Assembly (NCBI RefSeq): GCF_027922165.1
Contig: NZ_BSFD01000011.1
Span: 289,936 to 353,935 of the forward strand
DNA: 64,000 nt
From: Brevundimonas intermedia
Lineage (GTDB): Bacteria > Pseudomonadota > Alphaproteobacteria > Caulobacterales > Caulobacteraceae
Direction: 5' to 3'
Part shown: positions 1 to 64,000 of the stretch, piece by piece
Numbering within the stretch: position 1 is the first letter of the stretch
How the letters are laid out: every line of letters begins with the position of its first letter
Notes under the pieces: model-generated
The model's input: the letters and a program-made list of their open reading frames with translations, nothing else
Databases searched by the model: none
Told to the model about the DNA's origin: nothing
Made by a program: the position numbers and the translations under genes

Positions 1-1
1 G

Positions 2-1159
2 GCGCGATTGGCGGGGGCTCCGGTCGGACCCATCGACGACTACGCCTATGCGATTGAAGCCTGTCGGCAAAACCGCTTCGAGCCGCCTTCGCTCGACACC
101 AGCCGCGTCGAGTCCACCTACAGCTACGCCTATCATTTCGACGCGGGCCTTTATGCCGGCTTCCTCAGGCGTGTCGCCGAGGGTCGGGGTCTACTGCGGA
201 CGGAGGGGCGGGTAGAGGCGGTCGAGCGAACCGGCGACCATATCACCGCCCTTCGGCTGGCCTCCTGCGAGCGGATCGAGGGTGATCTGTTTATCGACTG
301 CAGCGGATTTCGCGCCATCGCCATCGGCGAACAGCCCGGCGACGCTTGGGAAGACTGGAGCCATTGGCTGCCCTGCGACCGAGCCGTGGCGGTTCCGACG
401 GCCCGCTCCGAAGCGTTCACGCCCTTCACGCGATCGACCGCATCCAGCGCGGGGTGGCTGTGGCGTATTCCGCTGCAGCATCGCACCGGCAACGGTCATG
501 TCTATTCCAGCGCCCACATATCGGACGACGAGGCGGCGGCCGCCCTGTTGGCGGGCGTTGACGGGGACGTCCTGGCGGAGCCTCGCTTCCTGCGGTTTCG
601 TTCTGGACGCCGCCGTGCCTCCTGGCTGGGCAACTGCGTGGCCGTCGGGCTCTCAAGCGGCTTCCTCGAGCCGCTGGAATCCACCAGCATTTATCTGATC
701 CAGGCAGCAGTGACTAACCTGGTCAAATTCTGGCCCGGCGCCGCCAATGGCCACGCGGTCCTGCGCGACGCTTTCAACTCAACTATTGATCTGGAGTACG
801 ACCGCGTTCGCGACTTCCTCATCTTGCACTACTGGCTCAATGATCGCCCGGAGCCCTTCTGGCGCGAGCGCCGCGAAACAGAACCGCCGGCCAGCCTGCG
901 TGAGACGGCGGCTCTGTTCCAAAGCCGCGGCCATGCGCCGTCTTATCGCAACGGCTTGTTTGCTGCGCCGAGCTGGATTTCGGTGATGACGGGGCAGGGA
1001 GCCCCGCCCCAAGGCTATGATCGTCTCGCGGATCACATGCCGTTGGCGCAGGTCATTTCGGCCTTGCAGGATGAGCGCGCGCGGTTGGTGGCGAGAGTCG
1101 CGGCCATGCCGTTCCACGCCGACTATGTCATGCGCAATGCTCTGGGACGCGCCGCATGA
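2..1159 (+). CDS. Tryptophan halogenase family protein (5' end outside window)
   Basis: Flavin-dependent tryptophan-halogenase-family protein; these enzymes use FADH2 and oxygen to halogenate aromatic rings. The reading frame is already open at base 2, and the visible part starts well inside the family: the N-terminal FAD-binding GxGxxG and the catalytic-lysine segment lie upstream of the window. The halogenase signature WLWRIP is at about residues 150-155 counted from a TTG at base 8, and the SGFLEPLEST segment that carries the second active-site region is present. It is about two thirds of the usual 500 residues only because of the window edge. Its stop codon overlaps the next start (ATGA), so the three paralogues are translationally coupled. 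In Caulobacterales such clusters sit with TonB receptors and glycan hydrolases; the natural substrate is not known. Confidence 0.85.
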   Translation, partial: ARLAGAPVGPIDDYAYAIEACRQNRFEPPSLDTSRVESTYSYAYHFDAGLYAGFLRRVAEGRGLLRTEGRVEAVERTGDHITALRLASCERIEGDLFIDCSGFRAIAIGEQPGDAWEDWSHWLPCDRAVAVPTARSEAFTPFTRSTASSAGWLWRIPLQHRTGNGHVYSSAHISDDEAAAALLAGVDGDVLAEPRFLRFRSGRRRASWLGNCVAVGLSSGFLEPLESTSIYLIQAAVTNLVKFWPGAANGHAVLRDAFNSTIDLEYDRVRDFLILHYWLNDRPEPFWRERRETEPPASLRETAALFQSRGHAPSYRNGLFAAPSWISVMTGQGAPPQGYDRLADHMPLAQVISALQDERARLVARVAAMPFHADYVMRNALGRAA

Positions 1160-2616
1160 AGGGCGCGCCTATCTCGCACGTGGTGATCGTCGGGTCAGGC
1201 GTCGACGCTTGGCTGACGGCATTGGCCCTGGCGCGGGCTGTGGGGCCGTTGGGGGTGGCGATCAAGGTTTTGCAGACGCCGACTAATCCCACCCCCGTCG
1301 TTCTGGACGCTCTGCCGGCCCTGCGGGCGCTTCATCGCCTGCTGGGCGTGGATGAACAAGCTCTGGTGACCCAGTGTGGGGCCGTGCCCGTCGTTGGACA
1401 GAGGTTCACGGGCTGGAACCTGGATCAGCCGCCGTTCGTGCGGGCCTACGCCAGCGTCGGCGACGGAGGGTCGCACCTTGAATTCATCCAGCACTGGCTG
1501 CGCGCGCGGACCTTGGGCATGACCGCCAGCTTCGGCGACTTCAGCCCAGCTGGTGTTGCTGCGGCAAAGCGCCGGGGGCCGCCGATTCAGGGAGAATGGA
1601 ACGGCGCAGATTATGGCTATCATCTCGATGGCGCCGCTTACGTCGAACTGCTCCAGCGCAAGGCCTTGGCGGCAGGGGTGACCCTACGGGCCGTCCAGTC
1701 GCTCACCGTCCATCGCCGTGAGGGCGGCGTCGAGCATCTGGATATCGCCGACAGCTGCGTGAGCGCAGATCTGTATATTGATGCGACCGGCGAAGATGCG
1801 CGCCTCGCTCTCGCTGGATCCTGGGAGGACTGGTCTGCTTGCTTCCCCTTCCCCAAGCTTGGCTATTTTACAGCGAGTAGGACGGACCAACTTGAGGCCT
1901 TGACTGAAAATGTCGCCTTCCCAAGCGGTTGGGCTGCTGTTCTGGATTTAGCCGCCACGCGTGTCATAGCGGCGGTCTTGGAGGATCAAATCTCTGGCGA
2001 CACCGCCAAGATGGAACTTGAGGCGGTTCTTGGCGGCTCGCTCTCCCATTCGGGCGCGTACACGGCCGCCCGCCCTGGGATGCGAGACGGCTGGGTCGGA
2101 AACTGCGTCTCCTTGGGGCGATCGGCGATCAGGACCGATGTCTTGGAGGGCGGGTGGCTGCTCGGGCTCCAGATCGGGCTGAGCCATTTGATCGCCAACT
2201 TTCCTCTCTGTCAGGATATGGCCGGCGAGGCCCGTCTGTTCAATTCGGCAGTGCGGCGACATGCCGAAGCGGTTCGTGACTACCAGACCGCCAACTACCG
2301 GCTGTCGAACCGTAGCGAACCGAAGTGGCGTCAGGCTGCGCGGGCGCCGGTTCCGTCTTCACTGCAGGCGCGCCTGGATCTGTTCGCCTTGCGCGGCGCA
2401 CTGCCGCCTTTTGAAGACGAGGTTTTTCAAGCCGATGACTGGCGCATGATGTTGCTCGGGCATGGCCTGATCCCCACCGACGCAAACCCAGCCGGCAAGT
2501 CGCTTGATGACGCTGTCGAGAGGCAGCGGCTGCTAGGAATTATCCAGCGGAACGTGGAGGAGGCGGCGGGTTTGCCGTCGGTTGAGGCGTGGCGATCATC
2601 CAGGGGCGCGGCATGA
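1156..2616 (+). CDS. Divergent halogenase-family paralogue lacking catalytic motifs
   Basis: A 486-residue protein with the overall length and order of a tryptophan halogenase and the same C-terminal helices as its neighbours, including the RLSNRSEPKWR segment matching KLTERDDTPFWR. It keeps a nucleotide-binding GxG at residues 13-15 (GSGVDAW). The catalytic lysine region aligns without gaps to its downstream paralogue (AVPVVGQRFTGW against ATFKLGIEFADW) and has Val79 where the lysine should be. The WxWxIP signature is replaced by WAAVLD, and the GVGEATIP loop is missing. It is therefore unlikely to halogenate. It may be a structural or regulatory partner, or a flavoprotein with another reaction. 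It overlaps both neighbours by four bases (ATGA), which argues that it is kept as part of the operon. Confidence 0.8.
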   Translation: MKGAPISHVVIVGSGVDAWLTALALARAVGPLGVAIKVLQTPTNPTPVVLDALPALRALHRLLGVDEQALVTQCGAVPVVGQRFTGWNLDQPPFVRAYASVGDGGSHLEFIQHWLRARTLGMTASFGDFSPAGVAAAKRRGPPIQGEWNGADYGYHLDGAAYVELLQRKALAAGVTLRAVQSLTVHRREGGVEHLDIADSCVSADLYIDATGEDARLALAGSWEDWSACFPFPKLGYFTASRTDQLEALTENVAFPSGWAAVLDLAATRVIAAVLEDQISGDTAKMELEAVLGGSLSHSGAYTAARPGMRDGWVGNCVSLGRSAIRTDVLEGGWLLGLQIGLSHLIANFPLCQDMAGEARLFNSAVRRHAEAVRDYQTANYRLSNRSEPKWRQAARAPVPSSLQARLDLFALRGALPPFEDEVFQADDWRMMLLGHGLIPTDANPAGKSLDDAVERQRLLGIIQRNVEEAAGLPSVEAWRSSRGAA

Positions 2617-4133
2617 GCGAGATCAAGAAGATCGTCGTCGTCGGCGGAGGAACCGCCGGGTGGATGGCCGCGTCCGCGATGGCCAAGACCTTGGGAACTC
2701 GAGATCGGCAGATCGTCGTGATCGAGTCGGATCAGATCGGCACGGTCGGGGTGGGTGAAGCCACTATTCCGATGATCCTGCTGTTCAATCGCATCCTGGG
2801 CATCAAGGAGGATGACTTCATCCGCGCCACGCAGGCGACCTTCAAACTGGGGATTGAGTTCGCCGACTGGCGTCGGCTGGGCCACAGCTACTTCCATCCG
2901 TTCGGCCATTATGGCGTTGATATGGAAGGCATACCCTTCCAGCATTTCTGGCTGAGGTGGAAGGCGAACGGCGGCGGCGGCGGCCACGATCTGTTCAGCG
3001 CCGAAACCCAGGCGGCGGGTCGAAATCGCTTCATGCGGGTCGCCGACGAGCGGCCGCGCCGACTGCCCCCGGTCAACTACGCCTACCAGTTCGACGCCGG
3101 CCTCTTCGCCGCCTTCCTGCGCCGCTATTCCGAGGAAAGGGGCGTGGTTCGCGAAGAGGGGCGGATCGTCGAGGTTGGTCGGCACGGCGAGACGGGCGAC
3201 GTAGACGCTCTGGTGTTGGACGACGGACGGGTTATCGACGGCGACTTCTTCGTCGATTGCTCTGGCTTTCGCGGCCTCCTCATTGGGGAAACCCTGGGCG
3301 CCCCCTACGAGAGCTGGACCCACTGGCTGCCGACGGACCGGGCCGTCGCGGTCCCGTGCACAAGAGTGTCGGACATGACGCCCTATACGCGGGCCACGGC
3401 GCTTGAGGCCGGTTGGCAGTGGCGCATTCCGCTGCAGCATCGCACCGGCAACGGCTATGTGTTCAGCAGCGCTTTTCTATCCGAGGACGAGGCCAGCGCG
3501 CGCCTGATGGAGCGGTTGGACGGCGAGCCCCTGGGAGACCCGCGCGTCCTGCGTTTCACCGCCGGACGTCGCATCAAGAGCTGGGATCGAAACGTGGTCG
3601 CCCTCGGCCTCTCCAGCGGGTTTTTGGAGCCACTCGAATCCACCAGCATTCACCTGATCCAGGCCGGCGTGGCCAAGCTCCTGGCCCATTTCCCACAGCG
3701 CCGCAGCGAACCGCGCCTGGCCGAGAAATACAGCCGCGAAATGGCCGAAGACTACGAAGGCATTCGCGACTTCCTGATCGCCCATTACAAGCTGACCGAG
3801 CGGGACGACACGCCCTTCTGGCGTCACTGTCGCGACATGGCCGTGCCGGACTCGCTTCAGGCGCGCCTCGACCTGTTCGCCTCGCGCGGAGAGGTGCTGG
3901 CGCGGCATCAGGAGTTGTTCAAGGAATCCAATTGGCTTTCGGTGCTGATGGGAATGGGGATGGCGCCGCAGGGATATCATCCCGTCGCCGATCAGCGGGA
4001 TTTCTCCCAGTTGGATTCGACTTTGGTGCAGATCCAGCAGGCCGTCATGGAGCGCGCCGCCGCTATGCCCCTTCACGATCAGTACTTGATGCAGGCGGGG
4101 CTGAACGCGCCGTCGCCCGCTGCAGCCGACTGA
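2613..4133 (+). CDS. Tryptophan halogenase family protein
   Basis: Full-length (506 residues) flavin-dependent halogenase-family protein. It has GGGTAG at residues 11-16 for FAD binding, GVGEATIP at 46-53, the catalytic Lys78 in ATFKLG, WQWRIP at 268-273, and the SGFLEPLEST segment that carries the catalytic glutamate region in PrnA-type enzymes. The start chosen is the ATG at 2613, which overlaps the previous stop as ATGA; an upstream in-frame TTG at 2589 would add eight residues that the family lacks. All recognised catalytic elements are present, so this copy is probably active, unlike its upstream neighbour. The substrate is unknown; free tryptophan is only one possibility. The downstream mannanase starts 29 bases later and may share the transcript. 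Confidence 0.88.
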   Translation: MSEIKKIVVVGGGTAGWMAASAMAKTLGTRDRQIVVIESDQIGTVGVGEATIPMILLFNRILGIKEDDFIRATQATFKLGIEFADWRRLGHSYFHPFGHYGVDMEGIPFQHFWLRWKANGGGGGHDLFSAETQAAGRNRFMRVADERPRRLPPVNYAYQFDAGLFAAFLRRYSEERGVVREEGRIVEVGRHGETGDVDALVLDDGRVIDGDFFVDCSGFRGLLIGETLGAPYESWTHWLPTDRAVAVPCTRVSDMTPYTRATALEAGWQWRIPLQHRTGNGYVFSSAFLSEDEASARLMERLDGEPLGDPRVLRFTAGRRIKSWDRNVVALGLSSGFLEPLESTSIHLIQAGVAKLLAHFPQRRSEPRLAEKYSREMAEDYEGIRDFLIAHYKLTERDDTPFWRHCRDMAVPDSLQARLDLFASRGEVLARHQELFKESNWLSVLMGMGMAPQGYHPVADQRDFSQLDSTLVQIQQAVMERAAAMPLHDQYLMQAGLNAPSPAAAD

Positions 4134-4162
4134 GCCAATTTCGTAAACGCCAAGGAGTTTCC

Positions 4163-5509
4163 ATGTTCACTCGCCGACAAATCCTCTCCGCGTCCGCAGC
4201 GGCGGCTGTCCTTCCAGGCGCCGTCGCCTGCGCCACCATGCCGGGCTCGGCCTCACCCACCGGATTTGTGCGGCGCGAAGGGGTCTCCTTCACATTGAAC
4301 GGCAAGCCCTATCGCTACACGGGCGCGAACGCTTGGTACCTGCCGTGGCTGGGCGCAGCGGCCGACTATGGCGATAACGCCCGGCTGGGACGTGAGCTGG
4401 ATCGTTTGAAGGCGGACGGGGTGAACAACATCCGCGTTTCCGCTTCCGCCGAACTGTCCCCGCTGACGAATTCGGTGCGGCCGGCCTTCCGTGACCGCGG
4501 AACGGACTACAACGAGACCCTGTTGGTCGGTCTGGACCGGACCCTGGCAGAGATGGCCCGGCGGGACATGAAGGCGGTTCTATATCTGACCAACTTCTGG
4601 GAGTGGTCAGGCGGGATGATGACCTACCTCCACTGGGTCAATGGCGGTCGCTATATCAACATGAACGATCCGGCCCACCCCTGGCCGGAATTCGCCGACA
4701 TGAACGCGGACTTCTATCGCAGCCCAGAGGCTGTGGCCCTCTATCACCACTACATTCGCGCTGTGGTCGGTCGCACCAATACGCTGACGGGCCGCGCCTA
4801 TCGCGACGATCCGACGATCATGAGCTGGCAGTTGTCGAACGAACCCCGGGCGGCGGGGGATCTGGAAAAGGTGCGCCAGAACCAGCCGGCCTTCCTGACC
4901 TGGGTCAACAGCACGGCGCGCTTGATCAAGTCCATCGCCCCCAACCAATTGGTTTCGACGGGCAGCGAGGGGCTGAAAGGCTCGGGCGAGAGGGCCGAAA
5001 TCGTCGCCGATACCCACCGCTCGGCCGACATCGACTATGTGACGACCCACATCTGGCCCGGCAACTGGGGTTGGCTGGATCGGCAAAACATGGCCGGCAC
5101 CCACGCCAACGCTAAGGCGCAGACCGCCGACTATATCGCCAAGCACGTCAATATCGCTCGCGGCTTGAACAAGCCGCTGGTGATCGAGGAGTTCGGATAT
5201 CCCCGCGACGGCGACCTGTATGATCCGTCGGTTCCCACGACCATGCGGGACGACTTCTATGAGACCATCTACCAGGCGGCGCTCAACGATGCGCGCGCCG
5301 GCGGGCCGGTCGCAGGGACCAACTTTTGGGCCTGGAACGGCGAGGGTCGCGCGGCTCATCCCGACCATCGTTTCAAGAGCGGCGACACGGCCTGGCTGGG
5401 CGATCCGCCGCATGAGCCGCAGGGTTGGTACGGCGTGTTCGACACCGACACCTCCACCCGTGCGCGTATTCGGACGCACGCCGCCGCCATGCGCGCACTG
5501 ACCGTCTGA
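4163..5509 (+). CDS. Glycoside hydrolase family 5 beta-mannanase, lipoprotein
   Basis: Secreted endo-1,4-beta-mannosidase-like enzyme of 448 residues that would cleave internal bonds of mannan or glucomannan. The (beta/alpha)8 fold of GH5, probably subfamily 7, is supported by the acid/base in SNEPR (Glu227) and the nucleophile in IEEFG (Glu343), plus THIWPGNW before the nucleophile. The N-terminus has a twin-arginine-like TRRQIL at residues 3-8 followed by a hydrophobic stretch and Cys23 in an AVAC lipobox, so it is likely exported by Tat and anchored as a lipoprotein. The start ATG at 4163 is preceded by AAGGAG at about 4152. Much longer open frames upstream overlap the halogenase gene and were rejected. 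It opens the polysaccharide locus. Confidence 0.88.
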   Translation: MFTRRQILSASAAAAVLPGAVACATMPGSASPTGFVRREGVSFTLNGKPYRYTGANAWYLPWLGAAADYGDNARLGRELDRLKADGVNNIRVSASAELSPLTNSVRPAFRDRGTDYNETLLVGLDRTLAEMARRDMKAVLYLTNFWEWSGGMMTYLHWVNGGRYINMNDPAHPWPEFADMNADFYRSPEAVALYHHYIRAVVGRTNTLTGRAYRDDPTIMSWQLSNEPRAAGDLEKVRQNQPAFLTWVNSTARLIKSIAPNQLVSTGSEGLKGSGERAEIVADTHRSADIDYVTTHIWPGNWGWLDRQNMAGTHANAKAQTADYIAKHVNIARGLNKPLVIEEFGYPRDGDLYDPSVPTTMRDDFYETIYQAALNDARAGGPVAGTNFWAWNGEGRAAHPDHRFKSGDTAWLGDPPHEPQGWYGVFDTDTSTRARIRTHAAAMRALTV

Positions 5510-5516
5510 TGGTCAA

Positions 5517-5549
5517 CCGAAGATCCCGCCATGCGGGCGGGGTCTTCGG
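5517..5549. terminator. Bidirectional hairpin terminator
   Basis: A 14-bp stem (CCGAAGA-T-CCCGCC pairing with GGCGGG-G-TCTTCGG, one G-U pair) with a five-base loop lies between the convergent stops of the mannanase (5509) and the ROK repressor (5554). There is no strong T-run, but its position and stability fit a shared terminator. Confidence 0.65.
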
Positions 5550-5553
5550 CGGA

Positions 5554-6813
5554 TTAGTTGCGACCCGCCTGCATGAGTATCGCGTCAGACGGCAGAAGCT
5601 GGTCAAGGAAAGGCAAGATGGCCGCGCCAATCGCGGGAGCGTCCTGAGCGATTACGGCTGGCATGATCCTGGGCGTGGACGGGAGCGCCATCCTGCTCAA
5701 GGCTTCTGTCAGGCCAGCCGCCAGTCGGGTGATCAACCCCTCAGGCAGACGGCCGCCGATCAAGACGGCGTGCGGATCGATCAGGCAACTGAGGTTGACC
5801 AAAGGCAAAGTGAGCGATCGCACCGAATCCTCGAGCCAGCGCCCGATCACGGCCTCGACTTCAGGGCAGGGGGCGGCGAGGTCGGTGATCGAGGGGGAGG
5901 CCAGGCCTGCCTTTTCAAGCCGCTCCAACAGAGCCGACATGGAGACTGTGTCCTGCACCAGCATGTGGGGGCTGATCGCGGTCGGGTCGGGCATCAGACC
6001 AATCTCTCCGCTCCGGGAGGCGGCGCCGCGATGATAGTTCCGATTGATCACCAAACCGCCCCCCAGGCCGGCGCTGATCAACAGATAGAAGAAGCTGGGG
6101 TTGTCGAAGGCGGTGCCGTACTCAGCCTCGCCCAAAGCGGCCGCGGCAGCGTCGTTGTCGCAGTGAATCGGCCAGGGCATCAGGTCGGCCAGCGCCTTGT
6201 CTATGGCGATGTCGCTCCAGCGTTCATAGCCGGGGGGACGATGGGCCAGGCTGATACGCCCAAGGTCGTCCGGTATGGCGACCCCCACGCCCAGAATGCG
6301 GGTACGATCAACCTTGCCGGAGGTAATGACGCCGTCCAGTTCGTCACGCACGAAGGCGATGACCTCTTCGGGCATCGCAAACGCCGCTTCCCGAGAGACC
6401 CGGCTTCTGACCACGCCCTCCAGGTCGAGGATGAGAATGGTCAGGTGGTCACGGTCGATGTTCAACCCTATGCTGAAGGCGCCCTCAGGCACGACGCGCA
6501 GCATCAGGGCGGGATGGCCACGAACGCCTTTGCGACGCCCGACAACCGTCACCAGCCCCATTTCGATCAGGCGGTGGGTGATATTGGCGATGGTCGGCGC
6601 AGTCAGCCCCGTCAGCTGGGAAATTTCAATCCGGGTGACATCCGGCTGAAGCCGAATGGCCTGAAGCACCGTGCGCAGATTGTAGTCGCCGGCCCGTTCC
6701 AGATTGGTGCCCGAAAGAGTGCCCGACAGGGTTCGCGGCGACCGAGAGTCGTTCGGGTCCTTGGGGGGCGTCTTGGACACGCGTTTCTTCTGGGCCGCGG
6801 TTTTGAGGGTCAT
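5554..6813 (-). CDS. ROK-family transcriptional repressor
   Basis: NagC/XylR-type regulator of 419 residues. After a basic, low-complexity N-terminus, residues about 45-105 form a winged helix (TRIEISQLTGLTAPTIANIT is the helix-turn-helix) and the rest is a ROK sugar-kinase-like sensor domain, with GVGVAIP, the HCDNDAAAAALGE segment and GLGGGLVIN. The Cys-rich zinc motif of many ROK proteins is absent, so it resembles the zinc-less branch. It lies between the mannanase and a divergent ROK kinase and probably represses this sugar locus until its ligand (possibly mannose or a manno-oligosaccharide, inferred only from context) appears. The start ATG at 6813 begins the basic region before the HTH. 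Confidence 0.85.
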   Translation of the reverse strand: MTLKTAAQKKRVSKTPPKDPNDSRSPRTLSGTLSGTNLERAGDYNLRTVLQAIRLQPDVTRIEISQLTGLTAPTIANITHRLIEMGLVTVVGRRKGVRGHPALMLRVVPEGAFSIGLNIDRDHLTILILDLEGVVRSRVSREAAFAMPEEVIAFVRDELDGVITSGKVDRTRILGVGVAIPDDLGRISLAHRPPGYERWSDIAIDKALADLMPWPIHCDNDAAAAALGEAEYGTAFDNPSFFYLLISAGLGGGLVINRNYHRGAASRSGEIGLMPDPTAISPHMLVQDTVSMSALLERLEKAGLASPSITDLAAPCPEVEAVIGRWLEDSVRSLTLPLVNLSCLIDPHAVLIGGRLPEGLITRLAAGLTEALSRMALPSTPRIMPAVIAQDAPAIGAAILPFLDQLLPSDAILMQAGRN

Positions 6814-6964
6814 GATTCCGCACGACGTTTGATCCGGAACTGTCTGGCGCGCCCGTGATCGACAAACAAGAAAATCGAATAAATAAATGAAATTGACTTT
6901 TACCCGAACGATAAGGTTTGGGAAGGGCGTCAGGTATTATATTGGGCGGCCCAAGGAGTAGGCA
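6814..6964. promoter_or_regulatory. Divergent control region between ROK repressor and ROK kinase
   Basis: A 151-base, unusually AT-rich intergenic stretch separates the two divergent ROK genes. It contains TTGACT at 6893-6898 and TATTAT at 6935-6940, and ends with an AAGGAG ribosome binding site at about 6952 before the kinase. No -35/-10 pair with standard spacing is clear. An operator for the ROK repressor is expected here, but I cannot define one by eye. Confidence 0.4.
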
Positions 6965-7858
6965 ATGATCCAGATCGGTATCGATTTTGGCGGGACTAAG
7001 ATCGAGGCGGCGGCGCTCGATCCGTCCGGCGCATTCTTGTCGCGTCTGCGAACGCCGAATCCAGGCGGATACGAGCAGGCTATTCGCGCCGTTCGCGACC
7101 TGATTCAGGGCGTCGAGCAGGAATCGGGGCGAAAGGGCACGGTCGGCATCGGCGCACCGGGTTCGCCATCGCCTCGGGACGGCATGATGCGCAACGCCAA
7201 CGCCACGTTCTTGAATGGCCGCCCCTTCCAATCCGACCTTGAGGCGGCGCTCGGTCGCCCTATCCGCCTGGCCAACGACGCGAACTGCATGGCCTTGTCC
7301 GAAGCTTTCGACGGCGCCGCTGGAGGCGCGCGGTCGGCCTTCGGCGTCATCGTCGGAACCGGTGTCGGCGGCGGTCTTGTGGTCGATGGCCGGATCGTGG
7401 AGGGCGCCAATGGCATGGGAGGCGAGTTGGGCCATGTTCCTCTGCCGTGGATGACTCAGGACGAATTCCCCGGACCCGCCTGCTGGTGCGGCAAGCGCGG
7501 TTGCCTGGACGTGCTGGTTTCGGGAACTGGCGTTCGGCTGGATCACGAACGCAGAACCGGCGTCGCCATGGATCCGCCGCTGATCGTAGAAGCGGCGAGG
7601 GCCGGGGAGCCGGATGCTGTCTCCACCTTGGACGCCTACATCAGCCGCCTGGGGCGCGCCCTCGCCATGATCGCCAATATCGTGGATCCCGACGTCTTCG
7701 TCCTGGGCGGGGGCATGTCGAACGTCGATGAAATCTATGATCTTCTGCCCCCTGTAATCGCCCAGTATGCGTTCGGCGGTTTGTGGCAGGGACGTGTGGT
7801 CAAGGCGCGTTGGGGCGACTCGTCAGGGGTCCGCGGCGCTGCACGGCTCTGGTCGTAA
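6965..7858 (+). CDS. ROK-family sugar kinase (fructokinase/mannokinase type)
   Basis: Cytosolic ATP-dependent hexose kinase of 297 residues. Visible motifs are the phosphate-binding DFGGTK (residues 7-12), the catalytic Asp105 in LANDAN, the second nucleotide motif GTGVGGGL (131-138), ELGH (154-157) and the ROK zinc motif CWCGKRGC (173-180). The family phosphorylates fructose, mannose, glucose or N-acetylated hexoses. Beside a beta-mannanase and a ROK repressor, mannose or fructose 6-phosphorylation is the most likely job, but the substrate cannot be read from the sequence. A good AAGGAG lies before the ATG. The gene is divergent from the repressor and convergent with the GH3 gene. Confidence 0.87.
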   Translation: MIQIGIDFGGTKIEAAALDPSGAFLSRLRTPNPGGYEQAIRAVRDLIQGVEQESGRKGTVGIGAPGSPSPRDGMMRNANATFLNGRPFQSDLEAALGRPIRLANDANCMALSEAFDGAAGGARSAFGVIVGTGVGGGLVVDGRIVEGANGMGGELGHVPLPWMTQDEFPGPACWCGKRGCLDVLVSGTGVRLDHERRTGVAMDPPLIVEAARAGEPDAVSTLDAYISRLGRALAMIANIVDPDVFVLGGGMSNVDEIYDLLPPVIAQYAFGGLWQGRVVKARWGDSSGVRGAARLWS

Positions 7859-7896
7859 TCAGCGGCCGCGCCGTTGGATTACGATACGGCGAAGGA

Positions 7897-7922
7897 CGCA
7901 GGACGGACATCGCCGTCCTGCG
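7897..7922. terminator. Bidirectional hairpin terminator
   Basis: A perfect 10-bp stem (CGCAGGACGG / CCGTCCTGCG) with a six-base loop sits between the stops of the ROK kinase (7858) and the convergent GH3 gene (7934). No long T-tract follows on either strand. Confidence 0.65.
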
Positions 7923-7933
7923 CGATTGAGTTC

Positions 7934-10399
7934 TCACCTTACGCCGCACTGCACGGGGCCAGGCGGGGCGCTGGCGATGCGGATCGACGAAATGTCCACC
8001 GCCATCGGTCCCGTCGCGGCGATGATGAAGGGACGGGTCACGGCGGCCATGTCCACCCCGCCGTCCGCAAAGCAGCGCAGCGGCGTCGCCACCGTCGTCC
8101 AGTCTCCCGTGGTTCTGACAGCGCCTGTCAGCGGCAGATCGACCTGCCGCTCTGCACTGGCCATGCCCAGGGTGACCGTTCCCGCAGCCCCCTCCATGAC
8201 ACGATAATCGACGATCAGGCTGAGTTGCCCATTGCTCTCGCGCGTGAAATCGGCCGAGCCGTTTTCCCTGACCGACAGACCGCCCGGCCCCGTCCAGGTG
8301 AGACGCAACGAATCTTCCTGTGCGGTACGGTCGGTGCGGGCCAAGCGTATGGCGCCTTCACGATCAAATGTCGCGCCGGCGGCGGTGCGCCCCCGCACGA
8401 AAACGGCGGTTCTATCGTTGGCGACGACCTCGGGCCGTGTCTCATCAAGAGCGCCAAGGCGGCTGGGCCCGTCGGCGTAGGTGAGGCCGTAACCGAAGGG
8501 GAACAGCGGGTCATAGTTCGCATCTCGCGCATTCAGCACGAACTGATCCAGCCGTTTCGGCCAAGAGAAGCTGAGTTTGCCCTTGAAGTCGTGCGCAGGC
8601 TTGCCGTCAGCCCCCGCGATCAGCACATCAGCGACCCCGCCCCCTTCCGTGCCCGGCAACCAGGCGGCGACAAAGGCATCGGCGGCGTTGAGCTCGGGGT
8701 TGACCCACAGGGGACGACCGGAAAGGAAGACGGCGACGACCGGCACGCCCTCGGCCTTCAGCCGCTGCAGAAGGGCGAGGTCGGACTTGTCGTCGGCGCT
8801 ATACTCCAGGGTCTGTCGATCGCCGGTAAATTCGGCATAGGGCGTCTCGCCGAAGACGACGATGGCGACGTCCGGCTTCTGATCAAAACGGCCGTCGATC
8901 GATAAAACGGCTTGGCCGCCGCCCGCCGCGACGGCCTGCTCGATCCCGGCCCAGATCGACTGACCATTGGGGAAATGGCTGTTGGTCACGTCCGTGCCTT
9001 GCCAGGTGATCGACCAGCCGCCGGCCTGCTGCCCGATATCGTCAGCGCCGCGCCCGGCGACCAGGATGCGGGCATCGGCGCGAACGGGCAGGACGCCGCC
9101 GTCGTTCTTCAGGAGCACCAGAGATTCGCGCACAGCCTGGCGCGCCAGGGCGCGGTGTGCGGCAGAACCCAGAACCTCGAAACGACCCGCCATAGGGCGG
9201 AAAGAGGGGCGGCCCGCTTCGAACGTCCCCGCCAGGATCTTCACACGCAGTATGCGACGAACCGCGTCGTCGAGCCGCGCCTCCGGGATGCGACCGTCGC
9301 GGGCGGCCGCCAGGGTGTTGTCGTAGAGCTGCCGCCAGTTCGGGCCGGAATACATGAACATGTCGAGACCGGCGTTGATGGCCGCAGGACAGTCTTCATT
9401 GGTGCATCCCGGCACCTGGCCGTGCGCATTCCAGTCGCCGATAGTGAAGCCGTCGAACGCCCAGCGATCCTTGAGCACGCCCGTCAGAAGGCTGGCGTTG
9501 CCGGTCATCTTGACCCCGTTCCAGCTCGAGAAGCTCGGCATCACGGTCAACGCCCCTGCGGGAAGGGCGGTTGTGTAGCCGGCCGCATGGACGTCGCGCA
9601 GGGTGGCTTCGTCGATGCGCGCATCCCCTTGGTCGCGACCGCCGGTGCCGCCGTCGGCCAGAAAGTGTTTGACGGACGAGATCACCTTGCCCGGAGCCAG
9701 GAAATCTACGCCCACTCGCCCCTGTAGGCCTTGAACCATTCGACCGGCGTAGCTCGCGACGACGGCCGGGTCTTCGGAGTAGCTTTCGTAGGTGCGGCCC
9801 CAGCGGTCATCCTGAACCACCGCGACAGTGGGGGCGAAGCTCCAGTCCAATCCAGTCGCCGACGTCTCCAGCGCGGTGGCGGCGCCGATCTGTTCGATCA
9901 GGTCGGGATTGCGTGCGGCACCCAGGCCGATGTTGTGCGGAAACAGGGTCGCGCCGACGATGTTGTTGTGGCCGTGCACTGCATCCGTACCCCAGATGAC
10001 GGGAATTTTTGGACGGTCGTCCGATCGCTTCATGGAGGCGTCGTAGAAAGCGTCAAACAGAGCCAGCCACTCGGCCGGCGGTGCATATTCATCATTGTTA
10101 GGGGCCGAGTTGCCGCCGTTGAGCACCGAACCGAACTTGTAGGTTTCCAGGTCCTTGGGGGTGATGCTGGCGATATCGACCTGGATCAGTTGGCCGACCT
10201 TGTCCTCCATCGCCATACGCGACATCAGCGCATCGATGCGAGCCTCTACGGCGGCGTCGCGGGCTCTGGCTGGAGGCAAGGCCGGCCACTGGTCAGGGTG
10301 GGCGGTGGCGGAAGGCGCGGCGGCGTTTTGAGCCAAGGCCGGTGTCGCCGCCTGTGCAAGAACCATCAAACTGGCCCCAATAATCGCATTGATGTGCAT
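7934..10399 (-). CDS. Glycoside hydrolase family 3 exo-beta-glucosidase
   Basis: Exported 821-residue GH3 enzyme that removes glucose (or another beta-linked sugar) from the non-reducing ends of glucan or glucomannan oligosaccharides. A signal peptide ends near residue 24 (ALAQN). The N-terminal barrel carries GTDAVHG (137-143), the KHF pair (244-246) and the nucleophile Asp322 in IGDWNAHG. The (alpha/beta)6 sandwich follows, and a C-terminal beta domain of about 170 residues resembles that of the marine ExoP-type glucan hydrolases. It is transcribed divergently from the CE2 esterase. Its product sugars could feed the neighbouring ROK kinase. Confidence 0.9.
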   Translation of the reverse strand: MHINAIIGASLMVLAQAATPALAQNAAAPSATAHPDQWPALPPARARDAAVEARIDALMSRMAMEDKVGQLIQVDIASITPKDLETYKFGSVLNGGNSAPNNDEYAPPAEWLALFDAFYDASMKRSDDRPKIPVIWGTDAVHGHNNIVGATLFPHNIGLGAARNPDLIEQIGAATALETSATGLDWSFAPTVAVVQDDRWGRTYESYSEDPAVVASYAGRMVQGLQGRVGVDFLAPGKVISSVKHFLADGGTGGRDQGDARIDEATLRDVHAAGYTTALPAGALTVMPSFSSWNGVKMTGNASLLTGVLKDRWAFDGFTIGDWNAHGQVPGCTNEDCPAAINAGLDMFMYSGPNWRQLYDNTLAAARDGRIPEARLDDAVRRILRVKILAGTFEAGRPSFRPMAGRFEVLGSAAHRALARQAVRESLVLLKNDGGVLPVRADARILVAGRGADDIGQQAGGWSITWQGTDVTNSHFPNGQSIWAGIEQAVAAGGGQAVLSIDGRFDQKPDVAIVVFGETPYAEFTGDRQTLEYSADDKSDLALLQRLKAEGVPVVAVFLSGRPLWVNPELNAADAFVAAWLPGTEGGGVADVLIAGADGKPAHDFKGKLSFSWPKRLDQFVLNARDANYDPLFPFGYGLTYADGPSRLGALDETRPEVVANDRTAVFVRGRTAAGATFDREGAIRLARTDRTAQEDSLRLTWTGPGGLSVRENGSADFTRESNGQLSLIVDYRVMEGAAGTVTLGMASAERQVDLPLTGAVRTTGDWTTVATPLRCFADGGVDMAAVTRPFIIAATGPMAVDISSIRIASAPPGPVQCGVR

Positions 10400-10464
10400 T
10401 CGGCCTCTCCCATTCGACCTTTGTGATTGAGCGCAACCAACGGGAGGGGAAGGGCTGCGTCAAG

Positions 10465-10480
10465 AATTGATATTTCAATT
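10465..10480. promoter_or_regulatory. Perfect inverted repeat, candidate operator
   Basis: AATTGA-TATT-TCAATT, a 6+4+6 perfect dyad, lies in the 169-base region between the divergent GH3 (start 10399) and CE2 esterase (start 10569) genes. It is AT-rich in a GC-rich setting, as ROK-family operators often are. Binding by the nearby ROK repressor is only an inference. Confidence 0.35.
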
Positions 10481-10568
10481 TTACTTTTTGCCGCATCGTG
10501 CTTCTTGCCCTTTCCAAGCAATTCAAGCTTGGACGTATGGCGCGCAGACGCTGACGAGGGAGTGGTGA

Positions 10569-11675
10569 ATGGACACGGTGAAAAGGCTTTGGTGCGCGAC
10601 CTTGCTCTCGGTCGCCTTGAGCGTGCCCGTCGCAGCCTGCGCCCAGACCCTGAAGGTTTCCCCGGCGATCGAGGTTCAGGCGGGCAGTGCGTCCCTTCCT
10701 CTACATGTCGGCGGTAGAGTGCAGCAGCGAGGCGGAGCTTACTTGAGCCAATGGCCCGGCGCCTATTTCGAAGCCGCCTTCAGCGGCCGGGAGGTGTTTT
10801 TCCGCACAGGGGAGGGCGATGTTCATCTGCGTGTGACGGTAGATGGCCAGGCGGTCTCGGTCCTGAGGCCGGGCCACGGCCTGCATCGAATCGGCGGCTT
10901 GGCCGACGGCGACCACCGTCTGCGCATCGAAATCGTCAGCGAGAACCAGACCGCCCCTATCAATTTCGAAGGGGTCTTCGGCGTTCCGGCCCGTGCCAAG
11001 GTCGTCGCCCCCCGCGCTCGGCAGATCGAATTCATCGGTGATTCCCACACGGTGGGTTACGCCAACACCTCATCGGTGCGCGACTGCTCCGATGAGGCCG
11101 TGTGGGAGACCACGGACACCGGCGCCGGGATCGCAGGCGTTCTGGCCAGGCGATATGACGCCGACTACCAGGTGAACGCCATTTCGGGCCGAGGCGTGGT
11201 GCGCAACTATGGCGGCGTGGCGCGGGACACCCTGCCGCAAGCCTATCCCTTCACCTTGTTCGACAAGCAGGTCTGGTACGCCGACGCAGCGTGGCGGCCA
11301 CAGGTCATCGTCGTAGCCCTGGGCACCAATGACTTCTCAACCGAATTGACGTCTGACGAGCGGTGGAAAAGCCGAGAGGCCCTGACGAATGATTATGAGA
11401 TCGCCTACGCCGCCTTCCTGCGTGGGCTCCGGCTGAGGTCGCCCGATGCGCACATCGTGGCGTGGGGCGGGGAGGGCAGCGAAATGGCGGCGGCCTCCCA
11501 GCGCGTGGTGGCGCGTCTGAGAGCAGAGGGGGACGCGCGCATCGTCTTTGCGCCTGTTGCGGGGATGGGGCTGACCGCTTGTCACTGGCATCCCGACCTA
11601 GCCGACGACCGGGCCGTCGCAGCCGCTGTAGCCGCCATACTGGATATGGACGCCGACCTATGGGCCGGTCGATGA
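10569..11675 (+). CDS. Secreted SGNH esterase, carbohydrate esterase family 2-like
   Basis: Exported 368-residue acetyl esterase expected to remove O-acetyl groups from mannan or xylan. After a signal peptide (cleavage near residue 26, CAQT) comes a beta-sandwich domain of about 115 residues, then an SGNH hydrolase domain: block I GDSHT with Ser159, GTNDF in block III, and a C-terminal HWHPDL supplying His (with no clear Asp two residues before it). This jelly-roll plus SGNH order is that of CE2. The ATG at 10569 follows GAGGGAGTG at about 10556. It leads a run with the GH51 and sialate-esterase-like genes on the same strand. Confidence 0.82.
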   Translation: MDTVKRLWCATLLSVALSVPVAACAQTLKVSPAIEVQAGSASLPLHVGGRVQQRGGAYLSQWPGAYFEAAFSGREVFFRTGEGDVHLRVTVDGQAVSVLRPGHGLHRIGGLADGDHRLRIEIVSENQTAPINFEGVFGVPARAKVVAPRARQIEFIGDSHTVGYANTSSVRDCSDEAVWETTDTGAGIAGVLARRYDADYQVNAISGRGVVRNYGGVARDTLPQAYPFTLFDKQVWYADAAWRPQVIVVALGTNDFSTELTSDERWKSREALTNDYEIAYAAFLRGLRLRSPDAHIVAWGGEGSEMAAASQRVVARLRAEGDARIVFAPVAGMGLTACHWHPDLADDRAVAAAVAAILDMDADLWAGR

Positions 11676-11751
11676 ATCCGGCTTACGCCTGCGAAGGCGG
11701 GAGTGGTTCAAGGCTAACCAAATGCGGCTTAACGCGCATGGAGGAACGGGT

Positions 11752-13278
11752 ATGGGATTCAAGGCGATAACAACGGCCTGTGCGGCCTTGCTGGTCCTTG
11801 GCGCGACAGCGGCCTCGGCGCAGACCGCTGGGCGTCTGCAAATGGATCAATCCGGCCCGGTTATTGCGCCCGAGGTCTACGGCCAGTTCATGGAACAACT
11901 GGGGACCGGCATCGACGAAGGCGTATGGGTGGGTCCGGACTCCGCCATCCCTAATACCCACGGCTTCCGCAACGACGTGGTCGCCGCGCTGAAGGCGCTG
12001 GACGTGCCGGTCGTTCGCTGGCCGGGCGGTTGTTACGCAGACATCTATCATTGGCGCAACGGCGTCGGCCCGCGGGCGGAGCGCCCCGTCACGCTGAACC
12101 GCTGGTGGGGCAACAAGGAAGAGAACAACGCCTTCGGCACACATGAATTCTTCGAATTCGCCGAGCTGATCGGGGCCAAGACCTATCTCAGCATCAATTT
12201 GGGTACGGGCACGCCGGGCGAAGCAGCCGACTGGATCGAATACATTACCTCGCCCAGCGGCTCTCGACTGGCTCAGGAGCGGCGCGCCAACGGCCGCGAA
12301 AAGCCGTGGAAGATCGATTATCTGGGCGTCGGCAATGAGCCCTGGGGATGCGGCGGGCGGATGCGCCCCGCCTATTACGCCGACCTGTTCCGACAGTATG
12401 TCGGCTTCGTCAAACCCAACGACTCGATCGTGGTCGCCGCAGGACCGGACGCGACCAACTATGACTGGACGCGCACCCTGATGACGGTTGCGGGCAAGGA
12501 CTTCGACGCCCTGTCCCTGCACTATTACACCTTGCCGACGGGCGACTGGACGACGAAAGGGCCGGCGCTGGGCTTCGACGAGGCGCAATGGCGCGCCACC
12601 TTCGAGCAGACCTATCGCATGGCCGACATGCTCCGCGAGCACGACGCCATCATGGACGAGACGGATCCAGCGGGCGCCAAGATCCTCGCCGTCGATGAAT
12701 GGGGCGCCTGGTATGACCCCACGCCGGGGTCGCCCGGCGGCTGGTTGCAACAGCAGAACAGCCTGCGCGACGCCCTGCTGGCGGCGGTCAACTTCAACAT
12801 GTTCCATCGCCATGCCGACCGGGTGCGGCTGGCCAATGTGGCCCAGATGGTCAATGTGCTTCAGGCCATGATCCTGACGGACGGCGAAAAGATGGTGCTG
12901 ACTCCCACCTATTACGCCTTCCAGATGTATCGCCCGTTCCAGGGCGCGACGGTGCTGCCGCTCAGCCTCGAGGCGCCATCCTATGGGACGGTGAAGGTGG
13001 TGGACGGGACGGCGGCGCGTGGAACGGACGGAAAGGTTCACCTCGCTCTGGTCAACCTCGATCCTCGCAACGCCCAACCGGTGTCTATCGATCTGGACGG
13101 CGCACAGCTGGGCGCGGTCACCGGTCAGGTCCTGACGGCGGGCCAGATGGATGGTCACAATGGATTCGATACGGCGCCGGTCGTCCAACCGGCGCCTTTC
13201 CGCGATGCACGCGTGTCCGGCCGTCGCCTAACGACCACGCTTCCCGCCAAGTCGCTGGTCGTGCTGACGTTGGAATAG
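11752..13278 (+). CDS. Glycoside hydrolase family 51 alpha-L-arabinofuranosidase
   Basis: Exported 508-residue enzyme that releases arabinofuranose side chains from arabinoxylan or arabinan. It has a signal peptide (ASAQT, about residue 23), a catalytic barrel with VRWPGGCYADIYHW, the acid/base Glu196 in GNEPWG and the nucleophile Glu316 in VDEWGAWYD, and a C-terminal beta-sandwich ending in the SLVVLTLE typical of the family. The start at 11752 is chosen because GGAGGAA lies six to eight bases upstream and the signal peptide begins there; an ATG at 11722 would add ten residues without such a site. Three bases separate it from the next gene. Confidence 0.92.
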   Translation: MGFKAITTACAALLVLGATAASAQTAGRLQMDQSGPVIAPEVYGQFMEQLGTGIDEGVWVGPDSAIPNTHGFRNDVVAALKALDVPVVRWPGGCYADIYHWRNGVGPRAERPVTLNRWWGNKEENNAFGTHEFFEFAELIGAKTYLSINLGTGTPGEAADWIEYITSPSGSRLAQERRANGREKPWKIDYLGVGNEPWGCGGRMRPAYYADLFRQYVGFVKPNDSIVVAAGPDATNYDWTRTLMTVAGKDFDALSLHYYTLPTGDWTTKGPALGFDEAQWRATFEQTYRMADMLREHDAIMDETDPAGAKILAVDEWGAWYDPTPGSPGGWLQQQNSLRDALLAAVNFNMFHRHADRVRLANVAQMVNVLQAMILTDGEKMVLTPTYYAFQMYRPFQGATVLPLSLEAPSYGTVKVVDGTAARGTDGKVHLALVNLDPRNAQPVSIDLDGAQLGAVTGQVLTAGQMDGHNGFDTAPVVQPAPFRDARVSGRRLTTTLPAKSLVVLTLE

Positions 13279-13281
13279 GCG

Positions 13282-15306
13282 ATGAGAAGTCCGATGAGAA
13301 AGGTTCGTCTCTGCGCCGCAGCCAGTGCGATCTTGGCAGGCTTGGGCGGCGGCTCGGTCGCGTCGGCGACGCCCAACGTCCAGAGCGAGGGCCAAGGGCA
13401 GGTCGCGAGCCCCGGGCAGGCTCGGCCGCTGATGGCCAGCCTGTTCACTGATCATGGGGTGCTCCAGCGCGATCATCCGATCTCTGTCTGGGGACAAGCC
13501 TCGCCCGGCGTCGCAGTCGAGGTTTCATTGGGCGCGCTAAAGACCCACGGGCAGGCTGGTCCCGACGGTAGTTGGCGCGCGCTGCTGCCGTCCGCGCCGG
13601 CGGGCGGTCCCTATGTGCTTTCCGCCAAAAGCAGCGACGGCGCGGTGCAGGCGCTTCAGGACGTCATGGTCGGCGACGTCTACCTCTGTTCCGGCCAGTC
13701 CAACATGGAGCAGCCCGTTCGCTATGCGCAGCGAGCCTGGGATCCCGTGGCCGGAGACAAGGATAAGATCATACGTCTTCTGACCGTGACCAAGGACAGG
13801 GCGCCTGCGCCGCTGGACGCCCTAGCCCATCCTGTCCGCTGGACCCCGGCGACCCCTCAGACGGTCGAGGAATTTTCCGCAGTCTGCTTCTTCTTCGGCC
13901 AAGCCGTACGAGAGGCCGAAGGCGTGCCGGTTGGACTGATCGCGGATTCCTGGGGCGGGTCTTCGATCCAGGCTTGGATTGATTCAGACCACCTGCGCCG
14001 CTTGGGCGGAAACGAGGCGGCGCTGGATGCGCTGACCGTCTATGCGCGCGACCGGCGCGAGGGTGTTCAGCTCTGGAGCCGCGTCTGGCAGGACTGGTGG
14101 ACGCAGGCGTCCGGCGATCGGCCATGGTTGGAGCGAGGCGGCGACTGGATCCCGGTTCCGGCCATGACGCCCTGGGAACAGTGGGGCGTGCCCTCGCTGG
14201 CCGCCTTCGACGGCATGGTGTGGTATAGACTGGACTTCGAACTTACCTCCGCCCAAGCCCGAAGCGGCGCCGCGGCAATTTCGCTGGGCATGGTCGATCA
14301 GATCAACCTGACCTGGCTGAACGGCCAGATCATCGGTGTCGGCGAGGCGGGAAACCAGACCTACGCCATACCGGCGGGTGTGCTGAAGCCTGGCCGGAAC
14401 CAACTGATGATCAATGTTCTCGACAGCTGGGGCGACGGGGGCGTGTTCGGATCGGCGGACACGCGCGTCCTGCGGTTGGGCGACGGCGCCGAAGTGGCGT
14501 TGGACGGTTTCGGCTGGCGTTACCGTCCCGTCGACGCCGGCGTCGGCCAACCGCCTCGCGCGCCATGGGAAGCCCTGTTCGGCCTTTCGACCCTATCGAA
14601 CGCCATGATCGCACCCCTCCATGACTACGGCCTGCGGGGCGTGCTTTGGTATCAGGGCGAGTCAAACGTCGGTTACGGGCAAGACCGTTATCAGGACTAC
14701 CTTGCCGAGTTAATAGCCGACTGGCGCGCCCGCTTCGGTCGAGCGGACCTGCCGTTCCTTGTGGCGCAACTGGCCGATTTCGGCGCCCTGCCGGATGAAG
14801 GGGGGCCGTCCGGCTGGGCCGAGATTCGCGACGCCCAGCGCCGTGCGGTCGAGGCCGATGCGAACGCCGGGATGGCGGTGACCATCGACCTGGGTGATCG
14901 ACACGACATCCACCCGGCGCAGAAGCGTGAGGTGGGGCGGCGTCTGGCGCAAGCGGCGCAGGCGGTGATCTATCGCGACGCCGACGCGAGCAGGGGTTCG
15001 AAGGCGGGGCCGGCGGCCGAGACCGCCGTTCGGGTTGGCGACAGACTGCAGATCCGGTTGCGCGACGCTTTGGGCTTGAGGAGCGTGGGTTCCGATCAGG
15101 CGATCGGTCTGGAACTGTGCAACGCCGACGAGAGCGACTGTCGCTATGCGCAAGGGCGGGTCACAGGCGACGCGTTGATGATCGCGGGTCTCGGTTCGTC
15201 CGACGCCGTGGTGCGATACGGTTGGGACGATGCGCCGGTGTTGAACCTGTTCAACGCAGCAGGCCTGCCCCTGGGACCTTTCCGGCTGTCGATCCACGCC
15301 GAATAG
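13282..15306 (+). CDS. Sialate O-acetylesterase-like SGNH hydrolase
   Basis: Exported 674-residue protein of the sialate 9-O-acetylesterase family. In plant-polysaccharide loci such proteins act as acetylxylan or acetylmannan esterases. The N-terminal signal peptide ends near residue 29 (ASAT). The catalytic Ser140 is in SGQSNM, and the Asp/His pair is in RHDIHPAQK. A beta-sandwich insertion interrupts the SGNH fold at about residues 260-420, and LWYQGESN follows, all usual for this family. The start may be ATG 13282 or ATG 13294. It follows the GH51 gene by three bases, so the two are probably translated from one message, and ends ten bases from the convergent GH5 gene. Confidence 0.87.
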   Translation: MRSPMRKVRLCAAASAILAGLGGGSVASATPNVQSEGQGQVASPGQARPLMASLFTDHGVLQRDHPISVWGQASPGVAVEVSLGALKTHGQAGPDGSWRALLPSAPAGGPYVLSAKSSDGAVQALQDVMVGDVYLCSGQSNMEQPVRYAQRAWDPVAGDKDKIIRLLTVTKDRAPAPLDALAHPVRWTPATPQTVEEFSAVCFFFGQAVREAEGVPVGLIADSWGGSSIQAWIDSDHLRRLGGNEAALDALTVYARDRREGVQLWSRVWQDWWTQASGDRPWLERGGDWIPVPAMTPWEQWGVPSLAAFDGMVWYRLDFELTSAQARSGAAAISLGMVDQINLTWLNGQIIGVGEAGNQTYAIPAGVLKPGRNQLMINVLDSWGDGGVFGSADTRVLRLGDGAEVALDGFGWRYRPVDAGVGQPPRAPWEALFGLSTLSNAMIAPLHDYGLRGVLWYQGESNVGYGQDRYQDYLAELIADWRARFGRADLPFLVAQLADFGALPDEGGPSGWAEIRDAQRRAVEADANAGMAVTIDLGDRHDIHPAQKREVGRRLAQAAQAVIYRDADASRGSKAGPAAETAVRVGDRLQIRLRDALGLRSVGSDQAIGLELCNADESDCRYAQGRVTGDALMIAGLGSSDAVVRYGWDDAPVLNLFNAAGLPLGPFRLSIHAE

Positions 15307-15316
15307 GGCGCAGCGA

Positions 15317-16279
15317 TTATCGGTTCATCTCGCGCAGATGATCGCGCACCAGTTGACCTGACGGTGTGAGCCAAGTCTCTGACCAACCGCCATGCGCCGA
15401 GGCGCCTGGCCGCAAGGCGACTGATGTTTCGGGCTTGTCGGCGATAGTCCAGTTCAGCGAGCTGAGCCCGTTCTTCTCCATGAACGCCCACCACAGGCGG
15501 GTCTCGTCGGGATCGAAGGCCCCGGCGCCGTCGGCCTCGCTCGTCCCCCATTCGGTGACGAACAGGGCGGCGCCGCGATCCAGAGCGACCTGGGCCTTGT
15601 CCCGCAGTTCCTGGCGATGCGACGCCGCGTAGAAGTGCAGCGTATAGGCCAGGTTGGAGAAGGGCAGGGGATCCGCTGCGGCTATATCGACGTCCTGCGA
15701 CCAACTTGGCGTTCCGGCAACGATCAGGTTGTCGGGGTCTATGGCCCGGATCGCTGCGGCGACCTGCATATGGTACGGCCGAACCACCTCGGCCCAGCCG
15801 TGTTCGGGCAGGGGTTCGTTGTAGATCTCGTAGATCAGGTTCGGATACGCGCCGTATTTCTGGGCGATATGGGTGAAGAAGGTGATTGCTTCCTCTGGAT
15901 GCGGTTGATGCGCATGCCAGTCCACAACCACATAGAGGCCCTCGGCTATGGCCGCGTCGATCACGGCCTCGGCCTTGGCGGTCTCCCGCTCGGGATGATC
16001 CAGATAGCCGCCGTGCTCGACGGCGACGGCGGCGCGGATCACCGAGATCTTCCAGTCGTCCTTCAGCCACCGTACCACGTCGTGATTATAGAACTGCGGC
16101 TGCCACTGGCTCCAGAACAGAGACATGCCTCGCAGCACGACCGGACGCCGGCTTGAGTCGACGACCCGCCCCGCCTCGACGGCCAACGCCCCGTGGGCCT
16201 GGACCGGCGTCTGGCCATAGGCGGGGAAGGCCATGACCAACAAGGCCAAGGCCAAGGCCAAGAGAAGTGGTGGTCTCAT
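15317..16279 (-). CDS. Glycoside hydrolase family 5 endoglucanase (cellulase)
   Basis: Exported 320-residue endo-beta-1,4-glucanase-like enzyme. The signal peptide ends near residue 22 (AYGQT). The GH5 barrel shows GMSLFWSQWQ, IRAAV, VVVDWHAH, the acid/base Glu155 in IYNEP and the nucleophile Glu243 in VTEWG, with HFYAASH before it. This pattern fits subfamily 2. The protein is catalytic domain only, with no carbohydrate-binding module. It closes the polysaccharide locus, convergent with the esterase gene. A short low-complexity lysine-free leader of leucine and alanine precedes the signal cleavage site. Confidence 0.9.
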   Translation of the reverse strand: MRPPLLLALALALLVMAFPAYGQTPVQAHGALAVEAGRVVDSSRRPVVLRGMSLFWSQWQPQFYNHDVVRWLKDDWKISVIRAAVAVEHGGYLDHPERETAKAEAVIDAAIAEGLYVVVDWHAHQPHPEEAITFFTHIAQKYGAYPNLIYEIYNEPLPEHGWAEVVRPYHMQVAAAIRAIDPDNLIVAGTPSWSQDVDIAAADPLPFSNLAYTLHFYAASHRQELRDKAQVALDRGAALFVTEWGTSEADGAGAFDPDETRLWWAFMEKNGLSSLNWTIADKPETSVALRPGASAHGGWSETWLTPSGQLVRDHLREMNR

Positions 16280-16330
16280 CTATCGTCTCTGTTGCCCCGA
16301 TGGATCCAGATTTGGCGATCTCGCCAACGA

Positions 16331-17548
16331 TCACACGTCAGGCACTTCGCGCCCAGGCGGCACGTTGACGCCCATCGATTTCAGATAGGCGCGGATATTG
16401 CGTGCGGCCTGACGAATGCGCTGCTCGTTTTCGACCAGGGCGATGCGGACGAAGCCCTCGCCGTTCTCGCCGTAACCGACGCCAGCAGCGACTGCGACCT
16501 TGGCGTGGGTCAATAGTTGCTTCGAGAACTCGAGACTGCCCAGATGCGCCAAGGCCGGGGGCAGAGGCGCCCAGGCGAACATTGAGGCGGCGGGCTTGGG
16601 AATCTCCCAGCCGGCGCGGGCGAAACTGTCGACCAGAACGTCGCGGCGACGATGATACAGGGCGCGGTTCTGATCGACGATGTCCTGCGGCCCGTTCAAC
16701 GCCGCGACGGCGGCGGCCTGGATGGGCGTATAGGCGCCGTAGTCGAGATAGGACTTCACCCGCGCCATGGCGGCGATCAGCTTGGGATTGCCCACGGCGA
16801 AGCCGATCCGCCAGCCCGCCATGCTGTAGGTCTTGCTCAGCGAGGTGAATTCGATCGCCACATCCTTGGCGCCCGGCACCTGAAGGATGGAGACGGTCGG
16901 TTTGCCGTCATAGTAGAGTTCAGAATAGGCGAGGTCGCTGATGATCCACAGGTCGTTGGCCTTGGCGAAGGCGACGACCCGCTCATAGAAGGCCAGATCG
17001 ACCGTCTCCGCCGTCGGGTTCGACGGATAGTTCATCACCAGGACCTTCGGTCGCGGCACGGTGTAGGCCATGGCCCGCTCGAGGCTCTCGAAATAGCGCT
17101 CGTCCGGTGTGGTCGGCACGCTGCGGATCGCGGCGCCGGCGATGATAAAGCCGAAGGTGTGGATCGGATAGGACGGATTGGGCGCCAGGACGACGTCGCC
17201 CGGTTCGGTGATGGCGGTGGCCAGGCTGGCCAGACCCTCCTTCGAGCCCATGGTGACGATCACCTCGGTCTCGGGGTCCAGTTCGACGCCGAAGCGACGG
17301 CCATAATAATTGGCCTGGGCGCGGCGCAGGCCGGGGATGCCCCTGGAGGCCGAATAGCCGTGGGCGTCGGGCTTGCGCGCCACCTCGCAAAGCTTGTCGA
17401 TCACGTGCGGCGGCGGAGGCAGGTCGGGGTTCCCCATGCCGAGATCAATGACGTCCTCGCCGGCCTGACGGGCGGCGGCTCGCATGGCGTTGGTCTCCGC
17501 GATGACATACGGAGGCAGGCGCTTCATGCGATAGAATTCTTCGGACAT
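16331..17548 (-). CDS. Class I/II aminotransferase, AlaC-like
   Basis: PLP-dependent aminotransferase of 405 residues related to AlaC (glutamate-pyruvate transaminase) and to LL-diaminopimelate aminotransferase. It has the N-terminal RLPPYV, DLGMGNPD for substrate binding, NYPSNPTAE, and the PLP lysine Lys239 in SLSKTYSMAGWRIGF. The ATG at 17548 is chosen because the family begins near this MSEEFYR; a GTG at 17593 would add 15 residues. Its role is alanine or related amino acid synthesis in the cytosol. In many alphaproteobacteria homoserine dehydrogenase follows this gene, but here the GH5 gene follows instead. Confidence 0.87.
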   Translation of the reverse strand: MSEEFYRMKRLPPYVIAETNAMRAAARQAGEDVIDLGMGNPDLPPPPHVIDKLCEVARKPDAHGYSASRGIPGLRRAQANYYGRRFGVELDPETEVIVTMGSKEGLASLATAITEPGDVVLAPNPSYPIHTFGFIIAGAAIRSVPTTPDERYFESLERAMAYTVPRPKVLVMNYPSNPTAETVDLAFYERVVAFAKANDLWIISDLAYSELYYDGKPTVSILQVPGAKDVAIEFTSLSKTYSMAGWRIGFAVGNPKLIAAMARVKSYLDYGAYTPIQAAAVAALNGPQDIVDQNRALYHRRRDVLVDSFARAGWEIPKPAASMFAWAPLPPALAHLGSLEFSKQLLTHAKVAVAAGVGYGENGEGFVRIALVENEQRIRQAARNIRAYLKSMGVNVPPGREVPDV

Positions 17549-17709
17549 CTCGATTTTCGTGGCTTGAGGATTGCGGGGCGCCAGCGATGCCACCGATGCA
17601 GGCTCTGCGAAACAGAAAGATGAGGGCTGACGCCGATAAATGGCGAAAACTTGTGGCGCATCACCGGTCCAGCCCTGTCAAAGCAAGAAGCTTGCGAGCG
17701 GCGACAGGC

Positions 17710-17901
17710 TCACCGCATGAAACTATGCGACTCCTCGCCGAGCCGGTCGCGATCGCGATGGTTGATCTGCGGCCCCCGCCGTCGCCGCACATAGTTGGAC
17801 AGACCGCGCACTTCGGCCTCATCGACCCCGTCGCGCTCCATCAGACGACGCACGATGGGATCGGCCAAAATCTCGTCAAGGGTCAGGTCGCACGGCGCCA
17901 T
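17710..17901 (-). CDS. Small conserved hypothetical protein
   Basis: A 63-residue protein beginning MAPCDLTLDEILADP, followed by a short acidic helical segment (IVRRLMERDGVDEAEVRGL) and an arginine-rich tail. Small proteins with the pattern LTLDE-L-DP--R-LMERDGV are common in alphaproteobacteria; no function is known to me. The start at 17901 has GGAG seven bases upstream. A longer frame from 18006 has no support. Confidence 0.6.
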   Translation of the reverse strand: MAPCDLTLDEILADPIVRRLMERDGVDEAEVRGLSNYVRRRRGPQINHRDRDRLGEESHSFMR

Positions 17902-18112
17902 AATACAGCTCCAGCTCTTGGTTTCGGCCCCCGACCAAGGAGATGGGGAGGGGCGCCTAAGGCGCCAGTCTCGCGATCGGGGTGTCGTAGAAATTTCACG
18001 CCCCAATCGCTCCCACTGAAGGGCGTAATCCGCAGGCTGAGCGAATTGCCGATTGCGTCATGCGCGGCGGAGCGCCACCTTCGCCGCCAAGACAGATCAG
18101 ACGAGGATGCCG

Positions 18113-18253
18113 ATGGCCCGCAAACCCAACTATAGTTTCGAACGTCAGGAACGGGAGCGCGCGGCGGCCATCAAGGCGGCGGAGAAGGCGGCCGCCAAGG
18201 CCGAACGCAAGGCTGCCGAGGCGGCTGAAAAGGCGCCGTCCGACGAGGACTGA
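18113..18253 (+). CDS. Small basic Ala/Lys-rich protein
   Basis: A 46-residue protein beginning MARKPNYSFERQERER and continuing as an alanine-lysine-glutamate helix with an acidic SDED end. Very similar short proteins that start MARKPNY-FERQERER are widespread in alphaproteobacteria, but their role is unknown; the helix is highly charged and soluble. AGG at 18104-18106 is six bases before the chosen ATG. It lies 66 bases upstream of the DAHP synthase gene on the same strand. Confidence 0.6.
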   Translation: MARKPNYSFERQERERAAAIKAAEKAAAKAERKAAEAAEKAPSDED

Positions 18254-18319
18254 GGCTGAACGGCAAAATCTATTCGTGTTTTCGTTGTTTGAGCGGTCAC
18301 AAAGCCCTATTCTTGCGCG

Positions 18320-19690
18320 ATGACACGCTGGACCCCCGAAAGCTGGAGAACCAAGACCGCCCTGCACATGCCGGCGGACTATCCGGATCCCAACGCCCTC
18401 GCCCTCGTCGAAGACGAGTTGCGCGCCTTGCCGCCGCTCGTCTTCGCCGGCGAGGCGCGGCGCCTGACGTCTAAACTGGCCCAGGTGGAGCGCGGCGAGG
18501 CCTTCCTGCTCCAGGGCGGCGACTGCGCCGAGAGCTTCAAGGAGTTCTCGACCGACAATATCCGCGACACCTTCCGCCTGATCCTGCAGATGGCGGTCGT
18601 CCTGACCTTCGCCGGGCGCAAGCCGGTCGTGAAGGTAGGCCGGATCGCCGGCCAATTCGCCAAGCCGCGCTCGTCGCCGCTGGAGGAGATCGACGGCGTC
18701 GAACTGCCCAGCTACCGCGGCGACATCATCAACGGCATGGGGTTCACGCCGGAAGAGCGCGCGCCCGATCCGCAGCGTCTGATCCGGGCCTATAACCAGT
18801 CGGCCTCGACCCTGAACCTGCTGCGGGCCTTCGCCGGTGGGGGCTATGCTGACCTGTACAATATCCATCGCTGGACCCTGGGCTTCGCGGGCGATAACGC
18901 CGCCGGGGCCCAGTACCGCGAGCTGGCGGACAAGATCACGGAGGCCCTGGCCTTCATGGAGGCAGTCGGCGTCACGCCCGAGACCCATCCGGACCTGAGC
19001 CGGGTCGAGGTCTTCACCAGCCACGAGGCCCTGCTGCTGAACGTCGAGAGCGCCCTGACGCGGCTTGACGGCGGTTCTGGCGAATGGTTCGACACCTCGG
19101 CCCATATGCTGTGGATCGGCGAGCGCACGCGCCAGCTGGACGGCGCCCACGTCGAGTTCATGAAGGGGATCAAGAACCCCATCGGCGTGAAATGCGGACC
19201 GACCATGACGGCCGACGACCTGCTGCCGTTGATCGACGCCCTGAACCCCGACAATATCTCGGGCCGCCTGACCCTGATCGGCCGTTTCGGTCACGACAAG
19301 GTGGGCGAACGCCTGCCCAGGCTGATGCGGGAAGTGAAGGCGTCGGGCCGCAAGGTGATCTGGTCCATCGACCCGATGCACGGCAATACGCTGAAGGCCG
19401 GCAACGGCTACAAGACCCGGCCGTTTGACCGGATCCTGGGCGAGGTGCGGACATTTATTGATGTTGCGGAGGCCGAGGGCGTCCACCCCGGCGGCGTTCA
19501 CCTGGAGATGACCGGCCAGAACGTCACCGAATGTATCGGCGGGGCCCAGGCCGTGACCGAGGACGACCTGTCCAACCGCTATCACACCCACTGCGACCCG
19601 CGCCTGAACGCCGACCAGGCGCTGGAGCTGGCCTTCCTGGTGGCTGAGCGGTTGAAGTCGGGCCGGATCAGCCGCTCGGAAGCCGCCTGA
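18320..19690 (+). CDS. aroG: 3-deoxy-7-phosphoheptulonate synthase, class II
   Basis: Type II (plant/actinobacterial type) DAHP synthase of 456 residues. It condenses phosphoenolpyruvate and erythrose 4-phosphate in the first step of the shikimate pathway, in the cytosol. Signatures are [12 protein letters not shown] with the metal-binding cysteine, [29 protein letters not shown], and the C-terminal SIDPMHGNT and [15 protein letters not shown]. Length and order are normal for the class. The ATG at 18320 starts the conserved WTPESWR. Its 3' end overlaps the convergent oxidoreductase gene by 23 bases. With pheA and the chorismate mutase gene nearby, this is a small aromatic-biosynthesis neighbourhood. 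Confidence 0.95.
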
Positions 19691-20876
19691 TCGGCGGGAA
19701 CAACGGGGCGACGAGGCCGATGGTCGCGTTCGCCTCGCCGCGGTCCGGCGTCTCGTCGTCGATGCCGACGCCGTTCATGTCGTTGCGCGTGGCCTGAACC
19801 ACGATTCCGTCCGGGCGCGACAGGACGGTCACGCCCCGGAAATGCAGGCCGTAGTTCGCCTCCGGCTGGGGCGCGAGCCAGGCGATCTGACCGCGCACCG
19901 GGATCAGCTCCTTGTCTTCGAACAAGGCCTTGGCTCCATAGCCGGTGCAGTTGACGACGACCTTTTCGGGCAAGGTCATCATATCCGCCGGCGTGTTGAA
20001 GGTGCGGGTCTCGATCCGCCCGCCATGGGCCAGGAACTCAGTCTCCAGCCGGTGCGCCAGTTCGGCGACGTTGAACTGCATGGCGCTGACCATCCGGGTC
20101 TCCCCGACCGGGAACGGCGAGGCTGAGGCGGGGAGGGGGAAGGATCGCGGCGCCAGCCCGTCCAGCCTGTATTCGGCGAAGCGGATCGGCTTCACGCCGG
20201 GGCCGGTGCGGATCGGCGGCGGCTCTAGCGAACGGGGCAGGTCCGCGCCGCCGGACAGCATGTAACGGTCGCTGAAGACGACGGGGTCGCCCTCTGTTCC
20301 TAGATAGGTCTGGTGGGTCGCATAGGTCTCGCGCGCCATCTGTTCCCACAGCGCCGGAAATTCGGCGGAGACGCGGTCGGCGTCGGCGATTCTGCTGTCC
20401 GGCGTCCAGCTACCGGTCGCACGCATCGACCGGGTAAAGGCGGCGCGTTCACGGGCATAGATGGTCACCCGCGCGCCCATCCGCTGAAGCTGGAGCGCCG
20501 AGGTCAGGCCCAGGGCGCCGCTGCCGATCACGGCGATGACAGGCGGCCCACCCGCCAGGCCGGCCAGAGCCATGGCCTTGCGCCCCGCTATGGCGCTGGA
20601 ACCCCACGACAGCGACCAGCCGCTGCCGCCATGGCCGTAGTTGTGCACCACCTTGGTCTCGCCGACCGATTCCACATCAAGGCGCGGCCCCGTGGCGCGG
20701 AAAGGACGGGTGCAGACGGTGATGCGGATGATCCGCTCGGGGGCCATCAAGATCGGCGCGATCCGGCGTGGGGCGAATCCCGTCACAGGCGTCGCCGGCG
20801 TCACGGCGCACCCCGCCACGGTTCCCGCCAGGCCGGTCAGGACCGCGCGACGGCTGGCGTTCGAGACAACGGACAT
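19668..20876 (-). CDS. D-amino-acid-oxidase-like FAD oxidoreductase, apparently circularly permuted
   Basis: A 402-residue flavoprotein with a Tat-like, lipobox-like N-terminus (SRRAVLTGL, Cys23 in VAGC). It has the Rossmann FAD motif GSGALG at 118-123 and [12 protein letters not shown] and VRGQIAWL later, as in the DAO family. Unusually, the segment that normally ends D-amino acid oxidases ([15 protein letters not shown], then [18 protein letters not shown]) lies at about residues 55-93, before the Rossmann motif instead of at the C-terminus. The protein then ends shortly after the substrate-domain strands. This suggests a natural circular permutation. The ATG at 20876 has GGAGG just upstream. 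The substrate is unknown; an exported D-amino acid oxidase-like role is plausible. Confidence 0.8.
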
Positions 20877-21080
20877 GGGGCCTCCGAAGGCGATGAGAAC
20901 AATCAGGCTAGCGCGACCACAGGCCGTTCGATAGCGGGCGCCCGTCACATTCGGCTTGTCGGAAAAGGAGCGGCGCCGCAGATACGCTTCGAAACGGTCA
21001 CGGCTCGGACAAGGACGTTCCGTCTGATCGGTCGAGAACGACAAGGAAGGCTTTCGGCCGAGACGCCGGAAGTGACGGAC

Positions 21081-21644
21081 ATGAACCAACCGCACCAAGA
21101 CGAAAAGCCCGGCCGGGTCGCCTATCAGGGCGCGCCGGGCGCGTTCAGCCATGAGGCCTGCGCCGTTCTGCGGCCCTGGGACACGGCTGTGCCGTTCGAG
21201 ACCTTTGCGGCGGCGCTCGATGCTTTGAGGACCGGCGATTGCGACTGCGCCCTGATCCCGGTCGAAAACTCCTCCATCGGGGTGGTGGAGCCGGCGGCGA
21301 CCCTGGTGCGCGAGTCGGGCCTCAAGGTGGTCGCCGAGGCCTGGCGGCCGATCCGACACGCGCTGATGGGCCTGGATGGAGCGCGGATCGCCGATCTGAA
21401 GCAGGTGCTCAGCCACCCCATCGCCCTGGCCCAGTGCGAGCAGACGCTGAAAGGCCTGAGGCTGAACGTCGTCGAGCATTTCGACACCGCCGGCGCCGCC
21501 CGCGACGTCGCCGAAGCGGGCGATCCGACCCAGGCGGCCATAGCGCCGGTGGGTGCGGCGGAGGTCTATGGCCTGTCGATCCTGCGCAACGATCTTCAGG
21601 ATTCCAGCGATAACCGGACGCGTTTCGTCTTGTTGTCCGCCTGA
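21081..21644 (+). CDS. pheA: Prephenate dehydratase catalytic domain, no ACT domain
   Basis: A 187-residue protein that would convert prephenate to phenylpyruvate in phenylalanine synthesis. It begins VAYQGAPGAFSHEA, contains ALIPVENSSIGVV, and ends in DNRTRFVLLS with the catalytic Thr-Arg-Phe. A usual bacterial enzyme is about 280 residues because an ACT domain for phenylalanine feedback follows TRF; here the stop comes five residues after it. No frameshifted ACT sequence is visible downstream. The enzyme may therefore be insensitive to phenylalanine. The start at 21081 is the first ATG before the conserved region; a long upstream frame overlapping the oxidoreductase was rejected. Confidence 0.88.
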   Translation: MNQPHQDEKPGRVAYQGAPGAFSHEACAVLRPWDTAVPFETFAAALDALRTGDCDCALIPVENSSIGVVEPAATLVRESGLKVVAEAWRPIRHALMGLDGARIADLKQVLSHPIALAQCEQTLKGLRLNVVEHFDTAGAARDVAEAGDPTQAAIAPVGAAEVYGLSILRNDLQDSSDNRTRFVLLSA

Positions 21645-21649
21645 AGGGG

Positions 21650-21678
21650 TTGACGGCGCACGGTCATTGCGTGCTTTA
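21650..21678 (+). promoter_or_regulatory. Promoter for the leader peptide/chorismate mutase unit
   Basis: TTGACG at 21650-21655 and GCTTTA at 21673-21678, spaced by 17 bases, match the Caulobacter housekeeping promoter form (TTGAC and GCTANA). Transcription would start near 21685, just at a 7-bp hairpin (CGGATCG / CGATCCG, 21687-21704), about 40 bases before the leader ATG. Confidence 0.6.
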
Positions 21679-21723
21679 AGGCCCCACGGATCGCAATCGA
21701 TCCGCATAACCGGACCCGGACCC

Positions 21724-21825
21724 ATGTCCCGCCAGCGCGTTCTTTCTGTTTCTTTCGACCGTTCGCGCGCGGTTTCCGGCCTCTATTTCGGCTACGGCTT
21801 TTACGGCTTTCGATACGCCGGCTGA
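21724..21825 (+). CDS. Phe/Tyr-rich leader peptide upstream of chorismate mutase
   Basis: A 33-codon ORF whose last third is strongly enriched in aromatic codons: residues 21-31 contain four Tyr (21, 24, 27, 31) and three Phe (22, 26, 29), with a fourth Phe at 11. It lies between a good promoter and the chorismate mutase gene, which commits chorismate to Phe and Tyr. This is the classic arrangement of an attenuation leader, in which the ribosome stalls when Phe- or Tyr-tRNA is scarce. There is no strong Shine-Dalgarno (GGACCCGGACCC precedes the ATG). The peptide itself need have no function. A chance ORF is possible, but the codon content and position argue against it. Confidence 0.6.
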   Translation: MSRQRVLSVSFDRSRAVSGLYFGYGFYGFRYAG

Positions 21826-21933
21826 GGCGTCGGGCGCTTTCCGTCCCTGACTGTCTCGCCGGCGACCGCTCTGGACCAGAGCGGCTGTCCGCCCCTGCAC
21901 ATCGAAATCCCCCTTTGCCGAAAGCCTAATCCC
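21826..21933 (+). promoter_or_regulatory. Candidate attenuator RNA before chorismate mutase
   Basis: The 108 bases after the leader stop contain a perfect 8-bp hairpin at 21866-21884 (CCGCTCTG-GAC-CAGAGCGG) without a T-run. CGAAAGCC at 21919-21926, in the translation initiation region of the chorismate mutase ATG (21934), is the exact complement of GGCTTTCG at 21805-21812, which is leader codons 28-30. A ribosome stalled on the aromatic codons would cover the upstream half and free the initiation region. Translational control by this pairing is an inference; a transcriptional terminator is less supported because no T-tract is seen. Confidence 0.45.
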
Positions 21934-22692
21934 ATGCCCAATTCCAACGTCCAGAAAGTGTGGCCTGACGTGGCCGAACTGACCCCCGAACAACAGGCCC
22001 TGGCCGCCCTGCGCGCCGAGATCGACGCCATAGACGATCAGATCCTGGCCCTGTTCGAGCAACGCCTCGCCGTCGCCGCCACCGTCGGCCGCGCCAAGGA
22101 CGCCCCCACCGGCCCCCACACCAAGCTGCGCCCCGACCGCGAACAGACGGTCCTCTCGCGCATGCTGTCCAAGGCCCAACCCGAGAACGCCGAAGCCGTT
22201 GAACACCTGTGGCGCGAGATCGTCGGCTGGGGCCTAGCGCGCCAAGGGCGGCTCCAGGTCCAGGTCTGGGCGCCGATCGAACCGACCCGGGCCTATGACG
22301 GCGCCCGCCTGCGCTTCGGCGCCGCCGCTGATATCAAGATGGTGCGAGACCCGCAAAAGGCCCTGGCCTTCGCGGCCGAGGGGCACGGCGTCGCCGTCCT
22401 GGCCATCAACACCGAGGACGCTTGGTGGATGGGCCTGCGTCGCGAATGGTCGATGTTGAGCGTGTTCGACGGTTACGGCGGCGAGACGCCGACGTCTCTC
22501 GCCGTGGGCAAGATCGATCCGCCCGCCCTGCCGACGGGCCGCCGCGTCGTGGTGACGGCCGGCGGGGACGCCGGCGACGGCGGCGGCGCGCGGCGCTGGG
22601 GCCTGAACACCCACCACGGCTGGACCATCGCCCTGACCGAGGCGGAATTGACCCCCGGCGAGGCGGAAGGCTGCGTCGGGGCGATCGGCTGA
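21934..22692 (+). CDS. Chorismate mutase (AroQ type) with extra C-terminal domain
   Basis: A 252-residue protein. Residues about 18-100 are an AroQ chorismate mutase domain (LAALRAEIDAIDDQILALFEQR, VGRAK, RPDREQTVLSRM), which rearranges chorismate to prephenate. Residues about 105-252 form a further domain with no family I recognise (VQVWAPIEPTRAYDG, DAWWMGLRREWSMLS, GLNTHHGWTIALTE); it could be a regulatory or ligand-binding region. Prephenate then feeds the dehydratase encoded upstream. The initiation region has no strong Shine-Dalgarno and may be masked by pairing with the leader. It is convergent with the SDR gene. Confidence 0.85.
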   Translation: MPNSNVQKVWPDVAELTPEQQALAALRAEIDAIDDQILALFEQRLAVAATVGRAKDAPTGPHTKLRPDREQTVLSRMLSKAQPENAEAVEHLWREIVGWGLARQGRLQVQVWAPIEPTRAYDGARLRFGAAADIKMVRDPQKALAFAAEGHGVAVLAINTEDAWWMGLRREWSMLSVFDGYGGETPTSLAVGKIDPPALPTGRRVVVTAGGDAGDGGGARRWGLNTHHGWTIALTEAELTPGEAEGCVGAIG

Positions 22693-22711
22693 CCGCGCCG
22701 ACGGTTTTCGA

Positions 22712-23620
22712 TCAGGAGGCGTGAGCCTTCTGAGCCTTCGTCAGTTCGATCATCCCCTGGGCGGCGCCCATCTCCGGCACGATTTCTTTTGCCCGGTCGG
22801 AGATGGCGTCGAACTGGGCCGCCACCTGTTCCGGCGCATCCTCGCCCGAGATGTGGACGCCTTCGGTCAAGGTGACATAGGCGCGTTCGAACCCGCCGGC
22901 GCCCGCCGCCAGGATACAGCGGCTGGGCGCGTCACGGCTCAGCAGATACAGCAGGCCCGGCGTCACCAGTTCCGGCGCCAGAGCCTCCAGCGGCAAGGCT
23001 GCGCCCAGGTCTTCCGTCATGCGCGTATGGGCGGTCGGGGCCAGGCAGTTGACGCGGATGTCGTTCTTGCCCCCTTCGATCGCCAAGGTCTGCATCAGGC
23101 CCACCAGGGCCATCTTGGCTGCGCCATAGTTCGACTGGCCGAAGTTTCCGTACAGGCCCGAGGACGAGGTGGTCATGACGATCCGGCCGTAGTTCTGGCC
23201 CCGCATGATCTCCCACACCGCCTTGGTGCAGTTGACCGCGCCCATCAGGTGCACATCGACGACGAAGCGGAAATCCTCGATCTCCATCTTGGCGAAGGTG
23301 CGATCGCGCAGCACTCCGGCGTTGTTCACCAGCAGGTCGACCCGGCCCCATTTCGCCATGGCCGCATCGACCATGGCCTGGACGGCGACGAAGTCGGTCA
23401 CCGAGGCCGCATTGGCCATGGCCTCTCCGCCCGCCGCCTCGATCTCGGCTACGACGGCCTCGGCGGCGGTTGCGGAACCGCCTGAACCGTCGCGGGCGCC
23501 GCCCAGATCATTGACCACCACCTTGGCCCCGCGCGCCGCCAGGGACAGCGCATGCTCCCGCCCCAGACCGCCGCCCGCGCCCGTCACAATGGCCACCTGA
23601 CCGTCAAACCGGATCGTCAT
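22712..23620 (-). CDS. SDR oxidoreductase, 3-hydroxyacyl-CoA dehydrogenase type
   Basis: Short-chain dehydrogenase of 302 residues like the dehydrogenase domain of peroxisomal multifunctional enzyme 2: NAD(H) motif TGAGGGLG (13-20), NDLGG, NNAGVLRD, and the active-site Ser and Tyr-x-x-x-Lys in TSSSGLYGNFGQSNYGAAK. A C-terminal extension of about 60 residues follows the core fold. It would oxidise (3R)-hydroxyacyl-CoA or a similar substrate in the cytosol. The ATG at 23620 starts the conserved MTIRFDGQVA; a start at 23638 would add six residues. It is 98 bases downstream of acs on the same strand and may be its last operon partner. Confidence 0.85.
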   Translation of the reverse strand: MTIRFDGQVAIVTGAGGGLGREHALSLAARGAKVVVNDLGGARDGSGGSATAAEAVVAEIEAAGGEAMANAASVTDFVAVQAMVDAAMAKWGRVDLLVNNAGVLRDRTFAKMEIEDFRFVVDVHLMGAVNCTKAVWEIMRGQNYGRIVMTTSSSGLYGNFGQSNYGAAKMALVGLMQTLAIEGGKNDIRVNCLAPTAHTRMTEDLGAALPLEALAPELVTPGLLYLLSRDAPSRCILAAGAGGFERAYVTLTEGVHISGEDAPEQVAAQFDAISDRAKEIVPEMGAAQGMIELTKAQKAHAS

Positions 23621-23718
23621 CTCGTCGTCTCCACCCAAGGACTGAGGCCTACGGCTTCACGGCCGGCCCCTTCATCCGGTTTTGACGAGGCTCGAGGCGG
23701 CGCACAAGTCGGTCCTGA

Positions 23719-25671
23719 TCAGCCCGCGCGGTTCTTGACCAGATCCTCGACGACGGACGGATCGGCCAGGGTGGAGGTGTCGCCCAGAGCCCCGATCTCG
23801 TTCTCGGCGATCTTGCGCAGGATGCGGCGCATGATCTTGCCCGATCGGGTCTTGGGCAGGCCGGGAGCCCACTGGATCACGTCGGGCGCTGCGATGGGGC
23901 CGATCTCGCGCCGGACATGGGCGCCCAGGGCCTTGCGCAGATCCTCGGTCGCCTCGACCCCCTTGTTCAGCGTCACATAAGCATAGATGCCTTGACCCTT
24001 GATATCATGAGGATATCCGACGACGGCCGCTTCCGCGACGTCGTCGTGCAGCACCAGAGCGCTCTCGATCTCGGCCGTGCCCATCCGATGGCCCGAGACA
24101 TTGATGACGTCGTCGACCCGGCCGGTGATCCAGTAGTAGCCGTCCGCGTCCCGGCGGCAGCCGTCGCCGGTGAAATACCGCCCTGGATAGGTCGAGAAAT
24201 AGGTCTCGAAGAACCGCTGGTCGTCGCCATAGACGGTGCGCATCTGCCCCGGCCAGCTGTCGGTGATGCACAGATTGCCCGAGACCGCGCCGACCAGTTC
24301 CTGGCCCTCCGCATCGACGATCTGGAGTTCGACGCCGGGCAGGGGCAGGGTGGCCGAGCCGGGCTTCAGGTCCGTCGCGCCGGGCAGGGGAGTGATCAGA
24401 TGCCCGCCGGTCTCGGTCTGCCACCAGGTGTCCACGATGGGGCAGCGGCTGTCCCCAACGACTTCATGATACCAACGCCAGGCCTCCGGATTGATCGGCT
24501 CGCCGACCGTGCCGAGCACCCGCAGAGACTTGCGCGACGTCGCCTTCACCGGCGCGTCGCCTTCACGCATCAGGGCGCGCAGGGCCGTGGGGGCGGTGTA
24601 GAAGACCTCGACCTTGTGCTTGTCCACCACCTGCCAGAACCGGCTGGCGTCGGGATAGTTGGGCACGCCCTCGAACATCAGGGTGGTCGCCGCATTCGCC
24701 AGCGGCCCATAGACCAGATACGAATGGCCCGTGACCCAGCCCACGTCAGCGGTGCACCAGAAGACCTCGCCGGGGCGATAGTCGAACGTCAGCTCATGCG
24801 TCCAGGCGGCCCAGAACAGATAGCCGCCGGTCGTGTGAAGGACGCCTTTCGGCTTTCCAGTGGAACCTGAGGTGTAGAGGATAAACAACGGATCTTCCGC
24901 GTTCATTGGCTCAGGCGGGCAGTCGGTCGAGGCCTTGGCCGCCTCGATCGCATAGTCCACGTCCCGACCTTCGATCATCGGAACATCTGCGCCGGTGCGG
25001 CGGATGACCAGGACGGTGTCGACCTTGACCTTCTCCAGGGCCGCATCGACATTGGCCTTCAGCGGCACGACCTTGCCGCCGCGCACGCCCTCGTCGGCGG
25101 TGATGACCAGGTTGGAGCCGCAGTCCTCGATCCGGCCGCTCAGGCTGTCGGGCGAGAAGCCGCCGAAGACCACGGAATGGACCGCCCCGATGCGGGCGCA
25201 GGCCAGCATGGCGTAGGCCGCCTCGGGGATCATCGGCATATAGATGGTGATCCGATCGCCCTTCTTGGCGCCATGGGATTTCAGCACATTGGCCATGCGG
25301 CCGACTTCTTCGTGCAGGCGGCCAAAGCTGATGTGCTGGCTGTCGGCCGGGTCGTCGCCTTCCCAGATGATGGCCGTCTCGTCCCGGCGATGGGGCAGGT
25401 GCCGGTCGATACAGTTGGCGGCGACGTTCAGGACGCCGTCCTCGAACCAGCGAATGCGGAAATCTTCCTTCTTGAAAGAGACGTCCTTGATCTTCGTCGG
25501 CGCCTTGATCCAGTCGAGCCGCTTGGCCTGTTCGGACCAGAAGGCCTCGGGCGTCTCGCGCGCCGCGACCCGCGCCGCCTCATAGGCTCGCCGGTCCATA
25601 TGGGCCCTGGCGGAGAAGTCTGAGGGAACGGGGTAAAGGTCGGAATCGGGCACGCGAGACGTCTCCAGCAT
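23719..25671 (-). CDS. acs: Acetyl-CoA synthetase
   Basis: AMP-forming acetate-CoA ligase of 650 residues, activating acetate to acetyl-CoA via acetyl-AMP. It has the adenylation motif [11 protein letters not shown], the acetate-pocket region [43 protein letters not shown], and the C-terminal acetylatable Lys612 in [11 protein letters not shown]. Length is normal. Its ATG is two bases after the stop of the DcaP-like porin gene, so the two are one operon. A CrbS/CrbR-like sensor-regulator pair, which controls acs in Vibrio and Pseudomonas, is encoded immediately next door. Confidence 0.96.
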
Positions 25672-25673
25672 TT

Positions 25674-27023
25674 TTAGAATCCGTATTTGGCGAACAGGAT
25701 CAGTCGGGTCATGTCGCCGCTCGCGCCGGATTCGATTTCGCGATCAGCGAACATCAGTTCGGCGCCTACATCAAACGCCGTAACGGGCGACCAGATCAAG
25801 TTGGCGTGGATGCTCTGGGCAGACCGATTGACGGCCAGGCCGGTCACAGTCGTGTCGTTGTCCACCTTCTGGGCCGACCAGATCAGGCTGGAGCGCCAGC
25901 CGGGCGCCCAGACGTGGCGATAGGCGGCGAAGCCGGCGACGACGCCGATCGCCTCCAGCTCGCCGGAGGCGTCCAGCACCGCGTCGTTCGAGAAGTTCAG
26001 CCCGACATAGCGGCCGATGCCTTCGCCGCCGGTCACCATCAGGCGGACGTCGTCCTTGGACCCGACCTTGATCTTGGTCGAGGCCGACAGCCCCCAGCCG
26101 GTGGCGCTGGAATCGATGTCCGTCGCCGGGTTCTGGTATTTCAGCTGGCGCAGCAGGCCGGCGAACTGCAGATCCCCCCAGGGTCGCGACACGGCGTAAC
26201 GAGCGGTGAAGTCCGGCAGGCTGTTGTCGTCGGCGATGACCCGGGCGCCGCCGCCGAACGGGGTGACGGTCGTTTCGGGATTTTCCACCGAGACCGAGAA
26301 GGGACCACGCGTGTAGCGGACCTGGACCTGACGGGCGAAGACCGTGCCCTCGGCCGCACCGATGAAGTCGGCGGATTCCGGCAAGACGGCGGTGTTCTGG
26401 AAGTTGGTCCACTCCTGACCGATCAGCCAGTTGTCGATGGTGACGAAGGCGCGGCGCAGGGCGGGATTGGCAGGGCTGGTGGTGCGTTGGTCCGCCGTGC
26501 CGGGCAGGGTCTGGAAGTCCATCTCCAACCGGGTGCCGACCTTGCGGCCGCCGACCAGACCGTCGGTCGTCAACCAGAACCGGGTCTGGCGCGCATTGAA
26601 GTCGGTCGCCGTATCCTCGTCCGCGCCGCCGATGGGAATGGAGCCGGGGATATGGAATTCGCGCAGGGCGTCGCCGTTGATCGGATCGCCCCCGGAATAG
26701 CTGGAGGCCGAGGCGTCGACCTTGACGAAGCCGCCGAACTTCACCGTGTGATCGCCGATGCGGAAACCGTCGCTGGGCGCGGCGGCCTGCTGCACCGGGG
26801 GCGGCGGGGCAGGGCGGGTCTCCAGCCGGATGATGTCCTGCTGCTGCGCCGCCTGCTGGGTGCGGGCGGCGATGACTTCGGATTTGAGGGCGTTCAACTC
26901 GGCTTCGAGTTGAGCGATACGAGCTTCGAGGGCGGCCTGGGCGTCTTGCGCCGAGGCGACGCCGGGGGCCAGAAGCAGGGCCGCAGCCGCGCATCCCGCC
27001 GCCAGGCTGGACTTGATCATCAT
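25674..27023 (-). CDS. DcaP-like outer-membrane porin
   Basis: A 449-residue outer-membrane protein. A signal peptide ends near residue 26 (ASAQD). A short coiled coil follows ([19 protein letters not shown]), then a proline-rich linker, then a beta-barrel starting [16 protein letters not shown] and ending in a C-terminal aromatic (KYGF). The coiled coil plus barrel order is that of DcaP-type trimeric channels, which take up dicarboxylates and other organic acids. The ATG at 27023 is preceded by GGGAGG; an in-frame start at 27092 lacks a signal peptide. It leads the porin-acs operon, suggesting uptake of the acids that acs or its neighbours activate. Confidence 0.85.
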
Positions 27024-27183
27024 GGTACCTCCCGCGCTCGTCTGATGCGAGCGTCCGGGTGAACCTTTTCCCCAAGGGGCGTATGCGGCCATTAGCCATT
27101 CGTCTAGTTTCGACGAAAGTCGAACCGCGCCATGCTGTCGCCGACGGGGCCGAAAAGCATGCCGCGCAAGGGAAGGACGCCTG

Positions 27184-27798
27184 ATGGACCGTATCGTCGT
27201 CGCCGACGATCACCCGCTGTTTCGCGCCGCTCTGCGGTCTGCGGTCGACAAGGCGGCCCCCGGCGCTGTGATTGATGAGTGCGCCAGCCTGGCCGAGGCC
27301 CGGCTGGCCTTGGCGGCGGCGGCGGTCGATCTGCTGCTGTTAGATCTGAAACTGTCGGACAGCGAAGGGATGGCCGGCCTCGCCGCCATCCGCGCCGAAC
27401 ATCCGGCCGTGCCGGTCGCCGTGGTTTCTGCCAGCGAGGACGCGTCGGTCGTTCGACATGCGCTGGGCCTGGGCGCGGCGGGCTTCATCCCCAAATCGGC
27501 CAGCCTGCCGCAGATGGTCGAGGCCATCACCGCCATTCTCGCCGGCGACGGCTGGGCCCCGGAGACGGCGGAGGGCGACGTCGATGATGATCTACCCGCC
27601 CGGGTCGCCAGCCTGACGCCGTCGCAACTACGGATTCTAGAGGGCCTGAAGGCCGGACGGCTGAACAAGCAGATCGCCTTCGACCTCGGCGTATCCGAGG
27701 CGACGATCAAGGCCCACCTGACCAGCGTCTTCCGCAAATTGGGCGTCCACAACCGCACCCAGGCGGTGATCCTGGCGAAACAGCTTGATCCCGCCTAG
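27184..27798 (+). CDS. LuxR/NarL-type response regulator, CrbR-like
   Basis: A 204-residue two-component regulator: receiver domain with the acidic pair at Asp8-Asp9, phospho-acceptor Asp54 in LLLDLKLSD, and a conserved Lys in PKSASLP. A NarL-type helix-turn-helix lies at about 140-200 (TPSQLRILEGLKAGRLNKQIA, GVSEATIKAHLTSVFRKLG). It is divergent from the porin-acs operon across 160 bases and convergent with a hybrid kinase gene, sharing a CTAG at their stops. In Vibrio and Pseudomonas the CrbS/CrbR pair activates acs. The same domain types and the same target next door support this assignment, though the name is by analogy. Confidence 0.82.
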   Translation: MDRIVVADDHPLFRAALRSAVDKAAPGAVIDECASLAEARLALAAAAVDLLLLDLKLSDSEGMAGLAAIRAEHPAVPVAVVSASEDASVVRHALGLGAAGFIPKSASLPQMVEAITAILAGDGWAPETAEGDVDDDLPARVASLTPSQLRILEGLKAGRLNKQIAFDLGVSEATIKAHLTSVFRKLGVHNRTQAVILAKQLDPA

Positions 27799-30700
27799 CT
27801 CGACAGAAAGGCCTTCAGCGCAGCCGGTTTGATCGGCTTGGGCAGCAGCACGGCCCCTGCCGCATTGGCCTTTTCGTTCAGACCATCGCGGGTGTCGGCG
27901 GTGACCAGGGCGATCCGGCGCACGCCGCGCGGTCTCAAGCCGTCGATGACCGCAAATCCGTCGGCCCCGTCGCCCAGGTGCAGGTCCACGACGGCGGCGT
28001 CAAATGGTCCCGCCGCATCCAGGGCCGCATCCACCCCGGACACAAGCGTCGGCCGTGCGCCCCATCGCGTCAGCAGGGCGTCGAGGGCTTCCAGGATCAC
28101 CGGTTCGTTGTCCACGCACAGCACCCGCAGACCCGCCAGGGGCAGTCGCACCTCATGGGTCGAAACGACTTCAACAACCGCGTCCGCGACGCCGCGCGGC
28201 ACGGTGATGCGGAAGATGGAGCCGCGTCCGACACGCGAGTTCAGCTCCAGCGGGTGATCCAGCAGGCTGGACAGACGCCGCACGATAGCCAACCCAAGAC
28301 CGGCGCCCGGTTCATCGACCGGCGCGCCGGGCAACCGTACGAACTCCCCGAAGACCGTCTCCTGGTCCGCGTCGGGAATGCCGCGCCCGGTGTCGCACAC
28401 CAGCAGCCGCACCCTCTCGCCCTGCCGTCGCGCGCCCACCAGAACCCGGCCCTTGTCGGTGTATCTGATGGCGTTGGCGATCAGGTTCTGTAGCATGGAC
28501 CGCAACAGATCGCGGTCAGATCTCACCCATAGGCCGCTGGGTACGAGGGTCAAGGCCAGACCCTTGGCCTCGGCCACGGGGGCGTATTCGCGCCTCAACT
28601 CGTCGAAGAGACCGTCCAGCGATAGGCGCGTGACCGCCGCCTTGACCCCGCCGGCCTCCAGTTTCGACAAGTTCAGCAGGGCGGTCAGCAGGCGGTGGGC
28701 GCTGTCGATAGCGCGGTCGGCGTTGACGGCGAGGGTGCGGCTGGCCGGTCCGGCGTCCGGACCGGACACGGCCGGCTCCTCCTTAAGCGCGGCGATGAAC
28801 AGCCGGGCGGCGTGCAACGGTTGCAGCAGGTCGTGACTGGCGGCGGCCAGGAAGCGGGTCTTCGAAGCCGTCGCATCCTCGGCCACGCGCCGGGCTTCCT
28901 CAAGCCGGGCGGTGCGATCGGCGACCCGCGCCTCCAGCCTCTCGTTGGCCTCTTCCAATTGACTGGCCGCCCGCCGCAGGGCGGTGATGTCCGTATAGCT
29001 GGTGACATAGCCCCCGCCGGGAATAGGGGCGCCGGACGACCGCAACACGCGTCCATCCGGCTGAAGCCGCTCGTGATCATGCGGAATGCGGCGGCTGAGC
29101 GCTTCCAGCCGGCGCTCGACCCAAGCGTCGATATCGTCGGGGCTCTCGCCGCGTTCTGCGTTCAGCCGATAGATGCTGGCGATGGGCAGGCCGACATGAA
29201 CAAAGCCGAGCGGCAAGTCGAACATGGAAACACATCTTCTATTCCATGCCGTTACGCGTAGATCCTCATCGACCACGATCACTCCTTGATCGATGTTGTC
29301 CAGGGTCGTTTGCAACAGATCGCGGCTGAACTGGACGGCCTGGGACGCCTCGTCGAGCATCCGCACCACATCCTCGGGCGCGCGGCCGCCCCCCGCCAGA
29401 GCCGCAGCGATGACCCGGCGCGCCGAGGCCGCGCCGATGGCGCCGGCCAGCATCCGTTCCGCCGCCCGCGCCAGCCCGGCGTCGGCCGGATCGGCGTCAC
29501 GCAGTCGAATATCGGTTTCTGCGCTCCAGGCTGCGAAGGCCCGCTCGGCCCGCTCGTCGCCGATGAACCGGGCGACGAGGGCGCGCAGATCGCCGACCGA
29601 GGCGCCGGACGGCGACGGCTTGGCATCCAGCCAGTCCGGACCCAGCCGATCGACAAAGGCCCGCGCCTGCACCCGGTCGATCAGCCTGGGCTGAGCGAAG
29701 CGCGACACCCCGACATAGGCTGCCAGATTCAGACCCAGGCTGACGAACACGCCCAGAGCCAGCGGATCCTTGACCCCCAGCATCACATGCGGATGCCAGG
29801 GCGCGCCGGGCGCCAGCTGGGGCAGGGCCAGCATGACGATCCAGACCGCGATCCCGACCGTCATCCCCGCCAGCGCCCCGTGGGCATGGCCGCCGCGCCA
29901 CAGCACGGCCCCGAACAGCGCCGGCGCCAGCTGCGCCATGGCGGCGAACGACACCAGGCCCATGGCCGCCAAGCCACGCGACTGATCGGTCGCCTGATAA
30001 TAGAGCCAGGCCAGCAGCAGAACGGCGACGATGGCCCCGCGCCGCACCTGCAGGATTACGCCCGACATGTCCGAGGCGTCGCCGCGCAGCCGCCAGCGGT
30101 CCCGCGCCAGGAAGGGCAGGATCAGGCTGTTGGACACCATGGCCGACAGAGCCACCGCCTCGACGATGACCATGGCCGTCGCGGCGGAGAATCCGCCGAC
30201 GAAGACGACGGCGGTCAGCAGGGATTCGCCCCGCCCGAACGGCAGGGCCAGGACCAGCAGATCGGGATTGGTCGACGGCGCGAACAGGGCGCCCGCAGCC
30301 ACCAACGGCAGGACCGCCAGACTGGTCAGCACGAGATAGGCCGGAAAAATCCAGCGCGCGCGCCGGACATGGCTGGGGTCTGCCCCCTCGACGAACGCCA
30401 CATGGAACTGACGGGGCAGGCAGAAGATGGCCAGGGTCGCGATCAAGGCGATGGCCAAGAACCGGGGCGTCAGCTCAGGCGGGGCGGCGAGGGCGCCCAG
30501 GCCTTCCAGACTGCGCGCCGGAGATCCGTCCTGAACCAGAAGAACGAGCGCAAAGACCGCCACCAGCAGCAGGGCGCCCAGCTTGACCAGGGATTCCAGG
30601 CCGATCGCCTGGATCAGTCCTCGGTTGTGCTCGGTCAGGTCGGGCCGCCGCGCCCCGAACAGGATGGCGAAACCCGCCAGAACCCCTGCCAGAACCAGGA

Positions 30701-31175
30701 CGGTCAAACTCTCCGACCCCGCCACCGGCGTCCCGGCCGTCAGCAACGCTCCGGCCATCGACAAGGATTTCAGCTGAAGCGCGATATAGGGCAGCGACCC
30801 CAGGATGGCGACCAGGGTGACCGCTGCGCCCAAGGTCTGGCTCTTGCCATACCGCGAGGCGACGAAATCGGCCATTGAGCCGACATTCTCGCGCCGGGCC
30901 GCCGCGGCGATCCGACGCCACAGGGGAAACAGGACCGTCAGGCCCAGAACCGGCCCGATGTAGATGGGCAGATACTCCCAACCGTCCCGCGCCGCCGTGC
31001 CGACCGCGCCATAATAGGTCCAGGAGGTGCAATAGATGGCCAGCGACAGGGCATAGACCGACGCCCCCAGTCCGCGTCCCCGCGCCCGCGCCGCTGGCCG
31101 TTCCTGATGCCAGGCTACGGCGAACAGAACCGCCATATAGGCGACCACCAGGCCGAGGATCATCAGGCTGAACAT
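27795..31175 (-). CDS. Hybrid sensor kinase with SSF-transporter sensor domain, CrbS-like
   Basis: A 1126-residue inner-membrane protein. Residues about 1-490 form a sodium/solute symporter-family domain with about 13 membrane segments (AIYCTSWTYYGAVG near residue 50 is typical). A cytosolic linker, a PAS domain (TLDNIDQGVIVVDEDLRVTAW), a coiled coil, a histidine kinase with the phospho-His in AASHDLLQPLHA, and an ATPase domain (NLIANAIRYTDKGRV, DTGRGIP) follow. The C-terminus is a receiver with its Asp in AAVVDLHLGDG. This is the CbrA/CrbS architecture. It probably senses or binds an acid such as acetate and signals to the adjacent LuxR-type regulator. Confidence 0.9.
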   Translation of the reverse strand: MFSLMILGLVVAYMAVLFAVAWHQERPAARARGRGLGASVYALSLAIYCTSWTYYGAVGTAARDGWEYLPIYIGPVLGLTVLFPLWRRIAAAARRENVGSMADFVASRYGKSQTLGAAVTLVAILGSLPYIALQLKSLSMAGALLTAGTPVAGSESLTVLVLAGVLAGFAILFGARRPDLTEHNRGLIQAIGLESLVKLGALLLVAVFALVLLVQDGSPARSLEGLGALAAPPELTPRFLAIALIATLAIFCLPRQFHVAFVEGADPSHVRRARWIFPAYLVLTSLAVLPLVAAGALFAPSTNPDLLVLALPFGRGESLLTAVVFVGGFSAATAMVIVEAVALSAMVSNSLILPFLARDRWRLRGDASDMSGVILQVRRGAIVAVLLLAWLYYQATDQSRGLAAMGLVSFAAMAQLAPALFGAVLWRGGHAHGALAGMTVGIAVWIVMLALPQLAPGAPWHPHVMLGVKDPLALGVFVSLGLNLAAYVGVSRFAQPRLIDRVQARAFVDRLGPDWLDAKPSPSGASVGDLRALVARFIGDERAERAFAAWSAETDIRLRDADPADAGLARAAERMLAGAIGAASARRVIAAALAGGGRAPEDVVRMLDEASQAVQFSRDLLQTTLDNIDQGVIVVDEDLRVTAWNRRCVSMFDLPLGFVHVGLPIASIYRLNAERGESPDDIDAWVERRLEALSRRIPHDHERLQPDGRVLRSSGAPIPGGGYVTSYTDITALRRAASQLEEANERLEARVADRTARLEEARRVAEDATASKTRFLAAASHDLLQPLHAARLFIAALKEEPAVSGPDAGPASRTLAVNADRAIDSAHRLLTALLNLSKLEAGGVKAAVTRLSLDGLFDELRREYAPVAEAKGLALTLVPSGLWVRSDRDLLRSMLQNLIANAIRYTDKGRVLVGARRQGERVRLLVCDTGRGIPDADQETVFGEFVRLPGAPVDEPGAGLGLAIVRRLSSLLDHPLELNSRVGRGSIFRITVPRGVADAVVEVVSTHEVRLPLAGLRVLCVDNEPVILEALDALLTRWGARPTLVSGVDAALDAAGPFDAAVVDLHLGDGADGFAVIDGLRPRGVRRIALVTADTRDGLNEKANAAGAVLLPKPIKPAALKAFLSS

Positions 31176-31216
31176 GGCGGCATCTGAACCGGGCAGGGGG
31201 GCTTTAACAAGCGAAA

Positions 31217-31242
31217 GGCGGGCCGCCTCGCGACGACCCGCC
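31217..31242 (-). terminator. Hairpin terminator after the MHS transporter gene
   Basis: On the minus strand, GGCGGG ... CCCGCC forms a 6-bp GC stem with a 14-base loop and is followed by TTTCGCTTG. It lies 25 bases downstream of the transporter stop (31267) and before the next gene. Confidence 0.4.
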
Positions 31243-31266
31243 CCTCATTCACGCCCGAAAGCAGGA

Positions 31267-32937
31267 TCAGGCGTTCAGATCGACGTCCTTGCCTTCCTTG
31301 ACCAGCAGGACGCCCAGCACGACCGTCGCGAGCGCCACGATGATCGGATACCAGAGGCCGGAGTAGATATTCCCCGTCGCCGCCACGATGGCGAAGGCCG
31401 TTGTGGGCAGGAAGCCGCCGAACCAGCCGTTGCCGATATGATAGGGCAGGGACATGGAGGTGTAGCGGATATTGGTCGGGAACATCTCGACCAGGGCCGC
31501 CGCGATCGGTCCGTAGACCATGGTCACATAGAAGCCGAGGATGAACAGGATCAGCACCACCATCGGCTTGTTGACCAGGGCGCTGTCCGCCTTGGCCGGA
31601 TAACCGGCGGCGGTCAGGGCGGCGCTCATGTCCTTGTCCCAGGTCTTCTTCTGGGCCGCGAAGTCGGCCGTCGTCATGGCGTCGCCGCGGAAACTCTGGA
31701 CGACCGCCTGATCACCGATCCGCACCTCGGCCACCGTGCCGGCAGGCGCCTCAATATTGGTATAGGTGACGCCGGCCTTGGCCAGGTGCGACTTGGCCAC
31801 GTCGCAGGACTGGTTGAACACGGTCTTGCCGATGGGGTCGAACTGGACATTGCAGTCCGCCGGGTCGGCGTAGACCACGACCGGCGCCGAGGCGGCGGCC
31901 GCAGCCAGGCGCGGATTGGCGGCCTGGGTCAGGGCGTTGAACAGCGGGAAATAGGTGAGGGCGGCGATCAGGCACCCGGCCAGGATGACCGGCTTGCGTC
32001 CCACCTTGTCCGACAGCCAGCCCCAGAAGATGAAGAAGGGCGAGGCCGCGACCAGAGCGATGGTCAGCATCACATAGACCAGGGTCGCATCCACCTTCAT
32101 CACCCGTTCCAGGAAGAACAGGGCGTAGAACTGGCCCGTGTACCAGATGACCGCCTGGCCCGCAGTCAGACCCAGCAGGGCGATCAGCACCAGCTTCAGA
32201 TTGGGCCATTTGCCGAACGAGTCCTTCAGCGGGGTCTTGGAACCCTTGCCCTCGGCCTTCATCCGCTTGAACGACGGGCTTTCGGACAGTTTCAGACGGA
32301 TCCACAACGATACCGCCAGCAGCAGGATCGAGACCAGGAACGGAATACGCCAGCCCCATTCCGCAAAGGCGTCTTCACCCACAGCGACGCGAACGCCCAG
32401 GATGACCACCAGGCTCAGCACCAGCCCCGCAGTCGCGGTGATCTGGATGAAGGAGGTGTAGAAGCCGCGTTTACCATGCGGCGCATGTTCGGCCACATAG
32501 GTGGCGGCGCCGCCGTATTCACCGCCCAAGGCCAGGCCCTGGATCAGGCGCATCAGCACCAGAATGATCGGCGCGGCGATGCCGATCGCCGCATAGGGCG
32601 GCAATAGACCGACCACGAAGGTCGAAAGCCCCATCAGCAGCATGGTCACCAGGAAGGTGTTCTTGCGGCCCCAAAGATCGCCCAGACGCCCGAACACGAT
32701 GGCCCCGAAGGGACGCACTGCGAACCCGGCGGCGAAGGCCATGAGGGCGAAGATGTAGCCGGTCGTCTCGTTGACGCCTGAAAAGAACTGAACCGTGATG
32801 ATCGCGGCCAGCGACCCGTAAAGATAGAAATCATACCACTCGATAACGGTGCCGACCGACGACGCCAGGATCACCAGCTTGTCGTTCTTACCCACCACAT
32901 ACTCATCGACCGGCGCACCCGTGGCGCTGTCCGTCAT
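31267..32937 (-). CDS. MFS transporter, metabolite:H+ symporter (MHS) type
   Basis: A 556-residue inner-membrane transporter related to KgtP, ProP and ShiA, which take up organic acids or osmolytes with protons. It has the MHS start (GTVIEWYDFYLYGSLAA), RPFGAIVFGRLGDLWGRK between helices 2 and 3, and GLALGGEYGGAATYVAEHAP. Unusually, about 120 hydrophilic residues (near 345-465) with two cysteines interrupt the second half, between FPLFNALTQAANP and KPMVVLILF; by topology this loop should be periplasmic. The substrate is unknown; proximity to the porin-acs and CrbSR genes suggests a carboxylate. Confidence 0.85.
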   Translation of the reverse strand: MTDSATGAPVDEYVVGKNDKLVILASSVGTVIEWYDFYLYGSLAAIITVQFFSGVNETTGYIFALMAFAAGFAVRPFGAIVFGRLGDLWGRKNTFLVTMLLMGLSTFVVGLLPPYAAIGIAAPIILVLMRLIQGLALGGEYGGAATYVAEHAPHGKRGFYTSFIQITATAGLVLSLVVILGVRVAVGEDAFAEWGWRIPFLVSILLLAVSLWIRLKLSESPSFKRMKAEGKGSKTPLKDSFGKWPNLKLVLIALLGLTAGQAVIWYTGQFYALFFLERVMKVDATLVYVMLTIALVAASPFFIFWGWLSDKVGRKPVILAGCLIAALTYFPLFNALTQAANPRLAAAAASAPVVVYADPADCNVQFDPIGKTVFNQSCDVAKSHLAKAGVTYTNIEAPAGTVAEVRIGDQAVVQSFRGDAMTTADFAAQKKTWDKDMSAALTAAGYPAKADSALVNKPMVVLILFILGFYVTMVYGPIAAALVEMFPTNIRYTSMSLPYHIGNGWFGGFLPTTAFAIVAATGNIYSGLWYPIIVALATVVLGVLLVKEGKDVDLNA

Positions 32938-33238
32938 TGCGTAGCCTCCCAGCTATCAGGTCTTTCCGACCGTTTTCACACCGCAGAACGGCGCTTGTTG
33001 ACGGGAGACAGTGGCGCAGCGGGCGAACAAGCGTCAGGGCGACTTTGGTCGAAGATGCCCGTTCTTCGCCTAAGATATATTATGCGAAACGAAGACATAT
33101 CCGCGCTGTTGTGTGAGCTGTCTCTAACCCTGGGATTCCAGAGTTTTCGAGCGCTTCGGTGCCTTAAACCTGAGATTCGAGTTCTGATACGGCGACACTG
33201 GCGTCACGAAATCGGCTATCGCAGGCATAGCGCCATGG
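32938..33238. other. Intergenic region at the left edge of the accessory island
   Basis: About 300 bases without a credible gene. The first part is the upstream region of the transporter gene. An AT-rich patch at about 33070-33110 (TAAGATATATTATGCG) follows, and from about 33127 two similar GATTC-containing segments occur (CTGGGATTCCAGAG and CCTGAGATTCGAGTTC). These may be the remains of a mobile-element end. The helicase fragment begins immediately after. Confidence 0.4.
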
Positions 33239-34525
33239 TTGCTGAAGGCGGCAACCCTGCCAACAACAGCCGTGGCCACGACCACCCTGGAACTGGGCAT
33301 CGACCTCGGCGGGGTAAAATCAGTTGCGCAGTTGGGTGCACCGCGCTCCCTCGCCAGCCTGAGACAGAGGCGCGGACGAAGCGGTCGGCGCAAGGGCGCG
33401 CCAGCTGTTCTGCGGGTCTATGTGCGCGAGCAGCCCCTGACCGGCACCTCCGGCCCCCTTGACGCGCTTCGTCCCGAAACCATTCGCGCTGTGGCCGCCG
33501 TCCGGTTGCTGCTTGAGCGGTATGTGGAGTCGCCGCGACACGGTGTTGGCTTGGCCACAGTAGCGATCCATCAGATTCTGTCCTTAATCGTGGAGCGCGG
33601 GGGCATGTCGGCGGGTGGGCTCTTCAACGCCCTCTTCGGCGCGGGACCTCTCGTCGCTCTGGATCAGGAGATGTTTCTCGGCTTGCTGCGCGCAATGGGC
33701 GACCCGGCGGTTGGACTGATCGAACAGGCGCCGGACGGACAGATCATGCTGGGAGTACTTGGGGAGCGGCTGACTTCAGATCGAGAGTTTTACGCCATTT
33801 TCGAAACCGACGAGGAATGGTCCCTGCGGCATGGCGCGCGCCCGCTTGGGCAGATTCCGATCTCCAATGTCCTCTTTGTCGGCAGTATCCTCGCTTTTGC
33901 GGGACGCCGGTGGCGCGTAATCGCCGTCGATGATCGGGCGAAGGTGCTGAACGTTGAGCCTCATCGGTCCGGACGACTTCCCCTGTTCGAACGACAAGCG
34001 GTCGAACCTCTAGGCGATCGCCTCGCTCAAGAAATGCGAGCGGTCTATCTCGCGCAGGATCTGCCTGCCTATGCGGATCCTGCCGCGACCGCGTTGCTGC
34101 AGGAGGGGAGTGACGCCTTTGCCGCTTTCGACCTGTCTCGCCGTGCGGTCTTAGCTGACGGCCCAGACACTCACGTGCTGCTGTGGCGGGGCGGAGAGAT
34201 GAACGGCGTCATGGCCGTCGCGCTTCTGGCTATGGGGGCCGAGACGGAGGTTCACGACCTGGGCGTCACCCTAACCAATACGACGACCGATCACGCGCGG
34301 ATTCTGCTGGAGACGGTCGCAGCTCGGGCTCCTTCGGCGGCCGAGCTCAGCGCCTTCGTAGTCAATCTCAGCGAGGCCAAGTTCGACGCCTATGCGCCGC
34401 AGGCGGTGCTGCGCCGACTGTGGGAACGCCGCCACGAGGCTTATGTCACGCAACTCCCCGAAGTCGCCTTACAGGCGGTGCGGCTGATCGACATGGCGCC
34501 GTCCCTCCAGCGCCTCTCAACATAG
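33239..34525 (+). pseudogene. Helicase C-terminal fragment (SF2, DEAD/DEAH type)
   Basis: The 428-residue open frame begins in the middle of a superfamily 2 helicase. Motif V (ATTTLELGIDLGG) and motif VI (QRRGRSGRRKG) are present within the first 50 residues, but motifs I to IV, including Walker A and DEAD/DEAH, are missing. The rest is a long C-terminal region with several predicted helices (IHQILSLIVERGGMSAGGLF, FAGRRWRVIAVDD) as in Lhr-like and defence-associated helicases. The N-terminal half has been lost, so it is probably inactive. The next frame, a BRCT-type protein fragment, starts nine bases later, showing a former operon. Confidence 0.7.
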
Positions 34526-34534
34526 GACACGAAT

Positions 34535-34804
34535 ATGGACAGTCTGATCAACCAGCTAGGTAGCGACCGGATCACCGCACGTCAGATCGACGAACTGGTA
34601 GGTTTGGCGCGGGGGATCGCCGCAGACGGCGACTTGAACCAGGCCGAGGTTGAGTTCCTGCAAAAGTGGTTGGCGGCCAATACGGTCGTCAGCGACCAAC
34701 CGGTCATCCGTACTCTGTACGCGCGGATCCAGGCGTCGGCATGGCGCGACGATGGCAGTGCGATTTCGATCGTATCTGAAGAACATTGGACGGCGCATCT
34801 GTAA
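34535..34804 (+). pseudogene. N-terminal fragment of a BRCT-type/NAD-ligase-like protein
   Basis: The first about 66 residues (LINQLGSDRITARQIDELVGLARGI to RTLYARIQ) match the helical start of small proteins that usually continue into a BRCT domain. After ARIQ, near base 34732, the sequence turns into unrelated low-quality residues and stops at 89. The gene is thus cut at its 3' side. It follows the helicase fragment by nine bases. The region from 34805 to 35068 is AT-richer and holds no convincing gene. Confidence 0.5.
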
Positions 34805-35068
34805 AAATTCGGTAGGCAGTGCGCCCAATCAGCATCTGAAATCTGGCTATCGGTTCCCGTCCGGCGACGGCTCGCACATCTCGTCTCGTCATGACGATAG
34901 TCTCGAGGTCATTGTAGGTATTGGTTCCAACGGTTCGAAGTTGCGCGTTTCGTCCTAGGAAACTGATGTCGATCGACGACATGAACTGCTCCAAAAAATT
35001 GCTTGCCGCGCTGGAGATAAAGAGCAAACTTTCATTTTCTTAGGTTTCAGGTTCCTAGGATTACTGAA

Positions 35069-35928
35069 ATGTCGGTCGGCCAGCATGATGCGGAAGACCC
35101 CGAGGAGCCGGACGCTGCGTGGCGTGCTGCGACAGCGGCGAGGCGAGTCCTTCTTCCACTGGCCCAAATGGAAAAGAAGCGCCGTGCGGACGTCAATGCG
35201 GCCGCCGCTGCGCTCAACATATCCACGACAAAGGCATACCGCCTAATTGCGCGGCTCAAAGAGGATGAGCGCACTTCAGCTCTCTTGCCCGCCAAGTCAG
35301 GCCGTCCCGCCGGGCTTTCGATGTATGCAGCGGACATAGACGAGATCATCCGCGAGGTCTTGGAGCGGGACTATGTTGCCGAACAGCGCCCAAGCGAAAC
35401 GGCGGTACTCAACACAGTTCGCGCCCGGTGTAGGAGGGCCGGTCTAAATCCCCCTGGCCGAAAGGGCGTCAAAACACGCATCCAGGCCTTGGATCTTTAC
35501 GACCGGCTGAAGGCCCGTCATGGCAAGAACGCCGCAGAAATTGCGACGTCGCGCCCGGGGGAGTTCGTCGTCGAGCGCCCCAATCAGGTTTGGCTGATTG
35601 ATCACACCGAAGGAGATATCATTCTGGTGGATCGGCGGTTCCGCCAGCCGATTGGGCGACCGACGGTCACGCTTATCATCGACGCTTTCAGTCGCATGTG
35701 CGTCGGATGTTATGTGAGCCTCGGTAAACCTTCCCGAATCCAGTCTGCAATGGCGCTGCTCAGAGCTTTTTTGCCCAAAGAGGCTCTGCTCGAGGACGCC
35801 GGACAGAACTGGGACTGGCCGTGTCACGGGTTTCCTGAGCTCGTCCACGCCGATAATGGTTCAGAGCATCGACCGGTGAGGGAGCCGCGGTATGGCGCCT
35901 TGATCGAGCGATATATCGGCACGACCAG
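35069..35928 (+). pseudogene. TniA/TnsB-like DDE transposase, deleted and truncated
   Basis: Mu/Tn5053-type transposase remnant. An N-terminal helical region with an HTH (NISTTKAYRLIARLKEDERTS) leads to the integrase-core domain: first Asp in VWLIDHTEGD, second Asp in HADNGSEH and the Glu in LIERYIGT. The usual Asp-to-Glu distance is about 35 residues, but here only about 18, because GSEH runs directly into RPVREPRYG; this is an in-frame deletion of roughly 17 residues. After ERYIGT, near 35928, the frame enters the antisense of another gene, so the C-terminal half is lost. No tniB or tniQ is nearby. It cannot be active. Confidence 0.75.
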
Positions 35929-36198
35929 GGTCACCGCCCCCGACTCGCGAGTGTCCTTGATCTGGGTTGCTTTCAGAACCGCGTCGAGCGAGCCCGGATT
36001 GCGGGCAACCTCGGCGTAGTCTTCCGCGACTTCGAGCAGCAGTTCACTTCCGGTGGGCAGAACCAGCCAGCGCGCCAGGGATGCCTCGAGTTGATATACG
36101 TAGCCCCGCAACGGAGCGACGGCTTGCCGGGCGCTGTCACCTTCGGGCAGGTTCCAGGTCGTCAGGCCGCTTTGAAAAACGGAATTGGACTGACTCAT
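35925..36198 (-). pseudogene. N-terminal fragment of a restriction-like nuclease (Cap4/DUF4297 type)
   Basis: About 90 residues read from an ATG at 36198: LRGYVYQLEASLARWLVLP, then ELLLEVAEDYAEV, then KATQIKDT. The RGY-YQ start, a following Glu and a Q-x-K element are features of the dsDNA endonuclease domain at the N-terminus of many defence effectors. The frame is cut at about 35925, exactly where the transposase frame on the other strand also ends, so one rearrangement broke both genes. The family call rests on a few motifs only. Confidence 0.45.
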
Positions 36199-36253
36199 CG
36201 CCCTCCTCCGGCGTTAGCGCAATCTGCAGTCGCTACGACACCTCCGGCGTGCC

Positions 36254-36820
36254 GTGATCGGATACGCGCGGGTCTCGACTGCGGACCAAAACCTCGATCT
36301 CCAGATTGACGCGCTCAAACAGGCGGGCTGCGAGCGGATCTTCTCTGAAGCTGCGTCCGGCGCGCGGGTAGATCGCAAGGCATTGGGCGAGGCTTTGAGC
36401 TTTGCCCGAGAGAAAGATGTCTTCGTCGTTTGGAAGCTTGACCGCCTAGGCCGCACAGTCGGCCAGCTTGTTGATTTCGTCAGTGCGCTAAAGAGCCGTG
36501 GCGTTGAATTTCGAAGCCTGACTGATGGCATCGACACCACAACACCGGCAGGACGGTTCTTCTTCCATATGATGGCGGCTCTAGCCGAAATGGAGCGAGA
36601 CTTGATCCGCGAGCGGACCATGGCAGGCTTGGCAGCCGCTCGAGCGAGAGGACGAACTGGCGGGCGTAAGCGGGCCCTATCGGCTCGCCAGCTTGAGCAG
36701 GTACGTCTCTTACTTCAGCATCCCGATCAGACGATGGGGGCCGTGGCGACCACTTTCGGGATTTCTCGCAGCACTTTGTATCGCGCTTTGGCCCGGACTT
36801 CGGATCAGATCGGCAAATAG
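36254..36820 (+). CDS. Serine recombinase (Tn3-type resolvase/invertase)
   Basis: A complete 188-residue small serine recombinase. The catalytic domain (1-125) has the nucleophile Ser8 in YARVSTADQN, KLDRLGRT, and the RERTMAGLAAARARGR helix; a C-terminal Hin-type HTH follows (TMGAVATTFGISRSTLYRAL). The start is a GTG at 36254. It catalyses site-specific recombination between res or inversion sites and is the only apparently intact mobile-element enzyme here. Its last 60 codons lie in a 246-bp direct repeat whose second copy is 5.2 kb downstream. Confidence 0.88.
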   Translation: MIGYARVSTADQNLDLQIDALKQAGCERIFSEAASGARVDRKALGEALSFAREKDVFVVWKLDRLGRTVGQLVDFVSALKSRGVEFRSLTDGIDTTTPAGRFFFHMMAALAEMERDLIRERTMAGLAAARARGRTGGRKRALSARQLEQVRLLLQHPDQTMGAVATTFGISRSTLYRALARTSDQIGK

Positions 36821-36886
36821 TTCTGGCACTCCTGCCGTCCCGAGAGGGCGGCTTGCAGTCCACCAGTTACGGGTGGGCGTGGATGT
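36641..36886. repeat. 246-bp direct repeat, copy A
   Basis: Identical to 41881-42126 except for six substitutions and no gaps. It covers the last 60 codons of the resolvase gene and 66 bases beyond its stop, and ends six bases before the stop of the BCS1-like gene. Four of the six differences fall in the resolvase codons, three of them silent. Confidence 0.95.
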
Positions 36887-36891
36887 CCACA

Positions 36892-38199
36892 TCACCCCAG
36901 GAATGTGGCCAGCGCGGTGGGGTTTGGCCCAACCGGTACGGAATGCGTGCGGTGCTCCGACTCCAGCGTTGCTTTCCGCGACAACAACATCTCACGAAGA
37001 CGGCTCGGTGCCATCGGGAGCATTGGCAGGACGCGGTCGCTAAACCAAGCATCGATTGATGGATCCGACGGCCAATAATGACGGCTCATCGCCAATGCCT
37101 CCGAAGGCTGCATCAGGCCGATGTGCTCGATCACGTCAATTCGACCCGGTCGTACGAGGGCCTCGTCAAGATGGGCTATGTGATTGCTCGTCACAAACAT
37201 AATCCGCCCTTCGCGCGCGACGGCACCATCAAGCGCATTTAGGATCCCGCTGAGCGTCAGCCCTGAGCTGTCGCGCATTCCATAAGCGTCTGATGGACGA
37301 AGTTCCCCGCTAAAAGGTTGCCGGTGATGCGTGACGTCGCTGGCGTCTATGTCCTCAATCAATCCGACGCCGGATTTGTCGATCTGGTTAAGCGCGGACT
37401 GAAGTGTCTCGTCACTGTCCGCGCCAGATAGATTGATAACATAAACATCCCGATCAAAATGGGCGGCCAGAGTCTGAACCAATGTCGTCTTTCCCGTCCC
37501 CGGCGGCCCCTCAAAGGCGTAGGTCCTACGGTAAGGGTCTCCCCTACGGTGATACTCCGCGCGCCCTTCAAGAAAGTCGGTCATGTCCGTCAGCAATCGT
37601 TGCTTGATTTTCTGAGGCACGAAGACCGTGTCGAGGCTCCGTCGCTTTTTTCGGTCCGCGACCACAAAGCACCCCTTGGTCCAATAAAATATCCTCTGGT
37701 GGGTCTCATCCCTATTTATAGCGCGCGCCGCGTCTATGATCTTCGCGATGACGGCGCGCGAACGTCCCAAGGTCGTTATCGTTAAGGTGGCAGGGCGGCG
37801 AAGGCTTCTCCCGCCTTCGCCGCCCTGCTCATTCGTCGTGCGCGTGACGATCACGAGCGCGCCGTCAATCCAGAGGAAATGATGGCCTTCTCCGAGCGCA
37901 AACTCCCAATCCCACTCATCGCGCGCCTGATCGTAGCCCTCCACCATGCTGAGACGTTGAACGCGGTGTCCCATGGCCGCACGCGCCATAACGACATCGA
38001 CCTGAGCGTAGATTTGATCGGCGTTCTGGAGTGTGAGGCTTGTGGTTCCAAGATTGCGCAGCGAACGAGCAAGGCGAAGGGGCAGATTTCGCAAGGCCAA
38101 TCCCGCGACCGCCACCAGTGCGGCCATCAGAAATTGATTGCCTTGCAGTTGCTGTAGTAACCACTGCATCATTGTCTCTCGCAGACACGCGCGGCTCAT
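36892..38199 (-). CDS. BCS1-like AAA ATPase with N-terminal membrane segment
   Basis: A 435-residue protein of the BCS1 branch of AAA ATPases. A hydrophobic segment near residues 20-40 (FLMAALVAVAGLALRNLPL) would anchor it, followed by the BCS1-specific domain and an AAA module: Walker A GPPGTGKTT, Walker B VGLIEDIDAS, sensor FVTSNH, and the BCS1 element LVRPGRIDVIEHIGLM. Mitochondrial BCS1 moves a folded iron-sulphur protein; bacterial relatives are poorly known and often lie in defence or mobile regions. The ATG at 38199 follows AAGGAGG closely. It is 30 bases downstream of a retropepsin-like gene, so they form a pair. Confidence 0.82.
   Translation of the reverse strand: MSRACLRETMMQWLLQQLQGNQFLMAALVAVAGLALRNLPLRLARSLRNLGTTSLTLQNADQIYAQVDVVMARAAMGHRVQRLSMVEGYDQARDEWDWEFALGEGHHFLWIDGALVIVTRTTNEQGGEGGRSLRRPATLTITTLGRSRAVIAKIIDAARAINRDETHQRIFYWTKGCFVVADRKKRRSLDTVFVPQKIKQRLLTDMTDFLEGRAEYHRRGDPYRRTYAFEGPPGTGKTTLVQTLAAHFDRDVYVINLSGADSDETLQSALNQIDKSGVGLIEDIDASDVTHHRQPFSGELRPSDAYGMRDSSGLTLSGILNALDGAVAREGRIMFVTSNHIAHLDEALVRPGRIDVIEHIGLMQPSEALAMSRHYWPSDPSIDAWFSDRVLPMLPMAPSRLREMLLSRKATLESEHRTHSVPVGPNPTALATFLG
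37791..37827. repeat. Perfect 15-bp inverted repeat inside the BCS1-like gene
   Basis: CAGGGCGGCGAAGGC at 37791-37805 and its exact complement at 37813-37827 are separated by seven bases. The hairpin lies in codons for the region between the membrane anchor and the AAA module (EQGGEGGRSLRRP). It is as strong as an intrinsic terminator stem but has no T-tract. Confidence 0.7.
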
Positions 38200-38229
38200 C
38201 CCCTCCTTGGAAAAGAGCCGCGTGATTGC

Positions 38230-39057
38230 TTACCAGTACAGATTAAATCGAACCCTGACGCCGGGGCCCGTGGTGTCAAACCGGACTTGCACCTGAATCT
38301 GTTGACCGCCGCCTTCTTTGTACATCCGTCCATTCCAAGTGTACGACCAGCTAGATCCTGCTCCGCCCGGCAGATCGACCTCCCCATGGAATACATTTCC
38401 GGTCGCATTCTCGTAAAGCTTGAAGTATGCTTTCGTAAGTTTCCAAGTGGCGATGTCACCTACAACGCCGAAAGTGCGAAGGTTATCTATATCGACCTCC
38501 ACTTCTATCAGCGTACTCGGCGGCGCTTCCGCAAATCTGATATTAATGCTAGGCTCTGACATTTCGCTTCCTTTGCCGGTGTCGAGAACAACAGTCAAAT
38601 TAGATACGATTTCAGCCCCAAGGACGAGATCGACCTTCTTGCCGACAAGTGCCGAGAGCGCCGAAAGGTCGGTGGCCATGGTTTCAGTATTGATGGAGAA
38701 CTGACCTGGCACTGCGAGCGTAACGTCATGCGCACGTCTGACTATTCCTTCGGATGAGGTTGGAGTGATAACTTGCTCGGTCCATTCGGATAGGCGAATG
38801 CCCAATGCGCGTGCGGTCGCCTCGTCGATCACGCTGATGTCTGCGCCATTATCGACCATGGCGGTGACCGGATGTCCGTCAATCTGCGCCTGCAGAAGGA
38901 TGGCGTTGTTCCTGACTTCAAACGGTGACGCTTTGAAAGCGTCGCTTTCCAACTCGATCCGTGTGCGGAGTTGTCCATTCTCGATCGTGTATCCGGTTTG
39001 CGGAAAGGCAAGCGCAGGACCACTAGAAAGAACAACCAGAGCGACGAGAGCTGCCAT
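38230..39057 (-). CDS. Exported retropepsin-like aspartic protease domain protein
   Basis: A 275-residue protein with a probable signal peptide (residues 1-17, VVLSSGPALA). A retropepsin-like domain follows: LLQAQIDGHPVTAMVDNGADISVIDEATARALGI, with the catalytic-type Asp in VDNGA, where most families have Asp-Thr/Ser-Gly. VDLVLGAEIVSNLTVVLD closes the domain. The last about 85 residues (VEVDIDNLRTFGVVG to VRVRFNLYW) look like an added beta-domain of unknown type. The start at 39057 is chosen for the signal peptide; longer frames upstream have none. A single-domain retropepsin must dimerise to be active. It is directly upstream of the BCS1-like gene. Confidence 0.65.
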   Translation of the reverse strand: MAALVALVVLSSGPALAFPQTGYTIENGQLRTRIELESDAFKASPFEVRNNAILLQAQIDGHPVTAMVDNGADISVIDEATARALGIRLSEWTEQVITPTSSEGIVRRAHDVTLAVPGQFSINTETMATDLSALSALVGKKVDLVLGAEIVSNLTVVLDTGKGSEMSEPSINIRFAEAPPSTLIEVEVDIDNLRTFGVVGDIATWKLTKAYFKLYENATGNVFHGEVDLPGGAGSSWSYTWNGRMYKEGGGQQIQVQVRFDTTGPGVRVRFNLYW

Positions 39058-39355
39058 GAGGCGCTTCTGAGCCGGGTGTCCTACTTCGGACGTGAGGCGA
39101 CCGCACCTGAATGCCAATGGATTGTCCCCCGACGATGGCGTGCCGACAGGGCGACGGCGCAACCACCAAGTGAAACTGGCATGGAAACCTTGCACGAAGC
39201 TGGCATGATGGTCGCCGAAGATAACAGTTGCGTTATCGCCTACCGACGTTGGTTGCCGCATCGACTTCATGACGGTCAGTCATAGGATGACGTCAATGCC
39301 CTTCGCCCTGCTAGGCGTGAAGAGCCAGTGCGTGGGCTTCGGTCGTGACCTCATG

Positions 39356-41587
39356 CTAAAAGCGACGCCTCAACGTCAGGCTGACGGTACGTCCAACGGG
39401 GTCTCGCTCGCTGCGGCCATAGCCGGGCGCCGGTCGGCCGTCTGCCAACTGCGCTTTTGGCCGGGTGTCGAACAGATTATCCACTGCAAACACTAGGCTT
39501 GCCGCCGCGCCCCGTCGAGCCGGGGTGCCGTCTGCGCCAGCCGAGACCGCACCAAGAAATGCGTAATTGAGCCGGAAGTCCAAGGCGCCGAATCCGGCGA
39601 TCTTGAGGTCCGCCCCATCATCGACCCGACTCGTCCTTCGGATTCGGTACGGTGCAGCCCAACGCGCCGAAACGTCCAGCCCCCACGGGCCGCGCCGACC
39701 ATTAGCCTGGAAGGTTAGGGTTTGTGGTGAGACGCCCCCGCCGTCGCCAGAGAGCCTGTCCTGTTCCGGCAATCCCCCGCCCGGTTCTGTTTGATCAGCG
39801 AGTAGCCAAGAATGGTTGAGGCTGAGGCTAAGTGCGCGCGCGCCAATGCCCGATGGCCGGGTCAGCGAAAGCCGCGACGTCATCCGGTCGATGCGGCTGG
39901 ACCGAAGGTTGAACGAGCGCTGGTCGACCTGGATCAAACGCCCGGCCTGATCGCGCACGAAGCGCTCGGGAAAGGCAGCTTCGTTCTCTAGAGTCGGCGC
40001 CAGTGTTCCTGGCGCATCGTGGGCCTCCGAACGAGAAAGTCCGACGGTGGCCAACAGCCGCAGCTTGGTAAACGGGCCCAAAGCAGCGTTGATTTGTTTT
40101 ACGTCGGATCGCGACGCTTGCAGGTCCGGGTTGCCGCCAGTCAACGGCAACACCTCGATGGATTCTTCTCGTCTGAAATCATACACGATGATAGGCGCGC
40201 CAAAAGCGATAGGGGCGAACCGGTCGCGATCGCTCGGAGCAGTCTCGTTGTGCGCCCAGGCGCCGTTCACCCTCAACAGCCGCCATGGGGCCCAGCTCAA
40301 GCCAATGTCGGAGCTGTTGCCCCCGGCGTCCTCGCCGCCCTGAAAACTTCCTCCTAAAGACAAATCCAGACCACCGAGCGGCGCGGGCCAGCGCCTTCCC
40401 GTTCCGTCGGAAGCGTTGTCGACACCAGACGCAGAAGTCAGGAGGGGGATCGAAAGCTGCCCACGAACGATGTGGCTCATCTGTGAGAACCGACGTCGGG
40501 CACCTTCGCTCTCGATCTGCGACGCGACGTTTGACATTGAACCGGAGAGGCTGACCCGGATCGGCCCCGCGGGCAGGCCAGGTGTTGATCGGTCCAGATC
40601 GAACCCGCCAGACAAGTTCCGCACGTGGACCGTCGATGTCTGCAGCCCCGACATAGCAGAGCGATCGAGTCCGCCAGATAGGCTGAGCCGAACGTTCCAG
40701 CCCGAGACCGTGCCGGTCAGACCGCCATCTAGCCGAAGAGTGGTGTTGCGTGAACGCAGACGTACGGCATCGTCAATGCCTCGAGCGAAGATCAGGTTGC
40801 TGCCGCGTCGACCGTCGAAGTTCAGGCTTGAGAACCAGTCGCCGTGTCCTTTAGCGATAGACGATCTGACCGTCAGATTGCGCGTCTCGGGGCGCAACGT
40901 CGTCGCCGTGCTTTCGGGGTGAACAACCAAGTAGTCCGGCCGATCCGAAGCGTTTAACGCCGAAGACGAATCGAGGCCGAGGTTGAGATTGACCAAGTCC
41001 CGACCATTCATTTGAGCACGGCTCAGTTCGACGCGAGCCTGGGTAAATCCACCGGAGGTCGGGGCCCGGCCCATGAACTCACCGTCCTTGCCCACGAACC
41101 GAGGTACGGTGACGAGGTTCAGCACGCGGCCCGACGCGGTTCCCCCGAATCCTGCGGCAGATCCCGGCGGCAGGACTTCCAACCGGGATAGGGCGTCGGG
41201 CGGCAGAGCATAGTATATTGACGGATCGGCGACGCGCATGCCGTTGATGATGATCACCGGAGCTTCGTCGGGGCTGAACGTGTCGCGCGCCCTATCCATC
41301 ACCTCGCCGATGCTCGAGGCGGCCTGACTGTCGATGAGATCGGCGTCATACTCGAATTCCGGCAGGATCCCGGTGTCACCGCGCCGGCCTACTACCTCGA
41401 TGTCGTCAAGGACCACGACCTCATCCGTTGAAGATGCGTCCGCCGGTTTCGTCTGGCCGGGAGCATTCGGCAATACCCGTGCTTCCTCAATCGCTTCTGT
41501 TGACGGAGCAACTTCCCTGCGCTCTGCCCCTGAGAGCGCGGATGTCGAGCCAAGACCGAGGGCGATGGCTATACAGACAGCCGCCAT
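39356..41587 (-). CDS. TonB-dependent receptor-like outer-membrane protein
   Basis: A 743-residue protein with a signal peptide (about 1-20) and a linker with a TonB-box-like DDIEVVGRR. A shortened plug domain follows (SSIGEVMDRARDTFS, VIIINGMRVADPSIYYALPPDALSRLEVLPP) and a beta-barrel ends in the C-terminal Phe of TLRRRF. The plug keeps the carboxypeptidase-like order but is compact. Its ligand is unknown. It is 298 bases upstream of the retropepsin gene on the same strand, and all three genes lie between the two 246-bp direct repeats, so they may have arrived together. Confidence 0.75.
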   Translation of the reverse strand: MAAVCIAIALGLGSTSALSGAERREVAPSTEAIEEARVLPNAPGQTKPADASSTDEVVVLDDIEVVGRRGDTGILPEFEYDADLIDSQAASSIGEVMDRARDTFSPDEAPVIIINGMRVADPSIYYALPPDALSRLEVLPPGSAAGFGGTASGRVLNLVTVPRFVGKDGEFMGRAPTSGGFTQARVELSRAQMNGRDLVNLNLGLDSSSALNASDRPDYLVVHPESTATTLRPETRNLTVRSSIAKGHGDWFSSLNFDGRRGSNLIFARGIDDAVRLRSRNTTLRLDGGLTGTVSGWNVRLSLSGGLDRSAMSGLQTSTVHVRNLSGGFDLDRSTPGLPAGPIRVSLSGSMSNVASQIESEGARRRFSQMSHIVRGQLSIPLLTSASGVDNASDGTGRRWPAPLGGLDLSLGGSFQGGEDAGGNSSDIGLSWAPWRLLRVNGAWAHNETAPSDRDRFAPIAFGAPIIVYDFRREESIEVLPLTGGNPDLQASRSDVKQINAALGPFTKLRLLATVGLSRSEAHDAPGTLAPTLENEAAFPERFVRDQAGRLIQVDQRSFNLRSSRIDRMTSRLSLTRPSGIGARALSLSLNHSWLLADQTEPGGGLPEQDRLSGDGGGVSPQTLTFQANGRRGPWGLDVSARWAAPYRIRRTSRVDDGADLKIAGFGALDFRLNYAFLGAVSAGADGTPARRGAAASLVFAVDNLFDTRPKAQLADGRPAPGYGRSERDPVGRTVSLTLRRRF

Positions 41588-41880
41588 GCCTCACTCCGTG
41601 CCGCTTCTTGTGCGCATCGTCGCATTCCCACTCCGCTCGCAAAGTCAATTATCCGAGTCCGCTTACACGAACCTGACCCGAACCTGCCAACGTGGGGAGG
41701 TAGCGCGATTGCCTTGCCCGCCTGGTGCTACTGACACTAGCTTGATCGGCGCAGCAGGTCGGGAAGCTGGCATGCGACCGGCCCGCGTGAGGCCCGCTCG
41801 CGCCCCGGAATGGAAGTTGACGTCGGAGTCGCCCACGTCAACGCGCAGGGCCAACGCAGGGGACGCCGATAAACGGCGGC

Positions 41881-42060
41881 CGAGCGAGAGGACGAACCGG
41901 CGGACGTAAGCGGGCCCTATCAGCTCGCCAGCTTGAGCAGGCACGTCTCTTACTTCAGCATCCCGATCAGACGATGGGGGCCGTGGCGACCACTTTCGGG
42001 ATTTCTCGCAGCACTTTGTATCGCGCTTTGGCCCGGACTTCGGATCAGATCGGCAAATAG
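41881..42060 (+). pseudogene. 3' remnant of a second serine resolvase gene
   Basis: The last 59 codons and stop of a resolvase, in frame with the intact gene at 36254: RARGRTGGRKRALS, then TMGAVATTFGISRSTLYRAL. The catalytic domain is absent; the bases upstream (41588-41880) show no resolvase sequence. Of the four coding differences from copy A, three are silent and one changes Val to Ala, so this 3' end may derive from a once functional gene rather than from a very recent copy. Confidence 0.75.
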
Positions 42061-42126
42061 TTCTGGCACTCCTGCCGTCCCGAGAAGGCGGCTTGCAGTC
42101 CACCAGTTACGGGTGGTCGTGGATGT
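41881..42126. repeat. 246-bp direct repeat, copy B
   Basis: Second copy of 36641-36886 in the same orientation, six substitutions, no gaps. The sequences on both outer sides are unrelated, so the copy borders are sharp. Confidence 0.95.
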
Positions 42127-42189
42127 ATTTCATGCATCTTCCCATCCCGTCGATACGGTGTAGGCTGCGATTTGAATGGAAACGCGCCA

Positions 42190-42387
42190 ATGACGCCTTA
42201 CCAAAACGACATCTGGCTCAAGATGACCGCCAGGTTGATGGGAAACCTGTCCGTGCTTTGCCTGGCCGGCGCATTCTTCGCCGTGTTGGGCGTTCGGTTC
42301 ATGGATCACCAGATCAAAATCGGGGTGATCGCGGGCGTGTTATTGTTTTGGGTCAGCATGCGACTGTTGCGATATCTGTCGCCCTAA
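42190..42387 (+). CDS. Small membrane protein of unknown function
   Basis: A 65-residue protein with two likely membrane helices (LSVLCLAGAFFAVLGVRF and IGVIAGVLLFWVSMRLL) and short charged ends. The ATG at 42190 follows GGAA; an in-frame TTG at 42172 is an alternative. It sits right after direct repeat copy B. I do not recognise a family. The hydrophobic pattern and codon usage make a real gene likely, but a remnant is possible. Confidence 0.45.
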   Translation: MTPYQNDIWLKMTARLMGNLSVLCLAGAFFAVLGVRFMDHQIKIGVIAGVLLFWVSMRLLRYLSP

Positions 42388-42978
42388 AGAACATGTTGCT
42401 GGACAGCTCGCGTCGGTGCCGGCTGACGATCAGGCAAACGCTTCCGCAATCCGCTCCGCTAGCTATCACTATCGCTCAGCGGCCCGCGATCCTGCGTGGT
42501 GGCACTAGCCACTAGCGTGGCGTTGCACCGACTATGGCCATGCATTGAATCCCAATAATGCAGCACTATCGCTTGCGGTGAACTATGGGATTCTCGGGAT
42601 TATGGAACATGGCACTGTTGGAAATTCAACCAGTTAGAGTCTTGGGATTATGGAGCGCTCACAGTTGCAGGGGTCGATCGCTCTGGAGCGCAAAGCCCCC
42701 GCAGCGCAGCTATCAAAACGCGCAGCAGCGGGGCTTTGAGCGGTCCGCATTCACCGATTTTGGCTTGATTCAAGGTCTACCTTACGGGACACGCCTGCTC
42801 CTCCCCAGCGTGTCTTCTGTCGATGCATCCCAATCTTCCCGAGACCCTCACGGGCCCATTCTGCGCCGATCATCTCGGCTTACCTCGATACTGCTCGACG
42901 ATATGGATCGACGTTCTAAACGGCCATCTCGCTCCGCCAACTCGTTATCTTTAGCTGGCGCGCGAGGGCATTGAGCAT
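42388..42978. other. Gene-free mosaic region with mobile-element repeat
   Basis: About 590 bases with no credible gene. It contains a repeat at 42588-42670 related to 51318-51398, an internal duplication of GGGATTATGGA about 51 bases apart, and a possible hairpin (CAAAGCCCCCGC ... GCGGGGCTTTG) near 42690-42740. Its right end leads into a broken nucleotidyltransferase gene. Confidence 0.45.
42588..42670. repeat. Diverged dispersed repeat, copy 1
   Basis: Aligns with 51318-51398 in the same orientation, roughly two thirds identical with a single 2-base gap. The last 34 bases are the most alike (GAGTCTT, GATT, GGA, CGCT, ACA and TGCAG are shared in order). Both copies are followed by a GCAGC-CGGGGCTT stretch. 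It may be the end of a transposon. Confidence 0.45.
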
Positions 42979-43209
42979 ATGTATTTGTTTGGCTCGTTCG
43001 CCCGAGATGAGGCTACCGAGCTTTCGGATATCGACCTCGCGTTTGACGTGCTGCCCGAGTTCGAAATGAAGTTCTCTCTGATTGATCAAGCGCGCATTAG
43101 GCGGGAACTCTCAGCAGAGTTGAACCGCAAGATAGATTTTGTAGAGCGGAGCTATTTGCGGCCGCGCATCGGCGCATCGGCCGCTACTGATATGATCCGC
43201 ATTTTCTGA
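42979..43209 (+). pseudogene. Nucleotidyltransferase (MNT-type) remnant, 5' end degraded
   Basis: 76 residues beginning MYLFGSFARDEATELSDID, the GSxxR and D-x-D signature of minimal nucleotidyltransferases that act as antitoxins to HEPN toxins. A normal protein has about 20 residues before this point. Here LAREGIEH is encoded upstream in frame, but a TAG at 42952-42954 blocks it. The remaining frame could still be translated from the ATG at 42979. No HEPN partner is next to it, so it is probably a relic of a toxin-antitoxin pair. Confidence 0.6.
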
Positions 43210-43477
43210 TCTATCGATCCGCGCTCAGCTCTTGGAAATCCAAAGGACCTGGAACAATCACGTTCAATGATATCAATGAGGCCGGAAGGGCGGGCGGCCC
43301 CCTGCCCCATAGCAGAGACAACTGACCCAAGCGTGGCATCTGATGCAGCATCACGTAGCGAAGCTTAGACGAGACAGTCGCGAACAGGACTGGTTGGCGG
43401 TCGCTAATCCGTTCGATGTTCATAAAGGCGAAGGTCGCACGTACTTAGTAGTGGAGTTCTGAAGCGAGATCGCCCCC

Positions 43478-44413
43478 ATGAGCAAGCCTGTGACGCTCCG
43501 ATTGCTGGACACGACCGTTGGAGCTGGCGCGGGCCTGCGCTCGCGTATTGTCGAGCGGCCGGGCATAGGCCTGGCGGAGGCCGATCTCGTCGCCCTGGTC
43601 GAGGACGTGAGATCCATCGCCCGCAGCGTACTGGGTGATCGAGACCTGACCTATGGAATATTCTCTGGCGATCCAGAGACCCTGTCTCGGACAGTGCTGA
43701 CCGTCGTCTATGAGAAGCGCGGCGGACGTCCGGTCGCGTTCAACGCCCTGGCCATTCTGGACGCCGACCTTGGCGGGCGGTCGGTGGAGATCCTGCACCT
43801 GGGCCTGGTCATGGTGCGCCCAGATGTGCGTGGAAGCGGCCTTTCCGCCACCCTCTATGGCTTGACCTGCGTCCTGCTGTTTGTGCGTCGGCAATGCCGA
43901 GCCGTCTGGGTGTCCAGCGTGACCCAGGTGCCGGCCGTCGTCGGCATGGTCGCCGAGACCTTTTCCGACGTCTATCCCGGCAGGCCGGCTGCAAGACGAT
44001 CTTTCCAGCACGAAAGATTGGCGCGACAGATCATGGGGCGTTGGCGTCATGCCTTCGGCGTCGGCGAGGAGGCCGGTTTCGACGTGGATCGGTTCGTGAT
44101 CACCGACGCCTATACCGGCGGTTCGGACGAGTTGAAGAAGACCTTCGAGACCGCCGCCAAACATCGCGACGCGATCTACAACGATCTCTGCGCCACGGCG
44201 CTGGACTATGGCCGCGGCGACGATCTGCTGCAGATCGGCCAGATCGATATGCGCGCCGCCAGCCGCTATCTCGGCAAGGTGGCCGCACCCGATACAGTTA
44301 CCGGCCTGCTCGGTCGGTTCGCCCTGCTGATGATCCAGGCGGCCCTGCTGCCGCTGGTGCACTGGCTCGACCACTCTCAACCCTGGGGAAGTTTGCGCGC
44401 ATGGAAGACGTGA
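43478..44413 (+). CDS. GNAT-like acyltransferase, first gene of a coupled operon
   Basis: A 311-residue protein. Residues about 75-175 look like a GNAT fold: TVVYEKRGGRPVAFNAL, then LHLGLVMVRPDVRGSGLSATLYG, with the Arg-x-x-Gly-x-Gly/Ala-type acyl-CoA loop, and VTQVPAVVGMVAETF. The C-terminal half is helical and ends with a hydrophobic stretch (LLGRFALLMIQAALLPLVHWL) that may touch the membrane. The substrate is unknown. It is the promoter-proximal member of five genes joined by short overlaps; the next gene begins inside its last codons. The ATG at 43478 has only a weak GCGAG before it. Confidence 0.6.
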   Translation: MSKPVTLRLLDTTVGAGAGLRSRIVERPGIGLAEADLVALVEDVRSIARSVLGDRDLTYGIFSGDPETLSRTVLTVVYEKRGGRPVAFNALAILDADLGGRSVEILHLGLVMVRPDVRGSGLSATLYGLTCVLLFVRRQCRAVWVSSVTQVPAVVGMVAETFSDVYPGRPAARRSFQHERLARQIMGRWRHAFGVGEEAGFDVDRFVITDAYTGGSDELKKTFETAAKHRDAIYNDLCATALDYGRGDDLLQIGQIDMRAASRYLGKVAAPDTVTGLLGRFALLMIQAALLPLVHWLDHSQPWGSLRAWKT

Positions 44414-45291
44414 CGGCCTTCGACTACGCTGAATTCACCACCCGCAATCTGGGCTTCGTCACCGAGGCGGAGCAGGCGGCCCTGAGAGTTGGCGCCGTGT
44501 TTGTCGCGGGCGTCGGCGGCATGGGCGGCGCCTGTTTCCTGGCCCTGGTCCGCGCTGGCGTCGGACGGTTCGCGGTCTGCGACATAGACGTTTTCGAAAC
44601 CTCCAACATGAACCGTCAGGTGTTCGCTTTCACCGACACCGTCGGGCACGACAAGGCATCGGCCGCCTGCGCGGCGGCGCGGCGCATAAATCCCGAGGTC
44701 GAGATCGAGCGCCTGGGCGCAGAGTGGGTGGATCAAATCGCGGACCTGGCGGCGCGCTATCCGGTAATCGTCAACGGAACGGATGACATCGCCGCCGGCA
44801 TCGCCCTGTATCGCGCCGCCAAGGCGGCGGGGGCGACCGTGATCGACGCCTATGCCTCTCCCCTGCCCTCAGTGACCGTGGTGCGCCCCTCCGACCCGCG
44901 TCCCGAAGACCGCCTCAGGTATCCGACGCGCGGCAAGGCGCTGGGCGCGGTCCGACCGGAAGACCTGCGGGCATGCTTCATGAAGGAACTTGAATACGTC
45001 ATGGTCCATTCGTCGTCGGCCCGTCACGTCGATCTGGACGCCGCCGCCGCCCTAGCCGCCGGAACGGCCAAGCGGATGTCTTTTGCGCCGATGGTGATCT
45101 CGACCGGCTGCCTGATGGCCTATGAAGCCCTGTGGCTGCTTATGGGCCGCCGATCCAGAACCGACTGCCGAGGCTGGTTCCTCAATGCGTTCGCTGGCCG
45201 GACCGAAAGGCCGTTGTGGGCGCCCGTCGCCGCCATAAAGGGCCTGGTCGTGCGCGCCTTTATGGCCCGACTTCTGAAGGCCGCCGCATGA
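44401..45291 (+). CDS. ThiF/E1-like adenylyltransferase
   Basis: A 296-residue E1-like enzyme, which activates a carboxyl group (often of a small protein or peptide) as an acyl-adenylate. It shows the ATP motif AGVGGMGG with GACFLALVRAG, the acidic DIDVFETSNMNRQ (Asp, Asn, Arg and Gln as in MoeB/ThiF), and VNGTDD. The paired CxxC zinc motif of MoeB/ThiF is absent, and the catalytic cysteine is uncertain. The ATG at 44401 overlaps the end of the upstream gene by 13 bases. Such free-standing E1 proteins occur in peptide natural-product and conjugation systems; no precursor or ubiquitin-like gene is visible nearby. Confidence 0.85.
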   Translation: MEDVTAFDYAEFTTRNLGFVTEAEQAALRVGAVFVAGVGGMGGACFLALVRAGVGRFAVCDIDVFETSNMNRQVFAFTDTVGHDKASAACAAARRINPEVEIERLGAEWVDQIADLAARYPVIVNGTDDIAAGIALYRAAKAAGATVIDAYASPLPSVTVVRPSDPRPEDRLRYPTRGKALGAVRPEDLRACFMKELEYVMVHSSSARHVDLDAAAALAAGTAKRMSFAPMVISTGCLMAYEALWLLMGRRSRTDCRGWFLNAFAGRTERPLWAPVAAIKGLVVRAFMARLLKAAA

Positions 45292-46481
45292 TCCGCGTCG
45301 AGACCCAGGCCCTGCTCGACGGCTTTGCGGCGGCAGGTCTGGCGGCCTATGTCGCGGCTCTGCTCGTGCGCCGTGTCGGCGGTCCCTTGACGCCGAGGCT
45401 GGTGTTTCTATTCGGCGTCATGTCCGTATTCTACGGCGTTCGCAGTCTGGCCGTCCGGACAGGCCTGCCGATCTTCGAGGGCGCGACATACGCCGCCATA
45501 TCGCTCGCCCCCCTTGCGGCCCTCCTACTGGCCGAAGGGCTTCTTCGCCGTCATGCGCCGCGCGCGATGAAGATCGCCATCTTCGCGGCCTCCGCCCTGG
45601 GTTTGGGTTTCGCCCTGTTCACGACCAGCCACGTCGCCTTCGGGTCGCGCCTCGCACTGGCCGCCATCATTCTATCATCTCTGGTCGCCATCCTGATCCT
45701 GTTGTGGGCGAGGGATCGCAAGGCCCTGTCCCGCGCAGAGAACGGCGCCGTTCGCCGCCTCGCCGTCGGCTTGGCCATCGTCATTCCACTGATCGGCACC
45801 GACTTTTCTGAACTGGTGGCCTCGCCCATCGGTTTCAGCCCCATCGCCGCCCTCGTGATCGTTCTGCTGGCCCTGTCGAACGGGGTCAGCGATGCGCGCG
45901 ACGTCTGGATCGACGCCGTCGTGATCGTGGCGACGACCCTGGCCCTGACCTGCGGCCTGATCGAACAGTTGGATGTCGGTGCGCTCGACGACCGGGTTCG
46001 CCTGTTCGCCCTGGTGGGCGCCGCGCTAATCACCATGGCCCTGGTGGTCCGCATCCAGCCGTTCGGCGCCGCCGGTCGGCGCACCCGTCTTCGTCAGCGC
46101 ATGACCTCGGCGAACACCCGATCCCTCGACGGCTTTCTGGGCGACCTGACCAAGGAGCCGATGCTGAAGGACCTGTTGGTCCTGTCGGAACATGATCTTG
46201 CCGACTACCGCCCCGAGGCGATGGCGCAGACGCTGGATCGTCAGCCTCTGTGGAGCGCCGCCGCCCTGCAAGCCGGTGCGGAGATGATCGACGAGGCCGA
46301 GCGCGAGCCGCTGCTGGATCTTCTGGCGCGATCGGACGCCACCCACGTCGGGCTGCTGAGCCGGTCGCCGGTTCAGATCGGTCTGGTCCGGTTGCCGGAT
46401 CTGTTGCGCAACACCGAGGCAGAGATCGATCTCGCGCTCGCCTTCCGAATGGCGCGGCTGACGACGGAGAGCCGCCCATGA
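45288..46481 (+). CDS. Polytopic membrane protein of the E1/nitroreductase operon
   Basis: A 397-residue inner-membrane protein with about eight hydrophobic helices in the first 255 residues (for example LAPLAALLLAEGLL, IAIFAASALGLGFALF, LAAIILSSLVAILILLWA). A soluble C-terminal domain of about 140 residues follows, rich in Leu and acidic residues (FLGDLTKEPMLKDLLVLSEHDLADY). I do not recognise a family. The start is the ATG at 45288, overlapping the E1-like stop as ATGA; an open frame from 45132 is antisense-like noise. Coupling suggests it works with the E1-like enzyme, for example as a membrane platform or transporter. Confidence 0.75.
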   Translation: MIRVETQALLDGFAAAGLAAYVAALLVRRVGGPLTPRLVFLFGVMSVFYGVRSLAVRTGLPIFEGATYAAISLAPLAALLLAEGLLRRHAPRAMKIAIFAASALGLGFALFTTSHVAFGSRLALAAIILSSLVAILILLWARDRKALSRAENGAVRRLAVGLAIVIPLIGTDFSELVASPIGFSPIAALVIVLLALSNGVSDARDVWIDAVVIVATTLALTCGLIEQLDVGALDDRVRLFALVGAALITMALVVRIQPFGAAGRRTRLRQRMTSANTRSLDGFLGDLTKEPMLKDLLVLSEHDLADYRPEAMAQTLDRQPLWSAAALQAGAEMIDEAEREPLLDLLARSDATHVGLLSRSPVQIGLVRLPDLLRNTEAEIDLALAFRMARLTTESRP

Positions 46482-47602
46482 CCGCTGCCGCCGTAGAGCT
46501 TCGCGCGGGCGATCTGGAAGGCTTCTTCCAGGTTCCGTTCGAACTCTACCCCCCCGACAGCCCCTACGTGACGCCGATGCGCGCCGATCTGGAACGGTAT
46601 CTGGATCCGGCTCGCAACCCCCTGATGCGCGACGACGGCGGGCGCCTGACCTTTTTCACCGCCTGGCGAAACGGGCGTCCAATCGGGCGACTGACGGCCC
46701 ACACCCACCCGTCGTCGAATGCGCGCCACGGCGTAAAACGCTGTCAGTTCGGCTATTTCGACTGCGAGGACAATGTCGAAACCGCGCGGCTTCTGTTCGA
46801 CGCGGCTGAGACCTTCGCGCACGCCGAAGGCTGCGATGAACTGGTCGGCGCCTTCAACCTGACGGCCATGCAACAGGCCGGCATCCTGACTGAGGGGTTC
46901 GAGAACCAGCCCTACACCGACATGATCTGGGGCGCCCCGCATCTGCCGCGCCTGCTGGAGGCCTGCGGCTATGCGCCCGTGTTTCCGATGTCGACTTTCG
47001 AGTTCGATGTCGGGCCGGAGACCGCCGACGCCCTGCTGGGCGACAAACAGCGGGCGGTGCTGTCGGATCCCGACTGGACGTGGAAACCCATCAGCCGCAG
47101 CGCCTTCAAGGCCCGGTTCGAGGAGGCCCGACAATGCCTCAACGACGGTTTCAGCGACAATCCGATGTTTGTGCCCCTGACCCCGGCCGAGTTCGACTTC
47201 CAAGCCGGCGAGATGATGTGGATCGTGGATCCCCGCATCGCCTGCGTCGTCCACTACAGGGGCGAGCCTGCCGGGGTGGTGATCTGCATCCCGGATCTGA
47301 ACCCATTCCAGAAGGCGACGCGCGGTCGGATCGGACCGATGGCCCTGGTCCATTTCATCCGCGAGCGGCTGAGGCGGCGACGCGCGGTGATCATCTTCTA
47401 TTCGGTCAAGCGAGCCCTGCACGGACAAGGGCTGAACGGCGCCATGCTGCATCAGGTGATCAAGGCCCTGTTCGCAGGCGGCTACAGACAATGCGGCGTG
47501 ACGTGGATCGCGGATGAGAACTCCGCCTCATTGCGCCAGATGGAGAAGCTGTTCGCGCGGCGGCTGCAGCGGCTGAACCTGTTCAGGAAAGACCTGCGAT
47601 GA
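46478..47602 (+). CDS. GNAT-superfamily protein (GTP cyclohydrolase-like architecture unknown)
   Basis: A 374-residue cytosolic protein resembling large GNAT-like proteins: FELYPPDSPYVTPMRADLERYLDP at the start, FFTAWRNGRPIGRLTAH, FGYFDCEDNVETARLLFDAAE, AFNLTAMQQAGILTEGFENQP. A second GNAT-like half then follows with VHYRGEPAGVVICIPDLNP, KRALHGQGLNGAMLHQVIKAL and WIADENSASLRQMEKL. Proteins of this type appear widely as hypothetical N-acetyltransferases. The substrate is unknown. The start overlaps the membrane-protein stop as ATGA, and its own stop overlaps the next start in the same way. Confidence 0.75.
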   Translation: MTAAAVELRAGDLEGFFQVPFELYPPDSPYVTPMRADLERYLDPARNPLMRDDGGRLTFFTAWRNGRPIGRLTAHTHPSSNARHGVKRCQFGYFDCEDNVETARLLFDAAETFAHAEGCDELVGAFNLTAMQQAGILTEGFENQPYTDMIWGAPHLPRLLEACGYAPVFPMSTFEFDVGPETADALLGDKQRAVLSDPDWTWKPISRSAFKARFEEARQCLNDGFSDNPMFVPLTPAEFDFQAGEMMWIVDPRIACVVHYRGEPAGVVICIPDLNPFQKATRGRIGPMALVHFIRERLRRRRAVIIFYSVKRALHGQGLNGAMLHQVIKALFAGGYRQCGVTWIADENSASLRQMEKLFARRLQRLNLFRKDLR

Positions 47603-48567
47603 CGCTGGATGCAGACACGTTCCGGGCGCTCGTGGCCGAAACCGCCCTTTCGCCCAGCGTCCACAATACTCAACCGACGCGGTGGCGGCTGACGCCCGAC
47701 GGACGGGTCCAGGTGCTGGAGGACGACGGCCGCAGGCTGCCCATCGGCGATCCCGAAGGCCGCGACCTGAACGTCAGCCATGGCTCGGCGGTAGAGGGCT
47801 TCTGTCTCGCCGCTGGACGGCGCGGCTTGGTCGTCGATGTCAGACATGACGGCGTCAACGTTGCGGAACTGACCGTTTATACTGGCGGGATTTCCGATCC
47901 GCTGGCGGTGTTCTTGACGCAGCGGCGCACCTATCGCGGAAAGTTTGAAGGCGGCGAGGTTGCTCGCGCTGCGCTGGCCCGTTTGGAGGGGAGCGAAGAC
48001 CTGATCATCGTCAAAACCCCGGAGCCCATCGCCGAACTGGCGCGCCTTTACGATGAGGCCAGCCTGCGCTGGTTCCGCAACGCCCCCTATCGTGCGGAGC
48101 TGGTGTCATGGATGCGGCTGTCGAGACGCCATCCGTCCTGGTCGCTCGATGGGCTGAACGCAGAGGCCATGGAAATGTCAGGGATCGAGGCCGTCGGAGC
48201 CGGCGTCGTGCTGAGGCCTGGCGTGTTCGAGACGCTCGATCGGGTCGGCCTGGCCGGCGCCCTGGTCGCCGAAGCGGCGGTCGTGTGCAGCGCCTCGGCC
48301 ATCGTCCTGTTCCATCGTCCTGCGGACGAGGCGCCGTTCGACACAGGACGACGGTTTCATCGCGCCTGGCTCGGCTTCACCCAGGCCGGACTGTCGGCTG
48401 CGCCAATGGCGGTTCTGGCGGACGACGTCGAGGCTCGCGAACGCCTGCAGGCGGATTTCGGCATTGGCGGCCACCGTCGCCTGATCACCGCCTTCCGGCT
48501 GGGGATCGCGCCGGCTCACGACCTGGCGCCCAAGCCCCGCCTTGGACTGGATGCCCTGATCGTTTGA
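47599..48567 (+). CDS. Nitroreductase-like (Acg-type) flavoprotein
   Basis: A 322-residue protein with the FMN-binding start of nitroreductase-fold enzymes (LSPSVHNTQPTRWRL), VSHGSAVEGFCLAAGRRG, the RRTYRGKFEGG segment, and a C-terminal AWLGFTQAGLSAAPMAVLADD with FRLGIAP. It is longer than classical nitroreductases and matches the two-domain Acg-like group, some of which bind FMN without clear catalysis. In peptide natural-product clusters, nitroreductase-fold oxidases often accompany E1-like proteins, which is the context here. It is the last gene of the operon, with its stop one base from the convergent cytochrome gene. Confidence 0.8.
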   Translation: MTLDADTFRALVAETALSPSVHNTQPTRWRLTPDGRVQVLEDDGRRLPIGDPEGRDLNVSHGSAVEGFCLAAGRRGLVVDVRHDGVNVAELTVYTGGISDPLAVFLTQRRTYRGKFEGGEVARAALARLEGSEDLIIVKTPEPIAELARLYDEASLRWFRNAPYRAELVSWMRLSRRHPSWSLDGLNAEAMEMSGIEAVGAGVVLRPGVFETLDRVGLAGALVAEAAVVCSASAIVLFHRPADEAPFDTGRRFHRAWLGFTQAGLSAAPMAVLADDVEARERLQADFGIGGHRRLITAFRLGIAPAHDLAPKPRLGLDALIV

Positions 48568-48568
48568 G

Positions 48569-50146
48569 CTAGAGGCCCTTCAGATACTCGATCAGGTCCC
48601 GGCGCTCCGCGACCGTCAGGCCTTCGACCTGGGCTTCATGGCCGCGATTGGATCGGCCGGGCATGCGGGTGTCGAACAGGGCCGGCTGCGACCACGGCTG
48701 GTAGCCTGCAGGATAGGCGCGAACCCCGCCTTGCTCCTGCCCGGCGATGCCCACGGCCTCGAAGTCCAGCCGATGACCGCCGACGAGGAACCGTTCGGAG
48801 CGAGGTTCCAGCAACAGGAACTGCGCCAAGGTGGGGACAGAGCCGTTGTGCATATAGGGTGCGGTCGCCCAGATGCCGGAAAGGAGCGTGGCGGCGTATT
48901 CGCCGGTCGGCCTAGCGTCCATGACCTCGCCATAACCACCCGTGGAGGCATAGCGCGTGAGATCGGTCGTGAAGGCGGCCGCGCGCGCCGGGTCGGACCC
49001 CACCTTTCCATGCCAGTTCGGAAAACGTGTAAGACGCGGGCGTTCTGCTGGCCCCGAATAGGCGCCGTGGCAAGAGGAACAAGCACGCGCATAGACCACC
49101 GCTCCCCTGGCTGCGCCAACGCGATCGATCAAACCTGGAAATACCTGTGGTCGCCGCGTCTCCAGCCACATGAAGGCGCGCTCCGCGGTCGGAATCTCGC
49201 GATGGGCCGCTCGCGGAGTCTGCCCCATGCTGGGCACGGTGAAGAAACTGGTGATGGCCGCAAGCCGATCCCGATGCGCCGGCGTCAGATCCTCGCGCCC
49301 CATCGGCCGCCAGCGCGGCTGCCCCCGTGGCGCATAGGCTCCGTCATAGAGCAACGCTGAGCGGAAACTCCGGTCCGCGAGGTCCGGGATCGAAGTAAAG
49401 CCCGCCTCGACCGCGTGGGATGGCGCGTGGCCCTGCAGCTTCAGCGCGGCGACGCCGTTCGTCAGACCCGGCGACCCGTTGACGAACGGGAGGGGACTGC
49501 CGCCATCCTTTACTGCGGCCAGTCGATGGCGGGCCAGCGGAACGACCGCCCAGCGCAGGCTGGCCATCTCCCACGTGTCGGTCTCTGGAAAGAGCGTCCG
49601 AACGGCCCTGAGAAGCTCGGCCTTATCGCCCGTCCGGCGTTTGAGGGCTGAGGTCACGGCCCGGGTGTAGGCTTCCAGATCCAGACTGGTGTTCGGCGCG
49701 CCCAGCCAAGCGATCTCCGGCCGCGGCATGCCGTCGGCGGCGTAGGCAGGCCCCGCATGGCATGAAGCGCAACCCAGATTGCCGACCGTCACCTTTACGG
49801 GCGGCAGGCCCGGTGTGACTTCGCCGACGCTTATCCCCAGCGGATGATCCCGGCTGGGCATGATCGGCACGTCAGCGCCGTCGATCCGATCCGGCCAAAG
49901 GAAGCCGAACGTCTGAAGCCGCGCCTTGAGGCGCGCCTGGCTGACATCTCCGCCTTGAGGATCGTCCAGCACCAAGGCCGCCGCGACCAATTTCCACGGC
50001 ACCGCCACCGTATTCAACGACCCGAAGTTCACGGCCCCGAAATCGTCCAGAGCGAAGGTTTCAGCCCCGCTGACCGGCGCCCTCGCTAGGGGTGCAGACG
50101 CTGCCAAGAGCAGGACGCACAGACCCAGACCGATGCGCGCCTTCAT
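48569..50146 (-). CDS. Exported c-type cytochrome with two haem sites
   Basis: A 525-residue periplasmic protein with a signal peptide (about 1-23, LLLAASAPLARA) and two haem-binding motifs, CASCH near residue 130 and CSSCH near 360. A final GIWATAPYMHNGSVPTLAQFLL follows, with the distal Met-His region typical of di-haem peroxidase-like proteins. The role is electron transfer or an oxidase/peroxidase-type reaction; the substrate is unknown. The ATG at 50146 overlaps the upstream hydrolase stop by four bases, so both are made from one message. A longer frame from 50317 overlaps the hydrolase and is rejected. Confidence 0.83.
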   Translation of the reverse strand: MKARIGLGLCVLLLAASAPLARAPVSGAETFALDDFGAVNFGSLNTVAVPWKLVAAALVLDDPQGGDVSQARLKARLQTFGFLWPDRIDGADVPIMPSRDHPLGISVGEVTPGLPPVKVTVGNLGCASCHAGPAYAADGMPRPEIAWLGAPNTSLDLEAYTRAVTSALKRRTGDKAELLRAVRTLFPETDTWEMASLRWAVVPLARHRLAAVKDGGSPLPFVNGSPGLTNGVAALKLQGHAPSHAVEAGFTSIPDLADRSFRSALLYDGAYAPRGQPRWRPMGREDLTPAHRDRLAAITSFFTVPSMGQTPRAAHREIPTAERAFMWLETRRPQVFPGLIDRVGAARGAVVYARACSSCHGAYSGPAERPRLTRFPNWHGKVGSDPARAAAFTTDLTRYASTGGYGEVMDARPTGEYAATLLSGIWATAPYMHNGSVPTLAQFLLLEPRSERFLVGGHRLDFEAVGIAGQEQGGVRAYPAGYQPWSQPALFDTRMPGRSNRGHEAQVEGLTVAERRDLIEYLKGL

Positions 50147-50979
50147 GTTTGCGAACCTTGGATAAGGAAGTGATCGACAACCGTTGCAAAGACATCGGGC
50201 TGTTCCCACTGCGGGTAATGACCGCATTCGTCTATCAGTATCCGCTCGGACAGGGGCAACAGCGCAGCGGCGCGCTCGCTCTGCGGCGACGGAAAGACCC
50301 TGTCCTGGCGTCCCCAAACGACCAGGGCCGGACGATCGAACTTACGGGCCAGGCGCTCGAAACTGTCGCGCTCCCTCACCCCCAGCAAACCCACGCCCGT
50401 CTGGAGCGTCCGCACGAACGACAGATCACTCCCCGGCGCGCGAGCATATCGGTTGGTTTGCTCGACCAGCTCAGGCGTCACGTTGCGCCGGTCGTGGATC
50501 GCCAGACGCAAGGCAAGCTGATTGTTGACGGGCGTGGGCCGGCCCAGCCAGTCGCCGACGACGGGCAGGGCCGGAAGCCGCATCAACGGATGAGTCGCCC
50601 GGCCGAAACCGCCAGGCGCGGTGAGCACCGCCCTGTCGATTCGCTTCAGATTTGCGGCGGAGAAGCGCACGATCACACTGGCTCCGAGCGAGCTTCCCAC
50701 GAGGTGCGCCCTGGCGATCTCCAGCGTATCTAGCAAGGCTTTCAGCTGTTCCACGAAGAACGGTGCATCATAGGCTGCGACGGGCCGGTCAGCTTGACCG
50801 AACCCCGGCAGGTCGAAGGCGACCACCCGGAAGCGGTCGGTCAGCCGAGGCAGCACCCGGCCCCAGATTTCGATCGAATTGGCGAGGCCGTGGATCAGCA
50901 CCAACGTCGGCTTGTCGCCGCGTGTGTCTAGCACTCGCGTCGTCAGGCCGTTGACGAGCTTGATCATATTCGGCGTCAC
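50143..50979 (-). CDS. Alpha/beta-fold hydrolase
   Basis: A 278-residue hydrolase with the oxyanion motif LIHGLANS, DLPGFGQADRP, the nucleophile in GSSLGAS, an acid in VWGRQDRVFP and a His in DECGHYPQWEQP, so the triad is complete. No signal peptide is seen; it should be cytosolic. The family includes esterases, meta-cleavage hydrolases and haloperoxidases, so the substrate cannot be named. It is the first gene of a two-gene unit with the c-type cytochrome and is convergent with the five-gene operon. Confidence 0.85.
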   Translation of the reverse strand: MTPNMIKLVNGLTTRVLDTRGDKPTLVLIHGLANSIEIWGRVLPRLTDRFRVVAFDLPGFGQADRPVAAYDAPFFVEQLKALLDTLEIARAHLVGSSLGASVIVRFSAANLKRIDRAVLTAPGGFGRATHPLMRLPALPVVGDWLGRPTPVNNQLALRLAIHDRRNVTPELVEQTNRYARAPGSDLSFVRTLQTGVGLLGVRERDSFERLARKFDRPALVVWGRQDRVFPSPQSERAAALLPLSERILIDECGHYPQWEQPDVFATVVDHFLIQGSQT

Positions 50980-51060
50980 CCATTCCTTCTAACGCACCGA
51001 TGCTGATGGAATGTGAAGCGCTCGCCCTCAAAGTAGGCCTGCCAACGGTCGAGCCGGTCC

Positions 51061-51140
51061 AATCAGACGGTGGGTGAGATCGCAGCGAACTTGGGCGTAT
51101 CCGCAGCACATTGTATCGGCTCCTCCGCTCGAAGCCCTGA
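51061..51140 (+). pseudogene. Frameshifted 3' remnant of a third serine resolvase
   Basis: Reads NQTVGEIAANLGVS and then, after one missing base, RSTLYRLLRSKP and a stop. This is the C-terminal HTH of a Tn3-type resolvase, different in sequence from the copies at 36254 and 41881. Only about 26 codons remain, so it marks an old insertion. Confidence 0.55.
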
Positions 51141-51317
51141 CGTCTATGACCGATTTTGTCGTTACGGCGCTTGGCGCGAGCCAATCCCTGGCTGCTGTCG
51201 AACACGGGTGACGTGAAGCGAATCCTGAACATCCCCGTCCTAGGACTAGGAACGCTGAAGATGCGGGCAGCCATTTCTCTCTCCAAGAAACAGCGGCAGC
51301 GACTTCTGGCTGAGCTT

Positions 51318-51398
51318 GGATTCCAACGAAACAGGAACCTGCAGTTCTTTAGAATTCAGCAAGTTGGAGTCTTACGATTCAGGAACGCTGACATGCAG
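51318..51398. repeat. Diverged dispersed repeat, copy 2
   Basis: Partner of 42588-42670, same orientation, about two thirds identical. It includes GAATTCAGCAAGTT and GAGTCTTACGATTCAGGAACGC and is followed by a GCAGCGTCGGGGCTT stretch. The two copies flank the E1/nitroreductase operon and the cytochrome/hydrolase pair. Confidence 0.45.
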
Positions 51399-51640
51399 CC
51401 GGCGCAGCGCGAAGGCCAAAGCGGAGATCCAAATCCCGCAGCGTCGGGGCTTCGTGCGGCCTACCCCGCCAATTTCAGGGGTTGATCTAACAAGTTTGCA
51501 GCTGAGATGGTTGTGACCGCTGTAAATACCAGTTCGTTAGGCGTCACACGCCGACCCTGCCCTATCGCCGACGGCTAGGAATGCTGGAGGTATCGCATTC
51601 GATCACTCGACAGCCATTCTACAGGGCTGCATTTAAGCCC

Positions 51641-52894
51641 ATGCTCAGATCCCAAGCGACCAGCCGCACCAGCGACGCACAGCAGATTGTCGATGCGGCC
51701 ATTGCCCAGGCTGCGGCGAACGGACTTCATAGCCTGACGATGCGAGACTTGGCCCAGGCGGTCGAAAAGAGCACGACAGTCATCGTCAATCTGTTTGGGA
51801 CAAAGTCAGGCCTGATCCAGGCGGTCGGCGAAGAAGCGCTGAGGCTGGATACGGACTTCCATGTTCGCTTCTTCCAGTCGGCCGCGGGACTGGAGTTGAA
51901 CCGCGACACCCTTCTGACCTTGATCCAGCACTATGTACGCCTGCGCGCCTCGGACAAAGCCGGCTTTGCGCGTGTTTGGGAAGCCCTTTTGCTTGAAAGC
52001 GATTCTTCGTCGGAGCGGTTCGACCTGATGCGCCGATGGGACGCCATGCTCAAGACGGCCTGGAGCGAGCATCTGGCGGCCATTCCTCGGCTGGAGCGCT
52101 ACGCCGCCCCCCTGATCGCCTGGACGACGATCGAACAATTCTACGCCGGCGCGCTTCAGGGTCGGACCGAATATGAAATCATCGCCGCAGAGGGTCTCGG
52201 CGGGCTGATCGACCATGGCCTTGGCCTGCCTGAAAGGCCGGCGACGGCGACATTTTGGTATCGCGAGAACCTGATCCTGCCTCAAGCCCCCGCCGAGGGG
52301 CTCGAGGCGGACTCGATCCAACGCAAACTGCTGGACATCGCGGCGGACCAGATCCTTGCGGGCGGCGTGACGGCCATAACCAATCGCTCCGTCAGCGCCG
52401 TTGCGGGCACCTCCACCTCAACGATCGCCTATCATTGGCCCGATATGCGTCGCTTCGTTCTCGACGCGGTCTGGCACAGCGTGTTCCGGGACATGCCCCG
52501 CTATATGGCTGGCCAGCGCCCCGAAGGCGACGCTGAAAGCGCAGATATGGAGCGGTGGACGCGGCTTATGGCGCCCACGGTCTCCATCCCGCCCGATACG
52601 GAGGGCTTTTACATCCGATACGCCCGCCTGATCGCCAGCATTTGCGTCGAGGCGCGGCGCGATCCGTCACTGCGCGACCTGGCCATGCTGCTCCGTGGTC
52701 CGGAGGGCGGCGGCACCTATTACAACAGCCTCGGCGTCTGGCCTGCAGACTTCGACCTGACACGCCTGGCCGCAACCCGCTTCGCACTCTGGATCAAGGG
52801 ACGCGCGCTGATATCCTCCGCGACGGGAATTCCGGTGTCGCCGACAGAGCTCGTAGCGGGCGCAAATCAGTTGGTCGCACGCTTCACGAGATAG
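51641..52894 (+). CDS. Tandem TetR-type transcriptional regulator
   Basis: A 417-residue protein with two TetR-like units in a row. The first HTH is near residues 28-60 (SLTMRDLAQAVEKSTTVIVNLFGTKSGLI) with a helical ligand domain to about 215. The second begins near 232 (KLLDIAADQILAGGVTAITNRS, AGTSTSTIAYHWPDMRRFVLDAV) with its own helical domain. Such a fused dimer would bind an asymmetric or double operator as a monomer. The start is uncertain: ATG 51641 is used, with ATG 51581 as an alternative, and neither has a good Shine-Dalgarno. The next gene is a TonB receptor, the probable target. Confidence 0.75.
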   Translation: MLRSQATSRTSDAQQIVDAAIAQAAANGLHSLTMRDLAQAVEKSTTVIVNLFGTKSGLIQAVGEEALRLDTDFHVRFFQSAAGLELNRDTLLTLIQHYVRLRASDKAGFARVWEALLLESDSSSERFDLMRRWDAMLKTAWSEHLAAIPRLERYAAPLIAWTTIEQFYAGALQGRTEYEIIAAEGLGGLIDHGLGLPERPATATFWYRENLILPQAPAEGLEADSIQRKLLDIAADQILAGGVTAITNRSVSAVAGTSTSTIAYHWPDMRRFVLDAVWHSVFRDMPRYMAGQRPEGDAESADMERWTRLMAPTVSIPPDTEGFYIRYARLIASICVEARRDPSLRDLAMLLRGPEGGGTYYNSLGVWPADFDLTRLAATRFALWIKGRALISSATGIPVSPTELVAGANQLVARFTR

Positions 52895-52996
52895 AACGCG
52901 CGTTATCCGCGCATCCTCGTGCGTGCGCCACTTCATGACAGAAACACTTTAGATAAGCTTCACAAAAGCATTGCTTCGTCCGCCTATCTCCGGATC

Positions 52997-53102
52997 GTTG
53001 TCGAACAGTTGTTTTTTCGGTGAAGCGAAGGCGGCCTTGGCCTCCCTCCCCAAGCCTGCAACCGCCTCGCCTGACGGCCGGATAGGGCGACTGTTCGACA
53101 AC
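52997..53102. promoter_or_regulatory. 13-bp inverted repeat upstream of TonB receptor
   Basis: GTTGTCGAACAGT at 52997-53009 and its exact complement ACTGTTCGACAAC at 53090-53102 lie 80 bases apart in the 272-base region between the tandem-TetR gene and the TonB receptor. Each arm is itself close to a dyad (TGT-N3-ACA), so they may be two operators. A large RNA hairpin or a small mobile element are alternatives. Confidence 0.5.
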
Positions 53103-53166
53103 ATCCCCAAACGCTTCGGCGCGCGAGGGAGGGGGTGTCCCCGCGCGTCGCCCGAAGGATGATCAA

Positions 53167-55371
53167 ATGAAACGTCTTCTCCTCGGCGCCTCCGGCGCCG
53201 TCCTCGCCCTGGCGGCCTTGCCCGCCGCAGCTCAGACCAATTCCCAGACGAACGCGACGACGGTGCAGGACATCGTCGTCACCGCACAACGCCGCGAACA
53301 GGCCAGTCAGGACGTCGGCGCCTCGCTCAGCGTGGTCGGCGGCCAGGAGTTGGATGAAAAGAACATCTCCGTCGTCAACGACCTCGAAAACGTCGTGCCC
53401 AACCTTGAGGTCGACAGCCAGTTCGGCGGCGGCCAGCCCCAGTTCCGCATCCGCGGCGTCGGCGCCCGCGAATACTCCAGCAACAACGCCTCGACCGTTG
53501 GCATCTATGTCGACGAAGTGGCCCACCCCTATACGGTGACCACCCAGGGCGCCCTGTTCGACATCGCGCGCATCGAAGTGCTGCGAGGACCGCAAGGCAC
53601 CCTGTACGGCAGCAACACGACCGGCGGCGCCGTCAACATCATCACCAATGCGCCCACGGCGGACTTCCGCGCCGGCGTAACCGGCGAATACGGTTCGTAT
53701 GATCGCTACAAGCTGGACGCCTATGTCTCCGGCCAGATCGCCGAAGGCCTGCTCGGCCGCCTCGCGCTCGTCACCGAACAGGGCGGCGCCTGGCAGTACA
53801 ATCGCGACACCGGTCAGAAGCTGGGCGATCTGGACAAGACCGCCGTGCGCGGCCGACTGACCTGGGATGCGACGGACGACGTCACCGTCGATCTGGCGGC
53901 GACCTATATGGTCGACAAGTCCGACGGCCTCGGCTTCCGTCTTCTGGGCGACTATACGACGGCCGGCGGCGTCACCATTCCCAAAGACACCGCCTGGCGT
54001 ATCACTGGTTGGTCGCTGTCGGAACAGCTGGCCAAGGTGTCCGGGCGCTCAGTCGGCGACAAGCCGGGCCGCGACAATGACGGCCTGGACCTCAGCGCAC
54101 GGGTGACGGCCAACCTCGGCTGGGCGGACCTGACCTCGATCTCCGCCTACCAGTCCTTCACCCGGTCCGAATACAATGACTGGGACGGAACCAGCGCGCG
54201 TGAATCCGACGTCTTCTTCTATAATGACATCGACGTCTTGTCGCAGGAGCTCCGCCTGGCGTCGAACAAGGACGGCCGGTGGAACTGGATGACCGGGCTT
54301 CACTATTCGAACGAGAGCAACGACGGCGGCTTCTATACGGAATACCGCGCCATCACCGCCCTCATTCACACCCCCTACAAGCAGGACGTGGAATCGATCG
54401 GCGTCTTCACCAACAACAGCTTCCAGGCGACCGACCGTCTGAACCTGGTCCTGGGCCTGCGTTACGAATACGAGGAACGCAGCCTGACCAGCCCCGGCAC
54501 CTACCGCCTGAACGCGACGCCGGGCGCAGAGGCCACCTATTCCACCGACATGTCCGAAGTGACCGGGAAGCTGGGCCTAGAATATGACCTCAGCGACAAC
54601 GCCCTGTTCTACGCCAATGTCGCGCGGGGCGTGAAATCCGGCGGTTTCACCACCTACAACGCCACCTCCGCCACCCCCTTCGCGCCCGAGGAACTGATCG
54701 CCTACGAGACCGGCGTCAAATCCGACTTCCTCGACCACTCGATGCGGTTGAACGGCTCGGTCTTCTATTACGACTATAAAAACCAGCAAGTTCAAACGGT
54801 TCTGTACGACCGCACGTCCGGCCGGGTGGGCAAGATCGACAATGTGCCCAAATCGCACATCTATGGCGCCGAGCTGGAGTTCGAATGGACCCCCATCGCC
54901 GGTCTGAGCATCAGCCAGAACCTCAGCTACAAGCACGGCGAGTACGACGAATATAACTCTGTCGACACTACCGCCACGGCTGCGGCCAACCCGACCAACG
55001 GGCCGTGGGACGTGATCATCTATACCGATCGCGCGGGCGAAAAACTGCCCTTCCCAAAGATGAACTACGGCGGCTCCGTCGCCTATGACTGGCAGATGGC
55101 GGGCTTGGATCTGCGGGCGGAGACCAACTACAACTACCGCGACGACCTGTATTCGACCAGCGCCTCCTCGATCATCCCGGCCTATTGGCTGTGGAACGCC
55201 AACTTCACCACCGGCCCCACGAACGCCAACTGGCGCGTCGGCCTGTCGGTGCGCAACCTCTTCAACACCTATTACGAAGAGACGCGCAACGGCTTCAACG
55301 GCTCGGCCCGTCCGACCACCTCGCCCCAGCCGGGCCGCACTGTGGCGGTCCGTCTGTCGATGGACTTCTAA
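53167..55371 (+). CDS. TonB-dependent receptor
   Basis: A 734-residue outer-membrane receptor. The signal peptide ends near residue 22 (PAAAQT). The TonB-box region is TVQDIVVTAQRREQ, and the plug contains FDIARIEVLRGPQGTLYGSNTTGGAVNIIT. The 22-strand barrel ends in RLSMDF with the final Phe needed for assembly. It imports an unknown substrate with proton-motive-force energy via TonB. The close downstream PhoD and PAP2 phosphatase genes suggest a phosphorylated or phosphate-containing compound, but this is an inference. It is probably regulated by the tandem TetR upstream. Confidence 0.92.
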   Translation: MKRLLLGASGAVLALAALPAAAQTNSQTNATTVQDIVVTAQRREQASQDVGASLSVVGGQELDEKNISVVNDLENVVPNLEVDSQFGGGQPQFRIRGVGAREYSSNNASTVGIYVDEVAHPYTVTTQGALFDIARIEVLRGPQGTLYGSNTTGGAVNIITNAPTADFRAGVTGEYGSYDRYKLDAYVSGQIAEGLLGRLALVTEQGGAWQYNRDTGQKLGDLDKTAVRGRLTWDATDDVTVDLAATYMVDKSDGLGFRLLGDYTTAGGVTIPKDTAWRITGWSLSEQLAKVSGRSVGDKPGRDNDGLDLSARVTANLGWADLTSISAYQSFTRSEYNDWDGTSARESDVFFYNDIDVLSQELRLASNKDGRWNWMTGLHYSNESNDGGFYTEYRAITALIHTPYKQDVESIGVFTNNSFQATDRLNLVLGLRYEYEERSLTSPGTYRLNATPGAEATYSTDMSEVTGKLGLEYDLSDNALFYANVARGVKSGGFTTYNATSATPFAPEELIAYETGVKSDFLDHSMRLNGSVFYYDYKNQQVQTVLYDRTSGRVGKIDNVPKSHIYGAELEFEWTPIAGLSISQNLSYKHGEYDEYNSVDTTATAAANPTNGPWDVIIYTDRAGEKLPFPKMNYGGSVAYDWQMAGLDLRAETNYNYRDDLYSTSASSIIPAYWLWNANFTTGPTNANWRVGLSVRNLFNTYYEETRNGFNGSARPTTSPQPGRTVAVRLSMDF

Positions 55372-55384
55372 GGCCTGAGAAGAA

Positions 55385-55412
55385 GGGCGGACCGGTTCGC
55401 GCCGGTCCGCCC
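55385..55412. terminator. Strong hairpin between TonB receptor and phoD-like gene
   Basis: A perfect 11-bp GC stem (GGGCGGACCGG / CCGGTCCGCCC) with a six-base loop starts 14 bases after the receptor stop. No T-tract follows. It may terminate or reduce read-through into the phosphatase gene; it also makes an ATG at 55414, directly after the stem, an unlikely start. Confidence 0.6.
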
Positions 55413-55443
55413 CATGCCCTCGATTGGTTCGAAAGCCTCCCGC

Positions 55444-57027
55444 ATGCTGAAACCCTCCTTCCCGATGAACCGTCGCCTGTTGCTTGGCGGCTTGGTTGCG
55501 GCGCCCCTGGTGCTGCGATTTGGTCAGGCGCAGGCTCAGGGCGGCGGCGCCTATGTCTTTCCCTTGGGCGTGGCCAGCGGCGATCCGGCGCCCGACGGCT
55601 TCGTCATCTGGACACGCCTGGCGATTGATCCGCTTGCGCCTGACGGCCTCGGCGGCATGGGAGGTGCGGTCAACGTGGGTTGGGAGATTTCGGCGGATGA
55701 GGCCTTTCACCATATCGTCGCCTCAGGCGAGGCGGTGGCGGACCGTGGCGACGCCCACAGCCTGCATGTCGAGGTCGAACACCTGAGGCCTGACCGCCCC
55801 TATTGGTACCGGTTCACGGCCCTGGGTCAGCACAGCCCCGTCGGTCACGCCCGCACCGCCCCGGCCCCGAACGCCGACATCGATCGCCTGAGGCTGGCCG
55901 TCGCCTCCTGCTCCAACTGGGAGTCGGGCTATTTCAGCGCCTACGGCCATATGGCCGACGAGGCGCCGGACCTGACCCTGTTCCTGGGCGACTACATCTA
56001 CGAATACACCCGCACCGGCGCCCAGGCGGCGAATGTGGTGCGGCCCTACGGGCTGGAAGAGGCGACGACCCTGGCGGGCTATCGCAACCGTTACGCCCTG
56101 CATCGGACGGATCCCGATCTCCAGCGCCTGCACGCCGTCGCCCCCTGCCTGGCGGTCTGGGACGATCACGAGATTCAAGACGACTATTCCGGCGTCTGGT
56201 CCAAGACGCCCGGCGTCGCCCCCCGTGATTTCCTGCTGCGCCGCGCCGCCGGCTACAAGGCCTTCTACGAGGCCATGCCCATTCGCCGCACGCGGCTGGA
56301 CGCACGTCTCCAGATGCCGATCCATCGCAGCGTCCGCTATGGCCGGCTGGCCCAATTCTTCATGCTGGACGGCCGCCAATACCGGTCGAAACAGGCCTGC
56401 GCCGACGGCGTCAACGGCGGCAAGGGCCAGGTGGTCACCGACGCCGCCTGCCCCGACCGGCTGGACCCCGCCCGCACCTTCCTGGGCTTCGAGCAGGAGC
56501 GTTGGCTGTACGAGGGCCTGGCCCGTTCGCAGGCCCGCTGGAACATCCTGGGGCAGGATCTGGTGATGGCGGGGCTCAGATTCGGGAACGGCGACGCCGA
56601 GACCCGCTACTGGACCGACACCTGGGACGGCTACCCCGTCGCGCGGGACCGCATGACCGAGGCCTTGGCGACGCTGAAGCCCTCCAACCCCATTGTGCTC
56701 AGCGGGGACTACCACTCCTTCTGGACCAATGACGTCAAACGCGTCAGCGCTGACCCTTCGTCGGCCACCGTAGCGACCGAGTTCGTCGGCACTTCCATAT
56801 CGTCCTCAGGGCCACCCTATGACGCCCTGATGGCCAATATGCCGAACAATCCGCAGATCAAATTCTTCGACAGCCGGGTCCGGGGCTACATGTCCATCGA
56901 CATGGACCGCGACCGGATGACCACCCGCTACCGCGCCATTTCCGACGTGCGCGATCCAAGGGCTGCGGTGTCCACCCTGAACAGTTGGGTGGTCGAAAAC
57001 GGCCGGCCGGGCGCCCTGCCGGCCTGA
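55444..57027 (+). CDS. phoD: Alkaline phosphatase D (PhoD) family phosphodiesterase
   Basis: A 527-residue exported phosphatase/phosphodiesterase. The N-terminus has a Tat signal (NRRLLLGGLVAAPLVLRFGQAQA). An N-terminal beta domain with FPLGVASGDPAPDGFVIWTRL is followed by the metallophosphatase core: VASCSNWESGYF, LFLGDYIYEY, AVWDDHEIQDDYSG, and LSGDYHSFW, which supply the metal ligands. The start is taken at 55444; ATG 55465 is an alternative and 55414 is unlikely because it abuts a hairpin. It releases phosphate from phosphodiesters in the periplasm or outside. The PAP2 gene follows by 34 bases. Confidence 0.9.
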   Translation: MLKPSFPMNRRLLLGGLVAAPLVLRFGQAQAQGGGAYVFPLGVASGDPAPDGFVIWTRLAIDPLAPDGLGGMGGAVNVGWEISADEAFHHIVASGEAVADRGDAHSLHVEVEHLRPDRPYWYRFTALGQHSPVGHARTAPAPNADIDRLRLAVASCSNWESGYFSAYGHMADEAPDLTLFLGDYIYEYTRTGAQAANVVRPYGLEEATTLAGYRNRYALHRTDPDLQRLHAVAPCLAVWDDHEIQDDYSGVWSKTPGVAPRDFLLRRAAGYKAFYEAMPIRRTRLDARLQMPIHRSVRYGRLAQFFMLDGRQYRSKQACADGVNGGKGQVVTDAACPDRLDPARTFLGFEQERWLYEGLARSQARWNILGQDLVMAGLRFGNGDAETRYWTDTWDGYPVARDRMTEALATLKPSNPIVLSGDYHSFWTNDVKRVSADPSSATVATEFVGTSISSSGPPYDALMANMPNNPQIKFFDSRVRGYMSIDMDRDRMTTRYRAISDVRDPRAAVSTLNSWVVENGRPGALPA

Positions 57028-57061
57028 TCCAGAATCACAACATCCAGACTTCCAGAGTTTC

Positions 57062-57841
57062 ATGATCAACACGTCTACCGACCGCCGTCCTGCGGCCGTC
57101 GCCTTCGCCGTTTCCCTCGCGCTTTCTTTGGTCGGCTGCGCTGCCGCGCCCCCCACTCCCGAATTCTGGACCGGCTTCCGCGATCATCCCCATGGCTATC
57201 TGGCCAAGGACGCCGCACCGAACGCCGCCGCCTTTCTCCCACCGCCGCCGGCCGAAGGTTCGCTGCGCGCCCAGGCAGACGTCGCCGCCTATCGCGCCAC
57301 CCGCGCGCTTGAAGACAGCCCGCGCTGGGCCCAGGCCCGCGCCGACAACGAAATCGAGACGCCAGACGCCCCGCGCGTCTTCGACGAAGCCCTCAGGATT
57401 CACTTCGACCCCGAACGCATGCCGACCCTGACCCGCCTGCTGGGGCGTATGCTGGGCGACCTGGAGACGATCCAGACCCCGGCCAAGCGCGGCTTCACCC
57501 GCCCCCGCCCCTTCGTGGCCGAGCCGGCGGCGACCTGTATCGCGCCCGAACCCTGGCTGGCCGCCAGCGGATCCTATCCGTCAGGCCACGCCGCCCTGGG
57601 CTGGGCCTGGGCCCTGGTGCTGACGGAAATGGCCCCCGATCGCGCCGACGCCATCCTGGCGCGCGGCCTCGCCTATGGTGAAAGCCGCGCCATCTGCGGC
57701 GTCCACTATCCCAGCGACGTCGAGGCGGGGCGTCTTGTCGGCGCGGTCCTGGTTGCGCGCCTGAAGGCCGATCCGGCGTTTCAGGCCGATTTCGCGGTCG
57801 CCGCCCGTGAGCTTGCCCAGGCCCGACGGGCAGGTGGCTAG
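57062..57841 (+). CDS. PAP2-family acid phosphatase, lipoprotein
   Basis: A 259-residue class A non-specific acid phosphatase-like protein. The signal peptide ends in the lipobox LVGC at about residue 26, so it is likely a lipoprotein. The three phosphatase motifs are present: KRGFTRPRP, GSYPSGHAALGW, and ESRAICGVHYPSDVEAG. It would hydrolyse phosphomonoesters in the periplasm. It follows the phoD-like gene by 34 bases on the same strand, probably one transcript. A run of 12 cytosines (57846-57857) lies just after its stop. Confidence 0.88.
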   Translation: MINTSTDRRPAAVAFAVSLALSLVGCAAAPPTPEFWTGFRDHPHGYLAKDAAPNAAAFLPPPPAEGSLRAQADVAAYRATRALEDSPRWAQARADNEIETPDAPRVFDEALRIHFDPERMPTLTRLLGRMLGDLETIQTPAKRGFTRPRPFVAEPAATCIAPEPWLAASGSYPSGHAALGWAWALVLTEMAPDRADAILARGLAYGESRAICGVHYPSDVEAGRLVGAVLVARLKADPAFQADFAVAARELAQARRAGG

Positions 57842-57875
57842 CCCGCCCCCCCCCCCCGCCACGGCCCGAGGAGTC

Positions 57876-58220
57876 TTAGGATGCAGGAACGCTCACAGCG
57901 GGCTCGATCTCGATCGCCCCTTCGCGGAACTCTTCTGCGGACACGAAGGCGGAACCGTCTTCGTCGAGCACCCAGACGCCGATCAGCGCGGTGTGATCGG
58001 GCGTGACCTCCTCGTCGATCAGATCGCCGTCATAGACGCCGACATTGCTGTAATCGAAGTCCAGCAGAAGCTGGTGAGCCATGTCGATCACCTCGTCGGC
58101 CATCCGACGCGCATAGCCCAGCGCCTCGCTGTCATTGGCGAAGTCGTCCGTCAGCGTATTGACCTCGGCGGTGTCGCCGCCCTGGGTCGCACTGGTGGTC
58201 ACGATTGTATACGCGGGCAT
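57876..58220 (-). CDS. Small acidic conserved hypothetical protein
   Basis: A 114-residue soluble protein beginning MPAYTIVTTSATQGGD with a helical segment (FANDSEALGYARRMADEVIDMAHQLL) and an acidic strand-rich second half (VGVYDGDLIDEE, LIGVWVLDEDGSAF). The codon usage and alternating pattern look like a real gene. I do not recognise a function. It is convergent with the PAP2 gene and upstream of rsgA's end on the same strand, but separated from rsgA by 70 bases. Confidence 0.65.
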   Translation of the reverse strand: MPAYTIVTTSATQGGDTAEVNTLTDDFANDSEALGYARRMADEVIDMAHQLLLDFDYSNVGVYDGDLIDEEVTPDHTALIGVWVLDEDGSAFVSAEEFREGAIEIEPAVSVPAS

Positions 58221-58291
58221 TTTTGAACTCTCTCAGGTTTGAATCTCCCGACTAGACTGATTGCCTGCGGGAAAGGCGATAATTCGTCCGG

Positions 58292-59365
58292 TCAGTCGGC
58301 CGCGCCCCGATCATTCCTCTTCGTGGCGCGGTACGCCTTCTGGAGCGCGCCGAGCCGGCGGCGCTCGACAGCCTTCGCCGCCCGCTCCTGTTCGTGCTGG
58401 GCCGCGGCCGCCTCGAGCGTCAATTTCCGATAGTGGGCCCACCGGGCGGGATCGAGGGCGCCGCTCTGCACGGCGGCTTGCACCGCACAGCCCGGCTCGT
58501 TGGCATGACTGCAGTTGTTGAACCGGCAGGCCTGGACAAGATGTTCGACGTCATCGAACACGGCGCTCACGCCGTCTTCGGCGTCGATCAGCCCAACCTC
58601 GCGGATACCCGGCGTATCCAGCATTAACCGACCGCCGGGAAGCAGGATGAGCTCGCGGTGGCTGGTGGTGTGCCGCCCCTGATCATCGGTCTCGCGGATC
58701 GCCTGGGTGGCCATCCGGTCTTCGTTCAGGAAGGCGTTGACCAGGGTGGATTTGCCCACGCCGGACGAGCCGATGAGCACGCAGGTCTCTCCCCTCCCCA
58801 CCTGGGCGAGCAAGGCGTCGAGACCTACGCCTTGGCGGGCCGACACCATCAGGACCGGACACCCCGGCTCCAATGCGGCGATGGGCGCAGCCTGGCCCTC
58901 CGGATCGGCGCACAGGTCCGATTTCGTCAGCACCAGGACAGGTCGGGCCCCGCTCTCCCACGCCGCCGCCAGATAGCGCTGGATCCGGCGCAGGTTCAGA
59001 TCACCGTTCAAGGATGTGACGATAAAGGCCACATCGACGTTTGCGGCCAGGATCTGCAGTTTCCGCATGCTGTCGGCGGCCCGACGGACGAATGCCGTGC
59101 GGCGCGGCAAGACGGCGTGGATCGTGGCTGTGCGCTCTTGCGCGGTCTGCGAAAGTGCGACCCAGTCTCCGACCGCAGGATGCCCGACTTCCCCAGCTTC
59201 ATGACGCAGCCGACCCGAAACCTTGGCGCGCAGGTCCGCACCGTCCGTTGCGACGACGTAGCCGTCCCGCTGGTGGAGAATGACACGTCCCGGCGTGTGG
59301 CCTGCACGCTGATGGGGCTCAAAGGCCTCCGACAGAGACGCCGACCATCCATAGTGTTCGATCAA
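58292..59365 (-). CDS. rsgA: Small ribosomal subunit biogenesis GTPase RsgA
   Basis: A 357-residue circularly permuted GTPase that helps mature the 30S subunit. It has an OB-fold N-terminal domain (VAVGDWVAL-like HPAVGDWVAL), then the G-motifs in permuted order: G4 LTKSDL, G5 VSARQG, G1 GSSGVGKST, G2 region HTTSHREL, G3 DTPGIRE. A C-terminal zinc finger follows, CRFNNCSHANEPGC, then a basic helix. Length is normal. It is a stand-alone core gene on the minus strand; 273 bases separate it from the tRNA-Pro gene. Confidence 0.93.
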   Translation of the reverse strand: MIEHYGWSASLSEAFEPHQRAGHTPGRVILHQRDGYVVATDGADLRAKVSGRLRHEAGEVGHPAVGDWVALSQTAQERTATIHAVLPRRTAFVRRAADSMRKLQILAANVDVAFIVTSLNGDLNLRRIQRYLAAAWESGARPVLVLTKSDLCADPEGQAAPIAALEPGCPVLMVSARQGVGLDALLAQVGRGETCVLIGSSGVGKSTLVNAFLNEDRMATQAIRETDDQGRHTTSHRELILLPGGRLMLDTPGIREVGLIDAEDGVSAVFDDVEHLVQACRFNNCSHANEPGCAVQAAVQSGALDPARWAHYRKLTLEAAAAQHEQERAAKAVERRRLGALQKAYRATKRNDRGAAD

Positions 59366-59586
59366 ACCAAGGGGATCCTGTTGGCTGCGGGGACAGCATC
59401 ATGCCGTTCGCCCTGATACATGTCGCGGAAGCCCAGCATTCGACGGCGTTTGCACCCTATCACTTCTGCGGCGGCGTGAACGACCTCGGAATGACGTGGG
59501 CTGAGCCAGCCACGTCTGCGGGGTAGGCGGGGCGAAGACTGAGACTGATCGCCGAGGAGGACGCGTCGAACAGCGCCCGAATTGCA

Positions 59587-59612
59587 AAGGGGCCGCCCGA
59601 AAGCGACCCCTT
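59587..59612 (-). terminator. Terminator downstream of tRNA-Pro
   Basis: On the minus strand, AAGGGG ... CCCCTT forms a GC-rich hairpin with a 14-base loop followed by TTGC, about 27 bases after the tRNA 3' end. It fits an intrinsic terminator for the tRNA transcript. Confidence 0.5.
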
Positions 59613-59638
59613 CAACCAACCGTCTTCTTTGGGGAAGA

Positions 59639-59715
<77 letters not shown>

Positions 59716-59756
59716 AAGGCGCTCCCTATAGACGGGGGAACCGTTGACCGCAAACG

Positions 59757-60191
59757 CTAAAACGACTTTTCCACCGAGCGCGACAGGACAGCGTCCAGAC
59801 GCGCCTTCGCCTGCTCCAGATCGGCCAGAACCGCCTGCAGATCCGCCTGTTCGGCGCGGCCGGCTCCGGGCGCGGACATCGGCTTGGCGACGGCGAAGGT
59901 CTCGCCATCCTCGATCAGGGCCGCCGCCTCGGCGCCGACCAGCTTTTTCAGTCCCTGCTCCTTGTGCAGGCGCTGGACCCCGCGAATCGTCAGGCCGTCG
60001 TCATGCAACAGCCGCCGCACGGCTTTCAGCACCGCAATGTCCTGGGATCGATAGAAGCGCCGTCCGCCGGCCCGCTTGACCGGGCTCACGAAGGTGAACT
60101 TCGTCTCCCAGAACCGCAGCACATGCTGCGGCGCCCCGACCTCCTCGGCCGCCTCGGAAATGGTGCGGAAGGCGTCGGCGCTCTTGGCCAA
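59757..60191 (-). CDS. MerR-family transcriptional regulator
   Basis: A 144-residue regulator with the MerR-like winged helix: FRTISEAAEEVGAPQHVLRFWETKF, then RRFYRSQDIAVLKAVRRLLHDDGLTIRGVQRL. A C-terminal coiled coil (DLQAVLADLEQAKARLDAVLS) serves for dimerisation. The cysteine metal-binding loop of metal sensors is absent. The start is a TTG at 60191, six bases after the ihfA stop, with GAGG upstream; the long open frame overlapping ihfA is not used. The order ihfA - merR-like is conserved in alphaproteobacteria; its regulatory target is unknown. Confidence 0.82.
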   Translation of the reverse strand: MAKSADAFRTISEAAEEVGAPQHVLRFWETKFTFVSPVKRAGGRRFYRSQDIAVLKAVRRLLHDDGLTIRGVQRLHKEQGLKKLVGAEAAALIEDGETFAVAKPMSAPGAGRAEQADLQAVLADLEQAKARLDAVLSRSVEKSF

Positions 60192-60196
60192 GCGAA

Positions 60197-60505
60197 TCAG
60201 GCCTCGACGACGGCGTCGTGAACCCGGCTCTTCATGATCTGAGAGGCGCGGAAACTGATGACCCGGCGGGGATTGATCGCCGCCGGTTCGCCGGTCTTGG
60301 GGTTGCGGCCCATGCGGGCGCGCTTCTCGCGGACCTGGAAGACGCCGAACCCTGACAGCTTGACCGTATCGCCCTGCTCCAGGGCTTCCACGATCAGTTC
60401 CAGGGTCCGTTCCACCAGGGCCGAACACTCCTGCCGGGACAGGCCGACCTCCTCGTGCACGGCTTCGCAGAGATCGGCGCGCGTTACGGTCTGTTGGCCT
60501 GACAT
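60197..60505 (-). CDS. ihfA: Integration host factor subunit alpha
   Basis: A 102-residue DNA-bending protein of the HU/IHF family. It shows VTRADLCEAVHEEVGLSR, VKLSGFGVFQVREKRARMGRNPKTGE, and the arm with INPRRVISFRAS; the Arg-x-Gly-Arg-Asn-Pro-x-Thr-Gly motif is typical. It pairs with IhfB to bend DNA in recombination, replication and transcription. ATG 60505 is chosen with GGGG five bases upstream; ATG 60508 is adjacent, and a start at 60550 would add 15 atypical residues. Confidence 0.93.
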   Translation of the reverse strand: MSGQQTVTRADLCEAVHEEVGLSRQECSALVERTLELIVEALEQGDTVKLSGFGVFQVREKRARMGRNPKTGEPAAINPRRVISFRASQIMKSRVHDAVVEA

Positions 60506-60583
60506 CATATCCCCGGCTTGGTTCGGTCCGTTGCGCCTATAGGCGCGCAAAGTCTGCGGAAAATCAATGCCTATGGGCTCGAC

Positions 60584-61561
60584 CTAGAGTCGCAACGCGC
60601 AGGCGCCCCAGGTCAGGCCGCCGCCCATGGCCTCCAGAAGCACCATGTCGCCCTTCTTGATCCGTCCGTCCTGGATCGCCGCATCGAGCGCCAGGGGGAT
60701 GGAGGCGGCCGAGGTGTTGGCGTGCATCGCCACGGTCGAGATCACCTTGTCCTCGTCCAGACCCAGCCGGTCGCCGACCCCCTTGATGATCCGCTGATTG
60801 GCCTGATGCGGCACGAACCAGTCGACGTCGGGAATACCAATTCCGGCGGCTTCGCAAGCGGCGGTGATGCCTTCGGCTATATTGACCACGGCATGGCGGA
60901 AGACCTGGTTCCCGGCCATGCGCAGATGGCCCACGGTGCCGGTCGTGGCCGGGCCGCCGTCCACATAGAGAAGATCGGTCTTGGACCCGTCGGCGCGCAG
61001 GGCGAAGCCCAACATGCCCTGGTCGGCCGCGGTCCCCTGCCCTTCACGCGGCTCCAGCACCACGGCCCCGGCGCCGTCGCCGAACAGGACGCAGGTGGTG
61101 CGGTCGGTCCAGTCCATCAGGCGCGTCATTTCTTCCGCCCCGATCACCAGGGCGCATTTCGACAGGCCCCGCGCCACGAAGCCGTCGGCGACGCTCAAGG
61201 CGTAGACGAAGCCCGAACAGACCGCCTGGACGTCGAAGGCCACGCCCACCCCGGCGCCCAGCTTGTGCTGAACGATCGAGGCGACGGCGGGGAAGGTCAT
61301 GTCGGGCGTGGTCGTCGCCACGATGATCAGATCCACGTCCGCCGCCGTCTTGCCGGCGTCGGCCAGGGCCTTCCTGGCGGCCTCCACCGCCAGATCGCTG
61401 GTCGGTTGGTCGTCGCGCGCCTTGTGGCGCTGCTTGATGCCGGTGCGTTCCTGGATCCATTCGTCGGAGGTGTCGACGAACTTGGCCAGGTCGGCGTTGG
61501 TGACGATCTGCTCCGGCAAATAGGAGCCGACGCCGGTCACGGCGCTGCGGGTGACGCTCAC
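60584..61561 (-). CDS. fabH: Beta-ketoacyl-ACP synthase III
   Basis: A 325-residue condensing enzyme that starts fatty acid synthesis from acetyl-CoA and malonyl-ACP. The catalytic Cys is in [13 protein letters not shown], with His in VPHQANQRI and Asn in [25 protein letters not shown] and [13 protein letters not shown] are standard N-terminal features. The start is GTG 61561, overlapping the plsX stop as GTGA. It is the last gene of the plsX-fabH pair, in the order conserved across alphaproteobacteria. Confidence 0.95.
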
Positions 61562-62634
61562 TGAAGGGGTTCTCCGGCGGGGGCGGCGGGCGGGCTGGAA
61601 TGGTCGAACACGGCGTCCAGCTTGCCCAGATTGGCGCCCACCTTGGTCATATAGTCGCTGCGGGCCAGATCGACCGCGATGCGGATCGCATTGCCGAAAC
61701 CCTTGGCGTCCGCCCCGCCATGGCTCTTCACCACGATCCCGTTCAGACCCAGCAGCGGGCCGCCGTTGATCGTGCTGGGGTCGATCTTCTCGCGCATCTT
61801 CTTCAGGGCCGGCATGGCGATGGCGGCGCCCAGCTTGGACTGCAGGTTCGAGGTCAGGGCCTCGCGCAGCAGGGCCGAGATATAGCGCGCCGTGCCCTCG
61901 GCGGTCTTCAGGGCGATATTGCCGGTGAAGCCGTCGGTCACGACCACGTCCACCGTGCCCTTGGCGATGTCGTCGCCCTCGACGAAACCGTGATAGTTCA
62001 GGTCGAACGGGCCGTCGCGCAGGATGGCGTGCGCCTCCTTGACCTGTTCGTTGCCCTTCATGTCTTCCGAGCCGACGTTCAGCAGACCAATCGTCGGCCG
62101 GGCGATGCCGCGCACCGCCGACTGGAAGGCCTCGCCCATGATGGCGAACTCGACCAGCTGCTCGGCGTCGCTGCCGATATTGGCGCCCACGTCCAGCACC
62201 GCCGTATGACCCCTGAAGGTCGGCCAGCTGGCGACGATGGCCGGCCGCTCCAGCCCCGGCGCCGACATGCGCAGAATCAGTTTGGAGATCGCCATCAGGG
62301 CGCCGGTGTTGCCGGCCGAGACGACGCCGCCGGCCTCGCCCGTCTTCACCGCCTCGACGGCGTTCCACAGGCTGGAGCCCTTCCCCCGGCGCATGGCCTG
62401 GGCGGGTTTCTCGTCCATGGCCACGACCTTGTCGGTGTGCCGAATGTCGACCATTTCAGTCGGCAGGTCGCAACGCGCCAGCTCGGCGCGAATCTGGGTC
62501 TCGTCGCCGTGCAGCAGGAAGCGGACTCCCTCCCCGCCATGGGTGCGGACGTAACTGCGGATGCCGGGGACGACGACGGATGGCCCGTGATCGCCGCCCA
62601 TGGCGTCAAGCGAGATCGTAACTGGGGCTGGCAA
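61558..62634 (-). CDS. plsX: Phosphate acyltransferase PlsX
   Basis: A 358-residue peripheral-membrane enzyme that makes acyl-phosphate from acyl-ACP for phospholipid synthesis. It contains [53 protein letters not shown], and [18 protein letters not shown]. The start is uncertain; TTG 62634 is used because GAGG lies five bases upstream and the family starts at this point, while the longer frame to 62718 is atypical. It overlaps fabH by four bases. Confidence 0.93.
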
Positions 62635-62740
62635 ATGGACCTCGAAGAACCGCGTCGTCTTGTCGCGCGACGCTGTATATAGGGCGCTGGACGATAGCGC
62701 CGAAGCCGGGGGATGCAACCACCCGGCCCTTACGTCAACC

Positions 62741-63259
62741 TCAGCCTTGATCGTCCTGGGGCTTCAACGCCTTCAGGGCGGCGAAGGGCGAGATTTCGGC
62801 GGGTTCTTCCGGTTGCACGAACTCCGCGCCCGGCTTGCGCGGGAACGGGTCCAGCGACAGGACCAGTTGCTCGACGGCGTACTGGCCCAGGTCGATCTTG
62901 CCGTCCTCGATCAGATCGGCGTCCTCTTCGTCCAGGGTGACCTCGATCTCGTCGGTCTCCTGCGGCGCGGCCTCGACCAGCTGGATCGAGAATCGGCGGT
63001 CCACATCGACCGGCAGCGGCTCCAGCGTCAGGCCGCAGGTTTGAACCGCATGGGCCGAGACCCGGCCCTTCATCGTCCATTCGCTGGTCGACGGGGTCGG
63101 CTTGACCTCGATCTCGACGACGAAGTCCTCCAGCCCCTGAAGGTCCAGGGCGCGGGCGATTCGTTTGCGCGCGTCCGCGTCGGGCTCCAGCCGCCGGCTC
63201 AGCCCGGCGCCGATCTGGTTGACCCGCACCGTCTCGCTGTAGGGAAGACTTACGCTCAT
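62741..63259 (-). CDS. DUF177 (YceD-family) protein
   Basis: A 172-residue acidic protein: a beta-rich region with a single conserved Cys in AVQTCGLTLEPLPVDVDRRFSI, then EVTLDEEDADLIEDGKIDLGQYAVEQLVLSLDPFPRKPGA. This is the usual C-terminal signature of DUF177. The family is linked to 23S rRNA or ribosomal protein bL32 accumulation in some bacteria and plants. ATG 63259 is used; ATG 63271 (overlapping the upstream stop) is an alternative. Unlike in many bacteria, rpmF is not adjacent; plsX follows instead. Confidence 0.87.
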   Translation of the reverse strand: MSVSLPYSETVRVNQIGAGLSRRLEPDADARKRIARALDLQGLEDFVVEIEVKPTPSTSEWTMKGRVSAHAVQTCGLTLEPLPVDVDRRFSIQLVEAAPQETDEIEVTLDEEDADLIEDGKIDLGQYAVEQLVLSLDPFPRKPGAEFVQPEEPAEISPFAALKALKPQDDQG

Positions 63260-63263
63260 CGTC

Positions 63264-63788
63264 TCAAACATCCGTCCAGGCCGGCTTCGCCAGCACTTCG
63301 TTGAATTTCTGCGCCGCCAGGCCGGCCCGCGCGGCCAGGGCGTAGCGCGCCAGATCGGCCGCCCGCTCCGCGCCCGTCTCGGCATAGACATTGCGCGCCA
63401 GGGCCTCGGCCAGGGCCGTCGCATCGGCGTCGCGCAGCGGCGTCTCATAGGCGTTCATCCGCCCGTACAGGGCCTCGCCCAGCTTGCGCATCTTCTTGCC
63501 CACGGCCACGTCGCCCACGCCCTCTTCCCGCAACACATGATCCAGGGCCGAGACATAGACATCGAACAAGGCCTGGGCCGCATCCCGCCCCGCCTCGGTG
63601 TTCTCATCGCGCAGCCGCAGCACCAGCAGCAGGACGTGCAGCGTATAAAGCTCGAACCGCGCATCGATCCGATCCGCCACGCCCAAGCGCGTGTAAAAGC
63701 CGACATTTCGCGCCTGTTCCACCGCCGGGGCGTACAGGACGTCGCCGGTACGGGCGCCGGGCCGGGGTTTGAACAGGTTTTTCAGCAT
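63264..63788 (-). CDS. Ubiquinol-cytochrome c chaperone family protein
   Basis: A 174-residue helical protein of the CBP3/UPF0174 family, which assists assembly of the cytochrome bc1 complex. Visible family features are the YTRLGVADRIDARFELYTLHVLLLVLRL segment, DVYVSALDHVLREEGVGDVAVGKKMRKLGEALYGRM, and a helical tail. In alphaproteobacteria it commonly lies between bamE/omlA (divergent) and DUF177, as here. Its stop lies just after the DUF177 start region, consistent with coupling. Confidence 0.87.
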   Translation of the reverse strand: MLKNLFKPRPGARTGDVLYAPAVEQARNVGFYTRLGVADRIDARFELYTLHVLLLVLRLRDENTEAGRDAAQALFDVYVSALDHVLREEGVGDVAVGKKMRKLGEALYGRMNAYETPLRDADATALAEALARNVYAETGAERAADLARYALAARAGLAAQKFNEVLAKPAWTDV

Positions 63789-63879
63789 GGTTTTATACGG
63801 CCCCTTTTCCGCCGCGCCGTTGAACTAGGACGCAGGTCCGTCTAGGTCAAAGACCTTGTTCTCTCGCAGGCGCCCGATC

Positions 63880-64000
63880 ATGTCTCGTTTCGTCCCGCTT
63901 TTCGTCGCCGTTTCGCTGGCCGGCCTGTCCGCCGCCTGCGCCCCGACGATCGGTTCCAACGGCTTCCAGGCCATCGACGCCAAGCCCCAGGACATCGTGG
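63880..64000 (+). CDS. bamE: BamE/OmlA outer-membrane lipoprotein, 3' end outside window
   Basis: The first 40 residues of a lipoprotein: a signal peptide with lipobox SAAC (Cys at residue 20) and then GSNGFQAIDAKPQDIV, the beginning of the SmpA/OmlA domain found in BamE of the outer-membrane protein assembly complex. The gene is divergent from the bc1 chaperone gene, the usual alphaproteobacterial order. The window ends inside it, so the call relies on the short N-terminus and the gene order. Confidence 0.75.
   Translation, partial: MSRFVPLFVAVSLAGLSAACAPTIGSNGFQAIDAKPQDIV

Follow-up and report, generated by a model that had tools for sequence, protein, structure and literature searches.

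A conserved Phe/Tyr-rich leader ORF before the chorismate mutase gene of Brevundimonas as a putative translational attenuator

The chorismate mutase gene of Brevundimonas intermedia is preceded by a short ORF rich in Phe and Tyr codons, the last of which can pair with the sequence immediately ahead of the chorismate mutase start codon. We put the probability at roughly three in four that this arrangement is a ribosome-mediated translational attenuator sensing charged tRNA-Phe and tRNA-Tyr. An original prediction, made from the letters alone, had interpreted the region as a Phe/Tyr leader, perhaps with a translational output, and the conservation of both ORF and pairing now supports that interpretation. 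Coordinates below are those of the window, the whole stretch of 64,000 nucleotides that was analysed. The features of the locus are as follows.

21081..21644, + strand: prephenate dehydratase gene, catalytic domain only, without ACT domain (Pfam PDT, 3.9e-48)
21650..21678, + strand: putative promoter TTGACG-17-GCTTTA for leader and chorismate mutase (sequence)
21724..21825, + strand: leader peptide ORF, 33 codons plus TGA (conserved in-frame ATG, codon test)
21784..21816, + strand: Phe/Tyr stretch, leader codons 21-31, putative control codons (codon test, conservation counts)
21805..21814, + strand: 5' arm of helix P1, GGCTTTCGAT, codons 28-31, pairing with the region before the chorismate mutase start (folding, pair counts, duplex energy)
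21816..21864, + strand: hairpin P2, its 5' arm formed by the leader's last codons and stop, with the U of UGA bulged (folding, pair counts)
21866..21884, + strand: hairpin P3, CCGCTCTG/CAGAGCGG (folding, pair counts)
21901..21907, + strand: 3' arm of P1, first copy, ATCGAAA (97.3% of cells paired, 43 rows)
21919..21926, + strand: 3' arm of P1, second copy, CGAAAGCC, containing GAAAG (pairing test)
21934..22692, + strand: chorismate mutase gene, type II, the putative controlled gene (Pfam CM_2, 5.7e-17)

The leader ORF and its setting

With prephenate dehydratase upstream and chorismate mutase downstream, the leader is set in the Phe/Tyr branch. The prephenate dehydratase gene ends 5 bases upstream of the putative promoter, whose hexamers (TTGACG at 21650-21655, GCTTTA at 21673-21678, 17 bases apart) read as originally described. 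All 91 distinct relatives also carry TTGAC no more than 110 bases ahead of the leader ATG. A promoter scan of 20800-22800 with the E. coli consensus returned 0 sites, and so missed this candidate. In two relatives (loci L058 and L076) only 6-7 bases separate the end of a -10-like hexamer from the leader ATG, and the ORF may be translated from a leaderless mRNA there. The next long gene-like frame after chorismate mutase is on the opposite strand (22712-23638), and the gene thus apparently stands alone. The C-terminal ~150 residues of its product (22243-22689) match no Pfam family at 0.01, and NCBIfam ties the protein, below cut-off, to PRK06034 'hypothetical protein' models. The scan of the window found no leader before the DAHP synthase gene (18320); a short ORF upstream of that gene, at about 18100-18260 (MARKPNYSFERQERERAAAIKAAEKAAAK...), is rich in Ala and Lys and, by eye, not in aromatic residues.

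The leader ORF runs from an ATG at 21724 to a TGA at 21823-21825, and direct reading bears out its 33 codons with seven aromatic ones among the eleven of codons 21-31 (YFGYGFYGFRY). Such richness exceeds chance: only two ORFs in the whole 64 kb have at least 6 Phe, Tyr or Trp in 11 codons, namely the leader ORF (taken by the scan from its first possible start, as 90 codons) and one ORF of 556 codons, and in 20 mononucleotide shuffles such ORFs averaged 0.1, none of them reaching 7.

Comparison with relatives began from 143 loci, 138 of which carry the motif; removal of copies left 91 distinct sequences spanning Brevundimonas and three related genera. The five loci without the motif are L090, L095 and L096, which lie at contig ends, L140 of genome G037, and L143. 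As the leader rows are kin, the conservation counts are counts of non-independent events. The original prediction had proposed looking in relatives for a conserved aromatic ORF, and its start is kept throughout: an in-frame ATG lies 18-31 codons before the peptide motif FRYAG in 91 of 91 distinct sequences, and an ATG in either alternative frame of that interval occurs in 2 and 4. In the 57 leaders that share one length, evolution is neutral over codons 1-19 (pN/pS = 0.95), and codons 20-26 have a pN/pS of 0.41 in the leader frame against 1.86 and 0.85 in the others. The 12 codons preceding FRYAG hold on average 4.9 Phe and Tyr, compared with 1.0 in shuffles, and neither Trp nor His occurs there in any of the 91 sequences. 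Phe and Tyr replace each other between relatives (codon 26 is Phe in 44 and Tyr in 13), and aromatic codons are retained, counted from the Phe of FRYAG, at position -3 in 84, at -2 in 85, at 0 in 91 and at +2 in 87 of the 91. The persistence of Phe/Tyr codons while the first 19 codons drift neutrally marks the ORF as a leader peptide, the translation of which is predicted.

Pairing between the leader end and the chorismate mutase start

The octamer GGCTTTCG (codons 28-30, 21805-21812) is the exact complement of CGAAAGCC (21919-21926), just as had been pointed out; the second pairing element, ATCGAAA, and the intervening hairpins P2 and P3 had been overlooked. CGAAAGCC ends 7 bases upstream of the chorismate mutase ATG (21934) and includes GAAAG, a Shine-Dalgarno-like motif 9 bases upstream of that ATG, which we take to fit the extreme 3' tail of 16S rRNA and infer to be the Shine-Dalgarno site of the gene. 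A script recognised a GAAAG-like motif in 82 of 90 rows, its first base lying 8-19 nucleotides ahead of the start codon. The leader end, TTTCGA.ACGCCGGC, is almost invariant, silent sites included, and the same is true of the leader's 3' end as a whole (GGC TTT CGA TAC GCC GGC TGA GGC). Selection on the peptide alone is insufficient to explain fixed silent sites, which suggests that the end of the leader doubles as RNA.

P2 and P3 were present in the folds of 19 representatives, and P1-type pairing was present in most of them (the piece from L087 stops before the 3' arm). Over 43 rows, 97.3% of cells are paired in P1 (TTTCGAT with ATCGAAA), 92.7% in P2 and 94.6% in P3, and sliding the partner by 1-3 columns lowers the total from 94.1% to 33-50%. 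In 86 of 90 rows the 12-base leader end can form an uninterrupted run of at least 7 pairs with the pre-start region; the corresponding figures are 4.7% for shuffles, 9 of 90 for chorismate mutase coding DNA and 0 of 90 for upstream DNA. The predicted pairing is therefore widely conserved, but not in genus g3 (loci L135 and L143), which lacks the P1 pairing to the start region. Duplex energy lies more than 2 standard deviations below that of a row's own shuffles in 66 of 90 rows and does not in the other 24.

Covariation is modest because the letters hardly vary. Double-changed pairs numbered 2 in the 43-row count (shuffled mean 2.0) and 6 in a second count, where the shuffled mean was 3.7, 32 of 500 shuffles reached as many and slid controls gave up to 8. 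Double-changed cells exceeded all 500 shuffles in both counts, although in the second their number, 14, compares with up to 15 in slid controls. Clear individual cases, identified by eye, are L083, which alters both arms of P1 (GAGTTTCG with TGAAACTC) and keeps the pairing while a Gly codon becomes Glu, and L128, which rebuilds P2 through a compensated change (AAGGTGATCG with CGATCACCT). The unpaired bases at the junctions (an A on each side of P2, towards P1 and towards P3, and the C after P3) are invariant or almost so.

We masked a ribosome footprint at chosen codons and computed the energy needed to open the chorismate mutase start region in 90 rows. The mean cost was 9.4 kcal/mol without a ribosome and 9.1-9.7 kcal/mol with one far upstream. 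It fell partially, to 7.4-8.4 kcal/mol, with the ribosome 8 to 5 codons ahead of the Phe in FRYAG (-8 to -5), and to 4.6-5.6 kcal/mol with the A-site at -4 to 0; a ribosome at the stop codon left the start site open too (5.9 kcal/mol). A ribosome resident on about the last ten codons is thus calculated to free the start region, with an opening cost down by some 40% (9.4 to 5.4 kcal/mol). The cost was lower at -3, -2, 0 and +2 in 85 of 90 rows, with a drop of more than 2 kcal/mol in 72, and a far-upstream ribosome gave such a drop in 1 of 90. In the window's own sequence the cost went from 9.6 to 3.0-4.8 kcal/mol. A cruder measure, the unpaired probability of GAAAG, rose in 63 of 82 rows (the 8 rows without a recognised GAAAG-like site being excluded) and went down in the window's own sequence and in several of its close relatives (by 0.15 in L001). 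The most widely kept aromatic codons (-3, -2, 0 and +2) are those at which a halted ribosome is calculated to open the site, and this coincidence, together with the opening energies, favours translational attenuation.

We suggest that, with Phe and Tyr in ample supply, the ribosome would pass quickly along the leader, terminate at UGA and leave, whereupon P1 would close and little chorismate mutase would be translated. When Phe or Tyr is scarce, ribosomes would dwell on the aromatic codons and P1 would stay open, allowing chorismate mutase to be made, the product of which, prephenate, feeds both Phe and Tyr. A terminating ribosome is calculated to hold the site open as well, so repression would need quick release. 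P2 coincides with the stop codon, where it probably delays the ribosome, and it probably brings the arms of P1 together.

Distribution of the leader and loss of the ACT domain

Most named matches to the window are from Brevundimonas, and a chorismate mutase match was obtained in 126 of 131 genomes of the genus. A covariance model built from the 43 rows (R1) detected the element in 77 of the 299 family genomes searched, once in each; 72 of these belong to the genus and 5 to g3, g9 and g10, and the single listed miss within the genus is G037. The filters of the R1 search lose weak matches, and the reach of R1 and of a further model, R2, cannot be taken as complete: L143 and the leader of genus g17 escaped the models and were recovered by reading ORFs upstream of chorismate mutase. 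That reading added one g3 genome (G132, with L143) and both g17 genomes. No such leader was seen in the ~450-650 bases upstream of chorismate mutase in 51 genomes from 16 other genera of the family. These 51 are 37 of 40 stretches read first, the excluded three being G132 and the two g17 genomes, and all 14 read later; in four of the 51 an unrelated frame was printed (L152, L155, L161 and L273). The original prediction had framed the leader at the level of Caulobacterales. It holds for Brevundimonas and its allies, and the order is too wide a scope given these leader-negative genera.

A wider spread was considered and rejected. Run over 348 genomes of the order and 385 of the class, R2 produced 15 and 14 weak matches, respectively, outside the genus (E 2.3e-5 to 0.009), many of them, by eye, within genes; none of the 20 of these 29 that were inspected has a short aromatic-rich leader ORF, and we therefore take the weak matches as chance. 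The 24-base element has no second copy in its own genome at up to 3 mismatches, and no plasmid copies were found.

Two genera depart from the common form. In g3, an outlying lineage (L135, L143), the stop codon at the usual place is gone and the leader ORF extends six codons beyond FRYAG, and L135 has a run of T6 after P3. As P1 is also absent, the output of the leader may differ there from a translational switch. In g17 a strongly diverged leader (VYYGYR..., in full MRDALNLPSVSIPTTR(V/L)YYGYRSSAQFSGRQG) lies behind TTGACA and has prephenate dehydratase on one side and a second, short chorismate mutase gene on the other, with GCGCGAAAGCCCGTTCC upstream of the chorismate mutase ATG. By eye, GGCTATCG of the g17 leader matches the CGAAAGCC found before the ATG at 7 of 8 bases; the hairpins differ from P2 and P3, and the covariance models found nothing in genome G146 and only weak matches elsewhere in G159. 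Both g17 genomes have two chorismate mutase genes, the short one (L236, L237) being that behind prephenate dehydratase and the leader, and the frame upstream of the longer one (L156, L157) is DAHP synthase-like.

The prephenate dehydratase of the window, at 187 aa, covers positions 4-181 of a 283-position NCBIfam model. In g1, g9 and g10, G037 included, the gene ends 0-3 residues past the catalytic domain at 17 of 17 loci. In a later reading it ends 0 residues past that domain in both g17 genomes and 3 residues past it in G167 of g10, where the alignment crosses one stop codon; the gene of G155 runs off its contig. Among 88 leader-bearing stretches that contain the gene end (87 of the 91, and L143), 0-5 residues follow, g3 included. 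All five leader genera (g1, g3, g9, g10 and g17) accordingly have an ACT-less prephenate dehydratase. Fifteen other genera have 98-107 extra residues in 27 of 27 genomes (13 and 14), and no leader was found in these ACT-bearing genera, the genome not always being the same as in the ACT reading; genera g16 and g18 lie outside the comparison. The one C-terminal tail tested has its counterparts in the ACT region of prephenate dehydratase structures (6vh5, 1.6e-36) and in the C-terminal part of NCBIfam PRK11899, and the remaining tails are called ACT by their likeness to it. Pfam at 0.01 left ACT unrecognised in two tails. A search for an ACT domain elsewhere in the B. intermedia genome had a best E of 0.22, and the genome gave one prephenate dehydratase match.

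In a tree of 47 dehydratases, with a midpoint root and several long branches, the 20 ACT-less rows fall on one side of a branch that is supported at 97/95 and recurs in 99% of 200 bootstrap replicates; before g17 was added, a tree of 32 rows made the same split at 87/66. A single transition on the gene tree means that loss of ACT and gain of the leader count as one event and not as a repeated correlation. The coincidence of the two is suggestive of traded feedback, though short of proof, and finding them together in g17 strengthens this reading. We propose, at somewhat less than even odds, that an ancestor shared by Brevundimonas and its allies lost the Phe-binding ACT domain from its sole prephenate dehydratase, and that allosteric feedback was replaced by a dual Phe/Tyr leader throttling the translation of chorismate mutase, the enzyme one step earlier in the pathway. 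Against a simple pairing of the two traits, G037 is ACT-less and has no leader; yet it also has no proper chorismate mutase match. In G037 (L140, L217) that match is weak and partial, and the genome has a second prephenate dehydratase match, 31% identical. The leader-mutase unit is also found apart from the dehydratase, by 12 kb in G138 (g9) and on another contig in G139 (g10).

Alternative readings and known systems

An attenuator of the trp/phe type was rejected, since the same scan of 20800-22800 gave 0 terminator-like sites; the relatives, scanned for TTTT only, have it between P3 and the start in 12 of 90. The guess that translation is the output fits both this absence and the calculated opening of the start site. 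The same leader could instead act on transcription if Rho terminated on the 108 untranslated bases between the leader stop and the chorismate mutase ATG (21826-21933) whenever ribosomes were not stalled. The length of that spacer and the failure to find an intrinsic terminator are both compatible with such an output, and Rho has been proposed for other terminator-less leaders in the report on the LEU element (PMC1262725). We nevertheless regard it as unlikely, for it leaves unexplained the pairing, seen in 86 of 90 rows, between leader codons and the sequence immediately ahead of the start codon. That the three-helix RNA might itself sense a small molecule (Phe, Tyr or prephenate) or a protein, the ORF merely overlapping it, would suit a fold resembling a base-stem riboswitch and the nearly fixed junction bases, reportedly not a property of the LEU element. 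Most of the aromatic codons, however, lie outside the RNA core and are kept as amino acids, along with frame and start codon, and there is no Rfam match, so we think such a sensor quite improbable.

FRYAG is almost invariant and stands at the stop codon in most rows, which calls to mind TnaC, a nascent peptide that halts the ribosome in response to Trp. By this analogy, a chain ending in FRYAG could halt the ribosome upon binding a ligand. Its codons are constrained as RNA, silent sites too, and conservation of the peptide therefore proves little; moreover, the variants FRRAG and FRHAG and the extended FRYAGEAVVRG and FRYAGAAIVRG exist, and the g17 leader has a different end. An arrest peptide would accordingly be a very improbable explanation. 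It is scarcely credible, finally, that the region is a conserved but unregulated feature, be it an ORF that arose by chance across a structured 5' region or a gene for some unrelated small protein: the N-terminal half is indeed neutral, but frame, start and aromatic codons are jointly conserved at a site that matches the pathway.

Should translational attenuation by charged tRNA-Phe and tRNA-Tyr be confirmed, the locus would be a clean case of amino-acid attenuation acting on translation, with the start site downstream masked by the very codons that exert control, and would show a single leader responding to two amino acids at the precursor they share. The locus would also offer a testable instance, in one bacterial family, of allosteric feedback swapped for feedback at the RNA level. 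None of 4227 Rfam families, the Phe leader included, matched at curated threshold, and a permissive scan of 21600-22000 returned only NEAT1 (E 1.9, other strand); if so confirmed, the element would constitute a new family of the Rfam type.

In E. coli and its relatives, the pheL/pheA attenuator combines a Phe-rich leader peptide with an intrinsic terminator, and E. coli pheA fuses chorismate mutase activity with prephenate dehydratase. The logic is the same as here, a leader before chorismate mutase activity, but pheL differs in its terminator and in using Phe codons only. In translational attenuators of the ermC type, a ribosome halted in the leader ORF frees a masked start site, as proposed here; halting there depends on drug and peptide, and here would depend on a missing aminoacyl-tRNA. 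Closer in phylogeny, ribosome profiling of Caulobacter crescentus detected leader coding sequences for ilv and trpS (PMC4117421). These belong to the same family of bacteria and precede other genes, ilvBN with a rho-independent terminator, and the words chorismate, phenylalanine and aromatic are absent from the main text of that report. Titles and the openings of abstracts, in a sample where subscription papers are thinly covered, name no such leader before chorismate mutase in Caulobacteraceae.

The nearest design is that of the LEU element upstream of leuA in Actinobacteria, as far as it is set out in the text available (PMC1262725). It likewise has a leader ORF with a run of product codons, these codons pair with a Shine-Dalgarno box (as they do in 86 of 90 rows here, if GAAAG is that site), and no terminator is described for it, just as none was found in our stretch. 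The LEU element concerns Leu and leuA in Actinobacteria, and ours Phe/Tyr and chorismate mutase in Caulobacteraceae; a pseudoknot is described for it where we find hairpins P2 and P3, only nested folds having been computed, and reportedly lacks conserved unpaired bases, in contrast to our almost invariant junctions. Its authors cite mutations of Leu codons without effect on control and prefer a binding protein. The Brevundimonas leader, if it works as proposed, would thus give independent support to a design doubted as a leader-peptide device by those who described it. Since it shares the LEU design with another amino acid, gene and phylum, and the logic of pheL except for the terminator, we file it as a variant of the amino-acid leader that is a member of neither the LEU nor the pheL family.
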